Of a stretch of 64,000 nt of DNA, positions 1-64,000 are shown piece by piece. Position 1 is the stretch's first letter; each line of letters opens with the position of its first letter. The notes under the pieces are model-generated. The model saw nothing but the letters and a program-made list of their open reading frames with translations, searched no databases and was not told the origin of the DNA. Both the position numbers and the translations under genes were made by a program. The DNA is from Sinomonas humi (lineage in GTDB: Bacteria > Actinomycetota > Actinomycetes > Actinomycetales > Micrococcaceae): assembly GCF_000802235.1 (NCBI RefSeq), contig NZ_JTDL01000087.1:1-64000 (forward strand). The letters run 5' to 3'.

Positions 1-312
1 TCCCGGCTGGCCGGGCTGCTGTTGGTGAACATGTTGCTGCTGGCCGCAGTGCTCGCCGCTACGAGCTACGCGAGCCGTCGGCTCGGCTTTAGCCGCGAAG
101 AGCGCATCACGATCGTCTTCTGCGGTTCGAAGAAGAGCTTGGCGACGGGAGTGCCAATGGCTTCGGTGCTGTTCGCCGGTCCCGCGGTGGGCGTGATGGT
201 GCTTCCGCTCATGCTCTTCCACCAGATCCAGCTCATGGTCTGCGCGGCGCTCGCCCGGCGGTGGGGAGCGCGGGCCGAGAGGGAGACAGAACCGCCGTCG
301 GTGCGCGCATGA
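1..312 (+). CDS. Bile acid:sodium symporter family protein, C-terminal part
   Basis: This is the 3' end of a gene that starts before the window; the frame is open from base 1. About 100 residues are visible. They contain the glycine/serine-rich stretch FCGSKKSLATGVP, typical of the SBF-like (YfeH-type) branch of the bile acid:sodium symporter family, followed by two hydrophobic segments (VLFAGPAVGVMVLPLMLFH and the helix after it) and a charged cytoplasmic tail. Family members are ten-helix transporters of organic anions; the substrate here cannot be read. The neighbouring MFS gene converges on it from 344. Confidence 0.75.
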   Translation, partial: SRLAGLLLVNMLLLAAVLAATSYASRRLGFSREERITIVFCGSKKSLATGVPMASVLFAGPAVGVMVLPLMLFHQIQLMVCAALARRWGARAERETEPPSVRA

Positions 313-343
313 CGCGCACCGACGGTCACCAGAGAGGATTGAA

Positions 344-1780
344 CTAGACGGGATTGATCTCCGCGAGGCTCCTGCGGGTGGTCCGCGGCCCGAGGATCCC
401 GACGGTCACGGCGATAATCGCGAGGGCAACGGCGACGACACCGAACATGGCCAGAGCACCGAAGCCGTCGAGGACCGGGAGCAGGATGAACGGCAGCGCC
501 CCGCTGGAGAGCCGGGAGAGCGAGTAGGTCCAGCCGACGGCGGTCGCGCGCAGCGCTGTCGGGAAGATCTCGGCCTGGTAGATGTGGTAGACGTTCGAGA
601 ACACGTTGCTGATGAGGGTTGTCAGGAAACCGAACACCACGATGAGCGCGTCGTTTCCCGACACTGAGAATGCGACGCCGCTTGCGGCGAGGGCGATAAT
701 CGACGCAATCAGCAGGTGCTTCCGCTCGAACCGGGCAACGAGCGGCGTGGAGACCAGCGAGCCGATCGGGTAGCCGAGGAACGAGAGCGCTGTGAAGAGC
801 AGCGAGTTCGTCACGCTGTGACCGCTCGCCACGAGGACGAGGGCTGCGAGAGTCCCGAAGCCGTAGTACCCGAACGTCTGGAACACGTGGAAGATCACGA
901 GCATGACGAGACGCCCGCGGTAGGGGGCCTTCCCGAGGTGGGAAAGGCTTCTGCGCTCATCCTGATCGATGCTCGGCGCTGCTTGGCTCTGAGGCGCAGC
1001 CTGGCTGGGAACTGCTTCGCCAGGAGTGGCCTCCCGGACAGCCGCCTTCTCGAGTTCGCTGACGCTCGTTCCCGCGCCGTGCGCGAAGACTTCGAGGGCC
1101 TGGCGCGCTTCCTCGGTGCGCCCCACACTGTTGAGCCAGCGTGGCGACTCGGGGAGGGAACGGCGGAGGAAGAGGACGACGACGGCGCCAACGCCTCCGA
1201 GGGCGAGCAGCCACCGCCATCCCGAGATGCCGAGCATGGGCGTCGTGTTGAGCCACAGGGCGAGGAAGCCCACCACGGGGACCGCGACGAAGGAACTCGT
1301 GTAGGCCCACGTGGCGAGCCTTCCACGCTTGTCCTTGGGCAGGACGTCGGAGAGGTAGGCGTCGGCTACCGGGTACTCGGCGCCGACACCGATGCCCGCC
1401 ATGAAGCGCGCGAAGACGAGGAATCCGGCGTTAGGCGAGAACGCTCCGACCAACGACCAGATGGAGTACCAGACGAGATTGAACAGGAAGGCCTTGCGCC
1501 GCCCCAGCCTGTCGGCGAGGCGCCCGAGGAGTGCCGCCCCGAGGAACATTCCGAGGAAGGCCGAGGCAAGCAGGAGCTTCAGCTCGAGACCCGAGAGCCG
1601 GAAGTCCTTGCCGAGGGCAACGCTCATCGACCCGGAGAGGAAGACCTCGTACATATCGAAGAAGAGCCCGAGGCCGACGGCGACGACCACTTTCCAGTGG
1701 ACCCTGCCGATGGGCAGGCGGTCCAGGTGGTAGCTGATCCTGCTGCTCGTCATCGAGCCTGTAAATGGCAACGAAGCCAT
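344..1780 (-). CDS. MFS transporter, metabolite:H+ symporter type
   Basis: A 478-residue twelve-helix major facilitator. The N-terminal stretch RLPIGRVHWKVV and the following GLGLFFDMYEVF helix resemble the NiaP/AAHS-like organic acid importers. The loop RLADRLGRR between helices 2 and 3 is the MFS signature, and ARFMAGIGVGAEYPV marks helix 4. A longer frame runs to 1861, but the start at 1780 has an AGGAGAG ribosome site 6 nt upstream. The gene diverges from the IclR gene, and its upstream region carries an operator-like sequence shared with the CoA-transferase gene. It probably imports the acid that the transferase and lyase then degrade (inference). Confidence 0.85.
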   Translation of the reverse strand: MASLPFTGSMTSSRISYHLDRLPIGRVHWKVVVAVGLGLFFDMYEVFLSGSMSVALGKDFRLSGLELKLLLASAFLGMFLGAALLGRLADRLGRRKAFLFNLVWYSIWSLVGAFSPNAGFLVFARFMAGIGVGAEYPVADAYLSDVLPKDKRGRLATWAYTSSFVAVPVVGFLALWLNTTPMLGISGWRWLLALGGVGAVVVLFLRRSLPESPRWLNSVGRTEEARQALEVFAHGAGTSVSELEKAAVREATPGEAVPSQAAPQSQAAPSIDQDERRSLSHLGKAPYRGRLVMLVIFHVFQTFGYYGFGTLAALVLVASGHSVTNSLLFTALSFLGYPIGSLVSTPLVARFERKHLLIASIIALAASGVAFSVSGNDALIVVFGFLTTLISNVFSNVYHIYQAEIFPTALRATAVGWTYSLSRLSSGALPFILLPVLDGFGALAMFGVVAVALAIIAVTVGILGPRTTRRSLAEINPV

Positions 1781-1801
1781 AGTTCTCTCCTCTTGAGACC
1801 T

Positions 1802-1832
1802 ACTTAGTGGTTCACAACTCACCATGTGATTC
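1802..1832. promoter_or_regulatory. Putative IclR operator, copy 1
   Basis: It has the pattern ACTnAGTGGTT-nn-C-nn-CTCA-nn-ATGT-nn-TT, matching 21 of 30 positions with 2821-2850. It sits in the MFS-IclR divergent region, about 20 bp upstream of the MFS start codon. Co-occurrence with an IclR gene and with the second copy makes a shared regulator site the simplest reading; binding is inferred. Confidence 0.55.
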
Positions 1833-1961
1833 AAATCATGCATGAATATAGTCCACGCCACAGCCCTTGGGTAGATCTGCGTTCGAGGCGTGGACGTCCG
1901 CTTCAGCCAAGGCGCTTAGACTCGCGCTTCAGGAGCCGCAATCGACGAAGAGGGGCCGGAA

Positions 1962-2807
1962 GTGACTGCATCCGATCACGAGAACTGGGACGAGGAGGAG
2001 CTGAGTCCAGTCCCGTTGCGACGCGAGAGCGCCGCCCGTGAACTCTCGAGCGGAGTCAAGCCGCTGCTCGTCCTCGGGAAGATCCGGGGAATCCTCGACG
2101 CCTTCACCCTCTCCCGGCCAGCGCTCACACTCTCGGAGATCCGCGCCGCCACGGGCTATCCCACCTCGACGGTCCAGCGGCTCGTGGCCAACCTCGTAGC
2201 CGAAGAATTCCTCGACCGGGAGGGCGATCGAGTCCGAATTGGAGTCAAATTCGCCTACTGGGCGGCACCTGCAACGAGAGGGCTCGACGAGCTCGAGGTC
2301 ATCAAGCCCGTCCTCGAGGGACTTCGCGACCTGACCGGCGAGACAGTCTCCCTGTTCCGCCTCGAGGAGAACTTCCGCGTATGTGTGGCGATGGCCGAGA
2401 CACGGCATGCCCTCCGCCGGGAGATGCACGTAGGAAAGCTCCTGCCCCTTCACGCAGGCTCGGCTGGCCGCGTCCTCATGGCTTGGAACCCTGAAGCTGA
2501 GAAGGCGGCGCTGTCCTCGACTCTCGAGCGGCTCACGGAACACACCATTACCGATCCGAAGCGGCTGCACGCGGATGTGGACCAGACGCGGCGCGATGGC
2601 TACGCGATCACTTCGGATGAACGCGACGAAGGGGCCACGGGACTCTCTGCGCCCATCTTCAACTCCATGGGCGACCTCACCGGCGCACTGAGCGTGAGCG
2701 GTCCGTCCCTGCGCGTGACGGCGGAGAAGTGCCAGGCCTGGATCGAACCCCTCGTCGAAGCGGCAGAACAGGCGACTCGCCTCATCGGCGGACGCCTTCC
2801 CCGCTGA
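1962..2807 (+). CDS. IclR family transcriptional regulator
   Basis: A 281-residue regulator with a GTG start preceded by a GAAGAGGGG ribosome site. The N-terminal winged helix-turn-helix (about residues 35-95) carries LSEIRAATGYPTSTVQRLV, the recognition-helix pattern of IclR proteins. The C-terminal effector domain (about 110-275) includes the conserved LPLHAGSAGRVLMAW and ITSDERDEGATGLSAP blocks. It lies between the MFS importer (divergent) and the CaiB/lyase pair (same strand), and near-identical operator-like sequences precede both, so it most likely controls both transcripts. The effector is probably the imported acid or its CoA ester (inference). Confidence 0.9.
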   Translation: MTASDHENWDEEELSPVPLRRESAARELSSGVKPLLVLGKIRGILDAFTLSRPALTLSEIRAATGYPTSTVQRLVANLVAEEFLDREGDRVRIGVKFAYWAAPATRGLDELEVIKPVLEGLRDLTGETVSLFRLEENFRVCVAMAETRHALRREMHVGKLLPLHAGSAGRVLMAWNPEAEKAALSSTLERLTEHTITDPKRLHADVDQTRRDGYAITSDERDEGATGLSAPIFNSMGDLTGALSVSGPSLRVTAEKCQAWIEPLVEAAEQATRLIGGRLPR

Positions 2808-2820
2808 AACCCCCTTGCCC

Positions 2821-2851
2821 ACTAAGTGGTTTGCTGCTCATAATGTAGTTA
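2821..2851. promoter_or_regulatory. Putative IclR operator, copy 2
   Basis: This is the second copy of the sequence described at 1802, in the same orientation. It lies 13 bp after the IclR stop codon and about 55 bp before the CoA-transferase start. Conserved positions are ACTnAGTGGTT, CTCA and ATGT. Its place upstream of the catabolic genes fits a site for the adjacent IclR protein. Confidence 0.55.
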
Positions 2852-2906
2852 CTCCGATGATCTTTTCGGCTGTTTCGAGGACGAAGGCCTGCACCAAGGG
2901 AGCACC

Positions 2907-4157
2907 ATGAACGGAGACCACACCATCGCCCCGCTCGCGGGAGTCCGAGTTCTCGAACTCGGCAACTACATTGCGGCGCCGACGGCGGGGCGCCTCCTCG
3001 GCGACTTCGGCGCCGAGGTCATCAAGGTCGAGCGCCCGCGGACCGGAGACGAGCTGCGGAGCTGGCGCCTTCATGCGGGAACCACGTCGATGCTCTACCG
3101 CACCATCAATCGCAACAAGAAGTCGATCGTGCTCGACTTGAAGACCGAGACGGGCAGGAAGCTCGTGCTCGACCTCGCGCGCCATTGCGACATCCTGCTC
3201 GAGAACTTCCGGCCCGGCACCCTTGAGAAGTGGGGCATCGGCCCGGATGTGCTCAACGAGGCAAACCCGGACCTGATCATCACGCGGGTCTCAGCCTTCG
3301 GCCAGACCGGCCCTATGTCCCCGCGCCCGGGGTTCGCTGCCGTCGCCGAAGCCCTCGGGGGCTTCCGCGAACTCGTCGGCGACCCGGACCGTCCTCCCGT
3401 TCGCGTCGGCGTCTCGATCGGCGATTCGATCGCAGGCCTCTACGCCGCCTTCGGATCCGTCATGGCGCTCTTCCAACGCGAGGCTCGAAAGCGCAACGCC
3501 GCACCCACCGTCCCGCTCGACGAGCGCATCATCGACGTCGCCCTCAACGAAGCAATGCTCTCGATGATGGAATCCCTCGTGCCGGACTACGAGGCCTACG
3601 GCCTCAAGCGCGAGCGCACGGGCGGGCGAATGGAGGGGATCGCGCCGTCGAACGCGTATGTCTGCAAGGACGGGTCGAGCATCGTCGTCGCCGGCAATGG
3701 CGACTCCATCTTCCAGCGCTACATGCAGGTGATCGAGCGCCCGGACCTCGCCGACGATCCCGAGCTGGCGAACAACGACGCGCGGTGGGCGCGCCGCGAG
3801 GAGCTCGACGCCGCAATCGGCGTCTGGACTGCACGGCACACGCAAGCCGAAGCGCTCCGTATCCTCGACGAGGCAGGCGTACCGAGCGGACCCATCTACA
3901 CTGCCGCGGACATCTGCCGGGACGAGCAGTACGCAGCGCGCGAGATGATCCAGCGACTGCCCGTCTCGACGGGCGAGGAGGTGCTCGAGAACGTCGGCTT
4001 CCCGGGCATCGTCCCCGTGATCGGGGGCAAGTCGCTCCCGATTCGCACCCTGGGGCCAGACCTAGGGGAACATACCCGGGACGTCCTTGCCGGTGTCCTG
4101 GGCATGAGCGAGGAGCAGATCGACGCCGTCGTGCAGTCAGAAGGAGCCCTGCTGTGA
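2907..4157 (+). CDS. CaiB/BaiF family CoA-transferase (class III)
   Basis: A 416-residue family III CoA-transferase, which moves CoA between carboxylic acids through an aspartyl-CoA intermediate. Family blocks seen are GVRVLELGNYIAAPTAGRLL near the N-terminus, LGDFGAEVIKVE, and SIGDSIAGLYA, whose Asp173 aligns with the catalytic aspartate of the family. The ATG has an AGGGAGC ribosome site. Its stop overlaps the GTG of the lyase gene by 4 nt, so the two are translationally coupled. Next to an HMG-CoA-lyase-like enzyme, the likely job is to activate a 3-hydroxy-3-methylglutarate-like dicarboxylate to its CoA ester. Human SUGCT, of the same family, handles glutarate and HMG (family knowledge); the substrate here is inference. 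Confidence 0.9.
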   Translation: MNGDHTIAPLAGVRVLELGNYIAAPTAGRLLGDFGAEVIKVERPRTGDELRSWRLHAGTTSMLYRTINRNKKSIVLDLKTETGRKLVLDLARHCDILLENFRPGTLEKWGIGPDVLNEANPDLIITRVSAFGQTGPMSPRPGFAAVAEALGGFRELVGDPDRPPVRVGVSIGDSIAGLYAAFGSVMALFQREARKRNAAPTVPLDERIIDVALNEAMLSMMESLVPDYEAYGLKRERTGGRMEGIAPSNAYVCKDGSSIVVAGNGDSIFQRYMQVIERPDLADDPELANNDARWARREELDAAIGVWTARHTQAEALRILDEAGVPSGPIYTAADICRDEQYAAREMIQRLPVSTGEEVLENVGFPGIVPVIGGKSLPIRTLGPDLGEHTRDVLAGVLGMSEEQIDAVVQSEGALL

Positions 4158-5098
4158 AACCTGTCCTTCGAGACGTCACCCTCCGCGACGGCCTCCAGCT
4201 CACTGGCAAACTCCTCCCCACGGAATTCAAGATCCGCCTCGCGCGAAGACTTCTCCGCCTCGGCGTCCCCGAACTCGAGATCGGCTCGATGGCTCGCCCG
4301 GACCTCGTCCCGCCCATGGCCAACACCCTCGACGTCGTGGCCGGGCTCACGCCGGAGGAACTCGAGAAGTGCTGGATCTGGGTCGCGACGCCCCGGCACG
4401 TCGAGAAGGCCATTGCCGCTGGCGCCCGTAACTTCCAATACTGCTTCTCCGCCTCGGATGCCCACAATCAGGCGAACATCGGACGGACCACCGAGCAGAG
4501 CCTCGCCGTCATGCCGGACGCGATCGCCCTCGCCAAAGAGGCCGGCGGCAGGATCCAGCTGTGCATCGCGACGGCGTTCACGTGCCCGTTCGAGGGGCCT
4601 GTCGCCCCGGCGAGGGTCCTCGAGATCGCGAACGACGGCCGGGCGGCCGGCGCGGACGACGTCGTCATCTGCGACACCCTCGGCCAGGCGTATCCGGGGC
4701 AGGTCGCGGAGCTCGTCTCCCGTGTAGCGACCGAGACGCCGAAGCGCCGCATCGTCTTCCACGGGCACGACACATGGGGCCAGGGTGTCGCGAACTCTCT
4801 CGCAGCCGCCGCCGCGGGCGCCGCCGTCGTCGACGGTGCCTTGGGCGGCCTCGGCGGCTGCCCCTTCGCACCCGGGGCGAGCGGCAACACCTCGAGCGAG
4901 GACCTCCTCTTCGCGACACGCCCAGACTGGCTCGACCCCACCGCCTTCGCAGACCTGGTCGGGCTGTCCGAGGAGGTCCTCCGCGAAGTCGACGAGCCGA
5001 ACCGTTCCAAGGCAGCCCAGGGCGCTCGGTCAAAGGCCAACGCCTTCGAATGGGTCATTTCGGAAACCCGCGAGCCCTCGGGCAGCGAAGTCCAGTGA
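4154..5098 (+). CDS. Hydroxymethylglutaryl-CoA lyase family protein
   Basis: A 314-residue TIM-barrel aldolase of the DRE-TIM family. The start is the GTG overlapping the CoA-transferase stop; longer in-frame extensions run inside that gene and are rejected. Visible catalytic features are R11-D12-G13-L14-Q15, the metal-binding FHGHDTW (His203, His205), and the glycine-rich lyase loop GGLGGCPFAPGASGN with active-site Cys236 and metal ligand Asn245. HMG-CoA lyase splits HMG-CoA to acetyl-CoA and acetoacetate; related members cleave citramalyl-type CoA esters. Together with the IclR, MFS and CaiB genes it completes a short import-activate-cleave route. Confidence 0.88.
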   Translation: MKPVLRDVTLRDGLQLTGKLLPTEFKIRLARRLLRLGVPELEIGSMARPDLVPPMANTLDVVAGLTPEELEKCWIWVATPRHVEKAIAAGARNFQYCFSASDAHNQANIGRTTEQSLAVMPDAIALAKEAGGRIQLCIATAFTCPFEGPVAPARVLEIANDGRAAGADDVVICDTLGQAYPGQVAELVSRVATETPKRRIVFHGHDTWGQGVANSLAAAAAGAAVVDGALGGLGGCPFAPGASGNTSSEDLLFATRPDWLDPTAFADLVGLSEEVLREVDEPNRSKAAQGARSKANAFEWVISETREPSGSEVQ

Positions 5099-5143
5099 TG
5101 CGGCCTCGGATTCTGGTGACCATGCCGATACCGGGGCGCCCCG

Positions 5144-5854
5144 TCAACCGGACGGCGCGGCCGGCAGTGTAAGGCTCGCGAGGGTGCGCTGGGTATCGTC
5201 CCGGATCTGGATCGACCGGATCGAGGCGAGCTGGTACGACGTAGCGCCAGTGAGGACCGCTCGCCCCGCGTAGCCCGTCGAGCTCCAGCTCGCCGCCCGC
5301 TCCTGCGCGCCGTCGTCCGCCACGACCCACACACTGAACACCCCTGCGGAAGGCATTCCCCGGCAAACGAGGTCAAGCTCGGTGCCCCAGCCCTTGCGGA
5401 CCAACGCGAGGTCAACCTGGGCGCCGTCGGACGAAGTGATCAAATAGGAAGCAGCGGGCGAGGGGCTCGGGCTCGCCGTCGGGGGTTCCGCCGTCGTCAC
5501 CCCCGCGACTACAGGGCCGAGCGCAACCCCGAGCGCGAGCGAGGCGGCCGCTGCCCCGGCGAGCGCTGCGGCCCACCGCAAGCGGAGCGCACGACGGCGC
5601 GCCCGCACCCTTGCGAGAAGGGCCGGCGGAGCAGGGAGGTCATTGAGCTGCACAGGGGCTTCGACGAGCGCCTCGGCGCGGGCGGAGGGGACGCCGTCGA
5701 GAAGCGCTGGCAGCGTCTCGAGCTCTTCGATCTGCGCTTGGCAGGCGGGACACGTCGCCACATGGTCTTCGACGGCGCGGGCCTCCTCCGGGTCGAGGGC
5801 ACCGAGGAGGTAGGCGCCGAGGGCGAGGCGGGCATCATGATGGTCGAGGGTCAC
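5144..5854 (-). CDS. Anti-sigma factor with zinc-finger (RskA-like)
   Basis: A 236-residue membrane-anchored anti-sigma factor. The N-terminal domain contains HVATCPAC, the H-x3-C-x2-C zinc-binding motif of ZAS anti-sigma factors. A single hydrophobic segment follows at about residues 95-115 (ALAGAAAASLALGVALGPVV). The C-terminal external domain (about 135-236) resembles RskA, including the GVFSVWVVADDG block. The GTG start overlaps the sigma stop by 4 nt (GTGA). It should hold the preceding sigma factor at the membrane until an envelope signal triggers its release. Confidence 0.88.
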   Translation of the reverse strand: MTLDHHDARLALGAYLLGALDPEEARAVEDHVATCPACQAQIEELETLPALLDGVPSARAEALVEAPVQLNDLPAPPALLARVRARRRALRLRWAAALAGAAAASLALGVALGPVVAGVTTAEPPTASPSPSPAASYLITSSDGAQVDLALVRKGWGTELDLVCRGMPSAGVFSVWVVADDGAQERAASWSSTGYAGRAVLTGATSYQLASIRSIQIRDDTQRTLASLTLPAAPSG

Positions 5855-6357
5855 CGTTCCACCCCCAGCTCATCGAGCGCGCTCCGTAGGGCTTTGAGTG
5901 CGTAGAAGCAGCGCGACTTCACCGTCCCCGCGGGCACGCCGAGCTCGCGGGCCGCCTCCTGGACGCTCAGCCGACGGTAATGGACAGCAACAAGCACCTC
6001 CCGGTGCTCGCGCGTGAGCCGCATGAGTGCCTCCTCCATCACCACTCTGTCCAGGAGCTCATCGATCCGCTCGGCGTCAACTGCAACGTCGAAGCCATCG
6101 GTTCCTTGCGCGGGCACCGTCCTCGGCCTCCGGGAGCGCTGCCGGTGCTGATCGACGATGAGGTTCCGCACAGTGCGGTAGAGATACGCCCGCAGCCCCG
6201 CCGTGGCCTCCGGCGCTTGCCGCCAGACCCGCACGATCGCTTCCTGCACAATGTCCTCGGCCTGCTCGTCGCTGCCCACGGCTCCTCGGGCGAAGCGCCG
6301 CAGCGCCGCGCCGTGGTCGCGGTAGATCGCCGCGACCGCATCCTCGTCCATGGGCAT
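5851..6357 (-). CDS. ECF-type sigma-70 family RNA polymerase sigma factor
   Basis: About 168 residues. Region 2 covers IYRDHGAALRRFARG through EDIVQEAIVRVWR and AYLYRTVRNLIVDQHR; region 4 covers LTREHREVLVAVHYR and SVQEAARELGVPAGTVKSR. The frame extends upstream to 6432, but a GGGAGG ribosome site lies just before the ATG at 6357; a second ATG two codons later (6351) is equally possible. It is cotranscribed with the anti-sigma gene and diverges from a secreted lipoprotein gene that may be its target. I could not identify a confident ECF promoter in the 190-bp divergent region. Confidence 0.88.
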   Translation of the reverse strand: MPMDEDAVAAIYRDHGAALRRFARGAVGSDEQAEDIVQEAIVRVWRQAPEATAGLRAYLYRTVRNLIVDQHRQRSRRPRTVPAQGTDGFDVAVDAERIDELLDRVVMEEALMRLTREHREVLVAVHYRRLSVQEAARELGVPAGTVKSRCFYALKALRSALDELGVER

Positions 6358-6549
6358 GCTGCCTCCCGGCTGCCGAATGGCCCTTTCGCCGGCTAAGACG
6401 ACGTGGCCACCGGAAAGGTTCACTGCTCGCACAGCCTCCTACAGCAAATTGTCTCCCCCACCGACACGCGTTCGGCATGAACCGAACCGCGCATCGCGTC
6501 GTCTCATGGTCAGCGCGGCCGCAAGCCGCCCGGAACGAAAGGGCACATC

Positions 6550-7110
6550 ATGAACAAGCGAGCAGCTCTCTTCTTCGCGACTGCCTCAGCCGTTTCCGCC
6601 CTCGCACTCGCCGGCTGCGGCGGTGGAAGCGGAAGCAGCACGGCGGCGTCGAGCTCCCCGGCCGCCACGGCGTCGAGCTCGTCGTCATCCTCCGCCGCGC
6701 TGACCCTTCAGACCTCGACGGTGGGCGGCCAGACGATCGTCGTCGACGGCAAGGGAATGACGGTCTACTACTACACCCTCGACAAGCCAGGGGAGACCAA
6801 GAGCGCCTGCACCGGGGGCTGCGTCTCGCTGTGGCCCGCCGTCACGAGCGACACGGCTCCCAGCCTCCAGGGCGTCACGGGCAAGATCGGCACCCTCACG
6901 ACCACCGACGGCAAGCAGCAGGTGACGATCAACGGGATGCCTATCTACTACTACGCGAAGGACACCGCCCCGGGGCAGGTGAATGGGCAGGGTGTCGCGG
7001 GCGTGTGGTACGTCGTGGGCGCCGACGGTTCGATGATCCAGTCGCCGCTCATGGCCACCACGTCGAGCCCCTCTAGCTCATCGAACAACTCTGGTACCTC
7101 GGGCTACTGA
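6550..7110 (+). CDS. Secreted lipoprotein with COG4315/PF03640-type repeats
   Basis: A 186-residue lipoprotein. The signal peptide ends in the lipobox LAGC (Cys at about 24), followed by a Ser/Thr/Ala-rich linker. Two copies of the secreted repeat with the Y-x-[FWY]-x2-D motif follow: MTVYYYTLDKPG with CTGGCVSLWPA, and MPIYYYAKDTAPGQ with GVWYVV. The C-terminus is again Ser-rich. The biochemical role of the family is unknown; it is often found beside anti-sigma/sigma pairs, as here. The stop codon lies in a 21-bp tandem duplication, so the C-terminus may have been recently shortened or extended. Confidence 0.85.
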   Translation: MNKRAALFFATASAVSALALAGCGGGSGSSTAASSSPAATASSSSSSSAALTLQTSTVGGQTIVVDGKGMTVYYYTLDKPGETKSACTGGCVSLWPAVTSDTAPSLQGVTGKIGTLTTTDGKQQVTINGMPIYYYAKDTAPGQVNGQGVAGVWYVVGADGSMIQSPLMATTSSPSSSSNNSGTSGY

Positions 7111-7130
7111 TCTGGTACCTCGGGCTATCG
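7090..7130 (+). repeat. 21-bp tandem duplication over the lipoprotein stop codon
   Basis: TCTGGTACCTCGGGCTA occurs at 7090-7106 and again at 7111-7127 with a 21-bp period. The first copy encodes the final SGTSGY residues and ends in TGA. The second copy follows immediately, in the same frame, outside the gene. A polymerase-slippage origin is likely. Confidence 0.8.
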
Positions 7131-7247
7131 AGGCGGCTGCGGACGACCGGCAGAATCTGCTGAGCCTCCCGCTTCGGGGTATCACCCACCTGTACCCGGT
7201 TTTCGCGGTCCGGAGTAGATTGGGTTTCCCCGAAGCGAGGAGGAGTC

Positions 7248-7418
7248 ATGTCAGGCTTCCGCAGCTACACGGAAGAGGAAAAGCACAGCTACGTCGCGCC
7301 AACGTGCGAACTGTGCGGGCAGCATCGGCACATCGTCTGGAATCAGGAGGGCGATCGCTGGGTTCCCCGCGACCGCGGGTGCTCCAACGAGGCGTGCCCG
7401 CAATTCAGCGCCGCCTGA
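7248..7418 (+). CDS. Small zinc-ribbon-like protein, 56 residues
   Basis: This short frame has an excellent GAGGAGGAG ribosome site 3-4 nt before the ATG. The product begins MSGFRSYTEEEKHSY, carries CELCGQH, and near its end has GCSNEACPQF, giving two CxxC-like pairs (CELC and CSNEAC) suited to bind one zinc ion. It ends with a free AA tail. I do not recognise the family. The next gene is convergent. Function unknown; a small zinc-binding regulatory or redox protein is possible. Confidence 0.7.
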   Translation: MSGFRSYTEEEKHSYVAPTCELCGQHRHIVWNQEGDRWVPRDRGCSNEACPQFSAA

Positions 7419-7431
7419 CCGATTCAGCGGG

Positions 7432-8103
7432 TTAGCGCTGCTGCACTTCTGCGGCTTCGCCGGACTCGTCGTCGAACTCTCGGTCGTCGGACTCGTCGTC
7501 GTCGAACTCGCCGTCCAGGTCCGCAGCAAGCGCTTCGGCCTGAGCCCGCCGCTCCTCGAGGTCTGGGACGAGGCCCACGCGGCGGGCGATCTCCTCCTCG
7601 ATGCCTTCATCGTCGAGGGCGAGCAGGCCTTCCTGCCCGCGCAGCCACGCCCCGTTGAGCACCACGATGTCTTCGGATTCGAGGATTTCTTCGAATTCGT
7701 CGTCTAGTGCCTCGATTGCGGCGACCGCCGCGGAAGGTTCGCCATCGCCGACGAGGTACGCTTCGGCGTCGTCGTCGCTCAGCGCGTCGAAGGCCTTCGC
7801 CGCCGCGTCGAAGAGCTCGAGGTGGCGGGCGGCGCCCATTTCACGCAGGCCGTCCCGCACCAGGCTGTCGAGCCCTTCGCGGTCCCCCGCGCTCACGACG
7901 TACTGGGCGAACCCGCCCTCGAGCGACTCCGTGAGATAGAAGTCCACGTAGTAGCTGCGCAGGGCGTTGAGGGCGATCTCGTCTTCGCCGAGGAGTTCGG
8001 CGTACATCGCGTTGACGATGTCGATGTTGGCATCGACGAGCACGGCGTCCGGGCCCAGGAGGGCATCGGCGGGCAGGACGACGGGGTGCTGGTTTGCGGG
8101 CAC
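7432..8103 (-). CDS. DMP19 (DUF4375)-like acidic protein
   Basis: About 223 residues. The frame extends to 8133, but a GAGGAGG ribosome site sits 5 nt before the GTG at 8103, and nothing comparable precedes the upstream GTG. The segment ALRSYYVDFYLTESLEGGFAQYVV matches the core of the DMP19/DUF4375 family (N/EGGFAQY motif). The second half is strongly acidic, ending in Asp/Glu repeats (DGEFDDDESDDREFDD). DMP19 is a DNA-mimic protein in Neisseria; most homologues are uncharacterised. The acidic tail would be compatible with DNA mimicry, but that is only an analogy. Confidence 0.65.
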   Translation of the reverse strand: MPANQHPVVLPADALLGPDAVLVDANIDIVNAMYAELLGEDEIALNALRSYYVDFYLTESLEGGFAQYVVSAGDREGLDSLVRDGLREMGAARHLELFDAAAKAFDALSDDDAEAYLVGDGEPSAAVAAIEALDDEFEEILESEDIVVLNGAWLRGQEGLLALDDEGIEEEIARRVGLVPDLEERRAQAEALAADLDGEFDDDESDDREFDDESGEAAEVQQR

Positions 8104-8259
8104 GGGGGCCTCCTCGCTCGAGCGTTCAGGCACGCTTCGTTCGGAACGCTTCGACCGTACGACGGCGACCTGCCCCTCCCTTCAAGGCGAAGGTGAACGT
8201 TGGGCGAACTGTGCGCACCCGCACGAGTGGTCAGATCTCGCGCGACGAGTGGCCAGATC

Positions 8260-8715
8260 TCAGAACTGAATTGGCCCCGCGGTAGCTCCGCTTGTGGGCC
8301 GCGGGCGCCAGACGACGACGGCCTGCGAGCGCTGCTCGGGCCGTTGACCTCGCGTGAGGGTCACGACGTCGCCCGCGATGCCTGCCGCGAAGACGCGGCG
8401 CGAGTCCGGCCCCCACCGTCGTGCGTCGACGACCTCCTGCTCGAGCTCGGAGACGCGCGCCCGGAGCGCGGCGACCTGATTCTCGAGCTCGAGGATGCGC
8501 CGGATGCCTTCGAGAGAGACGCCGTCCTTGGAGAGGCGCTGGACCTCGCGGAGGAGTTCGACGTCGTGCTGCGAGTAGCGCCGCTGTCGCCCCGATTGGC
8601 GCGAGGGCGAGACGAGCCCCATCCGGTCGTACTGGCGGAGGGTCTGAGGATGCATCTCTGCCAGCTCCGCCGCCACGGAGATCACGAAGATCGGAGCGTA
8701 CGGATCGATGGCCAT
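8260..8715 (-). CDS. hspR: Heat-shock repressor HspR (MerR family)
   Basis: A 151-residue MerR-type regulator. VISVAAELAEMHPQTLRQYDRMGLVSPSR is the HspR helix-turn-helix (about residues 10-40), followed by RRYSQHDVELLREVQRL and a coiled-coil (LENQVAALRARVSELEQEV). It is last in the dnaK-grpE-dnaJ-hspR operon, 3 nt after dnaJ. HspR represses the operon by binding HAIR inverted repeats, with DnaK as co-repressor (established in Streptomyces); two HAIR sites are visible upstream of dnaK. The C-terminal tail after the coiled coil is poorly conserved. Confidence 0.95.
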   Translation of the reverse strand: MAIDPYAPIFVISVAAELAEMHPQTLRQYDRMGLVSPSRQSGRQRRYSQHDVELLREVQRLSKDGVSLEGIRRILELENQVAALRARVSELEQEVVDARRWGPDSRRVFAAGIAGDVVTLTRGQRPEQRSQAVVVWRPRPTSGATAGPIQF

Positions 8716-8718
8716 GGT

Positions 8719-9702
8719 CTACAGCCTTGCCTTTGCTGCCAAGCCGGAGCGGGGGTTGGACTGGGAGTTCTTGGCTGTCGCCGCTGCGAAAGCCTTGACG
8801 GCCTCCTCCGCCTCCTTTGAGAGGTTCTGGGGCACGACGACGTCGACCGTGACGAGGAGATCGCCCGTGCCTTTCGAGGTCTTGACGCCTTGGCCCTTGA
8901 CGCGGAGGGTCCGCCCGGAGTTCGTGCCCGCGGGGACCTTCATGCGCACGGTGTGGCCGTCGAGGGTCGGGACCTCGATCTGGGCCCCGAGCGCTGCCTC
9001 GTCGAAGCTGACCGGCACGTGGATCCGAACGTTGTCGCCGTCGCGGGTGAAGAACTCGTGGGGCGTGACGTGCACGGTGACCATGAGATCGCCCGGTCCG
9101 CCGGAGCCTGGGCCGCCCTTGCCTCGGACCCGGACCTTCTGGCCGTCGCGGATGCCAGCGGGGATCCGCACCTCGATCACCTCGCCGTTCTGCTCGCGCA
9201 GACCGACGGTGGTCCCCCGGATCGAGCCCGCGAATGAGATCGTGGTGCTCGCCTGCCGGTCCGCACCTCGCTGGGGCGGTGCTTGGAAGCCGCCGCCCCC
9301 CGTGCTGAAGCCGCCGAACAGGTCGGCGAACTCGGGCGGGAGGTTGCCGGTGTTGAATCCGCGCGAATGCCTGCCCGCGCCTCCGCCGAAGAGTCCACCG
9401 AAGAGGTCCTCGAAGCCCGCGGCCCCCTGGCCGCCGCCCCCGGGGCCGCCGGCTGTGAAGCGCGCGCCGCCCATCGCGCGGATCGCGTCGTACTGCTGGC
9501 GCTCCTCCGGGTCGCTCAGGACCGAATTGGCCTCGGTGATGTCCTTGAACTTCTTCTCGGCCTCGGCATCCCCCGGGTTCTGGTCAGGATGGTACTTGCG
9601 GGCGAGCTTCCGGTAGGCCTTCTTGATATCGGCATCGGAGGCGTCTTTGGGCACGCCCAGAATGGAGTAGAAATCCTTCTCCACCCAATCCTGACTAGCC
9701 AC
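8719..9702 (-). CDS. dnaJ: DnaJ-type co-chaperone without zinc finger
   Basis: A 327-residue J-protein with a GTG start and a GGAGG ribosome site. The J domain (residues 8-72) contains the HPD tripeptide in [11 protein letters not shown] Gly/Phe-rich linker follows ([21 protein letters not shown]). The C-terminal peptide-binding beta domains run from about 145 to 300. The four CxxCxGxG zinc repeats of classical DnaJ are absent, so this is a class B (CbpA-like) protein sitting in the classical operon position. It stimulates DnaK ATPase and delivers substrates. The 190-bp gap to grpE is filled by a nested palindromic array. Confidence 0.93.
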
Positions 9703-9737
9703 TGAGGCCTCCTTCTCGTCTCTGCATCAATTCTTAT

Positions 9738-9841
9738 CGTTTCGGGTACAGATAATCCCCTCATTCCCCGTTTCGGGTACGCCAACTCGGCGCTATCTGT
9801 ACCCGAAACGTCTCCGAAGGGGATTATCTGTACCCGAAACG
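9738..9841. repeat. Nested inverted-repeat array (TTTCGGGTAC family) between grpE and dnaJ
   Basis: Four related units. Forward copies lie at 9738-9760 and 9769-9790, reverse copies at 9791-9810 and 9819-9841. The outer pair is a perfect 23-bp inverted repeat built on TTTCGGGTACAGATAATCC. The inner pair shares a perfect 12-bp inverted repeat (9769-9780 with 9799-9810), and the first inner copy has the alternative tail GCCAACTC. All tails point inward. It lies inside the heat-shock transcript, 50 nt after grpE and 35 nt before dnaJ, and would fold as a long RNA hairpin there. Related copies lie at 24924-25143. Confidence 0.9.
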
Positions 9842-9892
9842 GAGAGGGCGGACGACGGCGGGGCGCACCCGCCGTCGTCCGTGACCGCCGGC

Positions 9893-10591
9893 TTACGGGA
9901 CGGCGACGATGACCTGCGCCGCGCGGATCACGCGCGACTGGGTCCGATAGCCGGCCCGGAGGACCTGCTGCACCGTATCGACCTCGATCCCCTCGCCCTG
10001 CTGCTGGATCAGGGCCTCGTGGATGTTCGGGTCGAACTCGACTCCGGTCGCGTCGATCCGCTCAAGGCCGTGGCTCGTGAGGATCCCCTCGAGCTTGGCC
10101 GCAATGGATGCGAACGGCCCCTCGGTCAGGTCGCCGTGGGCGCGCGCAGCGTCGATGTCGTCGAGGACGGGCAGGATCGAGGAGAGGACGCCCATGACGG
10201 CAACCTCCCCGGCGACAGCCCGGTCGCGATCGACGCGCCTGCGGTAGTTGACGTACTCGGCCTGGAGCCGCTGCAGATCCGCGCGAAGCTCGGCGGCCTC
10301 GTTCTGGACACCCTCCGCTTCGCTCAGGATCCGCTCGGCCTGGGCGAGGACGTCCTCCGAGTCGTGGGCATCGTCCACAGGTCGAATCTCCTCGTGCTCG
10401 GGCAGCCCCGCGTCTGCAGGTCCCGCCTCGCTGGCCTGGGGAGCGCCTTCGGGCGCCGCCTCGGTCTGGCCCTGATCAGGCTGCCGCACCCCGCCGGTGA
10501 CCGGGTCAACCTTGCGGTTGTCCCGGATCACCGGCTTCTGCGGTTCGCCCCGGACCTCGTGCTCTTCCTCATTGCCGTGGTGGGGAGCCAT
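9893..10591 (-). CDS. grpE: Nucleotide exchange factor GrpE
   Basis: A 232-residue GrpE, the ADP-release factor for DnaK. It has a long charged N-terminal extension (residues 1-75), a coiled-coil dimerisation helix containing LRADLQRLQAEYVNYRRRVDRD, and the C-terminal beta domain with FDPNIHEALIQQQGEG and the final VLRAGYRTQSRVIRAAQVIVA. It starts 3 nt after the dnaK stop, so it is in the same operon. The N-terminal extension is typical of actinobacterial GrpE. Confidence 0.95.
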   Translation of the reverse strand: MAPHHGNEEEHEVRGEPQKPVIRDNRKVDPVTGGVRQPDQGQTEAAPEGAPQASEAGPADAGLPEHEEIRPVDDAHDSEDVLAQAERILSEAEGVQNEAAELRADLQRLQAEYVNYRRRVDRDRAVAGEVAVMGVLSSILPVLDDIDAARAHGDLTEGPFASIAAKLEGILTSHGLERIDATGVEFDPNIHEALIQQQGEGIEVDTVQQVLRAGYRTQSRVIRAAQVIVAVP

Positions 10592-10594
10592 GGC

Positions 10595-12541
<1,947 letters not shown>

Positions 12542-12545
12542 TCAA

Positions 12546-12566
12546 GTTGAGCGATCTGCACTCAAC
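12546..12566. promoter_or_regulatory. HAIR operator 1 (HspR site)
   Basis: GTTGAG-N9-CTCAAC, equivalent to TTGAGC-N7-ACTCAA. It matches the HAIR consensus CTTGAGT-N7-ACTCAAG in spacing and in nearly all positions. It overlaps the -10 element of the dnaK promoter, so HspR bound here would block transcription. Confidence 0.9.
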
Positions 12567-12592
12567 TCTACGCGCAATGCAGCCAGTGTCAA
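12565..12592 (-). promoter_or_regulatory. dnaK operon promoter
   Basis: On the minus strand, TTGACA (12592-12587) and TAGAGT (12570-12565) are separated by 16 bp. This is a strong vegetative (SigA-type) promoter about 95 bp upstream of the dnaK ATG. HAIR 1 overlaps the -10 and HAIR 2 lies just upstream of the -35. Confidence 0.85.
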
Positions 12593-12597
12593 ATGGA

Positions 12598-12618
12598 CTT
12601 GAGCCGAGAGGACTCAAG
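12598..12618. promoter_or_regulatory. HAIR operator 2 (HspR site)
   Basis: CTTGAGC-N7-ACTCAAG, one mismatch from the HAIR consensus. Its centre is 52 bp from that of HAIR 1, about five helical turns. It ends 1 bp before the stop codon of the neighbouring MFS gene at 12620. Confidence 0.92.
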
Positions 12619-12619
12619 T

Positions 12620-14062
12620 TCAAGCACGGCGTCCGCTCACCTGCGTTCCCGCATGCCGAGGAAGGAAGAGGCTGTCGACCACGCTCACGAGCATGAACAC
12701 GGCAATGGCCGCGAAGGCGACCCGATACGGCCCGGCGTGGTCGGTGCCGGGCGGCAGGAACGCGATGCCGGCGCGGATGAGCAGGGCGGCCACGGCGACG
12801 CCCAGCGCCGCGGCGAGCTGGACGAGGGTGTTCGCGATCGCGTTTGCGCTCGGGAGCTGCTCGGCAGAGACATCGGCGTACTGCACGTTCATATAGGCGG
12901 AGAAGCCGATTGAGCGGAACGCCCCCGAAACGAGCAGGAGAAGGGCGATGAGCAGATCGGGATCACCCGGGGTGATGAGCGCGCACCCTGCGAACGTCGC
13001 CGCAGAGGCCGCGGCGGCAACCACGAGCACGGGCTTGAATCCGAAGCGGCGGATCAGCGGCGTCGTCGCGGGCTTGATCCCGATGTTGCCCACGAAGACG
13101 GCCGCGACGAGCAGGCCCGCATGGACCGGGTCCCAGCCGAACCCGTCTTGGAAGAGCAGCGGAAGGAGGAAGGGGACCGACTGGATCGTGAGGCGGTAGA
13201 CGAAGCCGCCCGTCTGCGTAGCGCGGAAGGTGCGAACGTGCAGGACCGAGAAATTGAAGAGCGGGCGGGGCGCGCGGCGCATCCAGACGACGGCGGCGGC
13301 CAGCGCCGCGAGGCCACCCACGAGGGCGGCGGGAGCCCACCCGGCGGGGCGCCCCTCGCTGAAAAGCTCGAGGCCGACGACGACGCCGGCGACACCGAGC
13401 GTTGTGAGCGCAAGGCCAGGCCAGTCGAGGCGGCGCCCACGGTCCGCTCCTCCAGAGGGAACAAGCCGCAGCGCGGCTACGAACGCAGCAACGCCGAGGG
13501 GCAGGTTGACAAAGAAGATCCAATGCCACGAAAGGTACTGGGTGATCGCGCCGCCTACGAGGGGAGCCAGCACGGGGGCGAGCAGGCCCGGCCAGACAAG
13601 ATACGCAGTGGCCTTGAGGAGCTGATCCTTGGGGGTTCCCCGGAGCACCACGAGCGAGCCGACCGGCACCATCATCGCGCCCCCGAATCCCTGCAGCGCA
13701 CGGAATCCAGTGAGGGCCAAGAGGTTGGGGCTCAAGGCGCACAGGAGCGAGGCGATGGTGAAGACCGCGATCGCGGAGCAGAACACACGCCGCGGTCCGA
13801 ACCGCTCCGCGAGCCAGGAGCTGAAGGGGATACCCATGGCGACGGCAATGAGGTAAGCGGTCATCGCCACGTTCACGTCCGCGGGAACCACGTGGAAGTC
13901 CGAGCCGATCGCGGGAAGCGCCGTCGAGAGCGCCGTGCCGTCAAGGAACTCCATGAAGTACGTCGCCGCAACGAGCAGCGCGAGCCGGGGGCTCCACGAA
14001 GAGGCCGCAGCGGAAGCAGAGGGCGTCTCGGGTTGGGCTGGCTGCCCCGCGGGCTGGGTCAC
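12620..14062 (-). CDS. MFS transporter, DHA2 (EmrB/QacA) drug-exporter type
   Basis: A 480-residue exporter. Motifs seen are FMEFLDGTALSTALPAIG (helix 1, DHA2 type), SWLAERFGPRRVF (loop 2-3) and GFRALQGFGGAMMVPVG (helix 4-5), plus the YLSWHWIFFVNLPLG motif after helix 6. About 13-14 hydrophobic segments are present. A proton-driven efflux role for drugs or metabolites is the family expectation; the substrate is unknown. It ends against the HAIR 2 operator, so transcription could run into the dnaK promoter region on the same strand. Confidence 0.88.
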   Translation of the reverse strand: MTQPAGQPAQPETPSASAAASSWSPRLALLVAATYFMEFLDGTALSTALPAIGSDFHVVPADVNVAMTAYLIAVAMGIPFSSWLAERFGPRRVFCSAIAVFTIASLLCALSPNLLALTGFRALQGFGGAMMVPVGSLVVLRGTPKDQLLKATAYLVWPGLLAPVLAPLVGGAITQYLSWHWIFFVNLPLGVAAFVAALRLVPSGGADRGRRLDWPGLALTTLGVAGVVVGLELFSEGRPAGWAPAALVGGLAALAAAVVWMRRAPRPLFNFSVLHVRTFRATQTGGFVYRLTIQSVPFLLPLLFQDGFGWDPVHAGLLVAAVFVGNIGIKPATTPLIRRFGFKPVLVVAAAASAATFAGCALITPGDPDLLIALLLLVSGAFRSIGFSAYMNVQYADVSAEQLPSANAIANTLVQLAAALGVAVAALLIRAGIAFLPPGTDHAGPYRVAFAAIAVFMLVSVVDSLFLPRHAGTQVSGRRA

Positions 14063-14161
14063 CGATCAAGCCTACGCTCGCGTCCGTGATGTGGGATCAG
14101 CTGTCCACGAAGCGAACAGGGAGCTCAACCGACGAGGCGCAGGCCATTGCCTGCGCCTCGA

Positions 14162-14575
14162 TCAGTAGGAGGGGAAAGTGGTTGCTGCTTGGGCGAACGC
14201 GGCGCCACCGGAGGTCGAAGCGAGGGCGAAGATGCCCACGATGAACAGCGCCGAGATCACGGCCCATCCCGCAGTGAACCAGCCGAGCACGCGAAGGTCC
14301 GCCTTCCTGATCGGCGAGGCGTCGTCGCGGATGTCCTGGATCTGCTTCTGAAGGCGCGTGATCGGAGTCTGCCGCGGGGCGAGAAGGACATTCGATGCGT
14401 AGTCAACGGTCCCGTTGTCCAGAACTGCGACCATGCGCTGGTTGCGCCGATCGTGACTCATGCGGCTGATGTGCGAGCCATGGCGAGCGAGCAGAATGTC
14501 CTCGCCAAGGCGCATGGTCTTGCGGCCGAAGCTGCCCTTGCGGCGGTGCGGGGTATGGCTGTCCAAGAGGGACAT
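14162..14575 (-). CDS. Hypothetical single-pass membrane protein
   Basis: About 137 residues from an ATG with AAAGGAG roughly 10 nt upstream; a longer GTG version reaches 14611 but would swallow that ribosome site. The N-terminal two thirds are basic and soluble (SHTPHRRKGSFGRKTMRLGED, split here as two segments, then RLQKQIQDIRDD). One transmembrane helix follows near the C-terminus (VLGWFTAGWAVISALFIVGIFALA), with a short outside tail. I do not recognise the family. It lies alone between the MFS exporter and a divergent methyltransferase gene. Confidence 0.6.
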   Translation of the reverse strand: MSLLDSHTPHRRKGSFGRKTMRLGEDILLARHGSHISRMSHDRRNQRMVAVLDNGTVDYASNVLLAPRQTPITRLQKQIQDIRDDASPIRKADLRVLGWFTAGWAVISALFIVGIFALASTSGGAAFAQAATTFPSY

Positions 14576-14758
14576 GTTTGTGGTGCTCCTTTCGCTGCGC
14601 AGAATGGGCACCGTTGCCCGCCGCGTTTCTTTTTTGGCCTTTCAAGCGTAGGCAGGTAATCTGTGGAGTTTTCGCAGAGACGGCCTTTTCGTAGTCAAGA
14701 TCACGGGCTACTGTCGCGCCTGTCACCGACTCAAGGGCGCCCTGCGTAACGTTGTGCC

Positions 14759-15580
14759 ATGGAAGGCCAGCAGACCAGTCCGGAGGACGTCTACACGCAC
14801 GGTCACCACGAGAGCGTTGTGCGAGCGCACGCAGCTCGAACTGCTCAGAACTCGGCCGCCTTCGTCCTCCCCCATCTCTCGGCAGGAGCCCGAGTGCTCG
14901 ACGTCGGCTGCGGACCGGGGAGCATCACGTGCGACTTCGCGGTGATTACAGCGCCCGGCGAGGTCTTCGGCGTCGACCGCTCCGAGGATGTGGTCGCCCA
15001 GGCGCGAGCCCTTGCGGAGGACCGCGGGATCGAGAATGTGAGCTTCGGGGTTGGGAACGTGTACGACCTGGACCTCGAGGACGAGGCGTTCGACGTCGTG
15101 CACGCGCACCAGGTGCTGCAGCACCTCACGGATCCTGTCGCCGCAGTGCGTGAAATGCGGCGGGTGACCAAACCCGGTGGCATCGTCGCGGTCCGCGACG
15201 CCGACTTCCACGGCATGAGCTGGTACCCCGAGATTCCGGAGCTGGCCGAGTGGATGGAGCTGTATCAGCGGATCGCGCGGCGCAATGGTGCCGAGCCCGA
15301 CGCCGGGCGGCGGCTGGTGAGCTGGATGCAGGAGGCGGGATTCACGGACGTCGCGCCCTCGAGCAGCAACTGGCTCTATGCCACTCCGCAGCTCCGCACG
15401 TGGCAGGCACGCGTGTGGAGCGAACGCGTGCTGCATTCCGCTTTTGCGGAGCAGGCGCTCGCGTACGGCTTCGCCGACCAGGCGGACCTCGACCGGATCG
15501 CGGCGGGCTGGCACCGCTGGGGTTCGTCGGCGGATGGGTGGTTCCTCATACCCAACGGCGAGGTCATAGGGCGGGCGTAG
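14759..15580 (+). CDS. Class I SAM-dependent methyltransferase
   Basis: A 273-residue methyltransferase of the UbiE/COQ5-like group. Motif I is VLDVGCGPGSIT (residues about 45-56), followed by an acidic strand end GVDRSEDV, the post-motif DEAFDVVHAHQVLQHL and the later TKPGGIVAVRDADF. These bind S-adenosylmethionine. The acceptor substrate cannot be inferred. No strong ribosome site is visible before the ATG; a leaderless transcript is possible. The neighbours do not suggest a pathway. Confidence 0.85.
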   Translation: MEGQQTSPEDVYTHGHHESVVRAHAARTAQNSAAFVLPHLSAGARVLDVGCGPGSITCDFAVITAPGEVFGVDRSEDVVAQARALAEDRGIENVSFGVGNVYDLDLEDEAFDVVHAHQVLQHLTDPVAAVREMRRVTKPGGIVAVRDADFHGMSWYPEIPELAEWMELYQRIARRNGAEPDAGRRLVSWMQEAGFTDVAPSSSNWLYATPQLRTWQARVWSERVLHSAFAEQALAYGFADQADLDRIAAGWHRWGSSADGWFLIPNGEVIGRA

Positions 15581-15700
15581 AGCGCGGGGCTTTCCCTCCA
15601 CAGCCCCGCGGGCGGCACGTCGTCCACATACGACGACGGAGCACCACTCCCGGAATGCCGCGCGCCGTAGCGTCGGGGCATGAGAACTTCCGGCAACGTA

Positions 15701-15710
15701 CTTGGCCAAG
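15701..15710. promoter_or_regulatory. Palindrome upstream of the toxin-antitoxin pair
   Basis: CTTGGCCAAG is a perfect 10-bp palindrome ending 14 bp before the antitoxin ATG at 15725, and a further CTTGG half-site follows at once. Phd/VapB antitoxins repress their own promoters through such sites, so this is a plausible autoregulatory operator. Confidence 0.45.
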
Positions 15711-15724
15711 TAGGCTTGGTCAGC

Positions 15725-15988
15725 ATGGGGCAATACAACATCTTGGACGCCAAGACGCGGCTCTCTGAGCTGCTCAACCGGGTTGAAGCGGGTGAAGACG
15801 TCGTGATCGCGAAGTCCGGACGTCCTGTAGCCCGGCTCGTCAAGATCGAGTCGCCCAAGAAGCGACCGCTCGGCTTCATCAAGGGACACCTCCCTGATGA
15901 CTTCCTCGAGCCGATGAGTGAGGAGGAACTGGAAGGATGGCTGGGCCCGCTTATCTCCTCGACACCCACGTCCTCGTCTGGGCTCTGA
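15725..15988 (+). CDS. Phd/YefM-type antitoxin
   Basis: An 87-residue prevent-host-death family antitoxin. MGQYNILDAKTRLSELLNRV followed by AGEDVVIAKSGRPVARLV is the classic N-terminal DNA-binding fold, and the C-terminal part (HLPDDFLEPMSEEELEGWLG) is the toxin-wrapping tail. The frame is open upstream to 15680, but the start at 15725 gives the normal family length. It overlaps the downstream PIN toxin gene by 52 nt, the usual coupled arrangement. Confidence 0.88.
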   Translation: MGQYNILDAKTRLSELLNRVEAGEDVVIAKSGRPVARLVKIESPKKRPLGFIKGHLPDDFLEPMSEEELEGWLGPLISSTPTSSSGL

Positions 15989-16335
15989 CGGAGCCGCAGC
16001 GGCTCTCACGGCGAGCCCGGGGGGCTCTGGAGTCGTGGGATTCAAGGCTGCGAGCATCTGCTGTATCGGCCTACGAGCTCTCCTTCAAGCACCAGATGGG
16101 CAGGCTCCCCGACCTTGAGGGGCTGTTCGTTGGATACCAGAAGCATGTCCTTGCGCTCGTTTCCGACGAGATTCAAGTCTCCGGTTCCCATGCTCTCGAG
16201 GCAGGCCAGCTCGCCTGGGAGAACCGAGACCCCTTCGACCGGCTCATCGCCGCCCAAGCATTCGTCGAGGAGTGCACGCTGATCACTGCGGACAGGAAGT
16301 TCTCCACGCTGTCCGGGCTCGACGTCCTGTGGTGA
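15937..16335 (+). CDS. PIN-domain (VapC-type) RNase toxin
   Basis: A 132-residue PIN domain protein. The acidic residues expected for metal-dependent RNase activity are present: Asp in YLLDTHVLVWAL (residue 9), Glu in SAYELSFKH, Asp in NRDPFDRLIAAQA and the C-terminal TADRKF. It belongs to the subgroup paired with Phd-type antitoxins. The start lies inside the antitoxin gene. It would cleave specific cellular RNAs when the antitoxin is degraded. Confidence 0.9.
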   Translation: MAGPAYLLDTHVLVWALTEPQRLSRRARGALESWDSRLRASAVSAYELSFKHQMGRLPDLEGLFVGYQKHVLALVSDEIQVSGSHALEAGQLAWENRDPFDRLIAAQAFVEECTLITADRKFSTLSGLDVLW

Positions 16336-16356
16336 GAACGGTCGTACCCTTGACTG

Positions 16357-16977
16357 GTGCCTTTCTCGATCTGGGCCGCCCTCCTCGGTGCCTGCCTCCT
16401 CATCAGCTTCACCCCCGGAGCCGGCGCGATCAACACGATGAGCAACTCGCTCAACGCGGGCTTCCGCCGCTCGATCTGGGGCATCTTGGGCCAGCAGGCT
16501 GCGCTCGTCGTCCATCTGGCGATCGTGGCTGCGGGCATCGGCGTTCTCGTCGCAAGTTCGCCGGTCGCCTTCAACGTGATCCGGTACCTCGGGGCCGCGT
16601 ACCTCATGTACCTCGGCGTGCGTCAGTTCCTCCGCAAGCCGGACGCCTCGGAGGCCGCCGCTGCCGCCTTGGTCAACGAGTCCCCTCTGTCGATGGCCCA
16701 ACGCGGGCTTTGGGTCAATCTGCTGAACCCCAAGGCGATCGTCTTCTTCCTCGCATTCATCCCGGGCTTCGTTCGGCCGGAGCTCCCGCTCTGGAGCCAG
16801 TACCTCGTCATCGGCGCGACGATCGTCGGCGTGGACATCATGGTCATGTGGTTCTTCTTCGCCCTCGCGGCGAAGAGCTTCCAACGCTTTACCCACAACG
16901 AGCGGGGGCAGCGGGCGCTCAACCGAGCGTTCGGCTCGCTCTTCGTGGGCGTCGGCGTTCTGCTCGCAGCCATTTAG
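16357..16977 (+). CDS. LysE/RhtB family amino-acid exporter
   Basis: A 206-residue membrane protein with about six hydrophobic segments and a GTG start. FTPGAGAINTMSNSLNAGFRRSIWGILGQQ carries the N-terminal LysE signature (shown whole only as family context; key residues are the P-G-x3 turn and GxR loop). YLGAAYLMYLGVRQFLR and LNPKAIVFFLAF are further conserved blocks. Family members export lysine, threonine, homoserine or related compounds; the substrate here is unknown. It starts 21 nt after the PIN toxin gene. Confidence 0.88.
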   Translation: MPFSIWAALLGACLLISFTPGAGAINTMSNSLNAGFRRSIWGILGQQAALVVHLAIVAAGIGVLVASSPVAFNVIRYLGAAYLMYLGVRQFLRKPDASEAAAAALVNESPLSMAQRGLWVNLLNPKAIVFFLAFIPGFVRPELPLWSQYLVIGATIVGVDIMVMWFFFALAAKSFQRFTHNERGQRALNRAFGSLFVGVGVLLAAI

Positions 16978-17022
16978 CCCGCGGATTCCGGCCGGACGGT
17001 CGCGTAACCCTATGCTTGATCC

Positions 17023-17556
17023 ATGAACTCGACGGCGAGCCCCTACCGGATCATCACGGTCTGTACCGGGAATATCTGCCGCTCGCCCATGGCCGAGTTC
17101 ATGCTCGCCGACGCTTTGCGCATGGCGGGACTCGCGGACCGGGCTGTCGTGGATTCTGCGGGCACCACCAACTACGAGGCCGGGCGACCGATCGATCCCC
17201 GCGCCGCGCGCGTCCTCGACGCCCACGGCCTCCGTCCCGGGAAGCACGTCGCCCGCCAGTTCCAGCCCGAGTGGTATGTGGAGCGCGACCTCATCCTCGC
17301 GCTGGATATCGACCATTACGGCCACCTCCGTGAATTTGCTCCCGACGGCACCGCGGAGAAGGTGCGGATGCTGCGCTCGTTCGACCCCGCCGTCGCCCAT
17401 CTCGACGCGCTCGATCAAGGCATCGAGGACCCTTGGTTCGGCGACCAGAGCGATTTCGAGTCGACGTGGCAGCTCCTCAACGCTGCCGTCCCGGGCATCA
17501 TCGAGCATGTGCGCCACGAGCTCACCCGCCGGCCCCCGCTGCTCGCAGGGGCGTGA
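17023..17556 (+). CDS. Low-molecular-weight protein-tyrosine phosphatase
   Basis: A 177-residue phosphatase. The P-loop VCTGNICRSPMAE contains the catalytic C14-x5-R20-S motif, and the general-acid Asp-Pro pair is in GIEDPWFG. It hydrolyses phosphotyrosine, or arginine phosphate in some bacteria. The stop overlaps the GTG of the next gene by 4 nt (GTGA), so it is coupled to the kinase-PabB fusion. That link is unusual for folate biosynthesis. Confidence 0.92.
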   Translation: MNSTASPYRIITVCTGNICRSPMAEFMLADALRMAGLADRAVVDSAGTTNYEAGRPIDPRAARVLDAHGLRPGKHVARQFQPEWYVERDLILALDIDHYGHLREFAPDGTAEKVRMLRSFDPAVAHLDALDQGIEDPWFGDQSDFESTWQLLNAAVPGIIEHVRHELTRRPPLLAGA

Positions 17557-19691
17557 GCCAGCACCGCATCGCGCACCCGAGCGTGATCGCCATCGACGGC
17601 CGCTCGGGCGCGGGAAAGACATCCCTCGCCGTCGAGCTTGCTACCGCGCTCCGGGAGCACCGGACAGTCGCACTCATCCACCTCGAAGACCTCTACCCCG
17701 GGTGGGACGGTCTCGAGCGCGGGATCGAGCGCTGCGCCGCGGAGGTCCTCGCCCCGCTCCGCCGCGGAGAGGCTGCCCGCTGGCGGGCCTGGGACTGGGT
17801 GGCCGGAGCCGAAGGCGAGGAGCGGGTTACCGAGCCCGCTGAGATCGTATTGCTCGAGGGGGTTGGCGCTGGCGCGGGGCAGTTGCGGGGCCTCGCCGAC
17901 GCCGTGGTTTGGCTCGAATTGCCGGCCGACGAGCGCCGGCGTCGTGCGCTCGTCCGCGACGGCGAGACGTACGCACCGCACTGGGACCGCTGGGCTGCGC
18001 AGGAGGATGCCTGGCTCGCTTCGGACGATGTCGCCGCTGCCGCCACGGTCACCGTTGTTTCGCCGTCCTGGTCTGCGGTTGCTGGCTCCTCGCGCCCTGA
18101 GCACGCGGCGCGGCAGGTGCTCAATGCTCTCACCGAGGTCCCCGCGCTCCGCGACGCGCTCGCTCCGGAACGTGCCGAGCGCGAGTCAGCGGCCGTCGTC
18201 GCCCGCCGTCTTCCCGCGGCGCCAGAACCGGCGGCGCTTTTTGCCGCGCTGTTCAGCGGTGCCGAGCATGCCGTATGGCTGGACTCCTCCGACTGGCTGG
18301 ATTCCTCCGACTGGCCCGGCCGCTCCGAGGCCGGGGCCCAGCGCGCCGGAGCCAGGAGCCGCTTCAGCATCATGGCCGACGACGGCGGCGTGCTCGGGCG
18401 TCGCATGGCGCACAGCGACGGTGTCACAAGTGTGACGTTCGGCCCGCAGACAGCCACGCCCGCGACGGCGCGCTTCGACCAGCCGTTCTTCCGCTGGCTC
18501 GACAGCGCATGGGGCCACGGCGGCGAATCGGCTCCCGAGGGCCTCGAATGCGGCTTCGCACTCGGGTGGCTCGGGTACCTCGGCTACGAGCTCAAGCGCG
18601 AGTGTGGCGGGAATGACGTCAGCGCCGCCTCTGCCGGGGCCAGCCCGACCCCGGACGCCCAGCTCGCGTACGCGGCCCGCGCCCTCATCCTGGACCACGA
18701 GCGCCGAGAGGTGTGGCTCCTGGCCTTGGCCGCGCCGGATTCCGAGGCTTGGCTCGACGGGGCGGAGCGCGTCGTCCGCGGGCCCGCGGCCCAGACACGC
18801 GAAGAGCCGCTTCCGACCCCCTCCGCGCCCCCGTTCTCGGCAAGGGACGACGGCGCCTCGTACCGGGACAAGGTCCGGGCTGCTAAGGCGGAGATCACCG
18901 AGGGCACCACGTACGAGGTCTGCCTCACGACCGCGCTCGAGGCGGACGCTGCGCCCGGCCAGCTCGACCCTTGGGCTACCTACCGGGCGTTGCGGCGCCG
19001 CAGCCCGGCGCCGTTCGCAGCCTTTGCGCGCTTCGGGCCCATGGCGATCGCGAGCACGTCGCCGGAGCGCTTCCTGAGCATCACGGACGACGGCGGCCTC
19101 CGCGCCGAACCCATCAAGGGCACCCGGCGCCGGACTCCGGGGGCAGCCCCGGAAGAGGACGCCCTCGTCCGCGCCGAGCTCGCCTCCAACACCAAGGACC
19201 GCGCCGAGAACCTCATGATCGTGGACCTGCTCCGGAACGACCTGAGTCACTTCGCTGTGCCGGGATCGGTCGCCGTGGCCCGGCTCTTCGCCGTCGAAAC
19301 CTACGCCACGGTCCACCAGCTCGTGAGCACGGTCGAGGCGCATCTGCGCCCCGGAGCCTCGCGGGCGGAGGCTGTCGCGGCGGCCTTCCCGCCGGGCTCG
19401 ATGACCGGCGCCCCGAAGATCAGCACCATGGACATCCTCGATCGCCTGGAGGGGGCACCGAGGGGCGTCTACTCGGGCGCAATCGGGTATTTCTCACGCA
19501 CGGGCGCGGCGGACCTCTCCGTCGTCATCCGCACGCTCGTCGTCGTCGGACACCCCGACGGCACGGCGAGACTCTCGCTGGGGGTGGGCGGCGCCGTCGT
19601 CGCCGATTCCGACCCGGACGAAGAGCACGACGAGATCCAGGCGAAGTCGTACGCAGTGCTGAGCACGCTGGGGGCCGAGTTCCCGGAGTGA
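17553..19691 (+). CDS. pabB: P-loop kinase-like domain fused to aminodeoxychorismate synthase component I
   Basis: A 712-residue two-domain protein starting at the GTG that overlaps the phosphatase stop. Residues 1-180 form a P-loop NTPase of the uridine-kinase/AAA type, with Walker A GRSGAGKTS (16-24) and a strand ending VLLEGVGAG. The remaining 500 residues are a chorismate-utilising enzyme with GWLGYLGYELKRE, EPIKGTRRR, ENLMIVDLLRNDL and PPGSMTGAPKI. The PIKGT lysine is the feature that distinguishes PabB from TrpE (PIAGT). PabB makes 4-amino-4-deoxychorismate for folate. pabC lies 1.5 kb downstream. The kinase domain has no known role in this reaction. A duplicated WLDSSD (18-bp tandem, 18276-18311) lies in the linker. 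Confidence 0.88.
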   Translation: MSQHRIAHPSVIAIDGRSGAGKTSLAVELATALREHRTVALIHLEDLYPGWDGLERGIERCAAEVLAPLRRGEAARWRAWDWVAGAEGEERVTEPAEIVLLEGVGAGAGQLRGLADAVVWLELPADERRRRALVRDGETYAPHWDRWAAQEDAWLASDDVAAAATVTVVSPSWSAVAGSSRPEHAARQVLNALTEVPALRDALAPERAERESAAVVARRLPAAPEPAALFAALFSGAEHAVWLDSSDWLDSSDWPGRSEAGAQRAGARSRFSIMADDGGVLGRRMAHSDGVTSVTFGPQTATPATARFDQPFFRWLDSAWGHGGESAPEGLECGFALGWLGYLGYELKRECGGNDVSAASAGASPTPDAQLAYAARALILDHERREVWLLALAAPDSEAWLDGAERVVRGPAAQTREEPLPTPSAPPFSARDDGASYRDKVRAAKAEITEGTTYEVCLTTALEADAAPGQLDPWATYRALRRRSPAPFAAFARFGPMAIASTSPERFLSITDDGGLRAEPIKGTRRRTPGAAPEEDALVRAELASNTKDRAENLMIVDLLRNDLSHFAVPGSVAVARLFAVETYATVHQLVSTVEAHLRPGASRAEAVAAAFPPGSMTGAPKISTMDILDRLEGAPRGVYSGAIGYFSRTGAADLSVVIRTLVVVGHPDGTARLSLGVGGAVVADSDPDEEHDEIQAKSYAVLSTLGAEFPE

Positions 19692-19721
19692 GTGCGGCCG
19701 GTCCGATTCGTGGAGATCCGG

Positions 19722-21191
19722 CTACTGCACTGTCGCTGTGAGCCTCGCGACGTTGTCCACGTAACGACTCAGGAGCGAGCGCTGCCGCCACGTGTGGAGA
19801 TCGACCGGATGACTGATCTTCCGGTACATGTCCTCGACCCGGCGCATCTGGGCCACGATGCTCGCCCCGGGCAGCATGAGCGAGACCTCCATGTTGAGCG
19901 AGAACGAGCGCATGTCCATGTTGGAGGAACCGAGGACGGCGACGTCGTCGTCGACTGTGAAGTGCTTTGCGTGCAGGACGTACGGCTTGGGGTAGCGGTA
20001 GATCTTCACTCCGGCCGTGAGCAGCACCTCGTAGTAGGACTGCTGCGCGTGGTGGACAAGGAACTGGTCGCCCTGCTCGGACACGAACAGTTCGACGTCA
20101 ACCCCTCGCTGCGCCGCGGTCGTCACGGCGTACAGCAAGGAATCGTCCGGCACGAAGTACGGGCTGCAGATCGAAAGCCGATGCTGCGCGGAATAGATGA
20201 GGGTGTTGAAGAGGCGGAGGTTGTTCTCGTTTGCGAAGGCCGGGCCGCTCGGTACGACCTGGGCCGGCATCTCCCCCACCGGCTCCGGCGGCTCCATCTG
20301 CTCGGCCAGGAGCTGGCCAGTCTCGCTCAGCCAGTCGGTTGCAAAGACGACATTGAGGGTCGTCACGGCCGGCCCCTCGAGCCGAGCCATGAGCTCTACC
20401 CACTTCCGGCCCACCCTGCGGTGCCGCGGCTTCCGATACGAGCGCTCGATGAGGTTGAGCGAACCTGTGAAAGCGACCTCGCCGTCGACGACGAGAATCT
20501 TGCGGTGGTTGCGCAGGTCGGGACGGCGCCAGTGCCCGAGGAGCGGCAGAAGGGGGAGCATCCGGCGCCACTGGATCTTCGATGCGCCGAGCCGACGCAG
20601 CAGCCCGCGATACCCGTGGATGCGCGCAGTGCCGATGTGATCGAAGAGGAGCCGGACCTCGACCCCCCGCTCAGCCGCATCCTCGAAAGCAGAGAACAGC
20701 TCCTCCGTGACCTCGTCAGAGCTCATGATGTAGAACTCGGCATTCACGAACCGCTTCGCCGACCGTACGGCCTTCGCCATCTCGGCGATTGCGTCCTCGT
20801 AGCCCGGGATCAGCCGGACGTTGTTGCCGTTGACCATCGGCAGCGAACCGAGGTGCCGGTTGAGCGCCGCCGCCGAGTGAAGCCATTCTGCGCCCGGGAA
20901 GCGGGTGTCGACGTCGTCGGAGCTCGCGAGGGTAGCGCGCACGCGATTGTCGACCTCCTGCTGCTGCTCTACCCGCTTCCGGGAAAGGCGGAAGTTGCCG
21001 AACATGAGGAACAGCAGGAGCCCGACCGTCGGGATGAAGAAGATGGCGAGCAGCCAGGCCATCGCGGTGGTCGGGCGACGGTTCCCGGGGATGATGCCGA
21101 CGACGGCGACGCGGATCACGAGGTCGATGACCGCAACGAGGAACGTTGCCCAGTCCGGCAGGAGGCCGATGAGAGGCAGCTGGAACAGCAT
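19722..21191 (-). CDS. cls: Cardiolipin synthase (phospholipase D family)
   Basis: A 489-residue membrane enzyme that condenses phosphatidylglycerol molecules (or PG and another phospholipid) to cardiolipin. Two transmembrane helices are at the N-terminus (DWATFLVAVIDLVIRVAVV and AWLLAIFFIPTVGLLLFLM). The two catalytic HKD motifs follow: NHRKILVVDGEVAFTGS and LHAKHFTVDDDVAVLGSSN. The ATG at 21191 is preferred to a GTG two codons upstream. Only about 20 bp separate it from the divergent pabC start, so the promoters must overlap or lie in each other's leader. Confidence 0.93.
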   Translation of the reverse strand: MLFQLPLIGLLPDWATFLVAVIDLVIRVAVVGIIPGNRRPTTAMAWLLAIFFIPTVGLLLFLMFGNFRLSRKRVEQQQEVDNRVRATLASSDDVDTRFPGAEWLHSAAALNRHLGSLPMVNGNNVRLIPGYEDAIAEMAKAVRSAKRFVNAEFYIMSSDEVTEELFSAFEDAAERGVEVRLLFDHIGTARIHGYRGLLRRLGASKIQWRRMLPLLPLLGHWRRPDLRNHRKILVVDGEVAFTGSLNLIERSYRKPRHRRVGRKWVELMARLEGPAVTTLNVVFATDWLSETGQLLAEQMEPPEPVGEMPAQVVPSGPAFANENNLRLFNTLIYSAQHRLSICSPYFVPDDSLLYAVTTAAQRGVDVELFVSEQGDQFLVHHAQQSYYEVLLTAGVKIYRYPKPYVLHAKHFTVDDDVAVLGSSNMDMRSFSLNMEVSLMLPGASIVAQMRRVEDMYRKISHPVDLHTWRQRSLLSRYVDNVARLTATVQ

Positions 21192-21213
21192 GGGCACAGC
21201 CTAAGCTGTCCCC

Positions 21214-22125
21214 ATGACTCAGACCGTGCTTGTCTTCCTCGACCCCGCCCATCCCGACGGACGTGTCGAGGACGCGGGGAGGCCTACGCTCTACGCGACC
21301 GATCTCGGCGTGACCCGGGGCGACGGCGTCTTCGAGACCCTCCTCGTGCTGGACGGCCACGTCCGCAAGCTGCCCGCGCACCTGTCGCGGCTCCACTCGA
21401 GCGCGCGGATGCTCGAGCTCGAGGTTCCCGAGCACGAGGCCTGGGAGCGCGCAATCGTGACCGCTCTGGCCGAGTACCAGCGGACGGTGGGGGTGCTCGA
21501 TGAAGTCGTCGTGCGGCTCGTCGCGACGCGGGGTGTGGAGGGTGAGCACGCCCCGACGTGCTGGGTTGGGGCCTTCGCTCCCGCGCACTCGGCGAAACGG
21601 CAGCGCGAGGAAGGGGTCGACGTCGTCCTCCTCGACCGCGGCTACGACTCCGACATCGCCGAGCGGGCGCCGTGGCTCCTCCTCGGCGCGAAGACGCTCA
21701 GCTACGCGGTCAACATGGCGGCTTTGCGGTACGCCCATTCGCAGGGCGCCGACGACGTCATCTTCACCTCCTCCGATGGCCAGGTGCTCGAGGGCCCCAC
21801 TTCGACCGTTCTGGTCGCGCATGCCGAAACGGACGACGACGGCAAGGTCACCTTCAAGAGGCTCGTCACCCCCCAGCTCGATTCCGGAATCCTGCCCGGC
21901 ACGTCTCAGGGTGCACTCTTCGCCGCCGCCAAGGAGGCGGGGTGGGAGCTCGGCTACGGCCCCCTCGAGCCCGAGGACCTCTTCGATGCCGACGCCGTCT
22001 GGCTCATCTCCTCGGTCCGGCTCCTCACGCCAGTGAACCACCTCGACGGCAAGCCGATCGGCGAGCGCTCGCTCGTCAAGACGCTGACGGAGGAGCTCGC
22101 CGGGCTCTTCGACCGGATCGCCTAG
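21214..22125 (+). CDS. pabC: 4-amino-4-deoxychorismate lyase / class IV aminotransferase
   Basis: A 303-residue fold-type IV PLP enzyme. GVTRGDGVFETLLV near the N-terminus, the PLP lysine in LLGAKTLSYAVNMAALRYA and the phosphate-binding VLEGPTSTVLV are characteristic. PabC releases p-aminobenzoate and pyruvate from aminodeoxychorismate. Closely related folds are branched-chain or D-amino-acid aminotransferases, but the pabB gene nearby supports PabC. The divergent cls gene starts about 20 bp away. Confidence 0.85.
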   Translation: MTQTVLVFLDPAHPDGRVEDAGRPTLYATDLGVTRGDGVFETLLVLDGHVRKLPAHLSRLHSSARMLELEVPEHEAWERAIVTALAEYQRTVGVLDEVVVRLVATRGVEGEHAPTCWVGAFAPAHSAKRQREEGVDVVLLDRGYDSDIAERAPWLLLGAKTLSYAVNMAALRYAHSQGADDVIFTSSDGQVLEGPTSTVLVAHAETDDDGKVTFKRLVTPQLDSGILPGTSQGALFAAAKEAGWELGYGPLEPEDLFDADAVWLISSVRLLTPVNHLDGKPIGERSLVKTLTEELAGLFDRIA

Positions 22126-22220
22126 GGCTGGGCTTGCCGGGGGGCGTCGGCTGGTTCGCGTCTCGCGTGCGCCTCGCCGGCGTCGGCCGGCTGACCGCAC
22201 AACCGGCCCCTCGACAAGAG

Positions 22221-22276
22221 CGTCCCTCGAAGGCATAACCGTTGATCGTGCCGGACGGTTATGCCCCCGAGGGACG
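22221..22276. repeat. Two-step perfect hairpin related to the 44.8-46 kb array
   Basis: Outer arms CGTCCCTCG (22221-22229) and CGAGGGACG (22268-22276) enclose inner arms GGCATAACCGT (22232-22242) and ACGGTTATGCC (22255-22265), all perfect, with a 12-nt loop. AAGGCATAACCGTTG and GATCGTGCC inside it recur, with one change, in each unit of the large array. It lies in the 295-bp gap between pabC and mmsA. It has no T-tract, so a simple intrinsic terminator is not supported; the rest of the gap shows nothing else. Confidence 0.8.
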
Positions 22277-22420
22277 ATCATGACCGTGTGGGGCGCCCGT
22301 GATGGTGCGGGACGGTTGTAATGGCGCTCTGGCCATTAGTTGGAAGTCCGAGTATCTTCGGTCCTAGATCCCGAAGAGACGTGGGTCACACACCGGACTG
22401 GATGCGAAGGAGCGTTCGTC

Positions 22421-23938
22421 ATGGTCAATCAGTCCTCCAACCCGTACGAGCTTTCCCACTATGTCGGCGGCCAACGCGTCGAAGGCACCTCGGGGCGGTT
22501 CGGCGACATCTTCGACCCCTGCGCGGGCCGAGTGCAGGGCCGCGTCCCGCTGGCCAGCGCGGACGAGGTCCGCGGCGTCATCGCAAGCGCGGAGAAGGGC
22601 CAGGCCGAGTGGGCGGCGCTCAACCCGCAGCGCCGAGGCCGCATCCTCCTCAGGTTCGTGGACCTCGTCAACGCCCACATTGACGAGCTCGCCGAACTCC
22701 TGTCCCGCGAGCACGGCAAGACCCTCGCGGATGCCCGCAGCGATGTGCAGCGGGGCATCGAGGTGGTCGAGTTCTCGGCCGGCGCGCCGCACCTCCTCAA
22801 GGGAGAGTTCTCCGACAGCGTGGCCCAAGGCCTCGATGTGCACTCACTCCGCCAGCCACTCGGCGTCGTCGCCGGTATTACCCCCTTCAACTTCCCGGCG
22901 ATGATCCCGCTCTGGCAATCCGGCCCGGCGCTCGCCGCAGGCAACGCGTTCATCCTCAAGCCTTCGGAACGTGACCCCTCGGTGCCGCTGCGCCTTGCGG
23001 AGCTCTTCACTGAGGCGGGCCTGCCGGACGGCGTCTTCAACGTGGTCAACGGCGACAAGGAAGCCGTGGACACGCTTCTCGAGGACCCGCGCGTCAAGGC
23101 GATCGGCTTCGTCGGCTCGACGCCGATCGCGCAATACATCTACGCGACCGCCGCAGCGCATGGAAAGCGTGCGCAATGCTTTGGCGGCGCGAAGAACCAC
23201 ATGGTGATCATGCCGGACGCCGACCTCGACATGGCCGCGGATGCGCTCATCGGCGCCGCCTATGGATCCGCTGGCGAGCGTTGTATGGCGATTTCGGTCG
23301 CCGTGCCCGTCGGCGAAGAAACAGGCGATCGACTCATTGCGGCGCTCGAAAGCCGCATCCAAGGCCTCACCGTCGGGCCGAGCCTCGACAAGGGCTCCGA
23401 CTTCGGGCCAGTCGTGACGCCGGCGGCGAAGGAACGGATCGAAGGCTACATCGATCTGGGAGTCCGCGAGGGCGCACAGCTCGTACGCGACGGGCGCAAG
23501 GCGAGCGTCGAGGGCTACGAGGACGGGTTCTGGATCGGCCCGACGCTCTTCGACCACGTCACCCCGGACATGCTCATTTACAAGGACGAGATCTTCGGGC
23601 CCGTGCTGAGCGTTGTCCGAGCCGAGGACTACGAGGACGCGCTGCGGCTCTGCAGCGAGAATCCCTACGGCAACGGTGTTGCGATCTTCACGCGCGACGG
23701 CGACTCCGCCCGGGACTTCGCAAGCCGGGTCGAGGTGGGGATGGTGGGAGTCAACGTGCCGATCCCGGTCCCCATCGCGTACTACACCTTTGGCGGCTGG
23801 AAGGCCTCGGGATTCGGCGACCTCAACCAGCACGGCCCAGACGCCTTCCGCTTCTATACGAAGACCAAGACCGTGACGAGCCGCTGGCCCTCGGGGATCC
23901 GCCAAGGTGCCCACTTCGCAATGCCGGAAGGGAGCTGA
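22421..23938 (+). CDS. mmsA: Methylmalonate-semialdehyde dehydrogenase (CoA-acylating)
   Basis: A 505-residue aldehyde dehydrogenase. The start at 22421 is set by GAAGGAG upstream; the frame is open from 22340. Motifs seen are GITPFNFPAMIPLW (substrate/NAD region), FVGSTPIAQYIY and the active-site YGSAGERCMAIS (Cys288). The MMSDH-type FNFPAMIPLW and absence of a general-base Glu at the usual place fit the CoA-acylating family. It converts methylmalonate or malonate semialdehyde to propionyl- or acetyl-CoA in valine (and inositol) catabolism. It is followed 1 nt later by mmsB. Confidence 0.93.
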   Translation: MVNQSSNPYELSHYVGGQRVEGTSGRFGDIFDPCAGRVQGRVPLASADEVRGVIASAEKGQAEWAALNPQRRGRILLRFVDLVNAHIDELAELLSREHGKTLADARSDVQRGIEVVEFSAGAPHLLKGEFSDSVAQGLDVHSLRQPLGVVAGITPFNFPAMIPLWQSGPALAAGNAFILKPSERDPSVPLRLAELFTEAGLPDGVFNVVNGDKEAVDTLLEDPRVKAIGFVGSTPIAQYIYATAAAHGKRAQCFGGAKNHMVIMPDADLDMAADALIGAAYGSAGERCMAISVAVPVGEETGDRLIAALESRIQGLTVGPSLDKGSDFGPVVTPAAKERIEGYIDLGVREGAQLVRDGRKASVEGYEDGFWIGPTLFDHVTPDMLIYKDEIFGPVLSVVRAEDYEDALRLCSENPYGNGVAIFTRDGDSARDFASRVEVGMVGVNVPIPVPIAYYTFGGWKASGFGDLNQHGPDAFRFYTKTKTVTSRWPSGIRQGAHFAMPEGS

Positions 23939-23939
23939 G

Positions 23940-24869
23940 ATGAGCGAGAACGGAGCCGCGAGCGGGCGGATCGCCTTCTTGGGCCTCGGCCACATGGGTG
24001 CTCCCATGGCGGCCAACCTCGTCAATGCCGGGAAGAAGGTGGTCGGCTTCGACCCGTTCCCGGCGGCCGCCGAGGCCGCCCGCACCCTCGGTGTGGAGGT
24101 CGCGGAGTCCGCTGCCGAAGCGGCGGAGGGCGCCGCCGTCGTCCTCACCATGCTGCAGACCGGCCAGCAGGTCCTCGACGCCTACCGCGGCCGCGACGGG
24201 AAGCCCGGTCTCCTCGCGGGGGCCGCGCCCGGGACGCTGTTCCTGGACTGCTCGACGATCAACGTCGTAGAGGCCCGCGAGGCTGCGGAGGCAGCGGTAG
24301 GCGCGGGACACAGGTTCGTCGACGCGCCTGTCTCGGGCGGCGTCGTCGGGGCCGAAGCTGCGACCCTGACGTTCATGGTCGGGGCCGAGGACGCGGACTT
24401 CGCCGAGGTCGAGCCGCTTCTGGCGCTCATGGGCAAGCGGATTGTGCACTGCGGGGGCCACGGCCTCGGTCAGGTGGCCAAGGTGTGCAACAACATGATC
24501 CTCGGCGTCTCGATGATCGCAGTGTCCGAGGCGTTCGTGCTCGGCGAGAAGCTGGGCCTCAGCCACGAGGCGCTGTTCGACGTCGCCGCTCATGCCTCGG
24601 GCCAATGCTGGGCCCTCACGACCAACTGCCCCGTGCCCGGGCCGGTGCCGACCAGCCCGGCGAACCGTGACTATCAGCCGGGCTTCGCTGGCACCCTGAT
24701 GGCGAAGGACCTCCGGCTCGCTCTCCAGGCGATCGAGCACGCCGGCGTTGCCGCACAGATGGGTCCGCTCGCCTCGAAGATCTACGACGAGTTCGCAGCG
24801 GGCGACGGCGCGCGGCGCGATTTCTCGGGCATCATCACGGACATCCGCGACCGTTCCTCAAGCACCTGA
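23940..24869 (+). CDS. mmsB: 3-hydroxyisobutyrate dehydrogenase
   Basis: A 309-residue beta-hydroxyacid dehydrogenase. The N-terminal Rossmann fold has FLGLGHMGAPMAANL (residues about 12-26), the substrate loop is DAPVSGGVVGAEAATLT, and the catalytic lysine is in GQVAKVCNNMILG. It oxidises 3-hydroxyisobutyrate to methylmalonate semialdehyde, the substrate of MmsA immediately upstream. A GGGAG ribosome site overlaps the end of mmsA. Downstream lie C-rich sequence and an inverted repeat array. Confidence 0.93.
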   Translation: MSENGAASGRIAFLGLGHMGAPMAANLVNAGKKVVGFDPFPAAAEAARTLGVEVAESAAEAAEGAAVVLTMLQTGQQVLDAYRGRDGKPGLLAGAAPGTLFLDCSTINVVEAREAAEAAVGAGHRFVDAPVSGGVVGAEAATLTFMVGAEDADFAEVEPLLALMGKRIVHCGGHGLGQVAKVCNNMILGVSMIAVSEAFVLGEKLGLSHEALFDVAAHASGQCWALTTNCPVPGPVPTSPANRDYQPGFAGTLMAKDLRLALQAIEHAGVAAQMGPLASKIYDEFAAGDGARRDFSGIITDIRDRSSST

Positions 24870-24923
24870 CCCCTGTCCCCGCCCCTGACCTCGACCCCTG
24901 ACCCCGACCCCTCCCCCACTTTT

Positions 24924-25143
24924 CGTTTCGGGTACAGATAATCCACCCCAAATCCGTTTCGGGTACAGATAATCCACCCCGAATCCCTTTCGGGTACAGA
25001 TAATCCGTCCAAGGGTTCTCCCAAGCTGAGAACATCCGTACCCGAGATGTGCCAGAGCGTGATTATCCGTACCCGAAACGAAAAAAAAGGGGATTATCTG
25101 TACCCGAAACGAAGAAAGAGGGGGAGTATCCGTACCCGAAACG
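24924..25143. repeat. Inward-facing TTTCGGGTAC repeat array between mmsB and marR
   Basis: Forward copies are at 24924-24944, 24955-24975 and 24986-25006. Reverse copies are at 25060-25080, 25091-25111 and 25123-25143, with a degenerate reverse copy near 25032-25050. The unit is TTTCGGGTACAGATAATCC (reverse copies often have G for A after GTAC). All tails point toward the centre, as at 9738-9841. Two convergent genes end on either side (24869 and 25160), so each transcript would carry a long hairpin at its 3' end. The 24870-24923 stretch is only C-rich direct repeats of CTGACCCC type. Confidence 0.9.
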
Positions 25144-25159
25144 AAAAAGGGCACGGGGG

Positions 25160-25672
25160 TTAGGGGTCGTCGGTGAAATCTCCTGCCCTCCTGCGGAAGC
25201 CGTGCAGGACGCGGATGAGCTGCTCGACGTCGTCGTCCGTGAAGCCCGACTGCGCGAAGACTCCCGAATTGAGCGCCGCCGTCGCCCGCTCGACGAGAGC
25301 GCGCCCCTCGGCGGTGATCCCGACGAGCGTCGTGCGGCCGTCCGTGGGGTGCGGCGAGCGCTCGACGAGCCCGGCATCCTGAAGACGGTCGACGGCGTTG
25401 GTCACCGAGGTCGGGTGCACCTGCAGGAGGGCGCTCGCGCGGCTCATCGGCAGCTCCCCGCCCCGCGCGAAGCCAAGGAGCGCGAGCAGCTCGTAGCGCG
25501 CGAACGTGAGGCCGAACGGCCTGAGCACCTCCTCGATGCGCCCGAGCAGGATCTGCTGGGTCCGCATGACTGCTGTGATGGCAGCCATGGGCGCGGCGAC
25601 CTCGCCCCAACCGCGCCGCTCCCAGTTGCGCTGCGCGTCGGCGATCGGATCGCGCGGAAGCGGGCCGCCCAC
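25160..25672 (-). CDS. MarR family transcriptional regulator
   Basis: A 170-residue winged-helix regulator. The DNA-binding core is LTFARYELLALLGF, then PMSRASALLQVHPTSVTNAVDRLQDAGLVER and the wing SPHPTDGRTTLVGITAEG (quoted in parts), typical of MarR. It begins 2 nt after the acyl-CoA synthetase stop and is cotranscribed with that gene. It likely controls the divergent promoters of the synthetase and the acyl-CoA dehydrogenase, sensing an acid or CoA ester (inference). Confidence 0.9.
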   Translation of the reverse strand: MGGPLPRDPIADAQRNWERRGWGEVAAPMAAITAVMRTQQILLGRIEEVLRPFGLTFARYELLALLGFARGGELPMSRASALLQVHPTSVTNAVDRLQDAGLVERSPHPTDGRTTLVGITAEGRALVERATAALNSGVFAQSGFTDDDVEQLIRVLHGFRRRAGDFTDDP

Positions 25673-25674
25673 CG

Positions 25675-27453
25675 TCAGTCCTTCAAGCTGGGAAAGTCGG
25701 CCTCGGAGTACTCGACGCCCCCATCAGAGGCCGCGCGATCCGCCGCATGCCGCGCTTCCTCGCCGTGCCGCAGCTCGACGCGACGGATCTTCCCCGAGAT
25801 CGTCTTCGGCAGCTCGCTGAACTCGAGCCGGCGAATGCGCTTGAACGGCGCGAGGTGCTCGCGGCAGTACCGCAGGATCTCCTCCGCGAGCTCGGGACCC
25901 GCCTCATACCCGGCGGCGAGCACCACGAAGGCCTTGGGCACCGAGAGCCGCACCGGGTCCGGCGACGGCACGACGGCGGCCTCCGCCACGGCAGGATGTT
26001 CGATGAGCACGCTCTCGAGCTCGAACGGCGAGAGCCGGTAGTCCGAGGACTTGAAGACGTCGTCGCCCCGGCCCACGTACGTGATGACTCCGTCCGGGTC
26101 CCGCCGCGCCATGTCGCCCGTGTGGTAGTAGCCGCCGCGGAACGCGTCGGCCGTCCTCTCGGGGTCGCCATGGTAGCCCGCCATCAGGCCGACGGGCCGG
26201 GGGTCGAGGCGGAGGCAGAGCTCGCCGTCGGCGCCCTCCTCGCCCGTCGCGGGATCGACGAGCACGACGTCGTAGCCCGGGAGCGGCCGCCCCATCGCAC
26301 CCGCGGCGACGGGTTGGCCGGGCGTGTTGGCGACCTGGACGGTGGTCTCCGTCTGGCCGAAGCCGTCGCGGATCGTGAGCCCCCACGCACGCTCGACCTG
26401 CTCGATGACCTCCGCGTTGAGCGGCTCGCCCGCGGAGACGGCTTTGCGGGGCGGCGTGGCGAGGCGCGTGAGGTCCGACTGGATGAGCATTCGCCACACA
26501 GTCGGCGGCGCGCAGAAGCTCGTCACGCCCTCGCGGCCCATCTGCTCGAGGAGAGCGAGCGCGTCGAAGCGCGCGTAGTTGTAGATGAACACGGTGGCCT
26601 CGGCGATCCAGGGTGCGAACACGTTCGACCACGCGTGCTTCGCCCAGCCCGGCGAGGCGACGTTGAGGTGCACGTCTCCCGGCTCGAGGCCGATCCAGTA
26701 CATCGTCGAGAGGTGGCCCACCGGGTAGGAGGTGTGCGTGTGCTCGACGAGCTTGGGCTTCGACGTCGTGCCCGAAGTGAAGTAGAGCAGGAGCGTCTCG
26801 TCGCCGCGGGTCGGCGCGTCCGGCTCGAAGTCGGGGCTGGCGTGCGTCGCCTCGCTGTAATCGAGGACGGAGCGGACGACGCCGCCCTGCCGCCCGCCGT
26901 CGTCGTCCGCGCTATCGCTTGGATCGCCGGCGGTGGCCGTCGTCGCGCCGCCCACCGAGATGAGGGTGTAATCCCCCTCGACGCCGTCGAACTTGCCGAC
27001 GTGCGATGCGCCGACGGCGGCCCAGCGCGCGGCTCCGCGCTCTACGCGGTCCTGCAGGTCGCGGGGACCCATGAGGGTGGTCGTCGGGATCATGACGGCT
27101 CCGAGCCGCATGCAGGCGAGGATGAGCTCCCACAGCTCGACCTGGTTGCCGAGCATGATGATCATGTGGTCGCCGCGCCGCACTCCCTGTTCGCGGAGCC
27201 AGGCGGCCACGCGGCGCGAGCTCTCGGCGAGCTCGGCGAAGGTGCGCCGGGTCGAGGTGCCGTCCTGCTCGACGATCACGAGCGCCGGCTGGGAGCCGCG
27301 CTGCGGGTCGGCGCCAATGTGGTCGAACCAGTCGGTCGCGAAGTTGAATTCCGCGAGCTGCGGCCATTCGAACTCTGCACGGGCCTGGCCGTAATCCTCT
27401 CGGAGGGCAAGGAGGCGGTCTCGGGCCGCTCGGAAGTCGTCGGTGACTGTCAT
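25675..27453 (-). CDS. AMP-forming acyl-CoA synthetase
   Basis: A 592-residue ANL-superfamily ligase that activates a carboxylic acid through an acyl-AMP. Core motifs are LYFTSGTTSKPKLVEHTH (P-loop A3), IRDGFGQTETT (A5), HTGDMARRDPDGVITYVGR (A7) and the C-terminal lysine block KTISGKIRRVELR (A10). The architecture resembles medium-chain/aryl acyl-CoA synthetases. It lies between mmsAB and a divergent acyl-CoA dehydrogenase, so branched- or short-chain acids are plausible substrates. The marR gene follows in the same operon. Confidence 0.92.
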   Translation of the reverse strand: MTVTDDFRAARDRLLALREDYGQARAEFEWPQLAEFNFATDWFDHIGADPQRGSQPALVIVEQDGTSTRRTFAELAESSRRVAAWLREQGVRRGDHMIIMLGNQVELWELILACMRLGAVMIPTTTLMGPRDLQDRVERGAARWAAVGASHVGKFDGVEGDYTLISVGGATTATAGDPSDSADDDGGRQGGVVRSVLDYSEATHASPDFEPDAPTRGDETLLLYFTSGTTSKPKLVEHTHTSYPVGHLSTMYWIGLEPGDVHLNVASPGWAKHAWSNVFAPWIAEATVFIYNYARFDALALLEQMGREGVTSFCAPPTVWRMLIQSDLTRLATPPRKAVSAGEPLNAEVIEQVERAWGLTIRDGFGQTETTVQVANTPGQPVAAGAMGRPLPGYDVVLVDPATGEEGADGELCLRLDPRPVGLMAGYHGDPERTADAFRGGYYHTGDMARRDPDGVITYVGRGDDVFKSSDYRLSPFELESVLIEHPAVAEAAVVPSPDPVRLSVPKAFVVLAAGYEAGPELAEEILRYCREHLAPFKRIRRLEFSELPKTISGKIRRVELRHGEEARHAADRAASDGGVEYSEADFPSLKD

Positions 27454-27599
27454 GCTGCGCCTCTCGCCTCAACCGGGGCCGCACGGTCCCGGCTAGTGAT
27501 CCACGTCACCTCTGAAATATACTAGGACGTCCAATGGTCCGCCAAGACCGCTTCCCGCCTCACGAGGGCTGGGAAGCCCCACCACGGAGAGTGCCACCC

Positions 27600-28817
27600 A
27601 TGCTCGAGGCTCCATCACTGCCCCAGCCAAATACCGCGTCGACCGGGGCACACGCCGCCCCGCCGTTCCCCGACGCCGACCTGCTCCACGTCGTCGACCT
27701 CCTCCCAGCCCACGAACAGCGCCGGTATCACGCGCTGCGCGACTACCTCCAAAGCGCGATCCGCCCCGCGAGCATCGACTACTGGAACGACGAGGCGTTC
27801 CCCCGCGAGCTGCTCCCGGGCCTCGCGGACGCAGGGCTTGCCCGGCTGCACACGGACGGAACGTCGGCGCTCTTCAAGGGCCTCGTCTACACGGAGGTCG
27901 CGAGGGCGGACGTCTCGCTCTCGGCTCTCGTCGGCATCCACAACGAGCTCATCCTGGGCATGATCGGTTCCCTCGGCTCTCCCGAGCAGAAGCGGCGCTG
28001 GATCCCGCCACTCGAGAGCTTCGACGCGCTCGGCGCGTTCGCGCTCACCGAGCCCGAGCACGGCTCGGACATCGCGGGCGGTCTTGCGACGACGGCGCGG
28101 CGGGACGGCGACGGCTGGATCCTCAACGGAGCGAAGCGCTGGATCGGAAGCGGGACAATCGCCGACTTCGCCCTCGTCTGGGCGCGCGACGAGGAGGACC
28201 ACGAGGTCAAGGGCTTCATCGTCGAAGCCGACCGCGTCGGGTTCAGCGCGCGCAAGATCCCGCACAAGATCGGCCTGCGGATCATGCAGAACGCCGACAT
28301 CACGCTAGAGGAGGTGCGCGTTCCGGAGGGGAACCGGCTGCCGGGGGCCACGCGATTCGCCCACACGAACGAACTCCTCCGCGACTCGCGCGCGTGGGTG
28401 GGCTGGCAGGCCGCGGGGATCCAGCTCGCGGCGTTCGACGTCGCACGCGCGTACGCGCTCGAGCGGTTGCAGTTCGGGCGCGAGCTCGCCTCGTTCCAGC
28501 TCGTGCAGCAGCAGCTCGCTGAGATCCTCGGCAACGCCCACGCTTCGCTCGCGCTCATGCTCGAGATCGCGCGGCTGCAGCAGGAGGGGCGCCTCGAGAT
28601 GGCGCAGGCCGCCATGGCGAAGGCGACGACGACGCGCCTTGCCCGGGCCTCGGTGGCTCTGGGCCGCTCGCTTCTGGGCGGGAACGGGATCTCGAGCGAC
28701 TTCGAGATGGCCAAGCTCTTCGGGGACGCAGAAGTCCTCTACACGTACGAGGGCAGCTATGAGATCAACTCGCTCATCGTCGGCAGGGCCGTCACTGGCA
28801 AGTCGGCGTTCGTCTGA
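27600..28817 (+). CDS. Acyl-CoA dehydrogenase (glutaryl-CoA dehydrogenase-like)
   Basis: A 405-residue FAD enzyme. The start is chosen at 27600 (GGAGAG 9 nt upstream); the frame reaches 27534. Motifs are FALTEPEHGSDIAGG, GAKRWIGSGTIADF, LERLQFGRELASFQLVQQ and the C-terminal LLGGNGISSDFEMAK with TYEGSYEINSLIVGRAVTG. The last block, with the catalytic Glu in YEGSYEI, resembles glutaryl-CoA dehydrogenase rather than medium-chain enzymes. The divergent synthetase would supply its CoA ester. A TATACT box (27518-27523) and the palindrome GGACGTCC (27525-27532) in the upstream gap may be its promoter and operator. Confidence 0.9.
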   Translation: MLEAPSLPQPNTASTGAHAAPPFPDADLLHVVDLLPAHEQRRYHALRDYLQSAIRPASIDYWNDEAFPRELLPGLADAGLARLHTDGTSALFKGLVYTEVARADVSLSALVGIHNELILGMIGSLGSPEQKRRWIPPLESFDALGAFALTEPEHGSDIAGGLATTARRDGDGWILNGAKRWIGSGTIADFALVWARDEEDHEVKGFIVEADRVGFSARKIPHKIGLRIMQNADITLEEVRVPEGNRLPGATRFAHTNELLRDSRAWVGWQAAGIQLAAFDVARAYALERLQFGRELASFQLVQQQLAEILGNAHASLALMLEIARLQQEGRLEMAQAAMAKATTTRLARASVALGRSLLGGNGISSDFEMAKLFGDAEVLYTYEGSYEINSLIVGRAVTGKSAFV

Positions 28818-28895
28818 CGGCACGCCGGGGTGGCCCGCTCAGCTGAGGGCGGACGCATCTGGCGCCCTCCGCCGTCGTATGCCTACGGTTCCTGC

Positions 28896-29213
28896 ATGGA
28901 CCCGAGCGAAGTGACCGAGACCCAAGACAGCCAGCCTGCGCGATCGAGCCAACCGGCCAACATGGATACCCCTGTCTATGGGGACGACCCGGGATTGGGC
29001 GAGGGCTACAACCAGGACGAGGGCTACGGCCACAACCAGGAGTCCATGCTCCTGCAGCACCCGCACCCAGACGGCGAGGCCAAGGAGCCGCCGCACCGCG
29101 AGCGGCGCCGGCCCGGCACCGGGATCGGACTGGGCACGGCCGGGGCCGCGGGCATACCTTCAGACAGCGGCGGCCACACGCAGACCGGCTTCGGCGACGA
29201 GGACCGCGACTGA
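28896..29213 (+). CDS. Hypothetical hydrophilic protein
   Basis: About 105 residues, starting at an ATG with no clear ribosome site. The composition is Gly, Asp, Glu, Gln and Pro rich (GDDPGLGEGYNQDEGYGHNQ is a representative stretch), with a short basic patch HRERRRPG and a Gly-rich end. No hydrophobic segment is present. It looks intrinsically disordered. I do not recognise a family; codon use is normal for the region, so it is probably real. Confidence 0.5.
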   Translation: MDPSEVTETQDSQPARSSQPANMDTPVYGDDPGLGEGYNQDEGYGHNQESMLLQHPHPDGEAKEPPHRERRRPGTGIGLGTAGAAGIPSDSGGHTQTGFGDEDRD

Positions 29214-29231
29214 CGTCGGGCGCGTTGCAGA

Positions 29232-29285
29232 AATTGCCGGGTCCGGCGGGTGCGGCACGGCTTAACCCGCCGTAACCCGGCAATT
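29232..29285. promoter_or_regulatory. Nested perfect hairpin upstream of the MetE-like gene
   Basis: Outer arms AATTGCCGGGT (29232-29242) and ACCCGGCAATT (29275-29285) are perfect over 11 bp. Inner arms GGCGGGT (29245-29251) and ACCCGCC (29265-29271) enclose a 13-nt loop. It ends 12-30 nt before the two possible start codons and has no T-tract. It may act as an RNA structure controlling translation, or as a regulator site. Confidence 0.7.
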
Positions 29286-29314
29286 CTGTCCGTCCGATGG
29301 GCCAGACTGGCCCC

Positions 29315-30526
29315 ATGCACAACACCGACTCCATTCAGACGACGCATGCCGGCTCTTTGCCCCGCTCCCCCGAGCTTCTCGCCGCGAACGCGGCTATGAC
29401 GGAGAACCCTGGGGACCCGGCTGCTTTCGAAGAGCTGCTCGCGGGCTCGGTGAAGGACGTTGTGGCGCGGCAGCGCGAGGTGGGCATCACGTTCCCGAAC
29501 GACGGCGAGTACGGCCACACGATGTCGAACTCCGTCGACTACGGGGCTTGGTGGAACTACTCCTTCTCGCGTCTGGGGGGCCTGACGCCGGGCGGCGTGG
29601 ACCGTTGGCAGAGCACCGAGAAGGTCCGTTCAGAGCCGGGCAAGATCCGCCTCACGAGCATGCGGGACCGGCGCGACCGGGTGCGCTTCGACGAGGCCTA
29701 CAACGATCCGAACTCGTTCATCCTCACCGGCCGCAAGGCCGTTCCCCAGCCGACGGTCACCGGCCCCATCACGTACACCGGCCAGGAAGCCGTGCAGCGG
29801 GACATCGCACACCTCAAGGAGGCCCTCGCGGCCAACGGCTTCGAGACCGGCTTCCTCCCCGCCCTCTCCCCCGGCTCCGCGTCACGGATCGCGAACGAGT
29901 ACTACAAGAGCGACGAGGAACTCGTCTACGCGTGTGCGGACGCGATGCGCGAGGAGTACAAGACGATCGTGGACGCCGGGCTCACCGTCCAGATCGATGA
30001 CCCCTCGATCGCCGAGAACTGGGACATGATCAACCCCGAGCCCACGGTCGAGGACTACCTCGCCTTCACGCAGCTCCGGGTCGAGGCCCTCAACTACGCG
30101 ATCCGCGACCTGCCCCAGGAGCAGATCCGCTTCCACCTGTGCTGGGGCTCGTGGCACGGCCCGCACACCACGGACCTCCCGTTCGCGGACCTCGCCCAGA
30201 CAATGCTCTCGATCAACGCCGGCTCGTACTCGTTCGAGGCGGCGAACGCACGCCACGAGCACGAGTGGAAGGTGTGGCGCGACCTCACCCTTCCCGAGGA
30301 GAAGGCCGTGGTGCCCGGCGTCGTCTCGCACGCGACGAACGTCGTCGAGCACCCCGAGCTCGTCGCCGACCGCATCGAGCGCTTCGCCCAGATCCTCGGC
30401 CGCGAGCGCGTCATCGCCTCGACGGACTGCGGCCTCGGCGGGCGCGTGCACCCGCAGATCGCGTGGGCGAAGCTCGAGGCGCTCTCCGAGGGCGCGCGGC
30501 TCGCCAGCCAGCGGCTCTGGGGCTGA
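29315..30526 (+). CDS. Cobalamin-independent methionine synthase (MetE C-terminal) family protein
   Basis: A 403-residue single-domain protein related to the catalytic half of MetE, a group that also includes epoxyalkane:CoM transferases. It begins QTTHAGSLPRSPELL, the family opening. Zinc ligands are visible as His and Cys in RFHLCWGSWHG and Cys in ASTDCGLGGR. Thiol alkyl transfer is the expected chemistry; the substrate is unknown. An ATG six codons earlier (29297) is an alternative start. It is followed closely by a tandem hotdog thioesterase. Confidence 0.85.
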   Translation: MHNTDSIQTTHAGSLPRSPELLAANAAMTENPGDPAAFEELLAGSVKDVVARQREVGITFPNDGEYGHTMSNSVDYGAWWNYSFSRLGGLTPGGVDRWQSTEKVRSEPGKIRLTSMRDRRDRVRFDEAYNDPNSFILTGRKAVPQPTVTGPITYTGQEAVQRDIAHLKEALAANGFETGFLPALSPGSASRIANEYYKSDEELVYACADAMREEYKTIVDAGLTVQIDDPSIAENWDMINPEPTVEDYLAFTQLRVEALNYAIRDLPQEQIRFHLCWGSWHGPHTTDLPFADLAQTMLSINAGSYSFEAANARHEHEWKVWRDLTLPEEKAVVPGVVSHATNVVEHPELVADRIERFAQILGRERVIASTDCGLGGRVHPQIAWAKLEALSEGARLASQRLWG

Positions 30527-30540
30527 GGGCGGACGACGGC

Positions 30541-31512
30541 GTGACACCCCCTGCGAGCAACAGGGTCACCCTGCGCTTCTTGGCCGCTCCGACCGACGTC
30601 GGGCATTCCGGCTCGGTCGATGCCGGCACAGTCCTTGAATGGGTCGACAAGGCCGCGTACGCGGCCGCGGTCGGCTGGTCGAAGACGTACGCCGTGACGG
30701 CCTACGTCGGGAACATCCACTTCGCCGACCCCGTGAACGTCGGGGACATGGTCGAGGTAACGGCCACGATCGTCTACACCGGGCGTACGTCGATGCACAT
30801 CAGCACGGTCGTCTCCTCTGGTGATCCGAGGGGCGGCACGCCGACGATGCGCAGCCAGTGCCTCGTGATCTTCGTGGCCGTCGGCACGGACGGAAAGCCC
30901 GTCGAGGTGCCGAGGTTCGTGCCGAGCACGGACGCGGAGAGGGAGGCCGAGGCGCACGCGATCGCGCGGATCGAGGTACGCGACGAAATCGTCCAGTCGA
31001 TGGGCCGTCAGGTGTACACCGACGAGGGCACGGCGGAGCGCGTCGTCCTGCGCTTCCTCGCCGCTCCGACGGACGTCAACTGGGGCGGAAAGGTCCATGG
31101 CGGCACGGTCATGAAGTGGATCGATGAGGCCGCCTACGTGTGTTCCGCACGGTATTCGGGCCAGGACACCGTGGCGGTGTTCTCGGGAGGAGTCCGGTTC
31201 TACCGGCCGCTGCTCATCGGCGACGTGGTCGAGGTCGAAGCGCGGCTCGTGTACACCGGCAACAAGGGGATGCACATCGCGGTCCACGTCCGCTCGGGCA
31301 GCCCTAAGGGCGGCGAACTACACCTCACGACGTACTGCCTCACGGTCATGGTGGCGCGCGACGAGAATGGCACCGCCCGTTCCGTCAAGCCCTGGGAGCC
31401 GGTCTCCGACGAGGACCGCCGGCTGTGGGCGCACGCCCGCGAACTCCTCGAAATCCGTGGGCGCGCCCCTGGGAATCGCCTGCCGAACCACCTTCTGGAG
31501 GCCAGCTCCTGA
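30541..31512 (+). CDS. Tandem hotdog-domain acyl-CoA thioesterase
   Basis: A 323-residue protein with two hotdog domains made by duplication. Both repeats carry LRFLAAPTDV, a HGGT/DAGT-x-W-x-D active-site helix (DAGTVLEWVDKAAY; HGGTVMKWIDEAAY) and a VGDMVEV/IGDVVEV strand. This is the BFIT/YciA-like layout that hydrolyses acyl-CoA esters. The GTG start is 15 nt after the MetE-like gene, so the two are probably cotranscribed. The first repeat has Asp where the second has His in the HGG motif, suggesting unequal active sites. Confidence 0.88.
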   Translation: MTPPASNRVTLRFLAAPTDVGHSGSVDAGTVLEWVDKAAYAAAVGWSKTYAVTAYVGNIHFADPVNVGDMVEVTATIVYTGRTSMHISTVVSSGDPRGGTPTMRSQCLVIFVAVGTDGKPVEVPRFVPSTDAEREAEAHAIARIEVRDEIVQSMGRQVYTDEGTAERVVLRFLAAPTDVNWGGKVHGGTVMKWIDEAAYVCSARYSGQDTVAVFSGGVRFYRPLLIGDVVEVEARLVYTGNKGMHIAVHVRSGSPKGGELHLTTYCLTVMVARDENGTARSVKPWEPVSDEDRRLWAHARELLEIRGRAPGNRLPNHLLEASS

Positions 31513-31574
31513 GGGTGGCGAGCTGAGCCTGCTGGGATCCCCCAACTGGAGGTCCCTGCCGGGAGCTCCTACTC

Positions 31575-32345
31575 CTACTGCGGATCCCAGCGGAACCAGC
31601 GGATGCCGATGCCCGCGAAGATCACGATGTAGCCGATGCACGCGATGATGCCGTTCGTCTGGTCGGCGCCCCAGGCCGACGTGTTCAGGACCGCCGAGAA
31701 CAGGTTGATGAGCGCCCCGACCGGGGTCCACGAGGCGAAGCTCTTGAAGTCGTCCCCGAGGATGCCGGTCGAGCCGAGGACGCCGGTGAGGATCAACAGG
31801 ATGAACAGGACCCTCCCGACCGCGTTGACCGCGGTCGCGTTCTTGACGAGCCCCACGAGCGCCTGCCCGATGCTGAGGAAGACGACGGCGCCCAGAAGCG
31901 AGACGACGAACATGAGGAGGTAGACCCCGAACGAAAACGTCGTGTTGTGCATGATGCTGCCGACGATCATGACGATGACGGAGACGACGAGGTTTGCCAC
32001 AAGCTGCACGGCGAGCCGGCTTGCCATGATGGCCCACGTCGGGGTGGGCGTGACGCGAAGGCGCTGGAAGACGCCTGCCTCCCTGTCGCGCGCAACGGTG
32101 ATCGAGTAGCCGATGAGCGCCGAGGAGAGCAGCCCATAGGTGAGCGCCATGCCAATGAGGAAGCCGGGGTTTCCGAGTTTCCCTCCACGGTTGGTCACGA
32201 TGAGGATGAGGATCGGCACGGCGAGGTTGAGGATCGCGGCCTGCCTGCTGCGCAGGAGGACCGTGGCATCCGCGCGAAGGAGCGATCTCAGCGTCAGCCC
32301 GATCGGCGGTACGGCGCGGGCAATGGTCTCAGTCACGGATGGCAC
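31575..32345 (-). CDS. ABC-2 type transporter permease
   Basis: A 256-residue membrane protein with six hydrophobic segments. The block GYSITVARDREAGVFQRLRVTP is the conserved cytoplasmic region of ABC-2 permeases (DrrB-like). Its start overlaps the 3' end of the ATPase gene by 17 nt, so they form one exporter. Such pairs export drugs, lipids or polysaccharide units; the substrate cannot be read. Confidence 0.9.
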   Translation of the reverse strand: MPSVTETIARAVPPIGLTLRSLLRADATVLLRSRQAAILNLAVPILILIVTNRGGKLGNPGFLIGMALTYGLLSSALIGYSITVARDREAGVFQRLRVTPTPTWAIMASRLAVQLVANLVVSVIVMIVGSIMHNTTFSFGVYLLMFVVSLLGAVVFLSIGQALVGLVKNATAVNAVGRVLFILLILTGVLGSTGILGDDFKSFASWTPVGALINLFSAVLNTSAWGADQTNGIIACIGYIVIFAGIGIRWFRWDPQ

Positions 32346-33108
32346 TCCCTGTCAGCCCGATGAAGACATCTTCGAGGGTCACATCGCCGTGGGCGACGGC
32401 CTGGACGCGCGGATCGTCGCGGTGCATGGCCACGAGGTCCTTCGGCGCTCCGAACGCCTGGAGCCGGCCGTGGTCGATGATCGCGACGCTGTCGCACACG
32501 GCCTGGGCCTCCTCCATCGAGTGGGTCGTGAGCAGGATGCTCCCGCCCCTCTTCCGCGAACCCTCGATCCGGTCCCACAGCTGACGGCGGGACTGCGGAT
32601 CGAGCCCGGCGGTGGGCTCGTCGAGGAGCAGGATCGAAGGGTTGTGGATCGTTGCCACCATGAGCGAGAAGCGCTGCTGCTGGCCGCCCGAGAGCTTCTT
32701 GAAGGGCTTCGTGATCTCCTGCTGGAGTCCGACGTCCGCCAGCCGTTCCCTGATCTGCCGCTGCGGGAGACTGAGCCCGTAGAGGCCCGCGTACAGGCGG
32801 GCGATCTGCTCGATCGTGAGCTCGGACTGGAAGCTCGATGCCTGGAGCTGAACGCCGAGCTTCGCCTTGACGGCGAGCGGCGCGTGGAGGGTCTCGACAC
32901 CGTCGATCACGACCCGGCCGGAATCTGGCTTGCGGAGGCCCTCGATGACGCTGAGCGTCGTCGTCTTTCCCGCTCCGTTCGGGCCGAGGAGCCCAAAGAT
33001 CTCGCCTCGACTGATGGAAAAGCTCAGCCCGTCGACCGCGGTCTGCTGACCGTAGCGGACAACGAGATCCTGTACCTCGAGAACTGTAGGCCTCTCTGCC
33101 TCATTCAC
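32329..33108 (-). CDS. ABC exporter ATP-binding protein
   Basis: A 259-residue ATPase of the DrrA type. Walker A is GLLGPNGAGKTTTL, the ABC signature is KLSGGQQQRFSL, Walker B is SILLLDEPTAGLD and the switch histidine is LTTHSM. It pairs with the downstream permease. It diverges from the SAM-riboswitch operon. Confidence 0.93.
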   Translation of the reverse strand: MNEAERPTVLEVQDLVVRYGQQTAVDGLSFSISRGEIFGLLGPNGAGKTTTLSVIEGLRKPDSGRVVIDGVETLHAPLAVKAKLGVQLQASSFQSELTIEQIARLYAGLYGLSLPQRQIRERLADVGLQQEITKPFKKLSGGQQQRFSLMVATIHNPSILLLDEPTAGLDPQSRRQLWDRIEGSRKRGGSILLTTHSMEEAQAVCDSVAIIDHGRLQAFGAPKDLVAMHRDDPRVQAVAHGDVTLEDVFIGLTGSAIRD

Positions 33109-33304
33109 CGGGGCTCCTCCGCGCCGTGTTATTCCTCTCCTCCCATGAGCATATGCCGCCGATCCCGAGGTAGATGCGCGGTTTTCGCGCCCTCGTCTTT
33201 CTCACAGGAGAAAGCTAGAAACCCACCGTGCCGCCGTGTTGCGCGGTGTTGCCAATCGTTACCGCCTCGCCGTGGCTGGCCCGGTCGTCGCGTGCTACGT
33301 TCGT

Positions 33305-33420
33305 GCCAGAGTAACGAGCGCCAGCGCGCGACGACGGGACGTCCCCCGTGCGGTCGCACTGCCCTGACTTGCTGGCCGGCAACCCTCCATCCGGCGGGGT
33401 GCCTCAGGTGACGACTCGGC
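33305..33420 (+). promoter_or_regulatory. SAM-IV type riboswitch
   Basis: The core GAGCGCCAG, then TTGCTGGCCGGCAACCCTCC and GGCGGGGTGCCTCAGGTGA, matches the conserved core of actinobacterial SAM-IV riboswitches. GCC-a-GAGT (33305-33312) pairs with ACTCGGC (33414-33420) as the closing stem. A variable inserted stem occupies about 33325-33362. It ends 40 nt before the DUF1737 gene of the metZ operon, so it should reduce expression when S-adenosylmethionine is plentiful. The rest of the 33109-33459 gap holds the divergent promoters only. Confidence 0.87.
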
Positions 33421-33459
33421 AATTCGACCATCGATACGCAAGCCAGAAGGAGCCCGCCC

Positions 33460-33798
33460 ATGTCCGATACCGCCACAGAGACGGGAGAGGCGGCCACCAC
33501 ACCCCTCAACGATCCCGCCGCACCGGCGAACGCCTCCGAAGAGCGCCTCGCCTACCGTCTCCTCACCGGGCCGGACACTCGCGAGTTCTGCGCCCGGATC
33601 TCCCAGGCTCTCGCGGAGGGCTACGTGCTCCACGGGAGCCCTGCAGCCACGTTCAACGGCACGGACGTGATCGTCGCCCAAGCCATCATCCTGCCTCACG
33701 CAGTGGCCCGGGCGGACGCGGCTGTTGCGTCCGCGGTCGACGATCTGGCCGAGGGCCTCACGGCCGACGGCGAGTACGACGGGGAGGGCCACGCGTGA
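33460..33798 (+). CDS. DUF1737 protein in the metZ operon
   Basis: A 112-residue protein. YRLLTGPDTREFCARISQAL and EGYVLHGSPAATFNGTDVIVAQAI form the compact DUF1737 domain (about residues 32-80), a small fold of unknown function related to DUF4177-like domains. The N-terminal 30 residues are disordered. GAAGGAG precedes the ATG. Its stop overlaps the rhodanese GTG by 4 nt. Control by a SAM riboswitch suggests a link to methionine or sulfur metabolism. Confidence 0.85.
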   Translation: MSDTATETGEAATTPLNDPAAPANASEERLAYRLLTGPDTREFCARISQALAEGYVLHGSPAATFNGTDVIVAQAIILPHAVARADAAVASAVDDLAEGLTADGEYDGEGHA

Positions 33799-34211
33799 GC
33801 CTCTACGCTGGCGACCTGACGCCGGATCAGGCCTGGGACAAGCTGAAGTCGGGCTCCGCCGTCCTCGTCGACGTGCGCACGGAGGAGGAATGGGCGCACA
33901 TCGGGATCCCCGACACGCGCCAGACGGACAACGACCCCCTGTTCATCCCCTGGGTCTTCTCGGGTGGCATCCCGAACCCGGACTTCGTGGTGGAGCTTGA
34001 GCTCCAGGGCCCCGAGGACCGTGAGACCGAACTCCTGTTCATGTGCCGCTCCGGGCATCGCTCGGCCGCAGCGGCAGCGGCCGCGACGAATCTCGGCTTC
34101 AGGGCGTTCAACGTGCTCGAGGGTTTCGAGGGCGTGCCCGGCCCCGACGGGCAGCGGAACGTGAACGGATGGAAGAACCGGGGCCTCCCGACGAACGTAG
34201 GACAAGAGTAG
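33795..34211 (+). CDS. Rhodanese-domain sulfurtransferase
   Basis: A 138-residue single rhodanese domain. The catalytic loop is FMCRSGHRSA with Cys84 able to carry a persulfide, and the CH2A-like LVDVRTEEEW block is present. It lies between DUF1737 and metZ in the SAM-riboswitch operon, coupled to the former by a GTGA overlap. A plausible role is to supply or handle sulfane sulfur for sulfhydrylation by MetZ (inference from the operon). Confidence 0.92.
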   Translation: MSLYAGDLTPDQAWDKLKSGSAVLVDVRTEEEWAHIGIPDTRQTDNDPLFIPWVFSGGIPNPDFVVELELQGPEDRETELLFMCRSGHRSAAAAAAATNLGFRAFNVLEGFEGVPGPDGQRNVNGWKNRGLPTNVGQE

Positions 34212-34214
34212 TCA

Positions 34215-35417
34215 GTGACCTTCAACATCGACGCCGCCAGCTGGAGCGAAGACACCCAGGCAGTGCGCGGCGGGCTTGACCGCAGCAATTTTCAGGAAAC
34301 CTCGGAGGCCCTGTTCCTCAACTCCGGCTTCGTGTACGAGACGGCGGAGGCCGCCGAGCGCGCGTTCACCGGCGAGGAAGAACGCTTCGTCTACTCGCGC
34401 TACGGCAACCCCACCGTGGCCACGTTCCAAGAGCGGCTGCGGCTGCTCGAGGGCACCGAGGCGTGCTTCGCGACCGCCTCTGGCATGTCGGCGGTGTTCA
34501 CCGCGCTCGGCGCGCTTCTCGGGGCCGGCGACCGCGTCGTCGCCGCCCGCAGCCTCTTCGGCTCGTGCTTCGTGATCCTCAACGAGATCCTCCCCCGCTG
34601 GGGCGTCGAGACCGTCTTTGTCGACGGGCCCGACGCCGAGCAGTGGCGCGAGGCGCTCTCCGTGCCGACCAAGGCCGTCTTCTTCGAGTCGCCGTCCAAC
34701 CCCATGCAGGAGCTCGTGGACATCCAGGCGGTCGCCGAGCTCGCCCACGCGGCCGGCGCGACCGTCGTCGTCGACAATGTCTTCGCGACGCCGCTCCTGC
34801 AGCGCAGCCTCGATTTCGGCGCCGACGTCGTCGTGTACTCGGGGACGAAGCACATCGACGGCCAGGGGCGCGTGCTCGGGGGCGCGATCCTGGGGCCGAA
34901 GGACTACATCGAAGGTCCCGTCAAGCAGCTCATGCGGCACACCGGCCCGGCCCTCAGCCCCTTCAACGCCTGGATCCTGACCAAGGGTCTCGAGACGATG
35001 GGACTGCGCGTGCGCCATTCGTCCGCGAACGCCCTCGCGATCGCGGAGTGGCTCGAGGCGCAGCCAGAGGTCGGCTGGGTCAAGTACCCGCACCTCAAGT
35101 CGCACCCGCAGTACGAGCTTGCCCGCAAGCAGATGAGCGCTGGCGGCACCGTCCTCACGTTCGAACTCAACGCCCCCGAGAGCGGGGGCAAGGACGCTGC
35201 CTTCCGCTTCCTCAACGGCCTCCGGATCATCGACATCTCGAACAACCTCGGCGATTCGAAGTCGCTCGTCACCCATCCGGCGACGACGACGCACCGGGCC
35301 ATGGGTCCCGAGGGCCGCGCGGCGATCGGCCTGAGCGACGGCGTCCTGCGGCTCAGCGTGGGCCTCGAGGACGTCGGCGATCTCATCGGGGACCTCGAGC
35401 ACGCCCTCAAGGCCTGA
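34215..35417 (+). CDS. metZ: O-succinylhomoserine sulfhydrylase
   Basis: A 400-residue Cys/Met-metabolism PLP enzyme. The N-terminal TQAVRGGLDRSNFQETSEAL, FVYSRYGNPTVATF, the PLP lysine in VVYSGTKHIDGQGRVLGG and SLVTHPATTTH are diagnostic of the MetZ branch. It makes homocysteine from activated homoserine and sulfide. It begins 3 nt after the rhodanese gene and belongs to the SAM-riboswitch transcript. Confidence 0.93.
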   Translation: MTFNIDAASWSEDTQAVRGGLDRSNFQETSEALFLNSGFVYETAEAAERAFTGEEERFVYSRYGNPTVATFQERLRLLEGTEACFATASGMSAVFTALGALLGAGDRVVAARSLFGSCFVILNEILPRWGVETVFVDGPDAEQWREALSVPTKAVFFESPSNPMQELVDIQAVAELAHAAGATVVVDNVFATPLLQRSLDFGADVVVYSGTKHIDGQGRVLGGAILGPKDYIEGPVKQLMRHTGPALSPFNAWILTKGLETMGLRVRHSSANALAIAEWLEAQPEVGWVKYPHLKSHPQYELARKQMSAGGTVLTFELNAPESGGKDAAFRFLNGLRIIDISNNLGDSKSLVTHPATTTHRAMGPEGRAAIGLSDGVLRLSVGLEDVGDLIGDLEHALKA

Positions 35418-35419
35418 CC

Positions 35420-35929
35420 GTGCCCGGGCGACTCCGGCACTTCGAGCTCCGACTCGAGACGCCACTGCCTGCCCCGATAGCGTGGGCCCGGATCCTGGAC
35501 CTCCGGGCCCACGACAGGCTCATCCCGTTCACGCACATCATCGAGGGCCTCGCCTCTGCGGACGAGTTGCGGCCGGGCCACAGGTTCGTCGCGTGCACCC
35601 TGCTCACCCGCGTTGGCTTCCGGGGCCGGCTGCTCGGTTTCAATGACGTCATGACCTTTGAGGAGATTGAGCCGCCCGAGGAGGCCCACGCCGGGCACGC
35701 ACGGATTGTGAAGTCCGGGAAGCTCGTTCGCGGCTCGATCGAGGTCACGGTGAGCCCGGGGCGCGGCGACGGCGCAGGTCGCAACGAGAATCGGCCGACG
35801 CCGGGATCCACCGTGCGCTGGTCCCAGGACTTCGGCTTGGCGCGCTTCCCGGGGATCGTGGGGCTCGCGGCGTTCGCCGTCGCGGGGCCAGCGTACTGGG
35901 TCACGCTCAAGCGCCTGCTCCGCGGGTGA
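35420..35929 (+). CDS. SRPBCC (START/Bet v1-fold) family protein
   Basis: A 169-residue protein from a GTG 2 nt after metZ. The pattern LRHFELRLETPLPAPIAWA, then LRAHDRLIPFTHIIEGL and a C-terminal GLARFPGIVGLAAF is consistent with the polyketide-cyclase/SRPBCC fold, which forms a hydrophobic ligand cavity. Ligand and function are unknown. It is probably the last gene of the metZ transcript. Confidence 0.65.
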   Translation: MPGRLRHFELRLETPLPAPIAWARILDLRAHDRLIPFTHIIEGLASADELRPGHRFVACTLLTRVGFRGRLLGFNDVMTFEEIEPPEEAHAGHARIVKSGKLVRGSIEVTVSPGRGDGAGRNENRPTPGSTVRWSQDFGLARFPGIVGLAAFAVAGPAYWVTLKRLLRG

Positions 35930-35986
35930 AGACTCTGACCGCCGAGCAGCTGCTTGCTGGCCGACCCGCGCGGGTAATGAGGCCCA

Positions 35987-36469
35987 ATGTTCACCAACGA
36001 TCAAATCGACAGCCTCGTAGACAAGAACGGCAGCGTCGTCACCCCGGATGGGGAGAAAATCGGGGGGATCGGGCACTTCTACCTCGACGACGAGACCGGG
36101 GAGGCGAACTGGCTGACGGTCAAGACCGGCCTGTTCGGGACCCACGAATCCTTCGTTCCGCTCGATGAGGCAAGGCTCCAGGACGATGACCTGGTGGTCC
36201 CCTACACGAAGGAGCAGGTCAAGGACGCGCCCCACGTGGACCCCGACGCTCGTGTCGAGCAAGACGAGGAAGACCGCCTCTACGACTACTACCGAGGCCT
36301 CGGATGGACCGGCCGCGGGCCGGAGGCCGGAGAAGCGCCGCTCACAGATGCCGCGACCACGGCCACCGGCTACGCGGCAACGGGAGGGGGCGGCAGCGGT
36401 TACGAGGCCGCCGACGCCCAGCGGCGCGAGACGGAGGGCGGCCGCCTGCGGAGGTACGTCCGTCCCTGA
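35987..36469 (+). CDS. PRC-barrel domain protein
   Basis: A 160-residue protein. Residues 1-90 form a PRC barrel, with KNGSVVTPDGEKIGGIGHFY and EANWLTVKTGLFGTHESFVPL. A charged linker (VEQDEEDRLYDYYRGLGW) and a low-complexity Gly/Ala/Thr tail follow. PRC-barrel stress proteins of this layout are common in actinobacteria and of uncertain function. It stands alone, with an ATG but a weak ribosome site. Confidence 0.85.
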   Translation: MFTNDQIDSLVDKNGSVVTPDGEKIGGIGHFYLDDETGEANWLTVKTGLFGTHESFVPLDEARLQDDDLVVPYTKEQVKDAPHVDPDARVEQDEEDRLYDYYRGLGWTGRGPEAGEAPLTDAATTATGYAATGGGGSGYEAADAQRRETEGGRLRRYVRP

Positions 36470-36527
36470 GGCCCGGGCTCGCGCGTACCCAGGCAGGGCC
36501 TCCCCCAGCCTGGGCAGGCGCTAGGGG

Positions 36528-37676
36528 CTAGGCGCTCAGGAAATTCGACGCCCGCCGGACAACGCTCAGCGCGACCCTGCTGCCGTCGTCCCACGTCCCC
36601 TCCGGCGACGCCGTGCGCTCGAGCGCCATCCCCACGGCGGCGGCGAGGCCCCCTGCCTCGGCAGCGAGCCGCTGCGCCCGGGCGCCTGTTCCCCGCGCGA
36701 GGACCTCTGCGATAGCACGCTCCGTCCGGCGGAACTCGTCGGCCTCGCGGAGCACGGGGGCAACGTGGGCGAGCAGCGCGTCGACCGCATCCGCAGCGGG
36801 GACGGGGAGGAACGTCGCAGGGTGCACCAGATCGCCGTCCAGTCCTGAACGGCTCGCGCGCCATGCCGCGAGCCGCAGAAGGGCGACCGAAGTACCCAAG
36901 GGGGCAACGCCGTCGTTCGCCTCGCGGGCCGCCGTCTCAACCAGCGCGCGCACGAGGACTGCCACGAGGGCCGAATCGGCGGCGAGGAGCGGCACGTCGG
37001 CGACCCGGATCTCGACGGTCGGATGGAAGCGTGAAAGGCGCGCGTCGAAGTAGGCCATGCCCTCGTCGAGGATCGCGCCGGTCGCGATCATGGCGTCGAC
37101 CCGCTCGCGGTAGGCACCCGCCTCCCCGTAGACCTCCTGAGGGCCGGAGGAGGGCCAGCGGTTCCAGGCCTGGGTCCGGAAGCTCGAGTAGCCGGTGTCG
37201 ATGCCGAACCAGTACGGCGAATTGCCCGTGAGAGCGACGAGAACCGGCAGCCATTCGCGGATCCGGTCCAGGACCGCAACGCCCTCCTCGGGCGAGTCCA
37301 CGCCGACGTGCACGTGGAGGCCGCATGTGAGCTGCTCGCGCGAGATGAGCCCGAATTCGTGGTTCATCCGGGCGAAGCGATCGTTGGGGGTCAGGGAGCT
37401 CTCGACGGGGAGCGGCGAGGTTGCAAGGGCCGCAATGCGGCCGCCGCATGCGCGGGCCGCCCTGTCCGCGAGCCGTCTGCCCGCGTACAGGGCGCTGAGG
37501 ATCTCGTCGTGATCCCGGCATGGCACGGTCTGGATCTCGATCTGCTCGAGCTTGAACTCGTGGGACATGTCCTGGGGCCTGCCCGCGACGGCGAGCATCC
37601 GGTCGGCGAGCGGAAGGGCCTGGCCGGTCGTGGGATCCACGACGAGCAGCTCTTCCTCTACCCCAAAGGTGCGCAT
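36528..37676 (-). CDS. YbdK-type carboxylate-amine ligase / glutamate-cysteine ligase
   Basis: A 382-residue GCS2-family enzyme. It opens with MRTFGVEEELLVVDP and carries CGLHVHVGVDSPEEG, with the paired histidines typical of the family, and EIRVADVPLLAADSALVAVL. The frame is open upstream to 37952, but the ATG at 37676 gives the standard start. YbdK-like enzymes form gamma-glutamyl amide bonds; actinobacteria use mycothiol rather than glutathione, so the physiological product is uncertain. Confidence 0.88.
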   Translation of the reverse strand: MRTFGVEEELLVVDPTTGQALPLADRMLAVAGRPQDMSHEFKLEQIEIQTVPCRDHDEILSALYAGRRLADRAARACGGRIAALATSPLPVESSLTPNDRFARMNHEFGLISREQLTCGLHVHVGVDSPEEGVAVLDRIREWLPVLVALTGNSPYWFGIDTGYSSFRTQAWNRWPSSGPQEVYGEAGAYRERVDAMIATGAILDEGMAYFDARLSRFHPTVEIRVADVPLLAADSALVAVLVRALVETAAREANDGVAPLGTSVALLRLAAWRASRSGLDGDLVHPATFLPVPAADAVDALLAHVAPVLREADEFRRTERAIAEVLARGTGARAQRLAAEAGGLAAAVGMALERTASPEGTWDDGSRVALSVVRRASNFLSA

Positions 37677-37759
37677 GACGACATTCTGCCCGCAAAAGGG
37701 ATCTTGACACGACGTGGGCACTCCCGCGGGCCAGTGCCCGCGGGAGTGCCCGCGGAACG

Positions 37760-38758
<999 letters not shown>

Positions 38759-38828
38759 GCCTCCAGCCAACCCCTTGGGGTGCGCCCCGCGTCAAGTCCT
38801 CGGAGCGACTCCCGGTGTTTTCCCAGCG

Positions 38829-38924
38829 GGAGGTGACCAACAAACGAGCCCGCACCCGCAGGAGGTGACCAACGAACGAGTTCGCACCCGCCGGAGGTGA
38901 CCAACAAACGACGACGGCGGGCCC
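38829..38924 (+). repeat. Three 32-bp tandem repeats
   Basis: GGAGGTGACCAACAAACGA (second copy with G for A) begins at 38829, 38861 and 38893, each followed by a GCCCGCACCC-like spacer. The exact 32-bp period, with few changes, indicates recent amplification. The third unit runs into the hairpin at 38916. It occupies most of the 247-bp gap between the transporter gene and the aldo/keto reductase gene. Confidence 0.9.
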
Positions 38925-38951
38925 GCACCCAGGGAGAGGTGCGAGCCCGCC
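38916..38951 (-). terminator. GC-rich hairpin downstream of the ABC substrate-binding gene
   Basis: GGCGGGCCCGCACC (38916-38929) pairs with GGTGCGAGCCCGCC (38938-38951), 14 bp with one mismatch and an 8-nt loop. It lies 55 nt after the end of the substrate-binding protein gene on the minus strand. No T-tract follows, so Rho-independent termination is only likely, not certain. Confidence 0.5.
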
Positions 38952-39005
38952 GCTTCCCCCGGGCCCGATGGGGGCGCGGCCCCGGGGAGTTATGGAGCGC
39001 TTGCG

Positions 39006-40115
39006 TCAGCCGTTGTCACCGGCAGGGGTCGAGCTTGCGGTGTAGCCCTCAAGCTTGAGCGCGGCCTCGGCGTACTTGTTCGTGAAGGTGTCCGCGTAGG
39101 TGATCTTCGAGGTGTCGACGCCGATCGTCTTCTCCTCGTCAAAGATCGTCTTCGGACCGCCAGCAGGCATGATGCCGTCGGGCAGGAACTGGGCCTTGTC
39201 CTGGTTCAGGCCCGAGATGTACTGGTCCTTGGTGATCGTGCTGTTCTGGACGAAGGACTGCGGGAGCTTGTCAGCGATGTCGGCAGCGGAGTGAGTGCTG
39301 ATCCAGTGCATCGTGTCGACGAGCGCGTCCACAACCTTCTGCGCCGTGTCCTCGTTGTTCTTGACCCAGTCTGCACGGGCCAGGAGCCCAGCCGAGGGCA
39401 ACGTACCCCCCAGTGCAGCCTTCGCGCCGTCGGACGTCGCAAGGTCAATCGCGGGAACAGCGAGGTTCTTGCTCTCAAGCGCACCGACCGTGGGCTGCGT
39501 CGTCATGACGCAGTCAGCGGAGCCGCGCTGGATAGCTGCGATAGCGGTGGCTCCGGCGCCGACGGCGATGGTGTGGTAATCGTTCTTCGACAGGCCGGCC
39601 TTCGCGGCGATGAACTGGGTCAGCTCATCCGTGCCGGAGCCGAGGTCGGTAACGCCAACAGTCTTGCCCTTCAGATCGGCACCGGAGTGGACGTTGGCCT
39701 TGGGGCTGCACATGATGCGCTCGCCCGGCGCGCCCGAGAGCTGCACGAGGTTGATGACGTCCTTGCCCTTGGACTGGAAGTCGATGGTGTGGATGTACCA
39801 AGCACCGGCCAGATCAACCTGGCCCGAGGCCATGGCGTCCTCAGCCCCGACGCCGCCCTGCTGCTCGGTCGAGAGCTGCATGTCCACGCCGTACTTCTTG
39901 TAGTAGCCGAGGCTCTCTGCGAGCTGGTACGGGAGGTAGATCTGCTTGTCGATGCCGCCGACCATCATGGTGACCTTGGGCATCGAAGAGTTGGCACTGC
40001 TGCTGGAGCCCCCGCTGGCCGAAGAGCTGCTGCCTGCGGTGTTGCTTCCGCAAGCTGCGAGCGTCAGAGCAATCGCTCCGGCTGCGGCAACAGAGTAGAT
40101 GGCGTGCTTCTTCAT
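39006..40115 (-). CDS. ABC transporter substrate-binding lipoprotein (SsuA/NMT1-like)
   Basis: A 369-residue lipoprotein. The signal peptide ends in the lipobox LAACG (start 40115, with AAAGGA upstream). A Ser/Ala linker follows, then the periplasmic-binding fold with MVGGIDKQIYLPYQLAESLG and KKYGVDMQL near the N-terminus and DLKGKTVGVTDLGSGTDEL, typical of nitrate/sulfonate/taurine/pyrimidine-precursor binding proteins. It is cotranscribed last with the permease and ATPase genes. The ligand cannot be read. Confidence 0.9.
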   Translation of the reverse strand: MKKHAIYSVAAAGAIALTLAACGSNTAGSSSSASGGSSSSANSSMPKVTMMVGGIDKQIYLPYQLAESLGYYKKYGVDMQLSTEQQGGVGAEDAMASGQVDLAGAWYIHTIDFQSKGKDVINLVQLSGAPGERIMCSPKANVHSGADLKGKTVGVTDLGSGTDELTQFIAAKAGLSKNDYHTIAVGAGATAIAAIQRGSADCVMTTQPTVGALESKNLAVPAIDLATSDGAKAALGGTLPSAGLLARADWVKNNEDTAQKVVDALVDTMHWISTHSAADIADKLPQSFVQNSTITKDQYISGLNQDKAQFLPDGIMPAGGPKTIFDEEKTIGVDTSKITYADTFTNKYAEAALKLEGYTASSTPAGDNG

Positions 40116-40180
40116 TGGCGCACTTTTCCTTTGTTCTGATTCGGGTGTTGTGATGGAAAATCTCATTGGCAAATCTGCGA

Positions 40181-41056
40181 TTAGATTGCCTGGGCCTCAG
40201 AGCGGTTCGGCGGTCGCCACTTCAAGAGCGAATGCTCCAGAAGGCTGATGAGGAATTCTGCGACAAGCGTGACGATGGCGATGATCACCATGCAGGCGAA
40301 AACCGTATTCGGATCGAACGTCCCCTGCGCCTGGCTGATGATCAGGCCCACGCCCTTCTGGGCGCCGAGCACCTCCGCGACGAGGGCGCCGATGATCGCG
40401 AACCCGAACGCGGTGTGCAGGCTCGCGATGATCCACGTCATCGCCGAGGGAATCGTCACGTGCACCGCGACCTGGAACGGCGAGGCGCCGAGCACCCGCA
40501 CGTTCGCTACGAGATTCTGATCGACTTCGCGGACGCCCTGGAAGGCGTTGAAGAACACGACGAAGAAGACGAGAACTGCCGCGAGCAGGATCTTCGGGAA
40601 GACCCCGAGGCCGAACGCGACGATGAAGATCGAGCCGAGCACGATTCGGGGAATCGAGTTCACGATCCGGATGTACGGGCCGATGACCGAGGAGAGGTAC
40701 TTGTTCGAGCCTAGGAGGATGCCGAGCACGATGCCCACGAACGTGCCGAGCAGGAAGCCGAAGAACGCCTCCTGGACCGTGACCCAGAGGTTGTCCCAGA
40801 TGCTGCCGAAGGCGGTGCCCTCGGTGAACAGCTTGACGAGGCTGTCCCAGATCATGGAGGGCTGGCCGAAGAAGAACTTGTCGACCCAGCCCGCCTCGGT
40901 GAACCACTGCCAACCGCCCACGACGATGATGGCAAGGGCCGCGCGGCCCGCCCACACCGCCGTCGTACGGCGCCGGGCCTTGCGGCGTCCCGCCGCCTGC
41001 AGGTCGGTCGGTTGCTCAACCACGGGAGTCCTTGCCTGCCTAATTGCTGTTGTCAT
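40181..41056 (-). CDS. ABC transporter permease (SsuC/TauC-like)
   Basis: A 291-residue permease with six hydrophobic segments. The EAA-type loop HVTIPSAMTWIIASLHTAFG matches the sulfonate/nitrate importer group. The start overlaps the stop of the ATPase gene by 4 nt. It forms the channel of the uptake system with its neighbours. Confidence 0.92.
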   Translation of the reverse strand: MTTAIRQARTPVVEQPTDLQAAGRRKARRRTTAVWAGRAALAIIVVGGWQWFTEAGWVDKFFFGQPSMIWDSLVKLFTEGTAFGSIWDNLWVTVQEAFFGFLLGTFVGIVLGILLGSNKYLSSVIGPYIRIVNSIPRIVLGSIFIVAFGLGVFPKILLAAVLVFFVVFFNAFQGVREVDQNLVANVRVLGASPFQVAVHVTIPSAMTWIIASLHTAFGFAIIGALVAEVLGAQKGVGLIISQAQGTFDPNTVFACMVIIAIVTLVAEFLISLLEHSLLKWRPPNRSEAQAI

Positions 41057-41910
41057 GCTGCTGCACCTGCCGTTCGGGCGTAGGCCCGGGTCACTTCGTC
41101 CTTGAGGGAGTCCCAGATCTGGCCTTCGAGCTCGAGGAACCGCTTTTCGTGCCGGATCTCCTGGACGTTGCCACGGGGCCGCGGCAGGTCGATGTCGAAA
41201 ATGTCCTTCACGGAGCCCGGGCTCGTGGTCATGATGACGACGCGGTCGGAGAGGGCGACCGCCTCGTCAAGGTCGTGGGTGATGAACAGGACCGAGGGCC
41301 GCAGCTCCTCCCAGAGCTTGAGCAGCTCGTTCTGCATGATCGCCTTCGTCTGCACATCGAGCGCGCCGAACGGCTCATCCATGAGCAGGATGCGGGGGTT
41401 GTTGATGAGGGCCGCGGCCATGGCCACGCGCTTGCGCATGCCGCCCGAGAGCTGGTGTGGGTAGCGGTCCTCGAAGCCGGCGAGGCCCACGCGGCGGAGC
41501 CAGTCCATCGCGAGCTCGGTGGCCTCGCGCTTCGGCGTGCCGAGCAGGATCGGGCCCATCATGACGTTGTTGAGCACGCTCTTCCACGGGAACAGCGCGT
41601 CCGCCTGGAACATGTAGCTGACGCCGCTCGTGATGCCGTCGACGATGTGGCTGCCGACCTTGACCGAGCCGGCGCTCGGCCGCTCGAGGCCGGAGACCTG
41701 CGCGAGAGTTGTGGACTTGCCGCAGCCGGTCGGCCCGACAATCGAGCAGAACTGGCCGGGCTCAACCGAGAGGGTCACGTCCTTGATGGCCGTGAACGTT
41801 TCCCCCTTCGGAGTCAGGTAGCGCTTGGTAAGACCGGTGATTTCGATGCCGGCGGGCTCGTCGGCTCGGCCGGGAGCCGCCGGCGCGCGGCGGGGATGAT
41901 TTCCACCCAT
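41053..41910 (-). CDS. ABC transporter ATP-binding protein (SsuB/TauB-like)
   Basis: A 285-residue ATPase. Walker A is SIVGPTGCGKSTTL, the signature is QLSGGMRKRVAM, Walker B is ILLMDEPFGALD and the switch His is FITHDLDEA. First gene of the three-gene importer operon; the ATG at 41910 is preferred to a TTG upstream. The gene diverges from the CitA-type kinase, and the 256-bp gap carries inverted and direct repeats. Confidence 0.94.
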   Translation of the reverse strand: MGGNHPRRAPAAPGRADEPAGIEITGLTKRYLTPKGETFTAIKDVTLSVEPGQFCSIVGPTGCGKSTTLAQVSGLERPSAGSVKVGSHIVDGITSGVSYMFQADALFPWKSVLNNVMMGPILLGTPKREATELAMDWLRRVGLAGFEDRYPHQLSGGMRKRVAMAAALINNPRILLMDEPFGALDVQTKAIMQNELLKLWEELRPSVLFITHDLDEAVALSDRVVIMTTSPGSVKDIFDIDLPRPRGNVQEIRHEKRFLELEGQIWDSLKDEVTRAYARTAGAAA

Positions 41911-41922
41911 GGTCAAAGACCT

Positions 41923-42075
41923 CTCTGTCTTTCGGGAAAGAGCTCTGCGTCTTTCGGTGCAGGTTGGCTGCGAATCGACATCACCGCGTAATTTGCGCGG
42001 ATGCCTTTGATTGCGGGATCCTTTCTATGTACCCGGTGAGCTGAATCACAGCGACTGGTACAACCGTAGAAAGGA
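41923..42075. promoter_or_regulatory. Repeat elements in the importer/two-component divergent region
   Basis: CTCTGTCTTTCGG (41923-41935) and CTCTGCGTCTTTCGG (41943-41957) are direct repeats about 21 bp apart, just upstream of the ATPase start. Farther on, TCCTTTCTA (42019-42027) and TAGAAAGGA (42067-42075) form a perfect inverted repeat with a 39-bp spacer, flanked by a further GTACC/GGTAC pair. They are candidate binding sites for the CitB-type regulator encoded nearby. Confidence 0.4.
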
Positions 42076-42166
42076 CCACGAGGGTGCGGCCAGAGTTGCG
42101 CGGATTGCGAGGATTATTAGCTTTCATTCACGTTTTGAGCCTTTTGATCATCCAAGGCCCATCACG

Positions 42167-43786
42167 ATGAAAAACCCTCGAAAATGGTGGCGCGCCCGGC
42201 CCGTTGCGTCACAGATTCTCGTGTGGACGCTGTGCATCCTGTTGCTCACGGTCGCCCTCGGCGGCTTCGTCACGAGCCAGATCACCCGCCAAGTCCTCGA
42301 CGATCAATACCGCCTCCGCGCCCTCGGAATTGCGACCACCGTTGCCCAGATGCCGGAGATCGTCTCTGACCTTGAAGCGAAGGACCCCAACCACCAGATC
42401 CAGGCCCTCGCCGAACAGGTGAGGCTCCACGCGCAGCCGGACTACGTCGTCGTCACTGACCGGAACGGCGTCCGCTATTCCCATCCGAACCCCTCGCTCA
42501 TCGGCAAGCGCCTCGAAGAACCGGTCGCGGTCTTGGACGGCCAGACTCACCTCGGAACGGATCCCGGAAGCCTTGGCAATTCCGCGAATGCGAAGGCACC
42601 GATCTTCGATTCGCACGGCAACGTCATCGGCGAAGTCTCGGTGGGCATCCTCGAGGCCAACGTGAACACGGCGATCGGTCGCGAAGCCGGGCTCATCGTC
42701 GGGTATTCAGCTCTGGTGCTGCTCATCGGAGCCGTCAGTTCGCTCCTGCTCGGCAGGGCGATCAAGCGTGCGACGTTCGGGCTCGAACCGGCGGAGATCG
42801 CCTCGCTCCTTCAAGACCGCGAGGCGCTCCTCCACGGGATCAAGGAGGCCATGATCGGGCTCGACGACAACGATCGCGTCACCGTCATCAACAACGAGGC
42901 CCGGCGCCTCCTCCAGCTCGAAGGAAACGCGTTGGGGCAGAAGATCGACGAGCTTCTGCCCGGCGGACGGCTCCGCGACATCCTCACGGGCAGTGAGACT
43001 GGCCCCGACCAGGCGGTGCTGACCGATGACGCACTGCTCGTGGCGAACCGGATGCCTGTGAGCGTGGGCGGCCGGAGCATCGGGGCCGTCGTCACGCTAC
43101 GCGACCGCACCGAGGTCGAAGGTCTCGTGCGCAACTTGCGCTCGACGGAGGGGCTCATGGAGGCACTGCGCGCTCAAGAGCACGAGTACGCGAACCGGCT
43201 GCACGTGGTGAGCGGCCTCCTCGAGCTCGGCGACGTGGATCAGGCGCGCAACTTCATCTCAGGCATCGCGGACACCTCGCGCTCTCTCGGCGAGGGCCTG
43301 CGTGGCCGCGTCGAACCGCCCGAGCTCGCGGCCCTCATCCTCGCGAAGGTCACGGTGGCGGGTGAGCAGGACGTCGAGCTGACAGTGACCGACGATTCGC
43401 AGCTCCGCCAACCGTTCCTCGCCACGCAGGACCTCGTCACGATCGTCGGCAACCTGCTCGACAACGCGGTCGACGCCGTCGTGGGCCAGCCCGCACCCCG
43501 CGAGGTTACCCTCCAGCTCGACGACTCGTCCGGGATCTTCATCTCGGTGACCGACAACGGCCCCGGCGTCCCCGCCGAGGCGATCGACGCCGTCGTACGC
43601 GACGGCTACACCACGAAAGTGCCGCGCCCCGGCATGCGTCGCGGCATTGGGCTCGCGCTCGTGGCGCGGATCGTGCACCGCGCGGGTGGCACGATTGACG
43701 TGTTCGCCGGACCCGGCGGACGCTTCGAGGTATGGGTGCCGGCACCGGCGCCGACCCATCAGGCGGAAGGAGCTGCGGCTCTATGA
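42167..43786 (+). CDS. CitA/DcuS-type sensor histidine kinase
   Basis: A 539-residue kinase. Two transmembrane helices (residues about 14-36 and 175-195, IVGYSALVLLIGAVSSLLLG) flank a periplasmic PDC/CACHE-like sensor domain. A cytoplasmic PAS domain (about 220-320) and a kinase core follow. The phosphoacceptor His is in AQEHEYANRLHVVSGLLELG and ATP-binding boxes are LLDNAVDAV, DNGPGVP and RRGIGLALV. This family senses extracellular carboxylates such as citrate and C4-dicarboxylates. It overlaps its response regulator by 4 nt (ATGA). Confidence 0.93.
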   Translation: MKNPRKWWRARPVASQILVWTLCILLLTVALGGFVTSQITRQVLDDQYRLRALGIATTVAQMPEIVSDLEAKDPNHQIQALAEQVRLHAQPDYVVVTDRNGVRYSHPNPSLIGKRLEEPVAVLDGQTHLGTDPGSLGNSANAKAPIFDSHGNVIGEVSVGILEANVNTAIGREAGLIVGYSALVLLIGAVSSLLLGRAIKRATFGLEPAEIASLLQDREALLHGIKEAMIGLDDNDRVTVINNEARRLLQLEGNALGQKIDELLPGGRLRDILTGSETGPDQAVLTDDALLVANRMPVSVGGRSIGAVVTLRDRTEVEGLVRNLRSTEGLMEALRAQEHEYANRLHVVSGLLELGDVDQARNFISGIADTSRSLGEGLRGRVEPPELAALILAKVTVAGEQDVELTVTDDSQLRQPFLATQDLVTIVGNLLDNAVDAVVGQPAPREVTLQLDDSSGIFISVTDNGPGVPAEAIDAVVRDGYTTKVPRPGMRRGIGLALVARIVHRAGGTIDVFAGPGGRFEVWVPAPAPTHQAEGAAAL

Positions 43787-44454
43787 TCCGGACCCTCGTG
43801 GTCGACGACGACTACCGGGTGGCGCGAATCCATGCCGCGCACATCGGGCGGGTTCAGGGGTACGAATGCGTCGGCGAGGCGCACACGGCCGCGGAGGCGC
43901 GCGACGCCGTCGCCCGCCTCGAGCCCGACCTCCTGCTACTCGACGTCTACCTGCCCGACGAGGACGGGATCGCCCTGCTGCGCTCCCTCCGCGAGACGCA
44001 CGACGTCGACGCCATCATCATCACCGCCGCCCGCGACGTCGCGACCGTGCGGGCCGCGATGCGCGGCGGTGCCGTCTACTATCTCGTCAAACCGTTCGGC
44101 TTCGACCAGCTCACCGCGCAGCTCGCGGCCTACCGGCGGTGGCGCACCGAGGCGGAGTCGCGGCTCATTTCGGGCCAGAACGACGTCGATGCGCTCTTCG
44201 CGGCGCGGCACGCACCGACGCCGGCACCCACCTCGCGGGGCCTCCCGCCGACCATGCAGAAGGTGCTCGACGCCGTTCGCTCGGCTGAGCGGCCACTCGG
44301 CGCGCAAGACGTCTCGGAGCTCATCGGGATCTCGCGCCCGACCGCGCAGCGCTACCTCAGCGAGCTCGAGCGCAAGGGACGGCTCGAGCTCACGCTCGAG
44401 TACGGGACCACGGGGCGCCCGGTCAACACGTACGTGGTGCGCCCGGGAGCGTGA
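43783..44454 (+). CDS. CitB/DpiA-type response regulator
   Basis: A 223-residue regulator. The receiver domain has LVVDDDYRVAR, the phosphoacceptor Asp in LLLDVYLPDEDG and a conserved Lys in LVKPFGFDQL. The C-terminal helix-turn-helix has QDVSELIGISRPTAQRYLSEL. It works with the preceding kinase and most likely activates the divergent importer operon. After its stop the 1.7-kb non-coding repeat region begins. Confidence 0.94.
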   Translation: MIRTLVVDDDYRVARIHAAHIGRVQGYECVGEAHTAAEARDAVARLEPDLLLLDVYLPDEDGIALLRSLRETHDVDAIIITAARDVATVRAAMRGGAVYYLVKPFGFDQLTAQLAAYRRWRTEAESRLISGQNDVDALFAARHAPTPAPTSRGLPPTMQKVLDAVRSAERPLGAQDVSELIGISRPTAQRYLSELERKGRLELTLEYGTTGRPVNTYVVRPGA

Positions 44455-44510
44455 CGGGGGCCGGGGGCCAGGGGCCAGGGGCGCGGGGCTGCTGGACTGT
44501 TTCGGGTACG

Positions 44511-44671
44511 CGAACTCACGCCCCACCCCCTTCCGGGTACACCAACCCACGCCCCACCCCCTTCCGGGCACACCAACCCACGCCCCACCCCCTTCCGGGC
44601 ACACCAACTCACGCCCCGCCCCCTTCCGGGTACACCAACCCACGCCCCACCCCCTTCCGGGTACACCAAGA
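44511..44671 (+). repeat. 31-bp tandem repeat array with TTYCGGGTAC head
   Basis: Units start at 44531, 44562, 44593, 44624 and 44655, an exact 31-bp period, preceded by a variant at 44511 (TTCGGGTACGCGAACTC). The unit is TTCCGGGTACACCAACC followed by CACGCCCCACCCCC. The head and the CCAACTC tail echo the 9769-9790 copy of the palindromic family, but here all copies run in one direction. There are no spacers, so it is not a CRISPR array. 44455-44510 is only G-rich sequence. Confidence 0.92.
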
Positions 44672-44754
44672 TCGACGGAGCCAAGGGCATGCGACAGTCG
44701 GGCGCCCGATTGGCGTCCGGCACAGCCACAGCGGCACTGCATGACCGTCCCGGA

Positions 44755-45770
44755 CCGCCACAACCGTCGCTGAGAGGCATTACCGTTGCTGCGCAGCACC
44801 GATCCTGCCTCTAACCGGCGGTCTTGCCGCGAAGCACCGATCATGCCGACAGACAGTGACCGTGCGGGCGGACGAACGGTATAGGAAGAAGCCGGTCACG
44901 TACCGCCGGAACTGGATGTTGCTGCCAGAACTGTGGCGGCGGCAGAGGGGTCAGGCGCAAAAGAGGGGGTCGTGAGCGGCGGAAGTGCAGCTTGCCGGCG
45001 GAACCAGGTCGCACGCCGTCCCCAACCGCCACAACCGTCGCTAGAAGGCATTACCGTTGCTGGCCAGCACCGATCGTGCCTCTAACCGGCGGTCTTGCCG
45101 CGAAGCACCGATCATGCCGACAGACAGTGACCATGTGGGCGGACGAACGGACAGGTAGAAGCCGGCCACGTACCGCCGGAACTGGATGTTGCCGGCGGAA
45201 CTGAATCTTGCCGGCGGAAGTGCAGCTTGCCGGCTGAACTGCGGCGGCGGAGGGGGTCAGCCGCAAAAGAGGGGGTCCTGACCGGCAGAAGTGCAGCTTG
45301 CCGGCGGAACCAGGGCGCACGACCGTCCGGGACCGCCACAACCGTCGCTAGAAGGCATTACCGTTGCTGGGCAGCACCGATCCTGCCTCTAACCGGCGGT
45401 CTTGCCGAGAAGCACCGATCATGCCGACAGACAGTGACCGTGCGGGCGGACGAACGGTACAGGAAGAGGCCTGTCACGTACCGGCGGAACTGGATGTTGC
45501 CGGCTGAACTGAATCTTGCCGGCAGAACTGTGGCGGCGGAGGGGTCAGCCGCAAAAGAGGGGGTCCTGACCGGCAGAAGTGCAGCTTGCCGGCGGAACCA
45601 GGGCGCACGACCGTCCCCAACCGCCACAACCGTCGCTGAGAGGCATTACCGTTGCCGGGCAGCACCGATCGTGCCTCTAACCGGCGGTCTTGCCGCGAAG
45701 CACCGATCATGCCGACAGACAGTGACCGTGCGGGCCGACGAACGGTGCAGGTAGAAGCCGGTCAGGTACC
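44755..45770 (+). repeat. Four-copy tandem array of a ~290-bp non-coding unit
   Basis: Copies begin at 44755, 45026, 45333 and 45621 (spacings 271, 307, 288). Each starts CCGCCACAACCGTCGCT and has a well-conserved ~150-bp front: AGGCATTACCGTTGCTG, CAGCACCGATC-n-TGCCTCT, CGGCGGTCTTGCCG, GAAGCACCGATCATGCCGAC and a GACGAACGGT end. A variable back part is made of GCCGGCGGAACTG-type subrepeats and AGCCGCAAAAGAGGGG. AGAGGCA and TGCCTCT, and GCTG/CAGC inside them, can pair as a hairpin. Spacings are not all multiples of three, so no protein frame is kept across units. Confidence 0.9.
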
Positions 45771-46005
45771 GCCGGAACTGAGGCTTGCCGGCGGAACTGT
45801 GGCGGCGAAGGGGGGCAGCCGCAAAAGAGGGGATCCCGACCGGCGGAACTGAGGCTTGGCGGCGGAACTGTGGCGGCGAAGGGGGTCAGCCGCAAAAGAG
45901 GGGGTCCCGACCGGCGGAACTCAGGCTTGGCGGCGGAACTGCGGCGGCAGAGGGGGTCAGCCGCAAAGGAGGGGATCCCGACCGGCGGACGTGAGGCTTC
46001 GCGGC
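45771..46005 (+). repeat. 71-bp tandem subrepeats at the end of the large array
   Basis: The landmark AGGCTT recurs at 45781, 45852, 45923 and 45994, a period of 71 bp. The unit includes GGCGGCGGAACTGTGGCGGC, GGGTCAGCCGCAAAAGAGG and TCCCGACCGGCGGAACT. It equals the back part of the ~290-bp unit, amplified on its own. 46006-46126 holds no recognisable feature. Confidence 0.9.
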
Positions 46006-46126
46006 GGAGTTGAGGTGAAACGGCGGCGGCGAGCCAACCGGCGGGTCAGAAGCGAGGGTTCCCAAGGCCAAGCAGGGTCCCCCGCGCCCAGCAGACGCCC
46101 AAGCCCGGCCCTCACCGAGCCCCGTC

Positions 46127-46726
46127 TCACCAGGTGCGGCGGCTCGCCGAGCGAAGTATCTGCCTCCGGTTCCTCACAGCCGCGTGCGTCCGCCCGATCT
46201 TGGCCGCGATCTCGGCGAGCGAGAGGTCCGCGTTGAGCACGAGGTCCTCCTCCTCTGGCGACCAGGGCGCGCGGTGGCGTTCGTCGTCGGCCGTTGCACG
46301 GTTCCGCCTCCGGGGCCGCGCTTCATCCAGTTCCTCCCCACCGTTCTCGGCCCACCACGCGTCACCGGGCGGGAGCACCCAGGTAGGGCCGAGCGTCGTG
46401 GCGAGCGCGTCCTGCTCGAGTTCGGGGAGCCGCCCCGCCTGTTCCCGCCGTCGCTGGCGGAGGAGCCACACACCGAGGGACCGCTCGGCAGGAGTGATGA
46501 TCCCGCCGGTCTGCGGAAGGCGGCCATTGGCGGATTTGAACTCGGCGACGGCGGAGAGGCGCCGCTGGAACTCGGGGCGAAGTACGACGGCGGAACCGCG
46601 CACCCGCGCTGGCGGCGTCACTGAGGAACCTGGCTCCGAAAGCTCCACCGCCGCCGCTTCAGGCACGCCAGCGAGCTCGCGCAATTGCATCGCGAGTTCA
46701 CGCAAGACGTGGGGTTCCAGAGTCAT
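46127..46726 (-). CDS. Helicase-associated (HA)-like plus Myb/SANT-like DNA-binding protein
   Basis: About 199 residues. The middle part RRLSAVAEFKSANGRLP, then ERSLGVWLLRQRRREQAGRLPELEQ (in parts) and LATTLG resembles the HA domain found in actinobacterial proteins. The C-terminus APWSPEEEDLVLNADLSLAE followed by IAAKIGRTHAAVRNRRQILR resembles a Myb/SANT-type helix-turn-helix. The frame is open to 46798, but the MFS terminator lies at 46754-46785, so the start at 46726 is chosen. It borders the large repeat array. Function unknown; a DNA-binding role is inferred. Confidence 0.65.
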   Translation of the reverse strand: MTLEPHVLRELAMQLRELAGVPEAAAVELSEPGSSVTPPARVRGSAVVLRPEFQRRLSAVAEFKSANGRLPQTGGIITPAERSLGVWLLRQRRREQAGRLPELEQDALATTLGPTWVLPPGDAWWAENGGEELDEARPRRRNRATADDERHRAPWSPEEEDLVLNADLSLAEIAAKIGRTHAAVRNRRQILRSASRRTW

Positions 46727-46753
46727 CCCTTCGAGATTAGCCCCCTCACGAAC

Positions 46754-46785
46754 AAAAAAGGGGCCCAGTTGGTGCCGGGCCCCTT
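46754..46785 (-). terminator. Rho-independent terminator of the MFS gene
   Basis: AAGGGGCCC (46777-46785 read on the minus strand) pairs with GGGCCCCTT (46758-46766), a 9-bp stem with a 10-nt loop, followed on the minus strand by a run of six T. It begins 13 nt after the stop codon at 46799. Confidence 0.92.
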
Positions 46786-46798
46786 CATTGTTCGCCAT

Positions 46799-48220
46799 CT
46801 ACCCTTCCGATGGACCGCCTTCGACGGCTTCGCGGACGACGCCGCGTGCCGGGATCGGTTCGATCCTCCCCATGAGGAGGACGTACGAGGCGAGCCCGCC
46901 GATAAGCGCGATGCCGCCAATGATGAACGCGTAGAAGAAGTGCCCGGTCGCGTCAACGACGAAGCCGGTCACGATCGGAGCCGCGACCCCCGCGAGGAGG
47001 TTCACGCAGTTCACGATCGCCGCGAGCGAGCCGGCGCTGCCCTCGGGGGCGATGAGCGCAGGGAGGGAATTGCTGGTGACGTATACGAGGGCGATCCCGG
47101 CGCTGCCGATCGCGATCCAGATGATGGCAACGACCGGGGTGTTGCTGAAGGCCGCGCCGACCGTGAACAGGGCCACGATCATGCCCGCCACGAGAATCCC
47201 CTTGCGCACCTTGTCCGGGTTTGCACCCCGGCCGATGACGCGGTCAACCCACCAACCGCCGATAGTCATCTCCGAGACGAACATGGCGAAGGCCGGAACC
47301 GCGGCGTAGATGCCACTCTGGAGCACGCTCTGGTTCATGCTCGTCTGCATGTAGCCGGGAAGCCAGGTAAGCAGCATCCACAGCACGTAGCCGGCGCCCG
47401 CGAGTCCGAGCGAGAGCCCCCAGACCTTGCGCTGGCGGAGGAGGTAGCCAACCGTGGCCCAATCGCTGGACGGGCGGATCTCTTCGCTCGAGGCGCCGCC
47501 ATCGACGATGTAGCCGTACTCCTCCTGCGACATCCGCCCCTTCGCGAGGCGTGCCTTCGGGCCCGTATACCGCCAGAGGAACGCGACGAGGAAGACGACG
47601 GAGAGGGCGGCTTGGAGCCAGAACGCCTCGCGCCAGCCCCACGTCGCAACGGTGAACGCGATGAGGGGCAGCCCGATGACGTTGGCGAGGCGAGTCCCGC
47701 TGTCGAAGATTGCGGTGCAGAGGCCGCGCTCATGCCGGGGGAACCATTGGCCGGTGGCCTTCATCGCGCCGGGGAATGCCGGTGCCTCGGCGACGCCGAG
47801 CAGGATTCGTGCGACGACGATGATCCACGCGCCGGAGGCAAGGGCCGTGAGCACCGAGGCGATCGTCCACAGAATCGCGCTCCCGCCCCAGATCTTCTTG
47901 ACGCCGAAGCGATCGAGGAGCATTCCGGACGGGATCTGCATGATCGCGTAGGACCACAGGAACGCTGAAGAAAGGATGCCGAATTCGGTGGCCGTGAGCC
48001 CGAAGTCCTCGGTCAGGGGCTTCTGGGTGACCGAGATGGAGAGCCGATCGACGTAGTTGATGAGGATCCCAAAGCCCATGAGCAGGGCAATGCTCCAGCG
48101 TGCTTTGCCCCGCGGCCGGGCAATAGCCCCAGCCGGGACCTTGGCGGCAGTCTGGACTTGGGGTTGAGAGTGGTGCTTCCTGCCCTCGTGAGGGGACTTC
48201 TTGGAAAGCTGAGACGACAC
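46799..48220 (-). CDS. MFS transporter, ACS family (hexuronate/sugar-acid type)
   Basis: A 473-residue importer with a GTG start and TAGGAG ribosome site. ILINYVDRLSISVTQKPL (helix 1), SGMLLDRFGVKKIWG (loop 2-3) and FPRHERGLCTAIFDSG (after helix 4) are features of the anion:cation symporter family that takes up glucuronate, galacturonate, galactonate and similar acids. It faces the LacI-mannonate genes across a 432-bp gap, so it probably imports their substrate. Confidence 0.9.
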   Translation of the reverse strand: MSSQLSKKSPHEGRKHHSQPQVQTAAKVPAGAIARPRGKARWSIALLMGFGILINYVDRLSISVTQKPLTEDFGLTATEFGILSSAFLWSYAIMQIPSGMLLDRFGVKKIWGGSAILWTIASVLTALASGAWIIVVARILLGVAEAPAFPGAMKATGQWFPRHERGLCTAIFDSGTRLANVIGLPLIAFTVATWGWREAFWLQAALSVVFLVAFLWRYTGPKARLAKGRMSQEEYGYIVDGGASSEEIRPSSDWATVGYLLRQRKVWGLSLGLAGAGYVLWMLLTWLPGYMQTSMNQSVLQSGIYAAVPAFAMFVSEMTIGGWWVDRVIGRGANPDKVRKGILVAGMIVALFTVGAAFSNTPVVAIIWIAIGSAGIALVYVTSNSLPALIAPEGSAGSLAAIVNCVNLLAGVAAPIVTGFVVDATGHFFYAFIIGGIALIGGLASYVLLMGRIEPIPARGVVREAVEGGPSEG

Positions 48221-48652
48221 AGCTAGCTCCTAAGGCTTTGCGGGAATCAGTTGCAGAAACGAGTGATTCCTGAGCCCAGGGCTTGTGGCCACAACCCCGC
48301 CCGATGGCCGCGTGCGGCCTTCGGAATCGGGGCCACACGGGCGATCAGGAGACGAGAGCGCCGGCTACGCTGCCGGCTCTCGCAGCGCGCCGAACTCGCT
48401 TTCAGCGCGCTGATTGGGGTGGGGGTCACGGGGTTGCCATTCTCGTGGGAAAGAGGAGTTCGTTGTGAACTGCCTCACGCTGTATGGACGATTCCAGCGT
48501 AGACAGCACAGGAGCGATTCCACAAGAGGAAATCCAATTTCCACATAGCGAGAGGAATCGGACCCGTTCCAACATCCGAGCTCCGATGAAAGCCATCTGA
48601 TAATCTTGCACAAACCTTGCCAAACCGACCGTCGGGAACCGAAGGAGGCCCC
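48221..48652. promoter_or_regulatory. Divergent regulatory region of the mannonate module
   Basis: This 432-bp gap lies between the MFS gene and lacI. It contains a perfect 12-bp palindrome TTGTGGCCACAA (48283-48294), 63 bp before the MFS start, and GGAAAT-CCA-ATTTCC (48528-48542) inside a larger imperfect inverted region (CGATTCC ... GGAATCG). These are candidate sites for the LacI protein and its promoters. No gene is supported within the gap. Confidence 0.45.
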
Positions 48653-49642
48653 ATGCCCGCGACCCTCACCGATGTCGCCAAGCGCGCGGGCGTCTCCCTC
48701 GCCACCGCTTCGAGGGCCTTCAGCGAGCCGGCCAGGCTCGCGGCCGCGACGCGCGAAAGGGTCACCGCCGCGGCCGAGGAACTCGGCTACGAAGCCCCGG
48801 GCCAGAGCGGCCCTCGCTCGATTGGCGTCGTCGTCCCCGACGTCGCGAACGCTGTCTTCGCTGCCCTCATCAAGGCGATCCAAGAGCGCGCGTGGCCCGG
48901 GCGGCACCCCATGCTCCTCGCCGACACGGCCGAGTCCGCCGACCGCGAGCGCGAACAGGTGGCCGCGCTTGCCGCGGTGGCGGACGGCGTCGTCCTCTGC
49001 TCGCCTCGCCTGCCTGCCGACGAACTCCGCCGCCTCGCCGGGGCGGTGCCTGCCGTCGTCGTCAATGGCGAAGCCGAGCGCGCGCCGAGCGTCCTCCTCG
49101 ACGCGGGCGACGGCCTCCGTCAGGCCGTCGAGCACCTTTTCGCGCTCGGTCACCGCAAGCTCGCCTACGTGCCCGGGCCGCCAACGTCGTGGGCCGACGC
49201 CCAGCGCCTCGAGGCGGTGACGCGGCTGTGTGCGGAGTGGGAGATCAGCCTTGTCGCGGTGGGTCACCAGAACGCGACGGTCGACGGCGGGTTGGCGGCT
49301 GCGGCGTCGGTCGTCGCGAGCGGCGCCACGGCGGCCATCGCGTACAACGACCTCGTGGCGATCGGCCTGCTCGCGGGGGCGCGGCAGCTCGGCAGGCATT
49401 GCCCGGAGGATCTCAGCGTGGTCGGGATCGACGACCTCGACGTCGCGGCGGCCGCCGAGCCAGGGCTGACGTCGGTGCGGATCCCGATCGAGCGCGGCGG
49501 CGCCCTCGCACTCGATCTCCTCCTCGAGCAGCTCGCCGGCAAGCCGCGCCCGGCCGGATCCGTGCGCCTCGGATCCCAGCTCATCGTCCGCGGCTCCACA
49601 TCCGTCCCTCCAAGCGCCCCCGTCCCCCCCAAGAAGAAGTGA
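48653..49642 (+). CDS. LacI family transcriptional regulator
   Basis: A 329-residue repressor. The start at 48653 follows an AAGGAGG ribosome site. The DNA-binding head is [20 protein letters not shown] with [15 protein letters not shown]. The periplasmic-binding-type sensor domain follows, including [15 protein letters not shown] and the [11 protein letters not shown] block. It ends in PPKKK. It is cotranscribed with the dehydratase and oxidoreductase and likely responds to mannonate or fructuronate (inference). Confidence 0.92.
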
Positions 49643-49661
49643 GCCCGAAGAAGAAGTGAGA

Positions 49662-50879
49662 ATGACCCGCCTTATTGCCTCCGTCGACGTCCTCATCACG
49701 AGCCCGTCGCGCAACTTCGTCACGCTCAAGATCACGACCGAGGACGGGATCGTCGGCTGGGGTGACGCGACGCTCAACGGCCGCGAGCTCGCGGTCGCCG
49801 CCTACCTCCGCGACCACCTCGCGCCGGCGCTCATCGGCCGGGACGCGGACCGCATCGAGGACACGTGGCAGTTCCTCTACCGCGGCGCGTACTGGCGCCG
49901 CGGACCCGTCACGATGGCGGCGATCGGCGCCGTCGACCTTGCCCTGTGGGACATCAAGGGCAAGGCCCTCGGCGTTCCCGTCTACCAGCTCCTCGGCGGG
50001 GCCGCGCGGGACAAGGTCCTCACCTACACTCACGCGACGGGCTGGGACCTCCCGGAGCTCCTGGACTCCATCGAACGACGGCGCGAGCAGGGCTTCCGCG
50101 CGGTCCGCGCCCAGTCGGGCGTGCCGGGGCTGGACAAGGTCTACGGCGTCACGAAGGGCGCAGCGAGCTACGAGCCGGCGGGCCGGGGCGGCGGCCCGGC
50201 CGAGGAGGTTTGGGACACCTCCGCCTATCTGAGGCACGCGCCGAAGGTGCTCCACGCCGTGCGCGAGCACGTCGGCCCCGAGCTCAAGCTCCTCCACGAC
50301 GTGCATCACCGCCTCACCCCCACGGAGGCCGGCCGGCTCGCGCGCTCGCTCGAGGACGTGGACCTGTTCTGGCTCGAGGACGTCATGCCCGCGGAGAACC
50401 AGAAGCTCCTGCGCGCGGTGCGCGACCAGACCACGGTCCCACTCGCGATCGGCGAGGTGTTCAACACGATCTGGGACTGCGAGCAGCTCCTGAGCGAGCG
50501 GCTCATCGACTACATCCGCACCGCCGTCGTGCACGCGGGCGGCATCTCGCACGTGAGGAAGATCCTCGCCCTCGCCGAGGTCTACCAGGTCAAGGGCGCC
50601 CCGCACGGGCCGTCGGACGTCTCCCCCGTCAACCTCTCGGCGTCACTTCATGTGGGCCTCGCGACGACCAACTTCGGCATCCAGGAGTACATGGGCTACG
50701 ACCCGCTCGTCTCCGAGGTCTTCCGCAGCAGCTTCACCTTCGAGGACGGCTACCTGCACCCCGGCGACGAGCCCGGACTCGGCGTCGAGATCGACGAAGA
50801 GGCCGCCGCACGCTTCCCCTACTCCCCCGCCTTCCTTCCGATCGCGCGGGACCTCGACGGCACCATGAAGGACTGGTGA
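49662..50879 (+). CDS. D-mannonate dehydratase-like enolase-superfamily protein (RspA/ManD)
   Basis: A 405-residue enolase-superfamily enzyme. [20 protein letters not shown] and [21 protein letters not shown] (given in two parts) are the ManD capping and barrel start. Metal ligands are expected in [24 protein letters not shown] and [12 protein letters not shown], and an active-site His in [12 protein letters not shown]. ManD dehydrates D-mannonate to 2-keto-3-deoxygluconate; low-activity relatives also exist. The next gene, a mannonate oxidoreductase, supports this role. The start lies just after a duplicated AAGAAGAAGTGAG at the lacI end. Confidence 0.88.
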
Positions 50880-52360
50880 GCGTGGCGGCTTCTCCCCTCC
50901 CTCGCCTTTCCGGAGCGTACGACGGCGCACCCCAGCGGAGCGGTTTGCGCCCTGGGATCGTTCACCTCGGCTTGGGCAATTTCCACCGCGCGCATCAGGC
51001 GGTCTACACGCGCGCTGCGTTGGACGCGGCGGGCGGCGACTGGGGCATCGTGGGTGTTGGGAGCCGCTCGGCGTCCGTCCCCGATGCGATGCATGCCCAG
51101 AGCATGCTGTACACGGTGGTGGAGATCTCGCCCCAGGGCGAGTCTTTCTCGATCCCCGGGACGCACACTGACGCTTTCACGGCAGCGGCGGAGCCCGAGC
51201 GGGTCGCCGCGACAATCGGGGCAGCAGAGACGCGCATCGTCTCGCTCACCGTGACCGAGAACGGCTACTACTACAGCCCGCGGACGGGGCACCTAGCGGT
51301 CGACGATCCCGCCATCCAGCGCGACCTCACCGACGCCGCCCGACCGACGACGCCGATCGGCCAGATAGTGCGCGGGCTCCAGTCGCGGGCCCGAGCCCAC
51401 GGCGAGTCGATCACGGTCCTCAGCTGCGACAACCTCGCCGAGAACGGCCGCCATACGGAGCGGCTGGTGAAGGAGTTCGCCGGCCTTCTGCCCGCGGCGG
51501 AGGCCGCCGAGACCCTCGCGTTCATAGAGCGGCACGTGACGTTCCCCTCGACGATGGTGGACCGGATCGTTCCGGCAACCACCGAGCACTACCGGCGCCT
51601 TGTGGCCGAGCGGTGCGGCTATCGGGACGAGGTCCCCGTCCCGGCCGAGCCGTTCACGATGTGGGTCCTCGAGGACCGGTTCGCTGCGGGGCGCCCCGAA
51701 TGGGAAGCTGGCGGGGCCGTGTTCTCCGACGAGGTCTCTCGGTACGAAGAGCTCAAGGTGCGGCTCCTCAACGGCACGCACTCGCTCATTGCCTACCTCG
51801 GCGCCCTGACGGGAGCCGCGACGATTCCCGAATCCGTGCGCCAGCCGCAGGTCGAGGCCGCCGCCCGGGCCGTGCTGCGCGACGAGTACCGCCCGAGCGT
51901 GACGGCACCGCGCGGCGTCGACCTCGACGCCTACGAGGAAGAGCTCTTCACGCGCTGGCGCAACACGGCGCTCGGCCACCGGACAAGCCAGGTGGGTTCA
52001 GACGGGTCCCTCAAGCTCCGCCAGCGCATTCCTGTGCCGGCACTCGCCGCGCTCGATTCCGGCCGGACCCCGCACTTCCTCGCTCTGACCGCCGCCGCGT
52101 ACCTCGCGTGCCTCGCTCCCCTGCCCGGCTTTGATCCCGGACCTCACGCTGCAGCGATGGTCGACCCCGCTCGGACGGTTCTCGCGCGCCAGGCAGAATT
52201 GTCGTCGTCGTCCGCCGAACTAGCGCGCCGTGTGCTCGGTGAGCAGCACTTGCTCGGCGAGGAACTCGCCGGCCGCGACGAGTTCATTGCCCGGACGGGC
52301 GAGCTCCTCGACGTCATCCGACGGCACGGCGCGCTCGCCGCTGCCGCCCAGGCTGGGTGA
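50876..52360 (+). CDS. Mannitol dehydrogenase family / D-mannonate oxidoreductase
   Basis: A 494-residue long-chain polyol dehydrogenase. The GTG at 50876 overlaps the dehydratase stop (GTGA); another GTG two codons on is possible. The Rossmann block is [18 protein letters not shown], the catalytic lysine is in [19 protein letters not shown] and the NGTHS block is typical. Fructuronate reductase interconverts D-fructuronate and D-mannonate, feeding the preceding dehydratase. No KDG kinase or aldolase is in the window. Confidence 0.9.
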
Positions 52361-52744
52361 TCAGTGGCCTCCCGCGGCCAAGTAGTCCGCGGCGTTGTAA
52401 TGAAGGCGGATTGTCTTGATGATTCCGTCCTTGAACTCGAAGAATTCTGCAAACCGGACCGTGGCGCTGGGGAGGACGGCGTCGTAGAGCACCGCGGCGC
52501 CGTCGTCCGTTGCGACCGCCTCGATGAAGGTGATCTGGCGGACGGCCTCGATGAAACCCTTGACGCCGCGGGCGAAGCGGTCCGCTCCCGAGACTTGGCC
52601 TGCAAGTGGCCCGTCGAAGGTGAAGTTCTCGGCGAGTAGCGGAATGAGCTCGCCGCCCTCGCCGTATCGGTCGATGCCGCCTAGGAGGATCGCGTAGTAG
52701 GAGCGGAGCGCGGCCGAGGTGTCGATTATGCCTTCTGCGGTCAT
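52361..52744 (-). CDS. SnoaL/NTF2-like protein
   Basis: A 127-residue protein. The start at 52744 follows AGGAGGG; the frame reaches 52804. IDTSAALRSYYAILLGGIDR, LIPLLAENFTFDGPLAG and VRFAEFFEFKDGIIKTIRLHY match the NTF2-like cone fold used by polyketide cyclases and ketosteroid isomerases. Specific function unknown. It converges on the mannonate oxidoreductase gene with adjoining ends. Confidence 0.8.
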   Translation of the reverse strand: MTAEGIIDTSAALRSYYAILLGGIDRYGEGGELIPLLAENFTFDGPLAGQVSGADRFARGVKGFIEAVRQITFIEAVATDDGAAVLYDAVLPSATVRFAEFFEFKDGIIKTIRLHYNAADYLAAGGH

Positions 52745-53003
52745 GGGGCCCTCCTGGATTCCGGTTCCTCTGACCAGTCTGGGAACCGCACCGAATACGT
52801 ACAACTACGTATTGCCCGAAAATTGCCGCGAGCGGAGCATTTACCACGGAAGCGCCGCGAGGAGAGCGCTTCAGAGTCGACCTTCGTGTTTCAACTATCC
52901 GAGGTTTCCGCTGCGGCTCCGGACACCAGGCACGGCCGGTCTCACCGTTGCCAGCCAAACTTCCCTCCCCCGGCACACTCGTCGGCCTTTGATCGGGGAG
53001 ACC

Positions 53004-53780
53004 ATGAGAAAAGAAATCCTCGCATTCGTCACTTCTTCTGCCTTGCTGTTCGCCACACTCGCGGCGACCTTCTCAATAACCACTCCCGCAGCCGGCGCCA
53101 CCACCTCCAGCACAGACGGGACGCAGGCCGCCGTCGTACTCGGCTGGGGGCCTGTGATCAACGGCGACGAGTTCAACTATGTCGGAGCACCAGACCCCAC
53201 CAAATGGAAGGTGTACAGCAGCCCTGGCCAGAACGGCAACGGCATCCGAACCGCCAAAGCGTGGTACGTGAATGGCTCCGTGGCCCAAGTGACCGGCGAC
53301 TCGAGCGGCAACACGGGCGGCATGTCGGCGATCTTCGACAGGAATATCGCCCCGTACCAGCGCATCGAAGCCCGCATGCGCACGAATCAACGAGACCCCC
53401 AGTACCACCCCGTCCTCATCCTCTGGCCGGATAGCAATACGGGATGCTCGGAGATCGACTACGCCGAAGGCACCTCGAACACGTCCCAGATGCATTTCTG
53501 GCTCCACTACCCCACGTGCGGCCTGCGCAACTCCGCCACCGTGACCATCGATACGACTCAATGGCACAATTACGCGGTCGAATGGTCGCCCAGCGGTATT
53601 CGCGGCTGGATCGACGGAGTGCAGTGGTTCAACGACACGAGCGTCGCCGCGCAGTCCATGACCGCGCCCATGCATGAGACAGTCCAGCTGGACTGGTTCC
53701 CCGCGGGCTACACCTCTCCACCACAGCTCTCGTGGATGCAAATTGACTGGATCCGCCAATACGCTCCCCCAGCGCAATGA
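53004..53780 (+). CDS. Secreted glycoside hydrolase family 16 protein
   Basis: A 258-residue secreted enzyme with a GGGGAG ribosome site. The signal peptide is KEILAFVTSSALLFATLAAT, with cleavage near AGA. The GH16 jelly-roll contains GDEFNYVGAPDPTKWKV, the catalytic GCSEIDYAEGTS (E-I-D-x-x-E) and a WHNYAVEWSPSGIRGWIDG block. It likely hydrolyses beta-glucans. The LuxR regulator downstream may or may not control it. A perfect hairpin follows its stop. Confidence 0.88.
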   Translation: MRKEILAFVTSSALLFATLAATFSITTPAAGATTSSTDGTQAAVVLGWGPVINGDEFNYVGAPDPTKWKVYSSPGQNGNGIRTAKAWYVNGSVAQVTGDSSGNTGGMSAIFDRNIAPYQRIEARMRTNQRDPQYHPVLILWPDSNTGCSEIDYAEGTSNTSQMHFWLHYPTCGLRNSATVTIDTTQWHNYAVEWSPSGIRGWIDGVQWFNDTSVAAQSMTAPMHETVQLDWFPAGYTSPPQLSWMQIDWIRQYAPPAQ

Positions 53781-53832
53781 CGGGCCTCTACGCCGATGCC
53801 TGTCGCCAATTGAGCCGATAGCTTCCGATACC

Positions 53833-53867
53833 CTCTAGTGCGCCGTTCCCCGTGCGGCGCACTAGAG
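53833..53867 (+). terminator. Perfect 13-bp hairpin downstream of the GH16 gene
   Basis: CTCTAGTGCGCCG (53833-53845) and CGGCGCACTAGAG (53855-53867) form a perfect stem with a 9-nt loop, 52 nt after the GH16 stop. No T-tract follows, so it may be a terminator or a regulatory palindrome. The remainder of the 366-bp gap to the LuxR gene holds no other feature I can support. Confidence 0.55.
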
Positions 53868-54146
53868 TTCTGCGCCGCTGGCCGCGCTTTTTCAAGACTC
53901 CGGGCCCTGAATTCGGAAGCTTCATACACCCGACACCGGAGGATCGCTTCTGTTACCGCACCGGCTAAAACAATTGGCGGCGGAATCTCAGGACTCGAGC
54001 CCTTGGGGGCGTTCATTCGAGCGCTCGGCGGCCTTCATCGGAAGAGGTGGACTTTTCGCGTTCTTCCGTCGATAAGGGCTTGTAGCTGTACCGCGCCCTC
54101 CCTACTCTCTTGCCATCCGATCGAGCAGAGAGTCGGGAGGCTTGCC

Positions 54147-54881
54147 ATGGAGCCACACGCCCAACTGGCAGCCAATCTCTTGGAGCTCACTGACTCCGAC
54201 CAATACGTCAGGGCAGCCAGCGAACTTCTCTTCAAACTCTTTCCCGGCGAGAACGTCGCATGGAACGTGCTCGATGCGGCCGCTCCGACCGCCGAAGTCC
54301 GCGTTTACCCGGAAAGCCCGATGGCCGATGCTGACGTTTCCCGAATCCTGCTCGATCTCTGGGAAGACCATCCCCTCGTGCTCAGCTACCTGGAGGCCAG
54401 GGGCGAAGAAATCTGGGCTGCGCGGCGACTCAGCGACCTCGTGACCGATGAGCAGCTCTACCGCACCCGCGCCTATCGGGAGGGGCTCGCCCTCTTGGGA
54501 ACGAACAGGCAGCTCTCCTTCTTGGCCCAGAAGACCTCCCGGCTCCAGATTCAAGGTTGGACGATGAACAGATTGGGCACCGACTTCACGGACGACGAGG
54601 TGGACCTTGCTCGGCATATCCAACCCGTTCTCAGGCTTCTCGAGGTGGCCCGATCCGGCGTGCGGCTTTCCACCCGGTGGGAAGGGGTCGCCGAGGAGCA
54701 TGACGTGACGAGCAGGGAACAGGAGATACTGCGTCTCCTCAGCAAAGGCCTCACTGGGATGGCGATCGGCCATCTGCTCGGAATCAGCCCGAGGACGGTT
54801 GCCAAGCACCTCGAGCACGCCTACTCCAAACTCGGGTGCACCAACCGGATCGAAGCCCTCAGGGTGCTCCGGGGAGACTGA
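54147..54881 (+). CDS. LuxR family transcriptional regulator
   Basis: A 244-residue regulator; GGGAGG precedes the ATG. The N-terminal 170 residues form a GAF/PAS-like sensory region without a recognised receiver domain. The C-terminal LuxR helix-turn-helix is TSREQEILRLLSKGL, then IGHLLGISPRTVAKHLEHAY and SKLGCTNRIEAL. It lies between GH16 and a convergent NUDIX gene. The signal is unknown. Confidence 0.88.
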   Translation: MEPHAQLAANLLELTDSDQYVRAASELLFKLFPGENVAWNVLDAAAPTAEVRVYPESPMADADVSRILLDLWEDHPLVLSYLEARGEEIWAARRLSDLVTDEQLYRTRAYREGLALLGTNRQLSFLAQKTSRLQIQGWTMNRLGTDFTDDEVDLARHIQPVLRLLEVARSGVRLSTRWEGVAEEHDVTSREQEILRLLSKGLTGMAIGHLLGISPRTVAKHLEHAYSKLGCTNRIEALRVLRGD

Positions 54882-54896
54882 CGAGCGAAGGTCGTG

Positions 54897-55559
54897 TCAC
54901 CGTCCGACGAAGTCGGGCTCGAGGAGGCGGCTCAGGTCGACGTCACGCCCTCGGAGCACGACCTCGGCAAACTGCCAGAGAATCGCGCCAGTGGGCGCGT
55001 GGATGACCATGTCATGGCGCAGAGGCATCTGGAGAAGGGTGCCCTCGGGGGTCTCGCGCCATCGAGGAACGCTCGGCGCGAGCAGGCGGGCCACTGGGAT
55101 CGGGTGGAGCGAGGCCACTTCCGCAACGCTCCGCCGGAACTGCCGGATCCCCGGCGCGGCCACTACCCACGGGGTGATGACGTGGCCGGTGCCCGTGCTG
55201 ATGTCGTCAAGGCGACCGAGGACGTCGTCGTGCTCGCACAGCAAGCCGGTTTCCTCGGCAAGTTCCCGGAGTGCGGCCGCTTCGCTCGACTCGGACGGCT
55301 CCACTCTTCCCCCTGGAAGCGCCCACTGGCCGGCATTGCGTCCTCGCGGAGCTCGTTTGATCACGAGCACGCAGGGGACGCCGGCACGTTCGATCAGCGC
55401 GACTACCACCGCCGCCTCCCGCACGTGCGTGGCGCGGGGCACCTCGCGATACGGCCGGCTGGCTAGCCGTTCGCGGGCCTGCACGGCCAACTGATCGAGC
55501 GAAAACAGAGCGCCCGGGTCGGTCTGGTCAGCTCTGGATTCGATCTCCGCTGTAGCCAT
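54897..55559 (-). CDS. NUDIX hydrolase
   Basis: A 220-residue NUDIX protein. The start at 55559 follows GGGAGG. The Nudix box is GGRVEPSESSEAAALREL followed by AEETGLL (G-x5-E-x7-REL-x-EE-x-G). The preceding VIKRAPRGRNAGQWALPG resembles the CoA pyrophosphatase group (NudL), so a CoA-ester role is possible. A CTGAC-N6-GTCA operator lies 40 bp upstream, linking it to the TetR regulon. Confidence 0.85.
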   Translation of the reverse strand: MATAEIESRADQTDPGALFSLDQLAVQARERLASRPYREVPRATHVREAAVVVALIERAGVPCVLVIKRAPRGRNAGQWALPGGRVEPSESSEAAALRELAEETGLLCEHDDVLGRLDDISTGTGHVITPWVVAAPGIRQFRRSVAEVASLHPIPVARLLAPSVPRWRETPEGTLLQMPLRHDMVIHAPTGAILWQFAEVVLRGRDVDLSRLLEPDFVGR

Positions 55560-55598
55560 TGATGCCTCCCTCTCAAACGCCCTCAAACTACCGATGAT

Positions 55599-55614
55599 CT
55601 GACTCGTGCGTCAA
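55599..55614. promoter_or_regulatory. TetR-type operator, NUDIX promoter
   Basis: CTGAC-TCGTGC-GTCAA: one imperfect arm of the CTGAC-N6-GTCAG pattern found four times in this module. It lies 40 bp upstream of the NUDIX start. Confidence 0.5.
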
Positions 55615-55652
55615 TGCTTCTTCGGAGCCTAGATAGGCCGCACGCAAAGCGA

Positions 55653-55703
55653 TTGACACCCTCGATCCGGCAAAGGAGAATCAGAGGCTGACTCAAGAGT
55701 CAG
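55653..55703 (+). promoter_or_regulatory. Promoter and TetR-type operator, alpha/beta hydrolase
   Basis: TTGACA at 55653-55658 is a good -35. A perfect operator CTGAC-TCAAGA-GTCAG (55688-55703) lies 27 bp before the ATG. The -35 is followed by CCCTCG and CAAAG, as in the SDR promoter at 57536. Confidence 0.6.
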
Positions 55704-55730
55704 AATCACCGAAACACCGAGGAGGGTGCT

Positions 55731-56801
55731 ATGGCTCAGCGCAGTAGCCCGCCGGGCAGCTCAGCCATCACCATCGACTCGACGGGGTTCGATCCCCTCG
55801 GCCCTACCGTCCATACCTGCCGGTTGGCCTCCGGGCGGCACGTGCGCTACATCGACGAGGGCCACGAATCGTGGCCAGTCGCACTCGTCTTCGGCGGCGC
55901 CGGCACCTCGGTGCGCGCCCTCCGGCTTCTGGAATTCGCACGCAGCTTTCGGCAGGAACTGGGCGTGCGGCTCATGTCGGTCGAGCGCAACGGCCTCGGC
56001 CTCACGCCGTACGATCCCGACTGCGGGCCCAGCGAACACGCCAAGGACGTATGGGAACTCCTGGACAGGCGCGGGGTCCGGCAGATCGCGGTTGTCGCCA
56101 TTTCGGGCGGCGGCCCCTACGCCGCCCACGTCATGGCCGCCCGGCCCGAACGCGTCACGAGCGTTCATCTGGCCTGCGCGCTCTCTGACCGCGGAGCAGG
56201 CGCACCGCTGCAGGTCGAGCTTGATGCAGTCCTTGCAGATCCTGTCGGATGGTGGGCCTTCCCCCCATCGAGTCCCGTTCACCGCATCCCCGGGTTCGCC
56301 GCCTCGGCCGTCGAGGAGGCAACCCACGCCCTGCTCGCACGCGGCCCATCCTCGGGACCCGATGGCCTCCGCCAGGCATTGGAGCTCTACGCACATGGGG
56401 AGCTGCCAGACCTGTCCGGGCTCAACGCGCCCGCGTTCCTCTACTGGGGCGCCGACGACGTCGTGGTGCCGAGCGCGCATCTACGGCGGTGGGAGGAGGT
56501 GCTTCCCGGGCGGCGCCTCGTTCGGCTCTATCCCGGGGAGGGCCACGTTGTGCAATACCGCCACTGGGACCAGATCCTGTGCGACGTCGTCCATGGCGGC
56601 AGCCGGACCGTGGTCAGCCGCGAAGGCAAGACCTGGCTGCTCCCCGCGGAAGCCGCCGCGCGGGAACTCGACCTTGGAGCGACCCTCGGATTGGCGGCCT
56701 GGGAGCCGCGCGCGGAACGGTCAGGCGATGAGTGCGCTCTGGACGAAGGCGATGAGCACCTCACGCATCGCTGTGACGTTCAGGCCCGGGGAGCCCGTTA
56801 G
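55731..56801 (+). CDS. Alpha/beta hydrolase
   Basis: A 356-residue hydrolase. The oxyanion region is VFGGAGTS, the nucleophile elbow AISGGGPYAAHV (Ser in S-G-G-G), the acid is in WGADDVVVPS and the His in GEGHVVQYRHW. The substrate is unknown; it could release the acid that the downstream CoA ligase activates. The last 27 codons overlap the 3' end of tetR on the other strand by 81 bp. Confidence 0.87.
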   Translation: MAQRSSPPGSSAITIDSTGFDPLGPTVHTCRLASGRHVRYIDEGHESWPVALVFGGAGTSVRALRLLEFARSFRQELGVRLMSVERNGLGLTPYDPDCGPSEHAKDVWELLDRRGVRQIAVVAISGGGPYAAHVMAARPERVTSVHLACALSDRGAGAPLQVELDAVLADPVGWWAFPPSSPVHRIPGFAASAVEEATHALLARGPSSGPDGLRQALELYAHGELPDLSGLNAPAFLYWGADDVVVPSAHLRRWEEVLPGRRLVRLYPGEGHVVQYRHWDQILCDVVHGGSRTVVSREGKTWLLPAEAAARELDLGATLGLAAWEPRAERSGDECALDEGDEHLTHRCDVQARGAR

Positions 56802-57347
56802 CACCTGGATCGCCGCACCGTCGGTCATCGCCGTGAGCTGCATGGCGACCAAGGTCGGATCGATGTCGGTGCGGAACTCGCCGTCTCGCTGCCCGCGCTC
56901 AATGATCCGTTCGACGGTCTCTCGCCACCGCGCATAGAACTCGTTGTGTTCGGCCCTCAACTCGGGGCGGACGGCAGCCTCAGCCCAGAACTGGACCCAA
57001 ACGGACCACTCATCCCGGACCTGGCCGATGCGGGGCAACTGCATGTCGATCAGCTTGAGCAACCGCTCGCGCGCCGAGCGGATGTTCTTGAGCTCGGCGC
57101 TCTGCCTAGCGAACGCGCGGGTTATCGCATGATTGAGCGCGAGGCGGAGGACGTCGCTCTTGCCCGGGAAGTAGTAGTGGACCGCCCCCGTGCTGCTGCC
57201 GACGATCTTCGCGATGTCGGCGATGCGCACCGCGTGGTATCCGCGTTCTGCGATGAGCTGGGCGGCGGCGTCCAAGATCGCAGCCTTGCGCAACTCGTCA
57301 TTGGACCCCCGGGCGCCGGTGCGGTCTTCGCGAGCAGTCTGAGTCAC
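56721..57347 (-). CDS. TetR family transcriptional regulator
   Basis: A 208-residue repressor. The GTG at 57347 is chosen because AAGGAG lies 7 nt upstream; the frame reaches 57407. The helix-turn-helix is AAILDAAAQLIAERGYHAV, then IADIAKIVGSSTGAVHYYF. The ligand domain resembles YcdC/AcrR type with C-terminal LLKLIDMQLP. A perfect palindrome lies upstream of its own start and similar sites precede the NUDIX, hydrolase and SDR genes, so it probably controls the whole module. Confidence 0.92.
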   Translation of the reverse strand: MTQTAREDRTGARGSNDELRKAAILDAAAQLIAERGYHAVRIADIAKIVGSSTGAVHYYFPGKSDVLRLALNHAITRAFARQSAELKNIRSARERLLKLIDMQLPRIGQVRDEWSVWVQFWAEAAVRPELRAEHNEFYARWRETVERIIERGQRDGEFRTDIDPTLVAMQLTAMTDGAAIQVLTGSPGLNVTAMREVLIAFVQSALIA

Positions 57348-57404
57348 GTGCGGTCTCCTTTCGACCAGACAGGGAAAGCCTACCAACGTCAGAGTCAGGA
57401 GAGC

Positions 57405-57430
57405 CATATCTGACGCGAGCGTCAGATATG
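57405..57430. promoter_or_regulatory. TetR autoregulatory operator (perfect palindrome)
   Basis: CATATCTGACGC and GCGTCAGATATG flank a 2-bp spacer (57417-57418), a perfect 12-bp inverted repeat. Its core CTGAC-GCGAGC-GTCAG matches the other three sites. It lies 58 bp upstream of the tetR start. Confidence 0.8.
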
Positions 57431-57535
57431 CAGGAAGCGCACCCGCCAGATCCCCTAAGTGGCGGGATCCGCGGGATTCCGGGCATAGGCGCCCATAGAC
57501 CGATCTGAGATCCGAAAACCACCTCTACAAAACCC

Positions 57536-57578
57536 TTGACACCCCTCGCCAAAGAGCGTTGACTGACTGACCAGTCAG
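57536..57578 (+). promoter_or_regulatory. Promoter and TetR-type operator, SDR operon
   Basis: TTGACA at 57536-57541 begins a promoter sharing CCC-TCG-CAAAG with the hydrolase promoter. The operator CTGAC-TGACCA-GTCAG (57563-57578) would cover the -10 region, 20 bp before the SDR ATG, fitting repression. Confidence 0.65.
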
Positions 57579-57597
57579 ATCGGAGGTTTTTCAAGCC

Positions 57598-58431
57598 ATG
57601 ACTGTTGCACCAAGACCCGAAGAACGCGAAGTTCTTCATCCCGACGCGCTGCGGGGCAAAGTCGCCCTCGTGACAGGCGGAGGGACCGGAATCGGTCGGG
57701 CGACGGCGCTCGACCTCGCCCGTGCCGGCGCCGACGTCGTCGTGGCCGGGCGCCGGCTCGAGCCGCTCGAGAAGGTAGTCGCCGAGGTCGAGTCCCTTGG
57801 GGCTCGGGGCCTCGCCGTCGTCACCGACGTGCGGGAAGAAGACCAGATCGCTGCGCTCGTCACTCAGGCCCTGGATCAGTTCGGCCGCATCGACATCCTC
57901 GTCAACAACGCGGGCGGCCAGTTCAGCGCCGCGGCCGAGGACATCACCCTCAAGGGCTGGCGCGCCGTCCATCGGCTCGCCGTTGACGCCACGTGGGCAT
58001 TGACCCGCGAGGTCGCGACGCGCTCCATGATCCCGAACCGATCAGGCGTCGTGTTCTTCATCGCGTTCTCGCCGCGCCGGGGCATTCCGGGCTTCGTCCA
58101 CGCCGCGAGCGCACGCGCCGCCATCGAGAACCTCGCCGCGGGCCTCGCGCTCGAGTGGAGCCAGTACGGTATCCGCAGCATCTGCGTCGCCCCCGGCACG
58201 ATCGCGACGGAGGGCCTCGGAGACAATTACACAGACGAGGACCGCGGCCGCTGGGCGGAGGCGGTCCCGATGGGCCGGCTCGGCTCGCCCGAGGACGTCT
58301 CCGGGCTGATCGCCTTCCTGGCCTCCCCCGGCGGCTCCTACATCACCGGAACAACGATTGTGGTGGACGGAGGCGCCGATGCCTGGGGCATCGGACACGC
58401 TGCACCGGCCCCAGAAGGAGGCCAGCAATGA
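57598..58431 (+). CDS. SDR family oxidoreductase with altered active site
   Basis: A 277-residue short-chain dehydrogenase. The cofactor motif is TGGGTGIG (26-33) and NNAG is at 103-106. The usual Y-x3-K is replaced: the segment FVHAASARAAIENLA has Ala169 and Arg173 at those positions. The HAxSAxAA pattern resembles 2,4-dienoyl-CoA reductases, which also lack the Tyr. Its place before an acyl-CoA ligase, dehydrogenase and hydratase fits a reductase or 3-hydroxyacyl-CoA dehydrogenase role. The stop overlaps the next ATG by 4 nt. Confidence 0.88.
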   Translation: MTVAPRPEEREVLHPDALRGKVALVTGGGTGIGRATALDLARAGADVVVAGRRLEPLEKVVAEVESLGARGLAVVTDVREEDQIAALVTQALDQFGRIDILVNNAGGQFSAAAEDITLKGWRAVHRLAVDATWALTREVATRSMIPNRSGVVFFIAFSPRRGIPGFVHAASARAAIENLAAGLALEWSQYGIRSICVAPGTIATEGLGDNYTDEDRGRWAEAVPMGRLGSPEDVSGLIAFLASPGGSYITGTTIVVDGGADAWGIGHAAPAPEGGQQ

Positions 58432-60485
58432 AGACGGCCATGCAGCGAGACATCAACGCACTCTTCGATGCCCGATCAGTCGCCATCATCGGCGCGAGCA
58501 ACGACCACACGAAGTACGGCAACTGGCTCAGCGTCCAGGCCCTTCGCATGCTGGAAACGCACACCGTCCATCTGGTCAATCGCCGCGGCGAGCCCGTCCT
58601 CGGTCGCCCCACGGTGCGGAGCCTCGCGGAAGTCACAGAACCTGTCGACCTCGCCGTGATTGCCGTCCCCGCGCAGTCTTTCGAGGCAGCGGTCGACGAC
58701 GCGCTCCTCGCCGGTGCGCGGGCGCTTGTCGGAGTGACTGCAGGTTTCGCGGAGACCGGAGTCGAGGGGCGCGCCGCCCAGGAGCGCATCGTTGCCAAGG
58801 TCCGTGAGGCGGGCGCCGTCCTGCTCGGTCCGAACTGCCTCGGGGTCATCGACTCGACTGTCGGCCTCACTCTCGCTTCGAACCCGCTTCCCGCCGGGCC
58901 GGTGACGCTCCTGTCGCAGAGCGGCAACATGGCTTTGGAACTCAGCCAGTTCCTCGCCGAACACAACCTCGGGTTTGCCCGGTTCGCCTCCCTCGGCAAT
59001 CAGGCTGACGTCGGTGTCTCGGACCTGATCCGCTCGTGCATCGACCACGAGGGCACGCAGCTCATCGCGGTCTACTGCGAGGACTTCCGCGACGGGCGTG
59101 ACTTCGTCGCCGCGGCCGCTGCGGCGCGGGAGGCCGGCAAGCCGGTCGTCCTGCTGACGGTGGGCGGCAGCGAAGCGTCGGTGCGCGGTGCACAGTCGCA
59201 CACGGGCTCGCTCACCTCCGATACGGCCGTGATCGACGCCGCGTGCCGCGCGGCGGGCGTCTACCGCGTGAGCAGCCCGCGTGAGCTGGCCGGCGTCGTC
59301 GCCATGCTGCTGAGCTGCCCGCCAGGCCCGGTGCGTTCTGTCGGCGTGCTCGCGGATGGCGGTGGGCACGCGAGCGTCGCCTCGGACGTCGCGACTGCCG
59401 CCGGCCTGTCCGTCCCCGAGTTCGCGTTGGGGATGCAGGCAGCGCTGACCGCTGAGCTGCCTCCCTCCGCGGGCGTCGCGAACCCCGTCGACCTTGCTGG
59501 CGCGGGGGAACAGGACATCACTTCCTTCGGCCGGGTCCTCGAGACGATGCTCGCCGACGCCGACGTCGACGCAGTGCTGATGACCGGCTACTTCGGCGGT
59601 TACGGCGAGTACGGCGAAGGCCTCGCGCGGCGCGAGATCGAGACGGCGCACCGGCTGGCCGAGATCGCACGGCGGTATCAGAAGCCCGTCGCGGTGCACA
59701 CGATGCGGGCCGCCTCGCCCGCGGCGCGGGTGCTGGTTGAACAGGGCGTTCCGGTCTTCTCGGCCGTCGAGGATGCGGCCAGGGCGCTCGGGATCCTCTC
59801 CCGGGGCGCCAGCGCCCCACGCCCACCGCTCGAAGTGCCTGCCGCGGCGCCAGCGCTCAGCGACAGCTATTGGGAGGCGAGGGAGCTGCTCGCCGGCGCA
59901 GGTCTGCGGTACCCCGCGGCAGAGCTCGTGGGTTCCGCCGACGACGCCGTCGCGGCGGCCGAGCGCACCGGGTACCCGGTCGTCTTGAAGGCGATGGGCA
60001 TCCTCCACAAGTCCGACGCCGGTGGGGTCGCCCTCGGCCTTAAGGACGCCGTCGCCCTCCGCGCCGCCTTCGTCACCATGGACACACGGCTTGCGGCTCC
60101 GGCCTATTGCGTCGAAGCGATGGCCGACCTCAGCGACGGCGTCGAGCTCATCGTCGGGGTGCAGACGGATCCGCGATTCGGTCCCGTCGCCATGGTGGGG
60201 CTCGGCGGAATCATGACCGAGGTCCTCGAAGACGTCGCGTTCGCCCTCGCTCCGATCGACGCCGATTCGGCGCGCGAGCTGCTGGAGTCGCTGCATGCTG
60301 CCGCAATCCTCCATGGCGTCCGCGGGCGCCCCGCCGTCGACATCGAGGCAGCGGCGGCAGCAATCGCAAGGGTCACCGAGCTCGCGGCGGCCCATCCGGA
60401 GATCGCAGAACTCGAAGTCAACCCGCTGCTCGCGAGCCCTTCGGGGGCGCTGGGCCTGGACGCCCGCATCGTCCTTGCCCGCTGA
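58428..60485 (+). CDS. NDP-forming acyl-CoA synthetase (acetate-CoA ligase family)
   Basis: A 685-residue fused alpha-beta enzyme. Residues 1-460 hold the CoA-binding and ligase domains with SVAIIGASNDHTKYGNW, LLGPNCLGVID, LLSQSGNMALEL and the phosphohistidine loop AQSHTGSL (His258). Residues 480-685 are an ATP-grasp domain with YPVVLKAMGILHKSDAGGV and a final ELEVNPLLA. It activates an acid with ATP to the acyl-CoA, ADP and phosphate. GGAGG precedes the ATG. Feruloyl-CoA ligases of this type exist, so aromatic or aliphatic acids are possible. Confidence 0.92.
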   Translation: MKTAMQRDINALFDARSVAIIGASNDHTKYGNWLSVQALRMLETHTVHLVNRRGEPVLGRPTVRSLAEVTEPVDLAVIAVPAQSFEAAVDDALLAGARALVGVTAGFAETGVEGRAAQERIVAKVREAGAVLLGPNCLGVIDSTVGLTLASNPLPAGPVTLLSQSGNMALELSQFLAEHNLGFARFASLGNQADVGVSDLIRSCIDHEGTQLIAVYCEDFRDGRDFVAAAAAAREAGKPVVLLTVGGSEASVRGAQSHTGSLTSDTAVIDAACRAAGVYRVSSPRELAGVVAMLLSCPPGPVRSVGVLADGGGHASVASDVATAAGLSVPEFALGMQAALTAELPPSAGVANPVDLAGAGEQDITSFGRVLETMLADADVDAVLMTGYFGGYGEYGEGLARREIETAHRLAEIARRYQKPVAVHTMRAASPAARVLVEQGVPVFSAVEDAARALGILSRGASAPRPPLEVPAAAPALSDSYWEARELLAGAGLRYPAAELVGSADDAVAAAERTGYPVVLKAMGILHKSDAGGVALGLKDAVALRAAFVTMDTRLAAPAYCVEAMADLSDGVELIVGVQTDPRFGPVAMVGLGGIMTEVLEDVAFALAPIDADSARELLESLHAAAILHGVRGRPAVDIEAAAAAIARVTELAAAHPEIAELEVNPLLASPSGALGLDARIVLAR

Positions 60486-60565
60486 AACCCCCAGATTCCC
60501 CCCGAACCCAAACAAGACCTGTGCCCGGCACCGGGCGCAAACACCCTCACCATCAAGGAGAAGCC

Positions 60566-61753
60566 ATGGAATTCGGATACACCCCGAGGCTCGTCGAGCT
60601 CAAGCAGCGCGCTCGCGACCTCACCACCAAAATGATGCAGTTCGAGGACGAGTGCGAGGCCAACAACGGCCTTTCCGCCGAATCGCATGCCGTGATCAAG
60701 GAAGCCGTCCTGAGCGCCGGGCTGCAGGCGATCAACACTCCGACCGAGTTCGGCGGCGCGGGCCTGACGGTCCTCGAGCAGGTCGTCGTCCAGGACGAAC
60801 TGGGCAAGCTCACCAACGCGCTCTGGGACGCTGTTTGGCGCCCGGCGAACCCGTTGGCCCACGCGACCGAGGAACAGCGCGCGCGGTACCTCATTCCCGA
60901 GGCCCGGGGCGAGCGGCGCGACGCGGTGGCGATCACCGAGGCGGACGCGGGCTCGGATCCGACGGGCATCCAGACGACGGCGCACCGCGACGGCGAGGGC
61001 TTCGTCATCAACGGCGAGAAGTGGTTCGTAACGGTCGGCGACGTCGCCGACTTCCTGCTCGTGCTCGCCAACGTTCCTGACGAGGGACCCACGATGTTCC
61101 TCGTCGACGTCGACCAGCCGGGTGTCACGGTTGCCAAGGTCCCCCGCTACACGCACACGTTCGTCTACGAGCACCCCGAGTTCCACTTCACGAATGTCCG
61201 CGTCGGTGCGGACGCCGTACTCGGCGGAGTGGGCAATGGCTACGAGCTCACGCGTGACTGGTTCACGGAGGAGCGCCTGATGATCGGTGCCCGCACGATC
61301 GGCGCGGCCGAGCGGGCCCTCGACCTCGCGATCGAATGGGCCAAGCAGCGCGAGCAGGGTGGCGAGAAGCTCATCGACCGCCAGCTGATCCAGGGCATGA
61401 TCGCCGACTCCGTGGCAGACATCGCCACGAACCGCGCCCTCACGCACCAGGTCGCGTGGGAGTTCGACAACTCGGATCTCAGCGACCCCAACGTCCGCAA
61501 GACCCTTCACGCGAAGGCAGCCACCGTCAAGCTCGCCGCTTCCGAGGCGTCGAACCGCGTCGTCGACCGGGCTCAGCAGATCTTCGGCGGCCGCGGCTAC
61601 ATGCGCGACTACGCCGTCGAGCGCCTCTGGCGCGAGCTGCGCGTCGACCGGATCTGGGAAGGCACATCGGAGATCCAGCGGCTCGTGATCGCCAACGAGA
61701 CCAAGAAGCGCGGCCTCGCCGGGCTCGTGTCCTTCCGCGGCCCGGAGGCCTGA
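60566..61753 (+). CDS. Acyl-CoA dehydrogenase
   Basis: A 395-residue FAD enzyme with an AAGGAG ribosome site. ITEADAGSDPTGIQTTA, GEKWFVTVGDVADF, AQQIFGGRGYMRDYAVERLW (with a one-letter start difference) and the catalytic Glu in IWEGTSEIQRLVIANE are family motifs. It should introduce the 2,3 double bond into the CoA ester made by the upstream ligase. It lies 80 nt after the ligase. Confidence 0.92.
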   Translation: MEFGYTPRLVELKQRARDLTTKMMQFEDECEANNGLSAESHAVIKEAVLSAGLQAINTPTEFGGAGLTVLEQVVVQDELGKLTNALWDAVWRPANPLAHATEEQRARYLIPEARGERRDAVAITEADAGSDPTGIQTTAHRDGEGFVINGEKWFVTVGDVADFLLVLANVPDEGPTMFLVDVDQPGVTVAKVPRYTHTFVYEHPEFHFTNVRVGADAVLGGVGNGYELTRDWFTEERLMIGARTIGAAERALDLAIEWAKQREQGGEKLIDRQLIQGMIADSVADIATNRALTHQVAWEFDNSDLSDPNVRKTLHAKAATVKLAASEASNRVVDRAQQIFGGRGYMRDYAVERLWRELRVDRIWEGTSEIQRLVIANETKKRGLAGLVSFRGPEA

Positions 61754-61756
61754 GCG

Positions 61757-62482
61757 ATGCCCGCGGAGGACGCCGGCACCGTCGAGGTGACGCGGCAGGG
61801 CGAGATCGCCGTGGTGACGCTTCGACGCGAGCGCAAGCGCAACGCGCTCTCGACTGGGATGGAGAGCAGGCTCGCCGAGCAGCTCGCGTCCGAAGCTGTC
61901 GCGACGAGCCGCGCCGTCGTCATCACCGGCGGCGACCAGGTGTTCTCCGCGGGCGCGGACATCACCGAACTGCGAGAGATGACGCCGGAGGCCATCAGCG
62001 CCTACTACCGCTCTTCCGGCGCCGTCTACGAGCAGCTCGCATCCCTGCCGATGCCGACTATTGCCGCCATCGCAGGCTACTGCCTCGGTGGGGGCCTCGA
62101 ACTCGCGATGGCCGCAGACTTCCGTGTCGCTGACGAGACGGCTGTCTTCGGGTTTCCTGAGATCGGACTGGGCATCCTGCCTTCCTCGGGCGGCGTGGCC
62201 CGAGCAGTCAGGACAATCGGTCCCGCCCGTACTCGCGACCTGATCCTTCGCGGACGTCGCTTCGCCACGCCCCTCGCAGATCAGTGGGGCCTGATCACCG
62301 AGACGGTCAGCGCAGGCATGCATGTGAAGCGTGCCCTGCAGATCGCCGACGAACTGCTCCAAGCACCCCCGCTCGCGCTGACCCTGACCTCGCAGGTCAT
62401 CGACGCCGCGGCCGAATCCTCGCACCACACCGCGCTGCTGCTCGAGCAGCTCGCGTACGCAGTACTCAACCGCACCAGCTAA
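61757..62482 (+). CDS. Enoyl-CoA hydratase/isomerase family protein
   Basis: A 241-residue crotonase-fold protein beginning 3 nt after the dehydrogenase. The oxyanion loop is FSAGADITEL and the two catalytic glutamates are Glu115 in GYCLGGGLELAMA and Glu135 in FGFPEIGLGILPSSGG. Hydration of the enoyl-CoA is expected; related enzymes act as lyases (feruloyl-CoA hydratase/lyase). Confidence 0.9.
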   Translation: MPAEDAGTVEVTRQGEIAVVTLRRERKRNALSTGMESRLAEQLASEAVATSRAVVITGGDQVFSAGADITELREMTPEAISAYYRSSGAVYEQLASLPMPTIAAIAGYCLGGGLELAMAADFRVADETAVFGFPEIGLGILPSSGGVARAVRTIGPARTRDLILRGRRFATPLADQWGLITETVSAGMHVKRALQIADELLQAPPLALTLTSQVIDAAAESSHHTALLLEQLAYAVLNRTS

Positions 62483-62550
62483 GAAGACCCATCCCTGCGG
62501 CCGGACCGCACTGACGCCGTCCCGCCCCAGGCCTCCTCTAGGAGATTCTC

Positions 62551-64000
62551 ATGGTCGACTCTGTCAACACTTATCCTCAAACAGTGACCCCCAACGCTGA
62601 GGGACATCGCCTGCGCGTCGAGGCCCGCTCGATCGACTACGTTCCGCTCCGAGAACGCCACGGCAAGGTCTGGCACCTGTTCCCCGTGTGGTTCGCAGGC
62701 GACGCGCACTTGGCGACGATCGCCGTCGGCGTCATCGGCATCTCACTCGGCGGAAACCTCATCTGGTCGGCGATCGCCGTCGTGCTGGGCTCGTTCTTCG
62801 GCTCGTTCTTCATGGCGTTCCACTCGACTCAGGGCCCTCAGCTCGGCCTCCCGCAGATGGTCCAGTCGCGGCCACAGTTCGGCTTCCTCGGCGCCCTTCT
62901 CGTGTGGGTGGTCGCGCTCGTGACCTACGTCGGCTACACGGGCTTCAACCAGATCCTCGTCGGGAGCACCCTGAGCAGTCTCGCCTCAGTGCCCTCCTGG
63001 GTCAGCTATGTCGGGTACGCGGTCGTCGGCGTCGTGCTCGCCGTGGTGGGCTACGACGTCATCCATAAGGCCTCGCGCTGGCTGACGATGCTCATGTTCG
63101 TCGTGCTCATGACGTTCAGCATCGGCATGATCGCCGTGCACCCGCTCACCGCCGCGCAACTCGACCTCGGCCAGTTCGCGCTCACCCCATTCCTCATCCA
63201 GTTCTTCACCGCCGCGGTCTACCAGCTCTCCTGGTCGATCTACGTCTCCGACTACTCGCGCTACCTGCCGCCGAACGTCGGTGTGCGCGCCTCCTTCTGG
63301 TGGACTTACCTCGGTGCGGGCGTCGGTGGCGCCTGGATGATGCTCGTCGGCACGCTGGCTGCCGGCATGTTCCCCAAGGACGACGTCGTCCCCGCAGTGA
63401 TCGCTGCCGGCGACCAGATCTTCCCGCACTTCGGCACCGCGCTGCTGGTGATCTCGGTGCTTCCGCTGATCACCATCGGGACGCTCAACTTCTACGGCGG
63501 CAGCCTCACGCTGCTGTCCATGATGGACTCGCTCAAGCGGGTCAAGCTCACGGTCCGGACTCGCGTCATCACGCTGCTCGTGATCGGGGGTCTCTCGACC
63601 ATCATCGCCTTCATGTCCAGCGAGAGCTTCGTCTCCCAGTTCGGTGACTTCCTCACGGTGCTCGGCTACCTGTTCACTCCGTGGACCGCGATCAACCTCG
63701 TCGACTTCTACGTGGTGCGGAAAGGCCACTATTCCATTCGTGAAATCTTCAATCCTCGCGGAATGTACGGCCGGTGGAACTGGCGCGGGCTTCTCGCCTA
63801 CGTGATCGGCTTCGCCTCGATGATGCCGTTCGCCGTCGTCGGAAGCATGGAAGGGCCGATTGCGAAGGCGATGGGCGGCGTCGACATCTCGATGCTCATC
63901 GGCCTGGTGGTCGCCGTCGTCGTCTACTGGATCCTCACCCGCTCCCTCGATCTGGAGGACGAGCGGCGCCGGGTCGCCGTCGCGGACCGCGGCCTCGAAT
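62551..64000 (+). CDS. NCS1 family purine-cytosine/heterocycle permease, 5' part
   Basis: The gene starts at an ATG with GGAGATTCTC upstream and runs off the right edge after 483 codons. The N-terminus has IDYVPLRERHGKVWHLFPVW and FAGDAHLATIAVGVIG, the typical NCS1 opening (substrates include cytosine, allantoin, hydantoins and pyridoxine). The middle holds WTYLGAGVGGAWMMLVGTLA and about twelve hydrophobic segments in total. It is cotranscribed with the beta-oxidation genes, suggesting an N-heterocyclic substrate with an acid side chain (inference). The C-terminus is not seen. Confidence 0.9.
   Translation, partial: MVDSVNTYPQTVTPNAEGHRLRVEARSIDYVPLRERHGKVWHLFPVWFAGDAHLATIAVGVIGISLGGNLIWSAIAVVLGSFFGSFFMAFHSTQGPQLGLPQMVQSRPQFGFLGALLVWVVALVTYVGYTGFNQILVGSTLSSLASVPSWVSYVGYAVVGVVLAVVGYDVIHKASRWLTMLMFVVLMTFSIGMIAVHPLTAAQLDLGQFALTPFLIQFFTAAVYQLSWSIYVSDYSRYLPPNVGVRASFWWTYLGAGVGGAWMMLVGTLAAGMFPKDDVVPAVIAAGDQIFPHFGTALLVISVLPLITIGTLNFYGGSLTLLSMMDSLKRVKLTVRTRVITLLVIGGLSTIIAFMSSESFVSQFGDFLTVLGYLFTPWTAINLVDFYVVRKGHYSIREIFNPRGMYGRWNWRGLLAYVIGFASMMPFAVVGSMEGPIAKAMGGVDISMLIGLVVAVVVYWILTRSLDLEDERRRVAVADRGLE

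Follow-up and report, generated by a model that had tools for sequence, protein, structure and literature searches.

Gene-end repeat families in Sinomonas and a partly decayed tandem array that may derive from their local amplification

Interspersed intergenic repeats at gene ends are a well-known general kind of element, and small repeats of this kind are usually single palindromes or modular elements. REP/BIME elements are extragenic palindromes that occur in many copies at gene ends, with alternating REPs and RAYT transposases, and the DNA uptake sequences of Neisseria number well over a thousand copies. Inverted pairs of these uptake sequences have been listed as predicted terminators (PMC3049150; this source and the two below are cited from extracts). 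In S. pneumoniae, the BOX, RUP and SPRITE repeats are intergenic, form stem-loops, are enriched between convergent genes, are often clustered and are limited to close relatives, and SPRITE, which lies near the 3′ ends of genes, may have been co-opted as a terminator (PMC3049150). In mycobacteria, the main intrinsic terminators are described as hairpins without a U-tail that follow the stop codon within 50 bp, and a paper in the reference list of the same review reports, by its title, that a U-tract is required by the mycobacterial polymerase (PMC12288462).

The window analyzed here is a stretch of 64,000 nucleotides from Sinomonas humi (contig NZ_JTDL01000087.1, positions 1 to 64,000), in which a response regulator gene on the + strand (43783–44454), encoding a receiver domain and an IclR-type HTH, adjoins with its 3′ end a long repetitive interval. 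The convergent gene on the - strand (46127–46798) has a weak “Helicase associated” match, its 26.6 bits falling short of the 28.4-bit cut-off, and the stop-to-stop interval between the two (44454 to 46127) measures 1672 bp, most of it repetitive. An earlier note, made from the letters of the window, had described positions 44755–46005 as a structured, non-coding tandem array of four units followed by shorter 71-bp ones. The unit starts at 44755, 45026, 45333 and 45621, with spacings of 271, 307, and 288 bp, were reproduced, and so was the trailing 71-bp array (45768–46008, 3.4 copies, 91% matches). However, the repeats begin before 44755, with a 31-bp array at 44503–44669 (5.4 copies, 93%), so that the order within the interval is the 31-bp array, the four units, and the 71-bp array. 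The array is a mosaic of two short-unit repeat families, here called A (19-bp units facing inward around a hairpin) and B (19- or 71-bp units), beside a third family, C, at 44503–44669, and each of the three is also found at gene ends elsewhere in the genus.

Unit 1 (44755–45025) combines a family A hairpin module with family B units behind it, unit 2 (45026–45332) carries extra 19-bp B units, and unit 4 (45621–45868), which follows unit 3 (45333–45620), merges into the 71-bp array; none of the four is assigned a strand. The 71-bp B array, built of 19-bp B units and the box AAGGGGGTCAGCCGCAAAAGAGGGGGT, is placed on the - strand and is C-rich there, and the family C array, of CGGGTACACCAACCCACGCCCCACCCCCTTC units, is placed on the + strand, where it is C-rich and G-poor. 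The + strand, which is that of the upstream gene's transcript, has 91 C vs. 26 G at 44500–44665, and the GC skew is -0.46 at 44500–44699 and +0.30 at 45800–45999. The C-rich strands therefore face both incoming transcripts, the one on the right being the - strand, that of the downstream gene's transcript. The front module is conserved, as had been claimed, with about 10 of its first 113 alignment columns varying and large indels in the remainder, and AGCACCGATC-n-TGCC occurs twice in each unit; a 19-bp period is visible in the front and back parts of the unit alike. The hairpins proposed for it survive only in part: only units 1 and 4 retain the complete AGAGGCA/TGCCTCT stem, units 2 and 3 reading AGAAGGCA instead, and one GCTG/CAGC pair is broken in unit 4. 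The argument that the spacings break any reading frame fails for 288, which is a multiple of 3, so that spacing alone cannot rule out coding. The array ORFs examined nevertheless look non-coding: codon scores were negative (-0.29 to -0.51) for all four to which they were applied, compared with 0.24 to 0.30 in three of the four neighboring genes, although the neighboring gene at 46127–46798 is also slightly below zero (-0.02). A Pfam search of two of the array ORFs gave no match, and the array as coding sequence was rejected. A tRNA-linked element was likewise rejected, as the 64-kb window contains no tRNA gene.

Family A, to which the front module of the array belongs, has the core GGCATAACCGTC, and in its preserved copies this core recurs every 19 bp up to a 10-bp gap, after which GACGGTTATGCC recurs every 19 bp, with a fixed + to - offset of 22 bp around the hairpin centre. 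Among motif matches with ≤2 mismatches in 316.5 kb of sequence, much of it selected for containing family A-type motifs, same-strand steps of ≤60 bp were 19 bp in 40 cases, 38 bp in five, and six other lengths once each, and + to - steps were 22 bp in 19 cases, 41 bp in four, and 60 bp in one. The order - then + did not occur within 60 bp anywhere in the 316.5 kb, and five Markov resamplings yielded zero offsets of 19 and 22 bp, against the 40 and 19 observed. The array arms in the window still follow this plan, with drift. A well-preserved copy lies at 22232–22265 between two codirectional genes (fold z -4.0).

Family B is a direct repeat, CCGGCGGAACTG, with a period of 19 or 71 bp, the 71-bp unit arising from the 19-bp repeat and an inserted box. 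An inverted partner is absent from 10 of its 11 loci, and wherever the flanking genes are codirectional, as at four of the loci, AGTTCCGCCGG reads on the strand opposite to both. Family C repeats TTTCGGGTAC at a period of 31 or 32 bp, which account for 90 and 68, respectively, of 163 same-strand steps. In two genomes with 46 clusters, 12 clusters show a single orientation and 31 of the 34 two-sided ones run + then -; the same order holds in 8 of 11 two-sided clusters of the window genome and G008, the exceptions being L261, L265, and L270. Within the window, such arrays lie at 24924–25148 between convergent genes (+++ then ---) and at 9739–9840 (++ then --). A C-rich short repeat of the CCTGACC type (24864–24912) is found at and just past a stop codon, ahead of the former. 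In L265 and L270, on contigs C52 and C115 of the window genome, C arrays and an intervening second repeat lie near contig ends, and family C repeats may have broken the assembly there.

The arrays differ in their number of units and contain central hairpins, with the additional units placed outside these. When spacers from the two opposite arms were compared, they resembled each other no more than spacers from separate loci did (0.43/0.45, 0.49/0.45, and 0.40/0.38 for family C, 0.37/0.40 for family A), suggesting that pairing is kept in the cores only, and a long hairpin formed by whole arms was rejected for the spacers. On the other hand, neighboring spacers of the same arm are more alike than opposite-arm ones in family C of G001 (0.74/0.43) and of the window genome (0.61/0.40), not in that of G002 (0.49/0.49), and the same excess is seen in family A. 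The arms thus seem to grow separately by duplication, with only the cores held constant. Although core identity is partly imposed by the search motif, several bases past the C core and outside that motif are also conserved. Read in the inward sense, C exceeds G in the C spacers (0.39/0.23, 0.40/0.32, and 0.35/0.24).

The Sinomonas arrays resemble BOX, RUP, and SPRITE (PMC3049150) in being short, intergenic, and capable of stem-loops, in their enrichment between convergent genes, in family clustering, and in their restriction to close relatives, and their variable unit counts recall the variable number of inner modules in BOX, although here the additional units fall outside the central hairpin; however, the Sinomonas arms differ in being phased tandem arrays, mostly inward, with spacers unrelated between loci. 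Family C is similar to the Neisseria uptake sequences in that its core measures about 10 bp, is frequently inverted, and lies at gene ends (PMC3049150), but it stands in tandem at a 31/32-bp phase and is far less numerous (58 tandem matches in the window genome). Like the I-shaped terminators of mycobacteria, the Sinomonas hairpins, as putative terminators, lie close behind stops and have no U tract; the extract on the mycobacterial terminators makes no mention of a shared repeat sequence or of arrays (PMC12288462). Family A is like REP/BIME in consisting of palindromes that stand outside genes, near their ends, and occur in many copies, and unlike it in having tandem arms at a fixed phase instead of alternating REPs. 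A RepRanger table lists REP candidates for an Arthrobacter (PMC12306157, extract). Y1_Tnp (PF01797, the RAYT-type transposase) was found in none of 15 Sinomonas genomes, with the same search positive in 5 of 14 control genomes, and REP/RAYT elements were rejected for this reason. Two inward, phased tandem arms with a constant core and free spacers are unlike REP, BIME, and BOX elements as far as these are known. The earlier statement that no named element matches holds as far as tested: no Rfam model reaches its gathering score in 44400–46200, and searches for such repeats among open PubMed Central papers listed none with a title or opening of the abstract that describes one in Sinomonas.

In sampled stretches of genomes, to which all placement and orientation figures refer, no A, B, or C array was found inside a called gene (70 bp being allowed at gene ends), genes having been called by a simple codon-usage script that missed some; at L238 and L239 an A array extends into the end of a called gene. 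The gaps with family A are convergent in 14 cases, codirectional in 10, and divergent in one, compared with 22/74/53 in gaps without A (Fisher p 2e-5 for convergent gaps), and those with family B are 7/4/0 against 29/80/54 (p 0.002), the background gaps for A and B being drawn from stretches picked for having arrays. The A locus totals differ with clustering distance (26 loci, 25 gaps, and 31 clusters). For family C, in 40 stretches of two genomes, the counts are 18/21/1 with and 10/33/22 without arrays, an enrichment in convergent (p 0.001) and a depletion in divergent gaps (p 7e-5). The sole divergent A locus, L218 (12.6 kb), was kept in the counts as called, although immediately ahead of it there ends an open + frame of 550 codons (codon score -0.06). 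Between codirectional genes, 18 of 22 C arrays lie closer to the upstream stop than to the start that follows, three clusters at stretch ends having been left out (sign test p 0.004; median 22.5 bp to the upstream stop vs. 139 bp to the next start), and A arrays do so in 8 of 9 (p 0.04).

A search with the array itself in 15 Sinomonas genomes gave matches in four, the window genome included. Of 11 Sinomonas genomes, four carry the tandem pattern of family A, compared with none of 186 other Micrococcaceae genomes in one sample, its reversed control giving one match. Its hairpin, with three mismatches allowed, occurs in 8 of 15 Sinomonas genomes (control 0), with nine places in the window genome and 11 in G014, although some of these matches (G005, G010, and G011) deviate in the two arms and could represent other palindromes; in a sample of the class it was found in one of 148 genomes, namely the window genome. 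The family B pattern with one mismatch is present in 9 of 15 genomes, with more than two matches only in G012 (9) and G014 (21), and its reversed control gave scattered matches in four genomes. Family C is the commonest, its tandem pattern being found in 13 of 15 Sinomonas genomes (control 0/15), with 84 matches in G001 and 96 in G014. The exact C 13-mer has 23 matches in the window genome, and among 58 Micrococcaceae genomes of other genera it matched three times in two genomes, which does not exceed the reversed control with its 11 scattered matches. The plasmid and phage records searched with 44740–46010 gave no match, the exact family A hairpin pattern was absent from viral contigs, and a plasmid, phage, or viral origin was rejected accordingly.

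The same gene end could be compared in nine Sinomonas genomes. In S. susongensis, whose response regulator has 92% identity to that of the window, the same gene pair is separated by 32 bp between stop codons, compared with 1672 bp here, indicating that this gene pair can do without the array. At the end of the response regulator gene, the window genome has families C, A, and B, S. gamaensis has A, G014 has B, and ASV322 has an inverted 31–32-bp array of a different sequence; S. susongensis has none, and inspection by eye revealed none in two S. atrocyanea records, S. albida, or ASV486, the last of which has a GC-rich hairpin behind the response regulator stop. Given this turnover, the array is more likely a recent gain here than a loss in S. 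susongensis. The array had also been described as standing beside a two-component system, and the response regulator gene does adjoin the repeats, but the association is probably incidental, as S. susongensis has the same neighbors without the array.

The idea of a structured RNA array at this locus was not supported, since stem changes in the units are uncompensated on the other side. The four window modules have fold z-scores of -2.5, -0.5, -1.2, and -1.0 on the + strand, and unit 1 has -2.3 on the other strand, while four preserved A elements, chosen by hand, fold strongly (-4.0, -3.6, -7.9, and -3.0). Covariation is modest in 30 A centres, and in the window units pair-breaking changes are unmatched. 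In the A centres, whose arms in this set were partly selected by the search pattern, 90.6% of cells are paired vs. 87.6% in shuffles (0/500 as high), the covariation score is 0.156 vs. 0.112 (0/500), and cells changed on both sides number 10 vs. 4.8 (2/500); the number of double-change pairs (346/500 shuffles as high) and the pair types (170/500) do not exceed the shuffles, and no clear excess of pairing was seen in the five inner position pairs. In 44400–46200 the best Rfam match had 25.4 bits (E 0.57), below its gathering score of 45, and a known RNA family was rejected.

On this evidence we tentatively favor, at somewhat below even probability, the reading that the array is a locally amplified and partly decayed mosaic of Sinomonas gene-end repeats, whose intact A and C elements are putative 3′-end boundary modules. 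The amplified palindrome suggested earlier thereby survives in outline, the front module being a decayed copy of the palindromic element A multiplied with B units. Intact A and C elements, for which we infer a terminator role, would act at the 3′ boundary of genes, where the hairpin, met from either direction, would halt RNA polymerase between neighbors, perhaps assisted by C-rich RNA ahead of the hairpin in incoming transcripts. Outer units would have been added to each arm separately by tandem duplication, through slippage or unequal recombination, and at 44755–46005 one composite would have been multiplied about fourfold before its hairpins drifted. With its hairpins drifted, the copy at this locus is probably dispensable. 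The evidence fits gene-end modules in that the elements lie behind stops and point inward, preserved A copies form a stable central hairpin, C units have C in excess of G in the inward sense, and C-rich strands at this locus face both incoming transcripts. Several results speak against this reading: the response regulator gene ends without an array in S. susongensis and two S. atrocyanea records, opposite-arm spacers are no more similar than spacers from separate loci, double-change pairs and pair types stay within the shuffles, some C clusters are one-sided or break the + then - order, family B mostly lacks an inverted partner, terminator-like sites at the locus number two against a shuffle mean of 1.5, and a title reports a U-tract requirement of the mycobacterial polymerase. 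A Rho signal was also considered, with the C-over-G skew alone in its favor, and was rejected: Rho of M. tuberculosis is described as recognizing purine-rich sequences (PMC12288462), which makes it less likely that a relative would use a C-rich one. The elements could instead be tolerated interspersed repeats or minisatellites without function, which spread or arose in the genus, were amplified by slippage, and survive only behind stops since promoters and genes select against repeats. We regard such repeats as nearly as likely as the terminator-like reading, since they explain turnover and placement nearly as well. That array presence turns over at the response regulator gene end among nine Sinomonas records speaks for them, and the greater likeness of same-arm spacers (family C of G001 and of the window genome, not of G002) is what local duplication predicts; for BOX, RUP, and SPRITE, too, the enrichment between convergent genes has been read as a possible sign of mobile, parasitic elements (PMC3049150). 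Functionless repeats are harder to reconcile with the fixed 19- and 31/32-bp phase, kept mostly inward at loci with unrelated spacers, with a core that is held, also beyond the searched motif, while the spacer is not, and with the covariation in the A stem.

The conserved core and free spacer would also be expected of binding arrays for a sequence-specific DNA-binding protein of the nucleoid or of gene boundaries, with the core as putative site and the spacer setting the helical phase. A length of 31–32 bp corresponds to about three turns of B-DNA, which makes the C period of 31 or 32 bp the best support for protein binding, and the spacers of opposite arms show no pairing; however, the 19-bp period of A does not correspond to an integral number of turns and the A centre has paired changes, so that we consider binding arrays unlikely. 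A related proposal, which we hold to be quite improbable, is that phased inward core arrays (TTTCGGGTAC at 31–32 bp, GGCATAACCGTC at 19 bp) mark many Sinomonas gene ends and are read, as DNA or nascent RNA, by a dedicated factor as a two-sided boundary, with core families swapped between species and the position kept. That differing array families stand behind the response regulator gene in four of nine Sinomonas genomes might suggest a cis-regulatory or otherwise functional RNA specific to the neighboring two-component system, but arrays also lie behind many other genes, S. susongensis has the gene pair without one, Rfam gives no match above its gathering score, and the hairpins here are decayed, all of which make such an RNA highly improbable. 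What gives the families their interest is that several of them follow one plan, with a constant core, free spacers, and a fixed phase at gene 3′ ends, where A and most of C point inward. Should they act as terminators, they would illustrate the way a GC-rich genome makes bidirectional gene boundaries and how these are replaced between species; should they be functionless, they would be a clear example of minisatellites growing only where gene ends tolerate them. Either way, the array in the window is a decayed local amplification and modest on its own.

Some further observations concern the surroundings of the arrays. A gene of the AbiEi_4 antitoxin type is bracketed by family A arrays in L214:2278–3609 (contig C69 of the window genome) and in L250:2745–4050 (G013), and an AbiEi_4-like gene just under the cut-off adjoins a B array in G014 (L231). 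A DUF559 search found 50 places in 15 genomes, and none of the three in the window genome is at an array locus; the two A-bracketed genes look orthologous by eye, and a general DUF559/AbiEi link was not supported. At about 4.0–6.4 kb of L221 (G014), three family A elements with near-identical centres are grouped around a gene that, by eye, resembles a transposase. Finally, a 32-bp tandem repeat (GGAGGTGACCAACAAACGAGCCCGCACCCGCA, 2.6 copies) at 38829–38911 of the window has AGGTGACC and GCACCC in common with the inverted array of ASV322 (L034), and the two possibly represent a fourth family.
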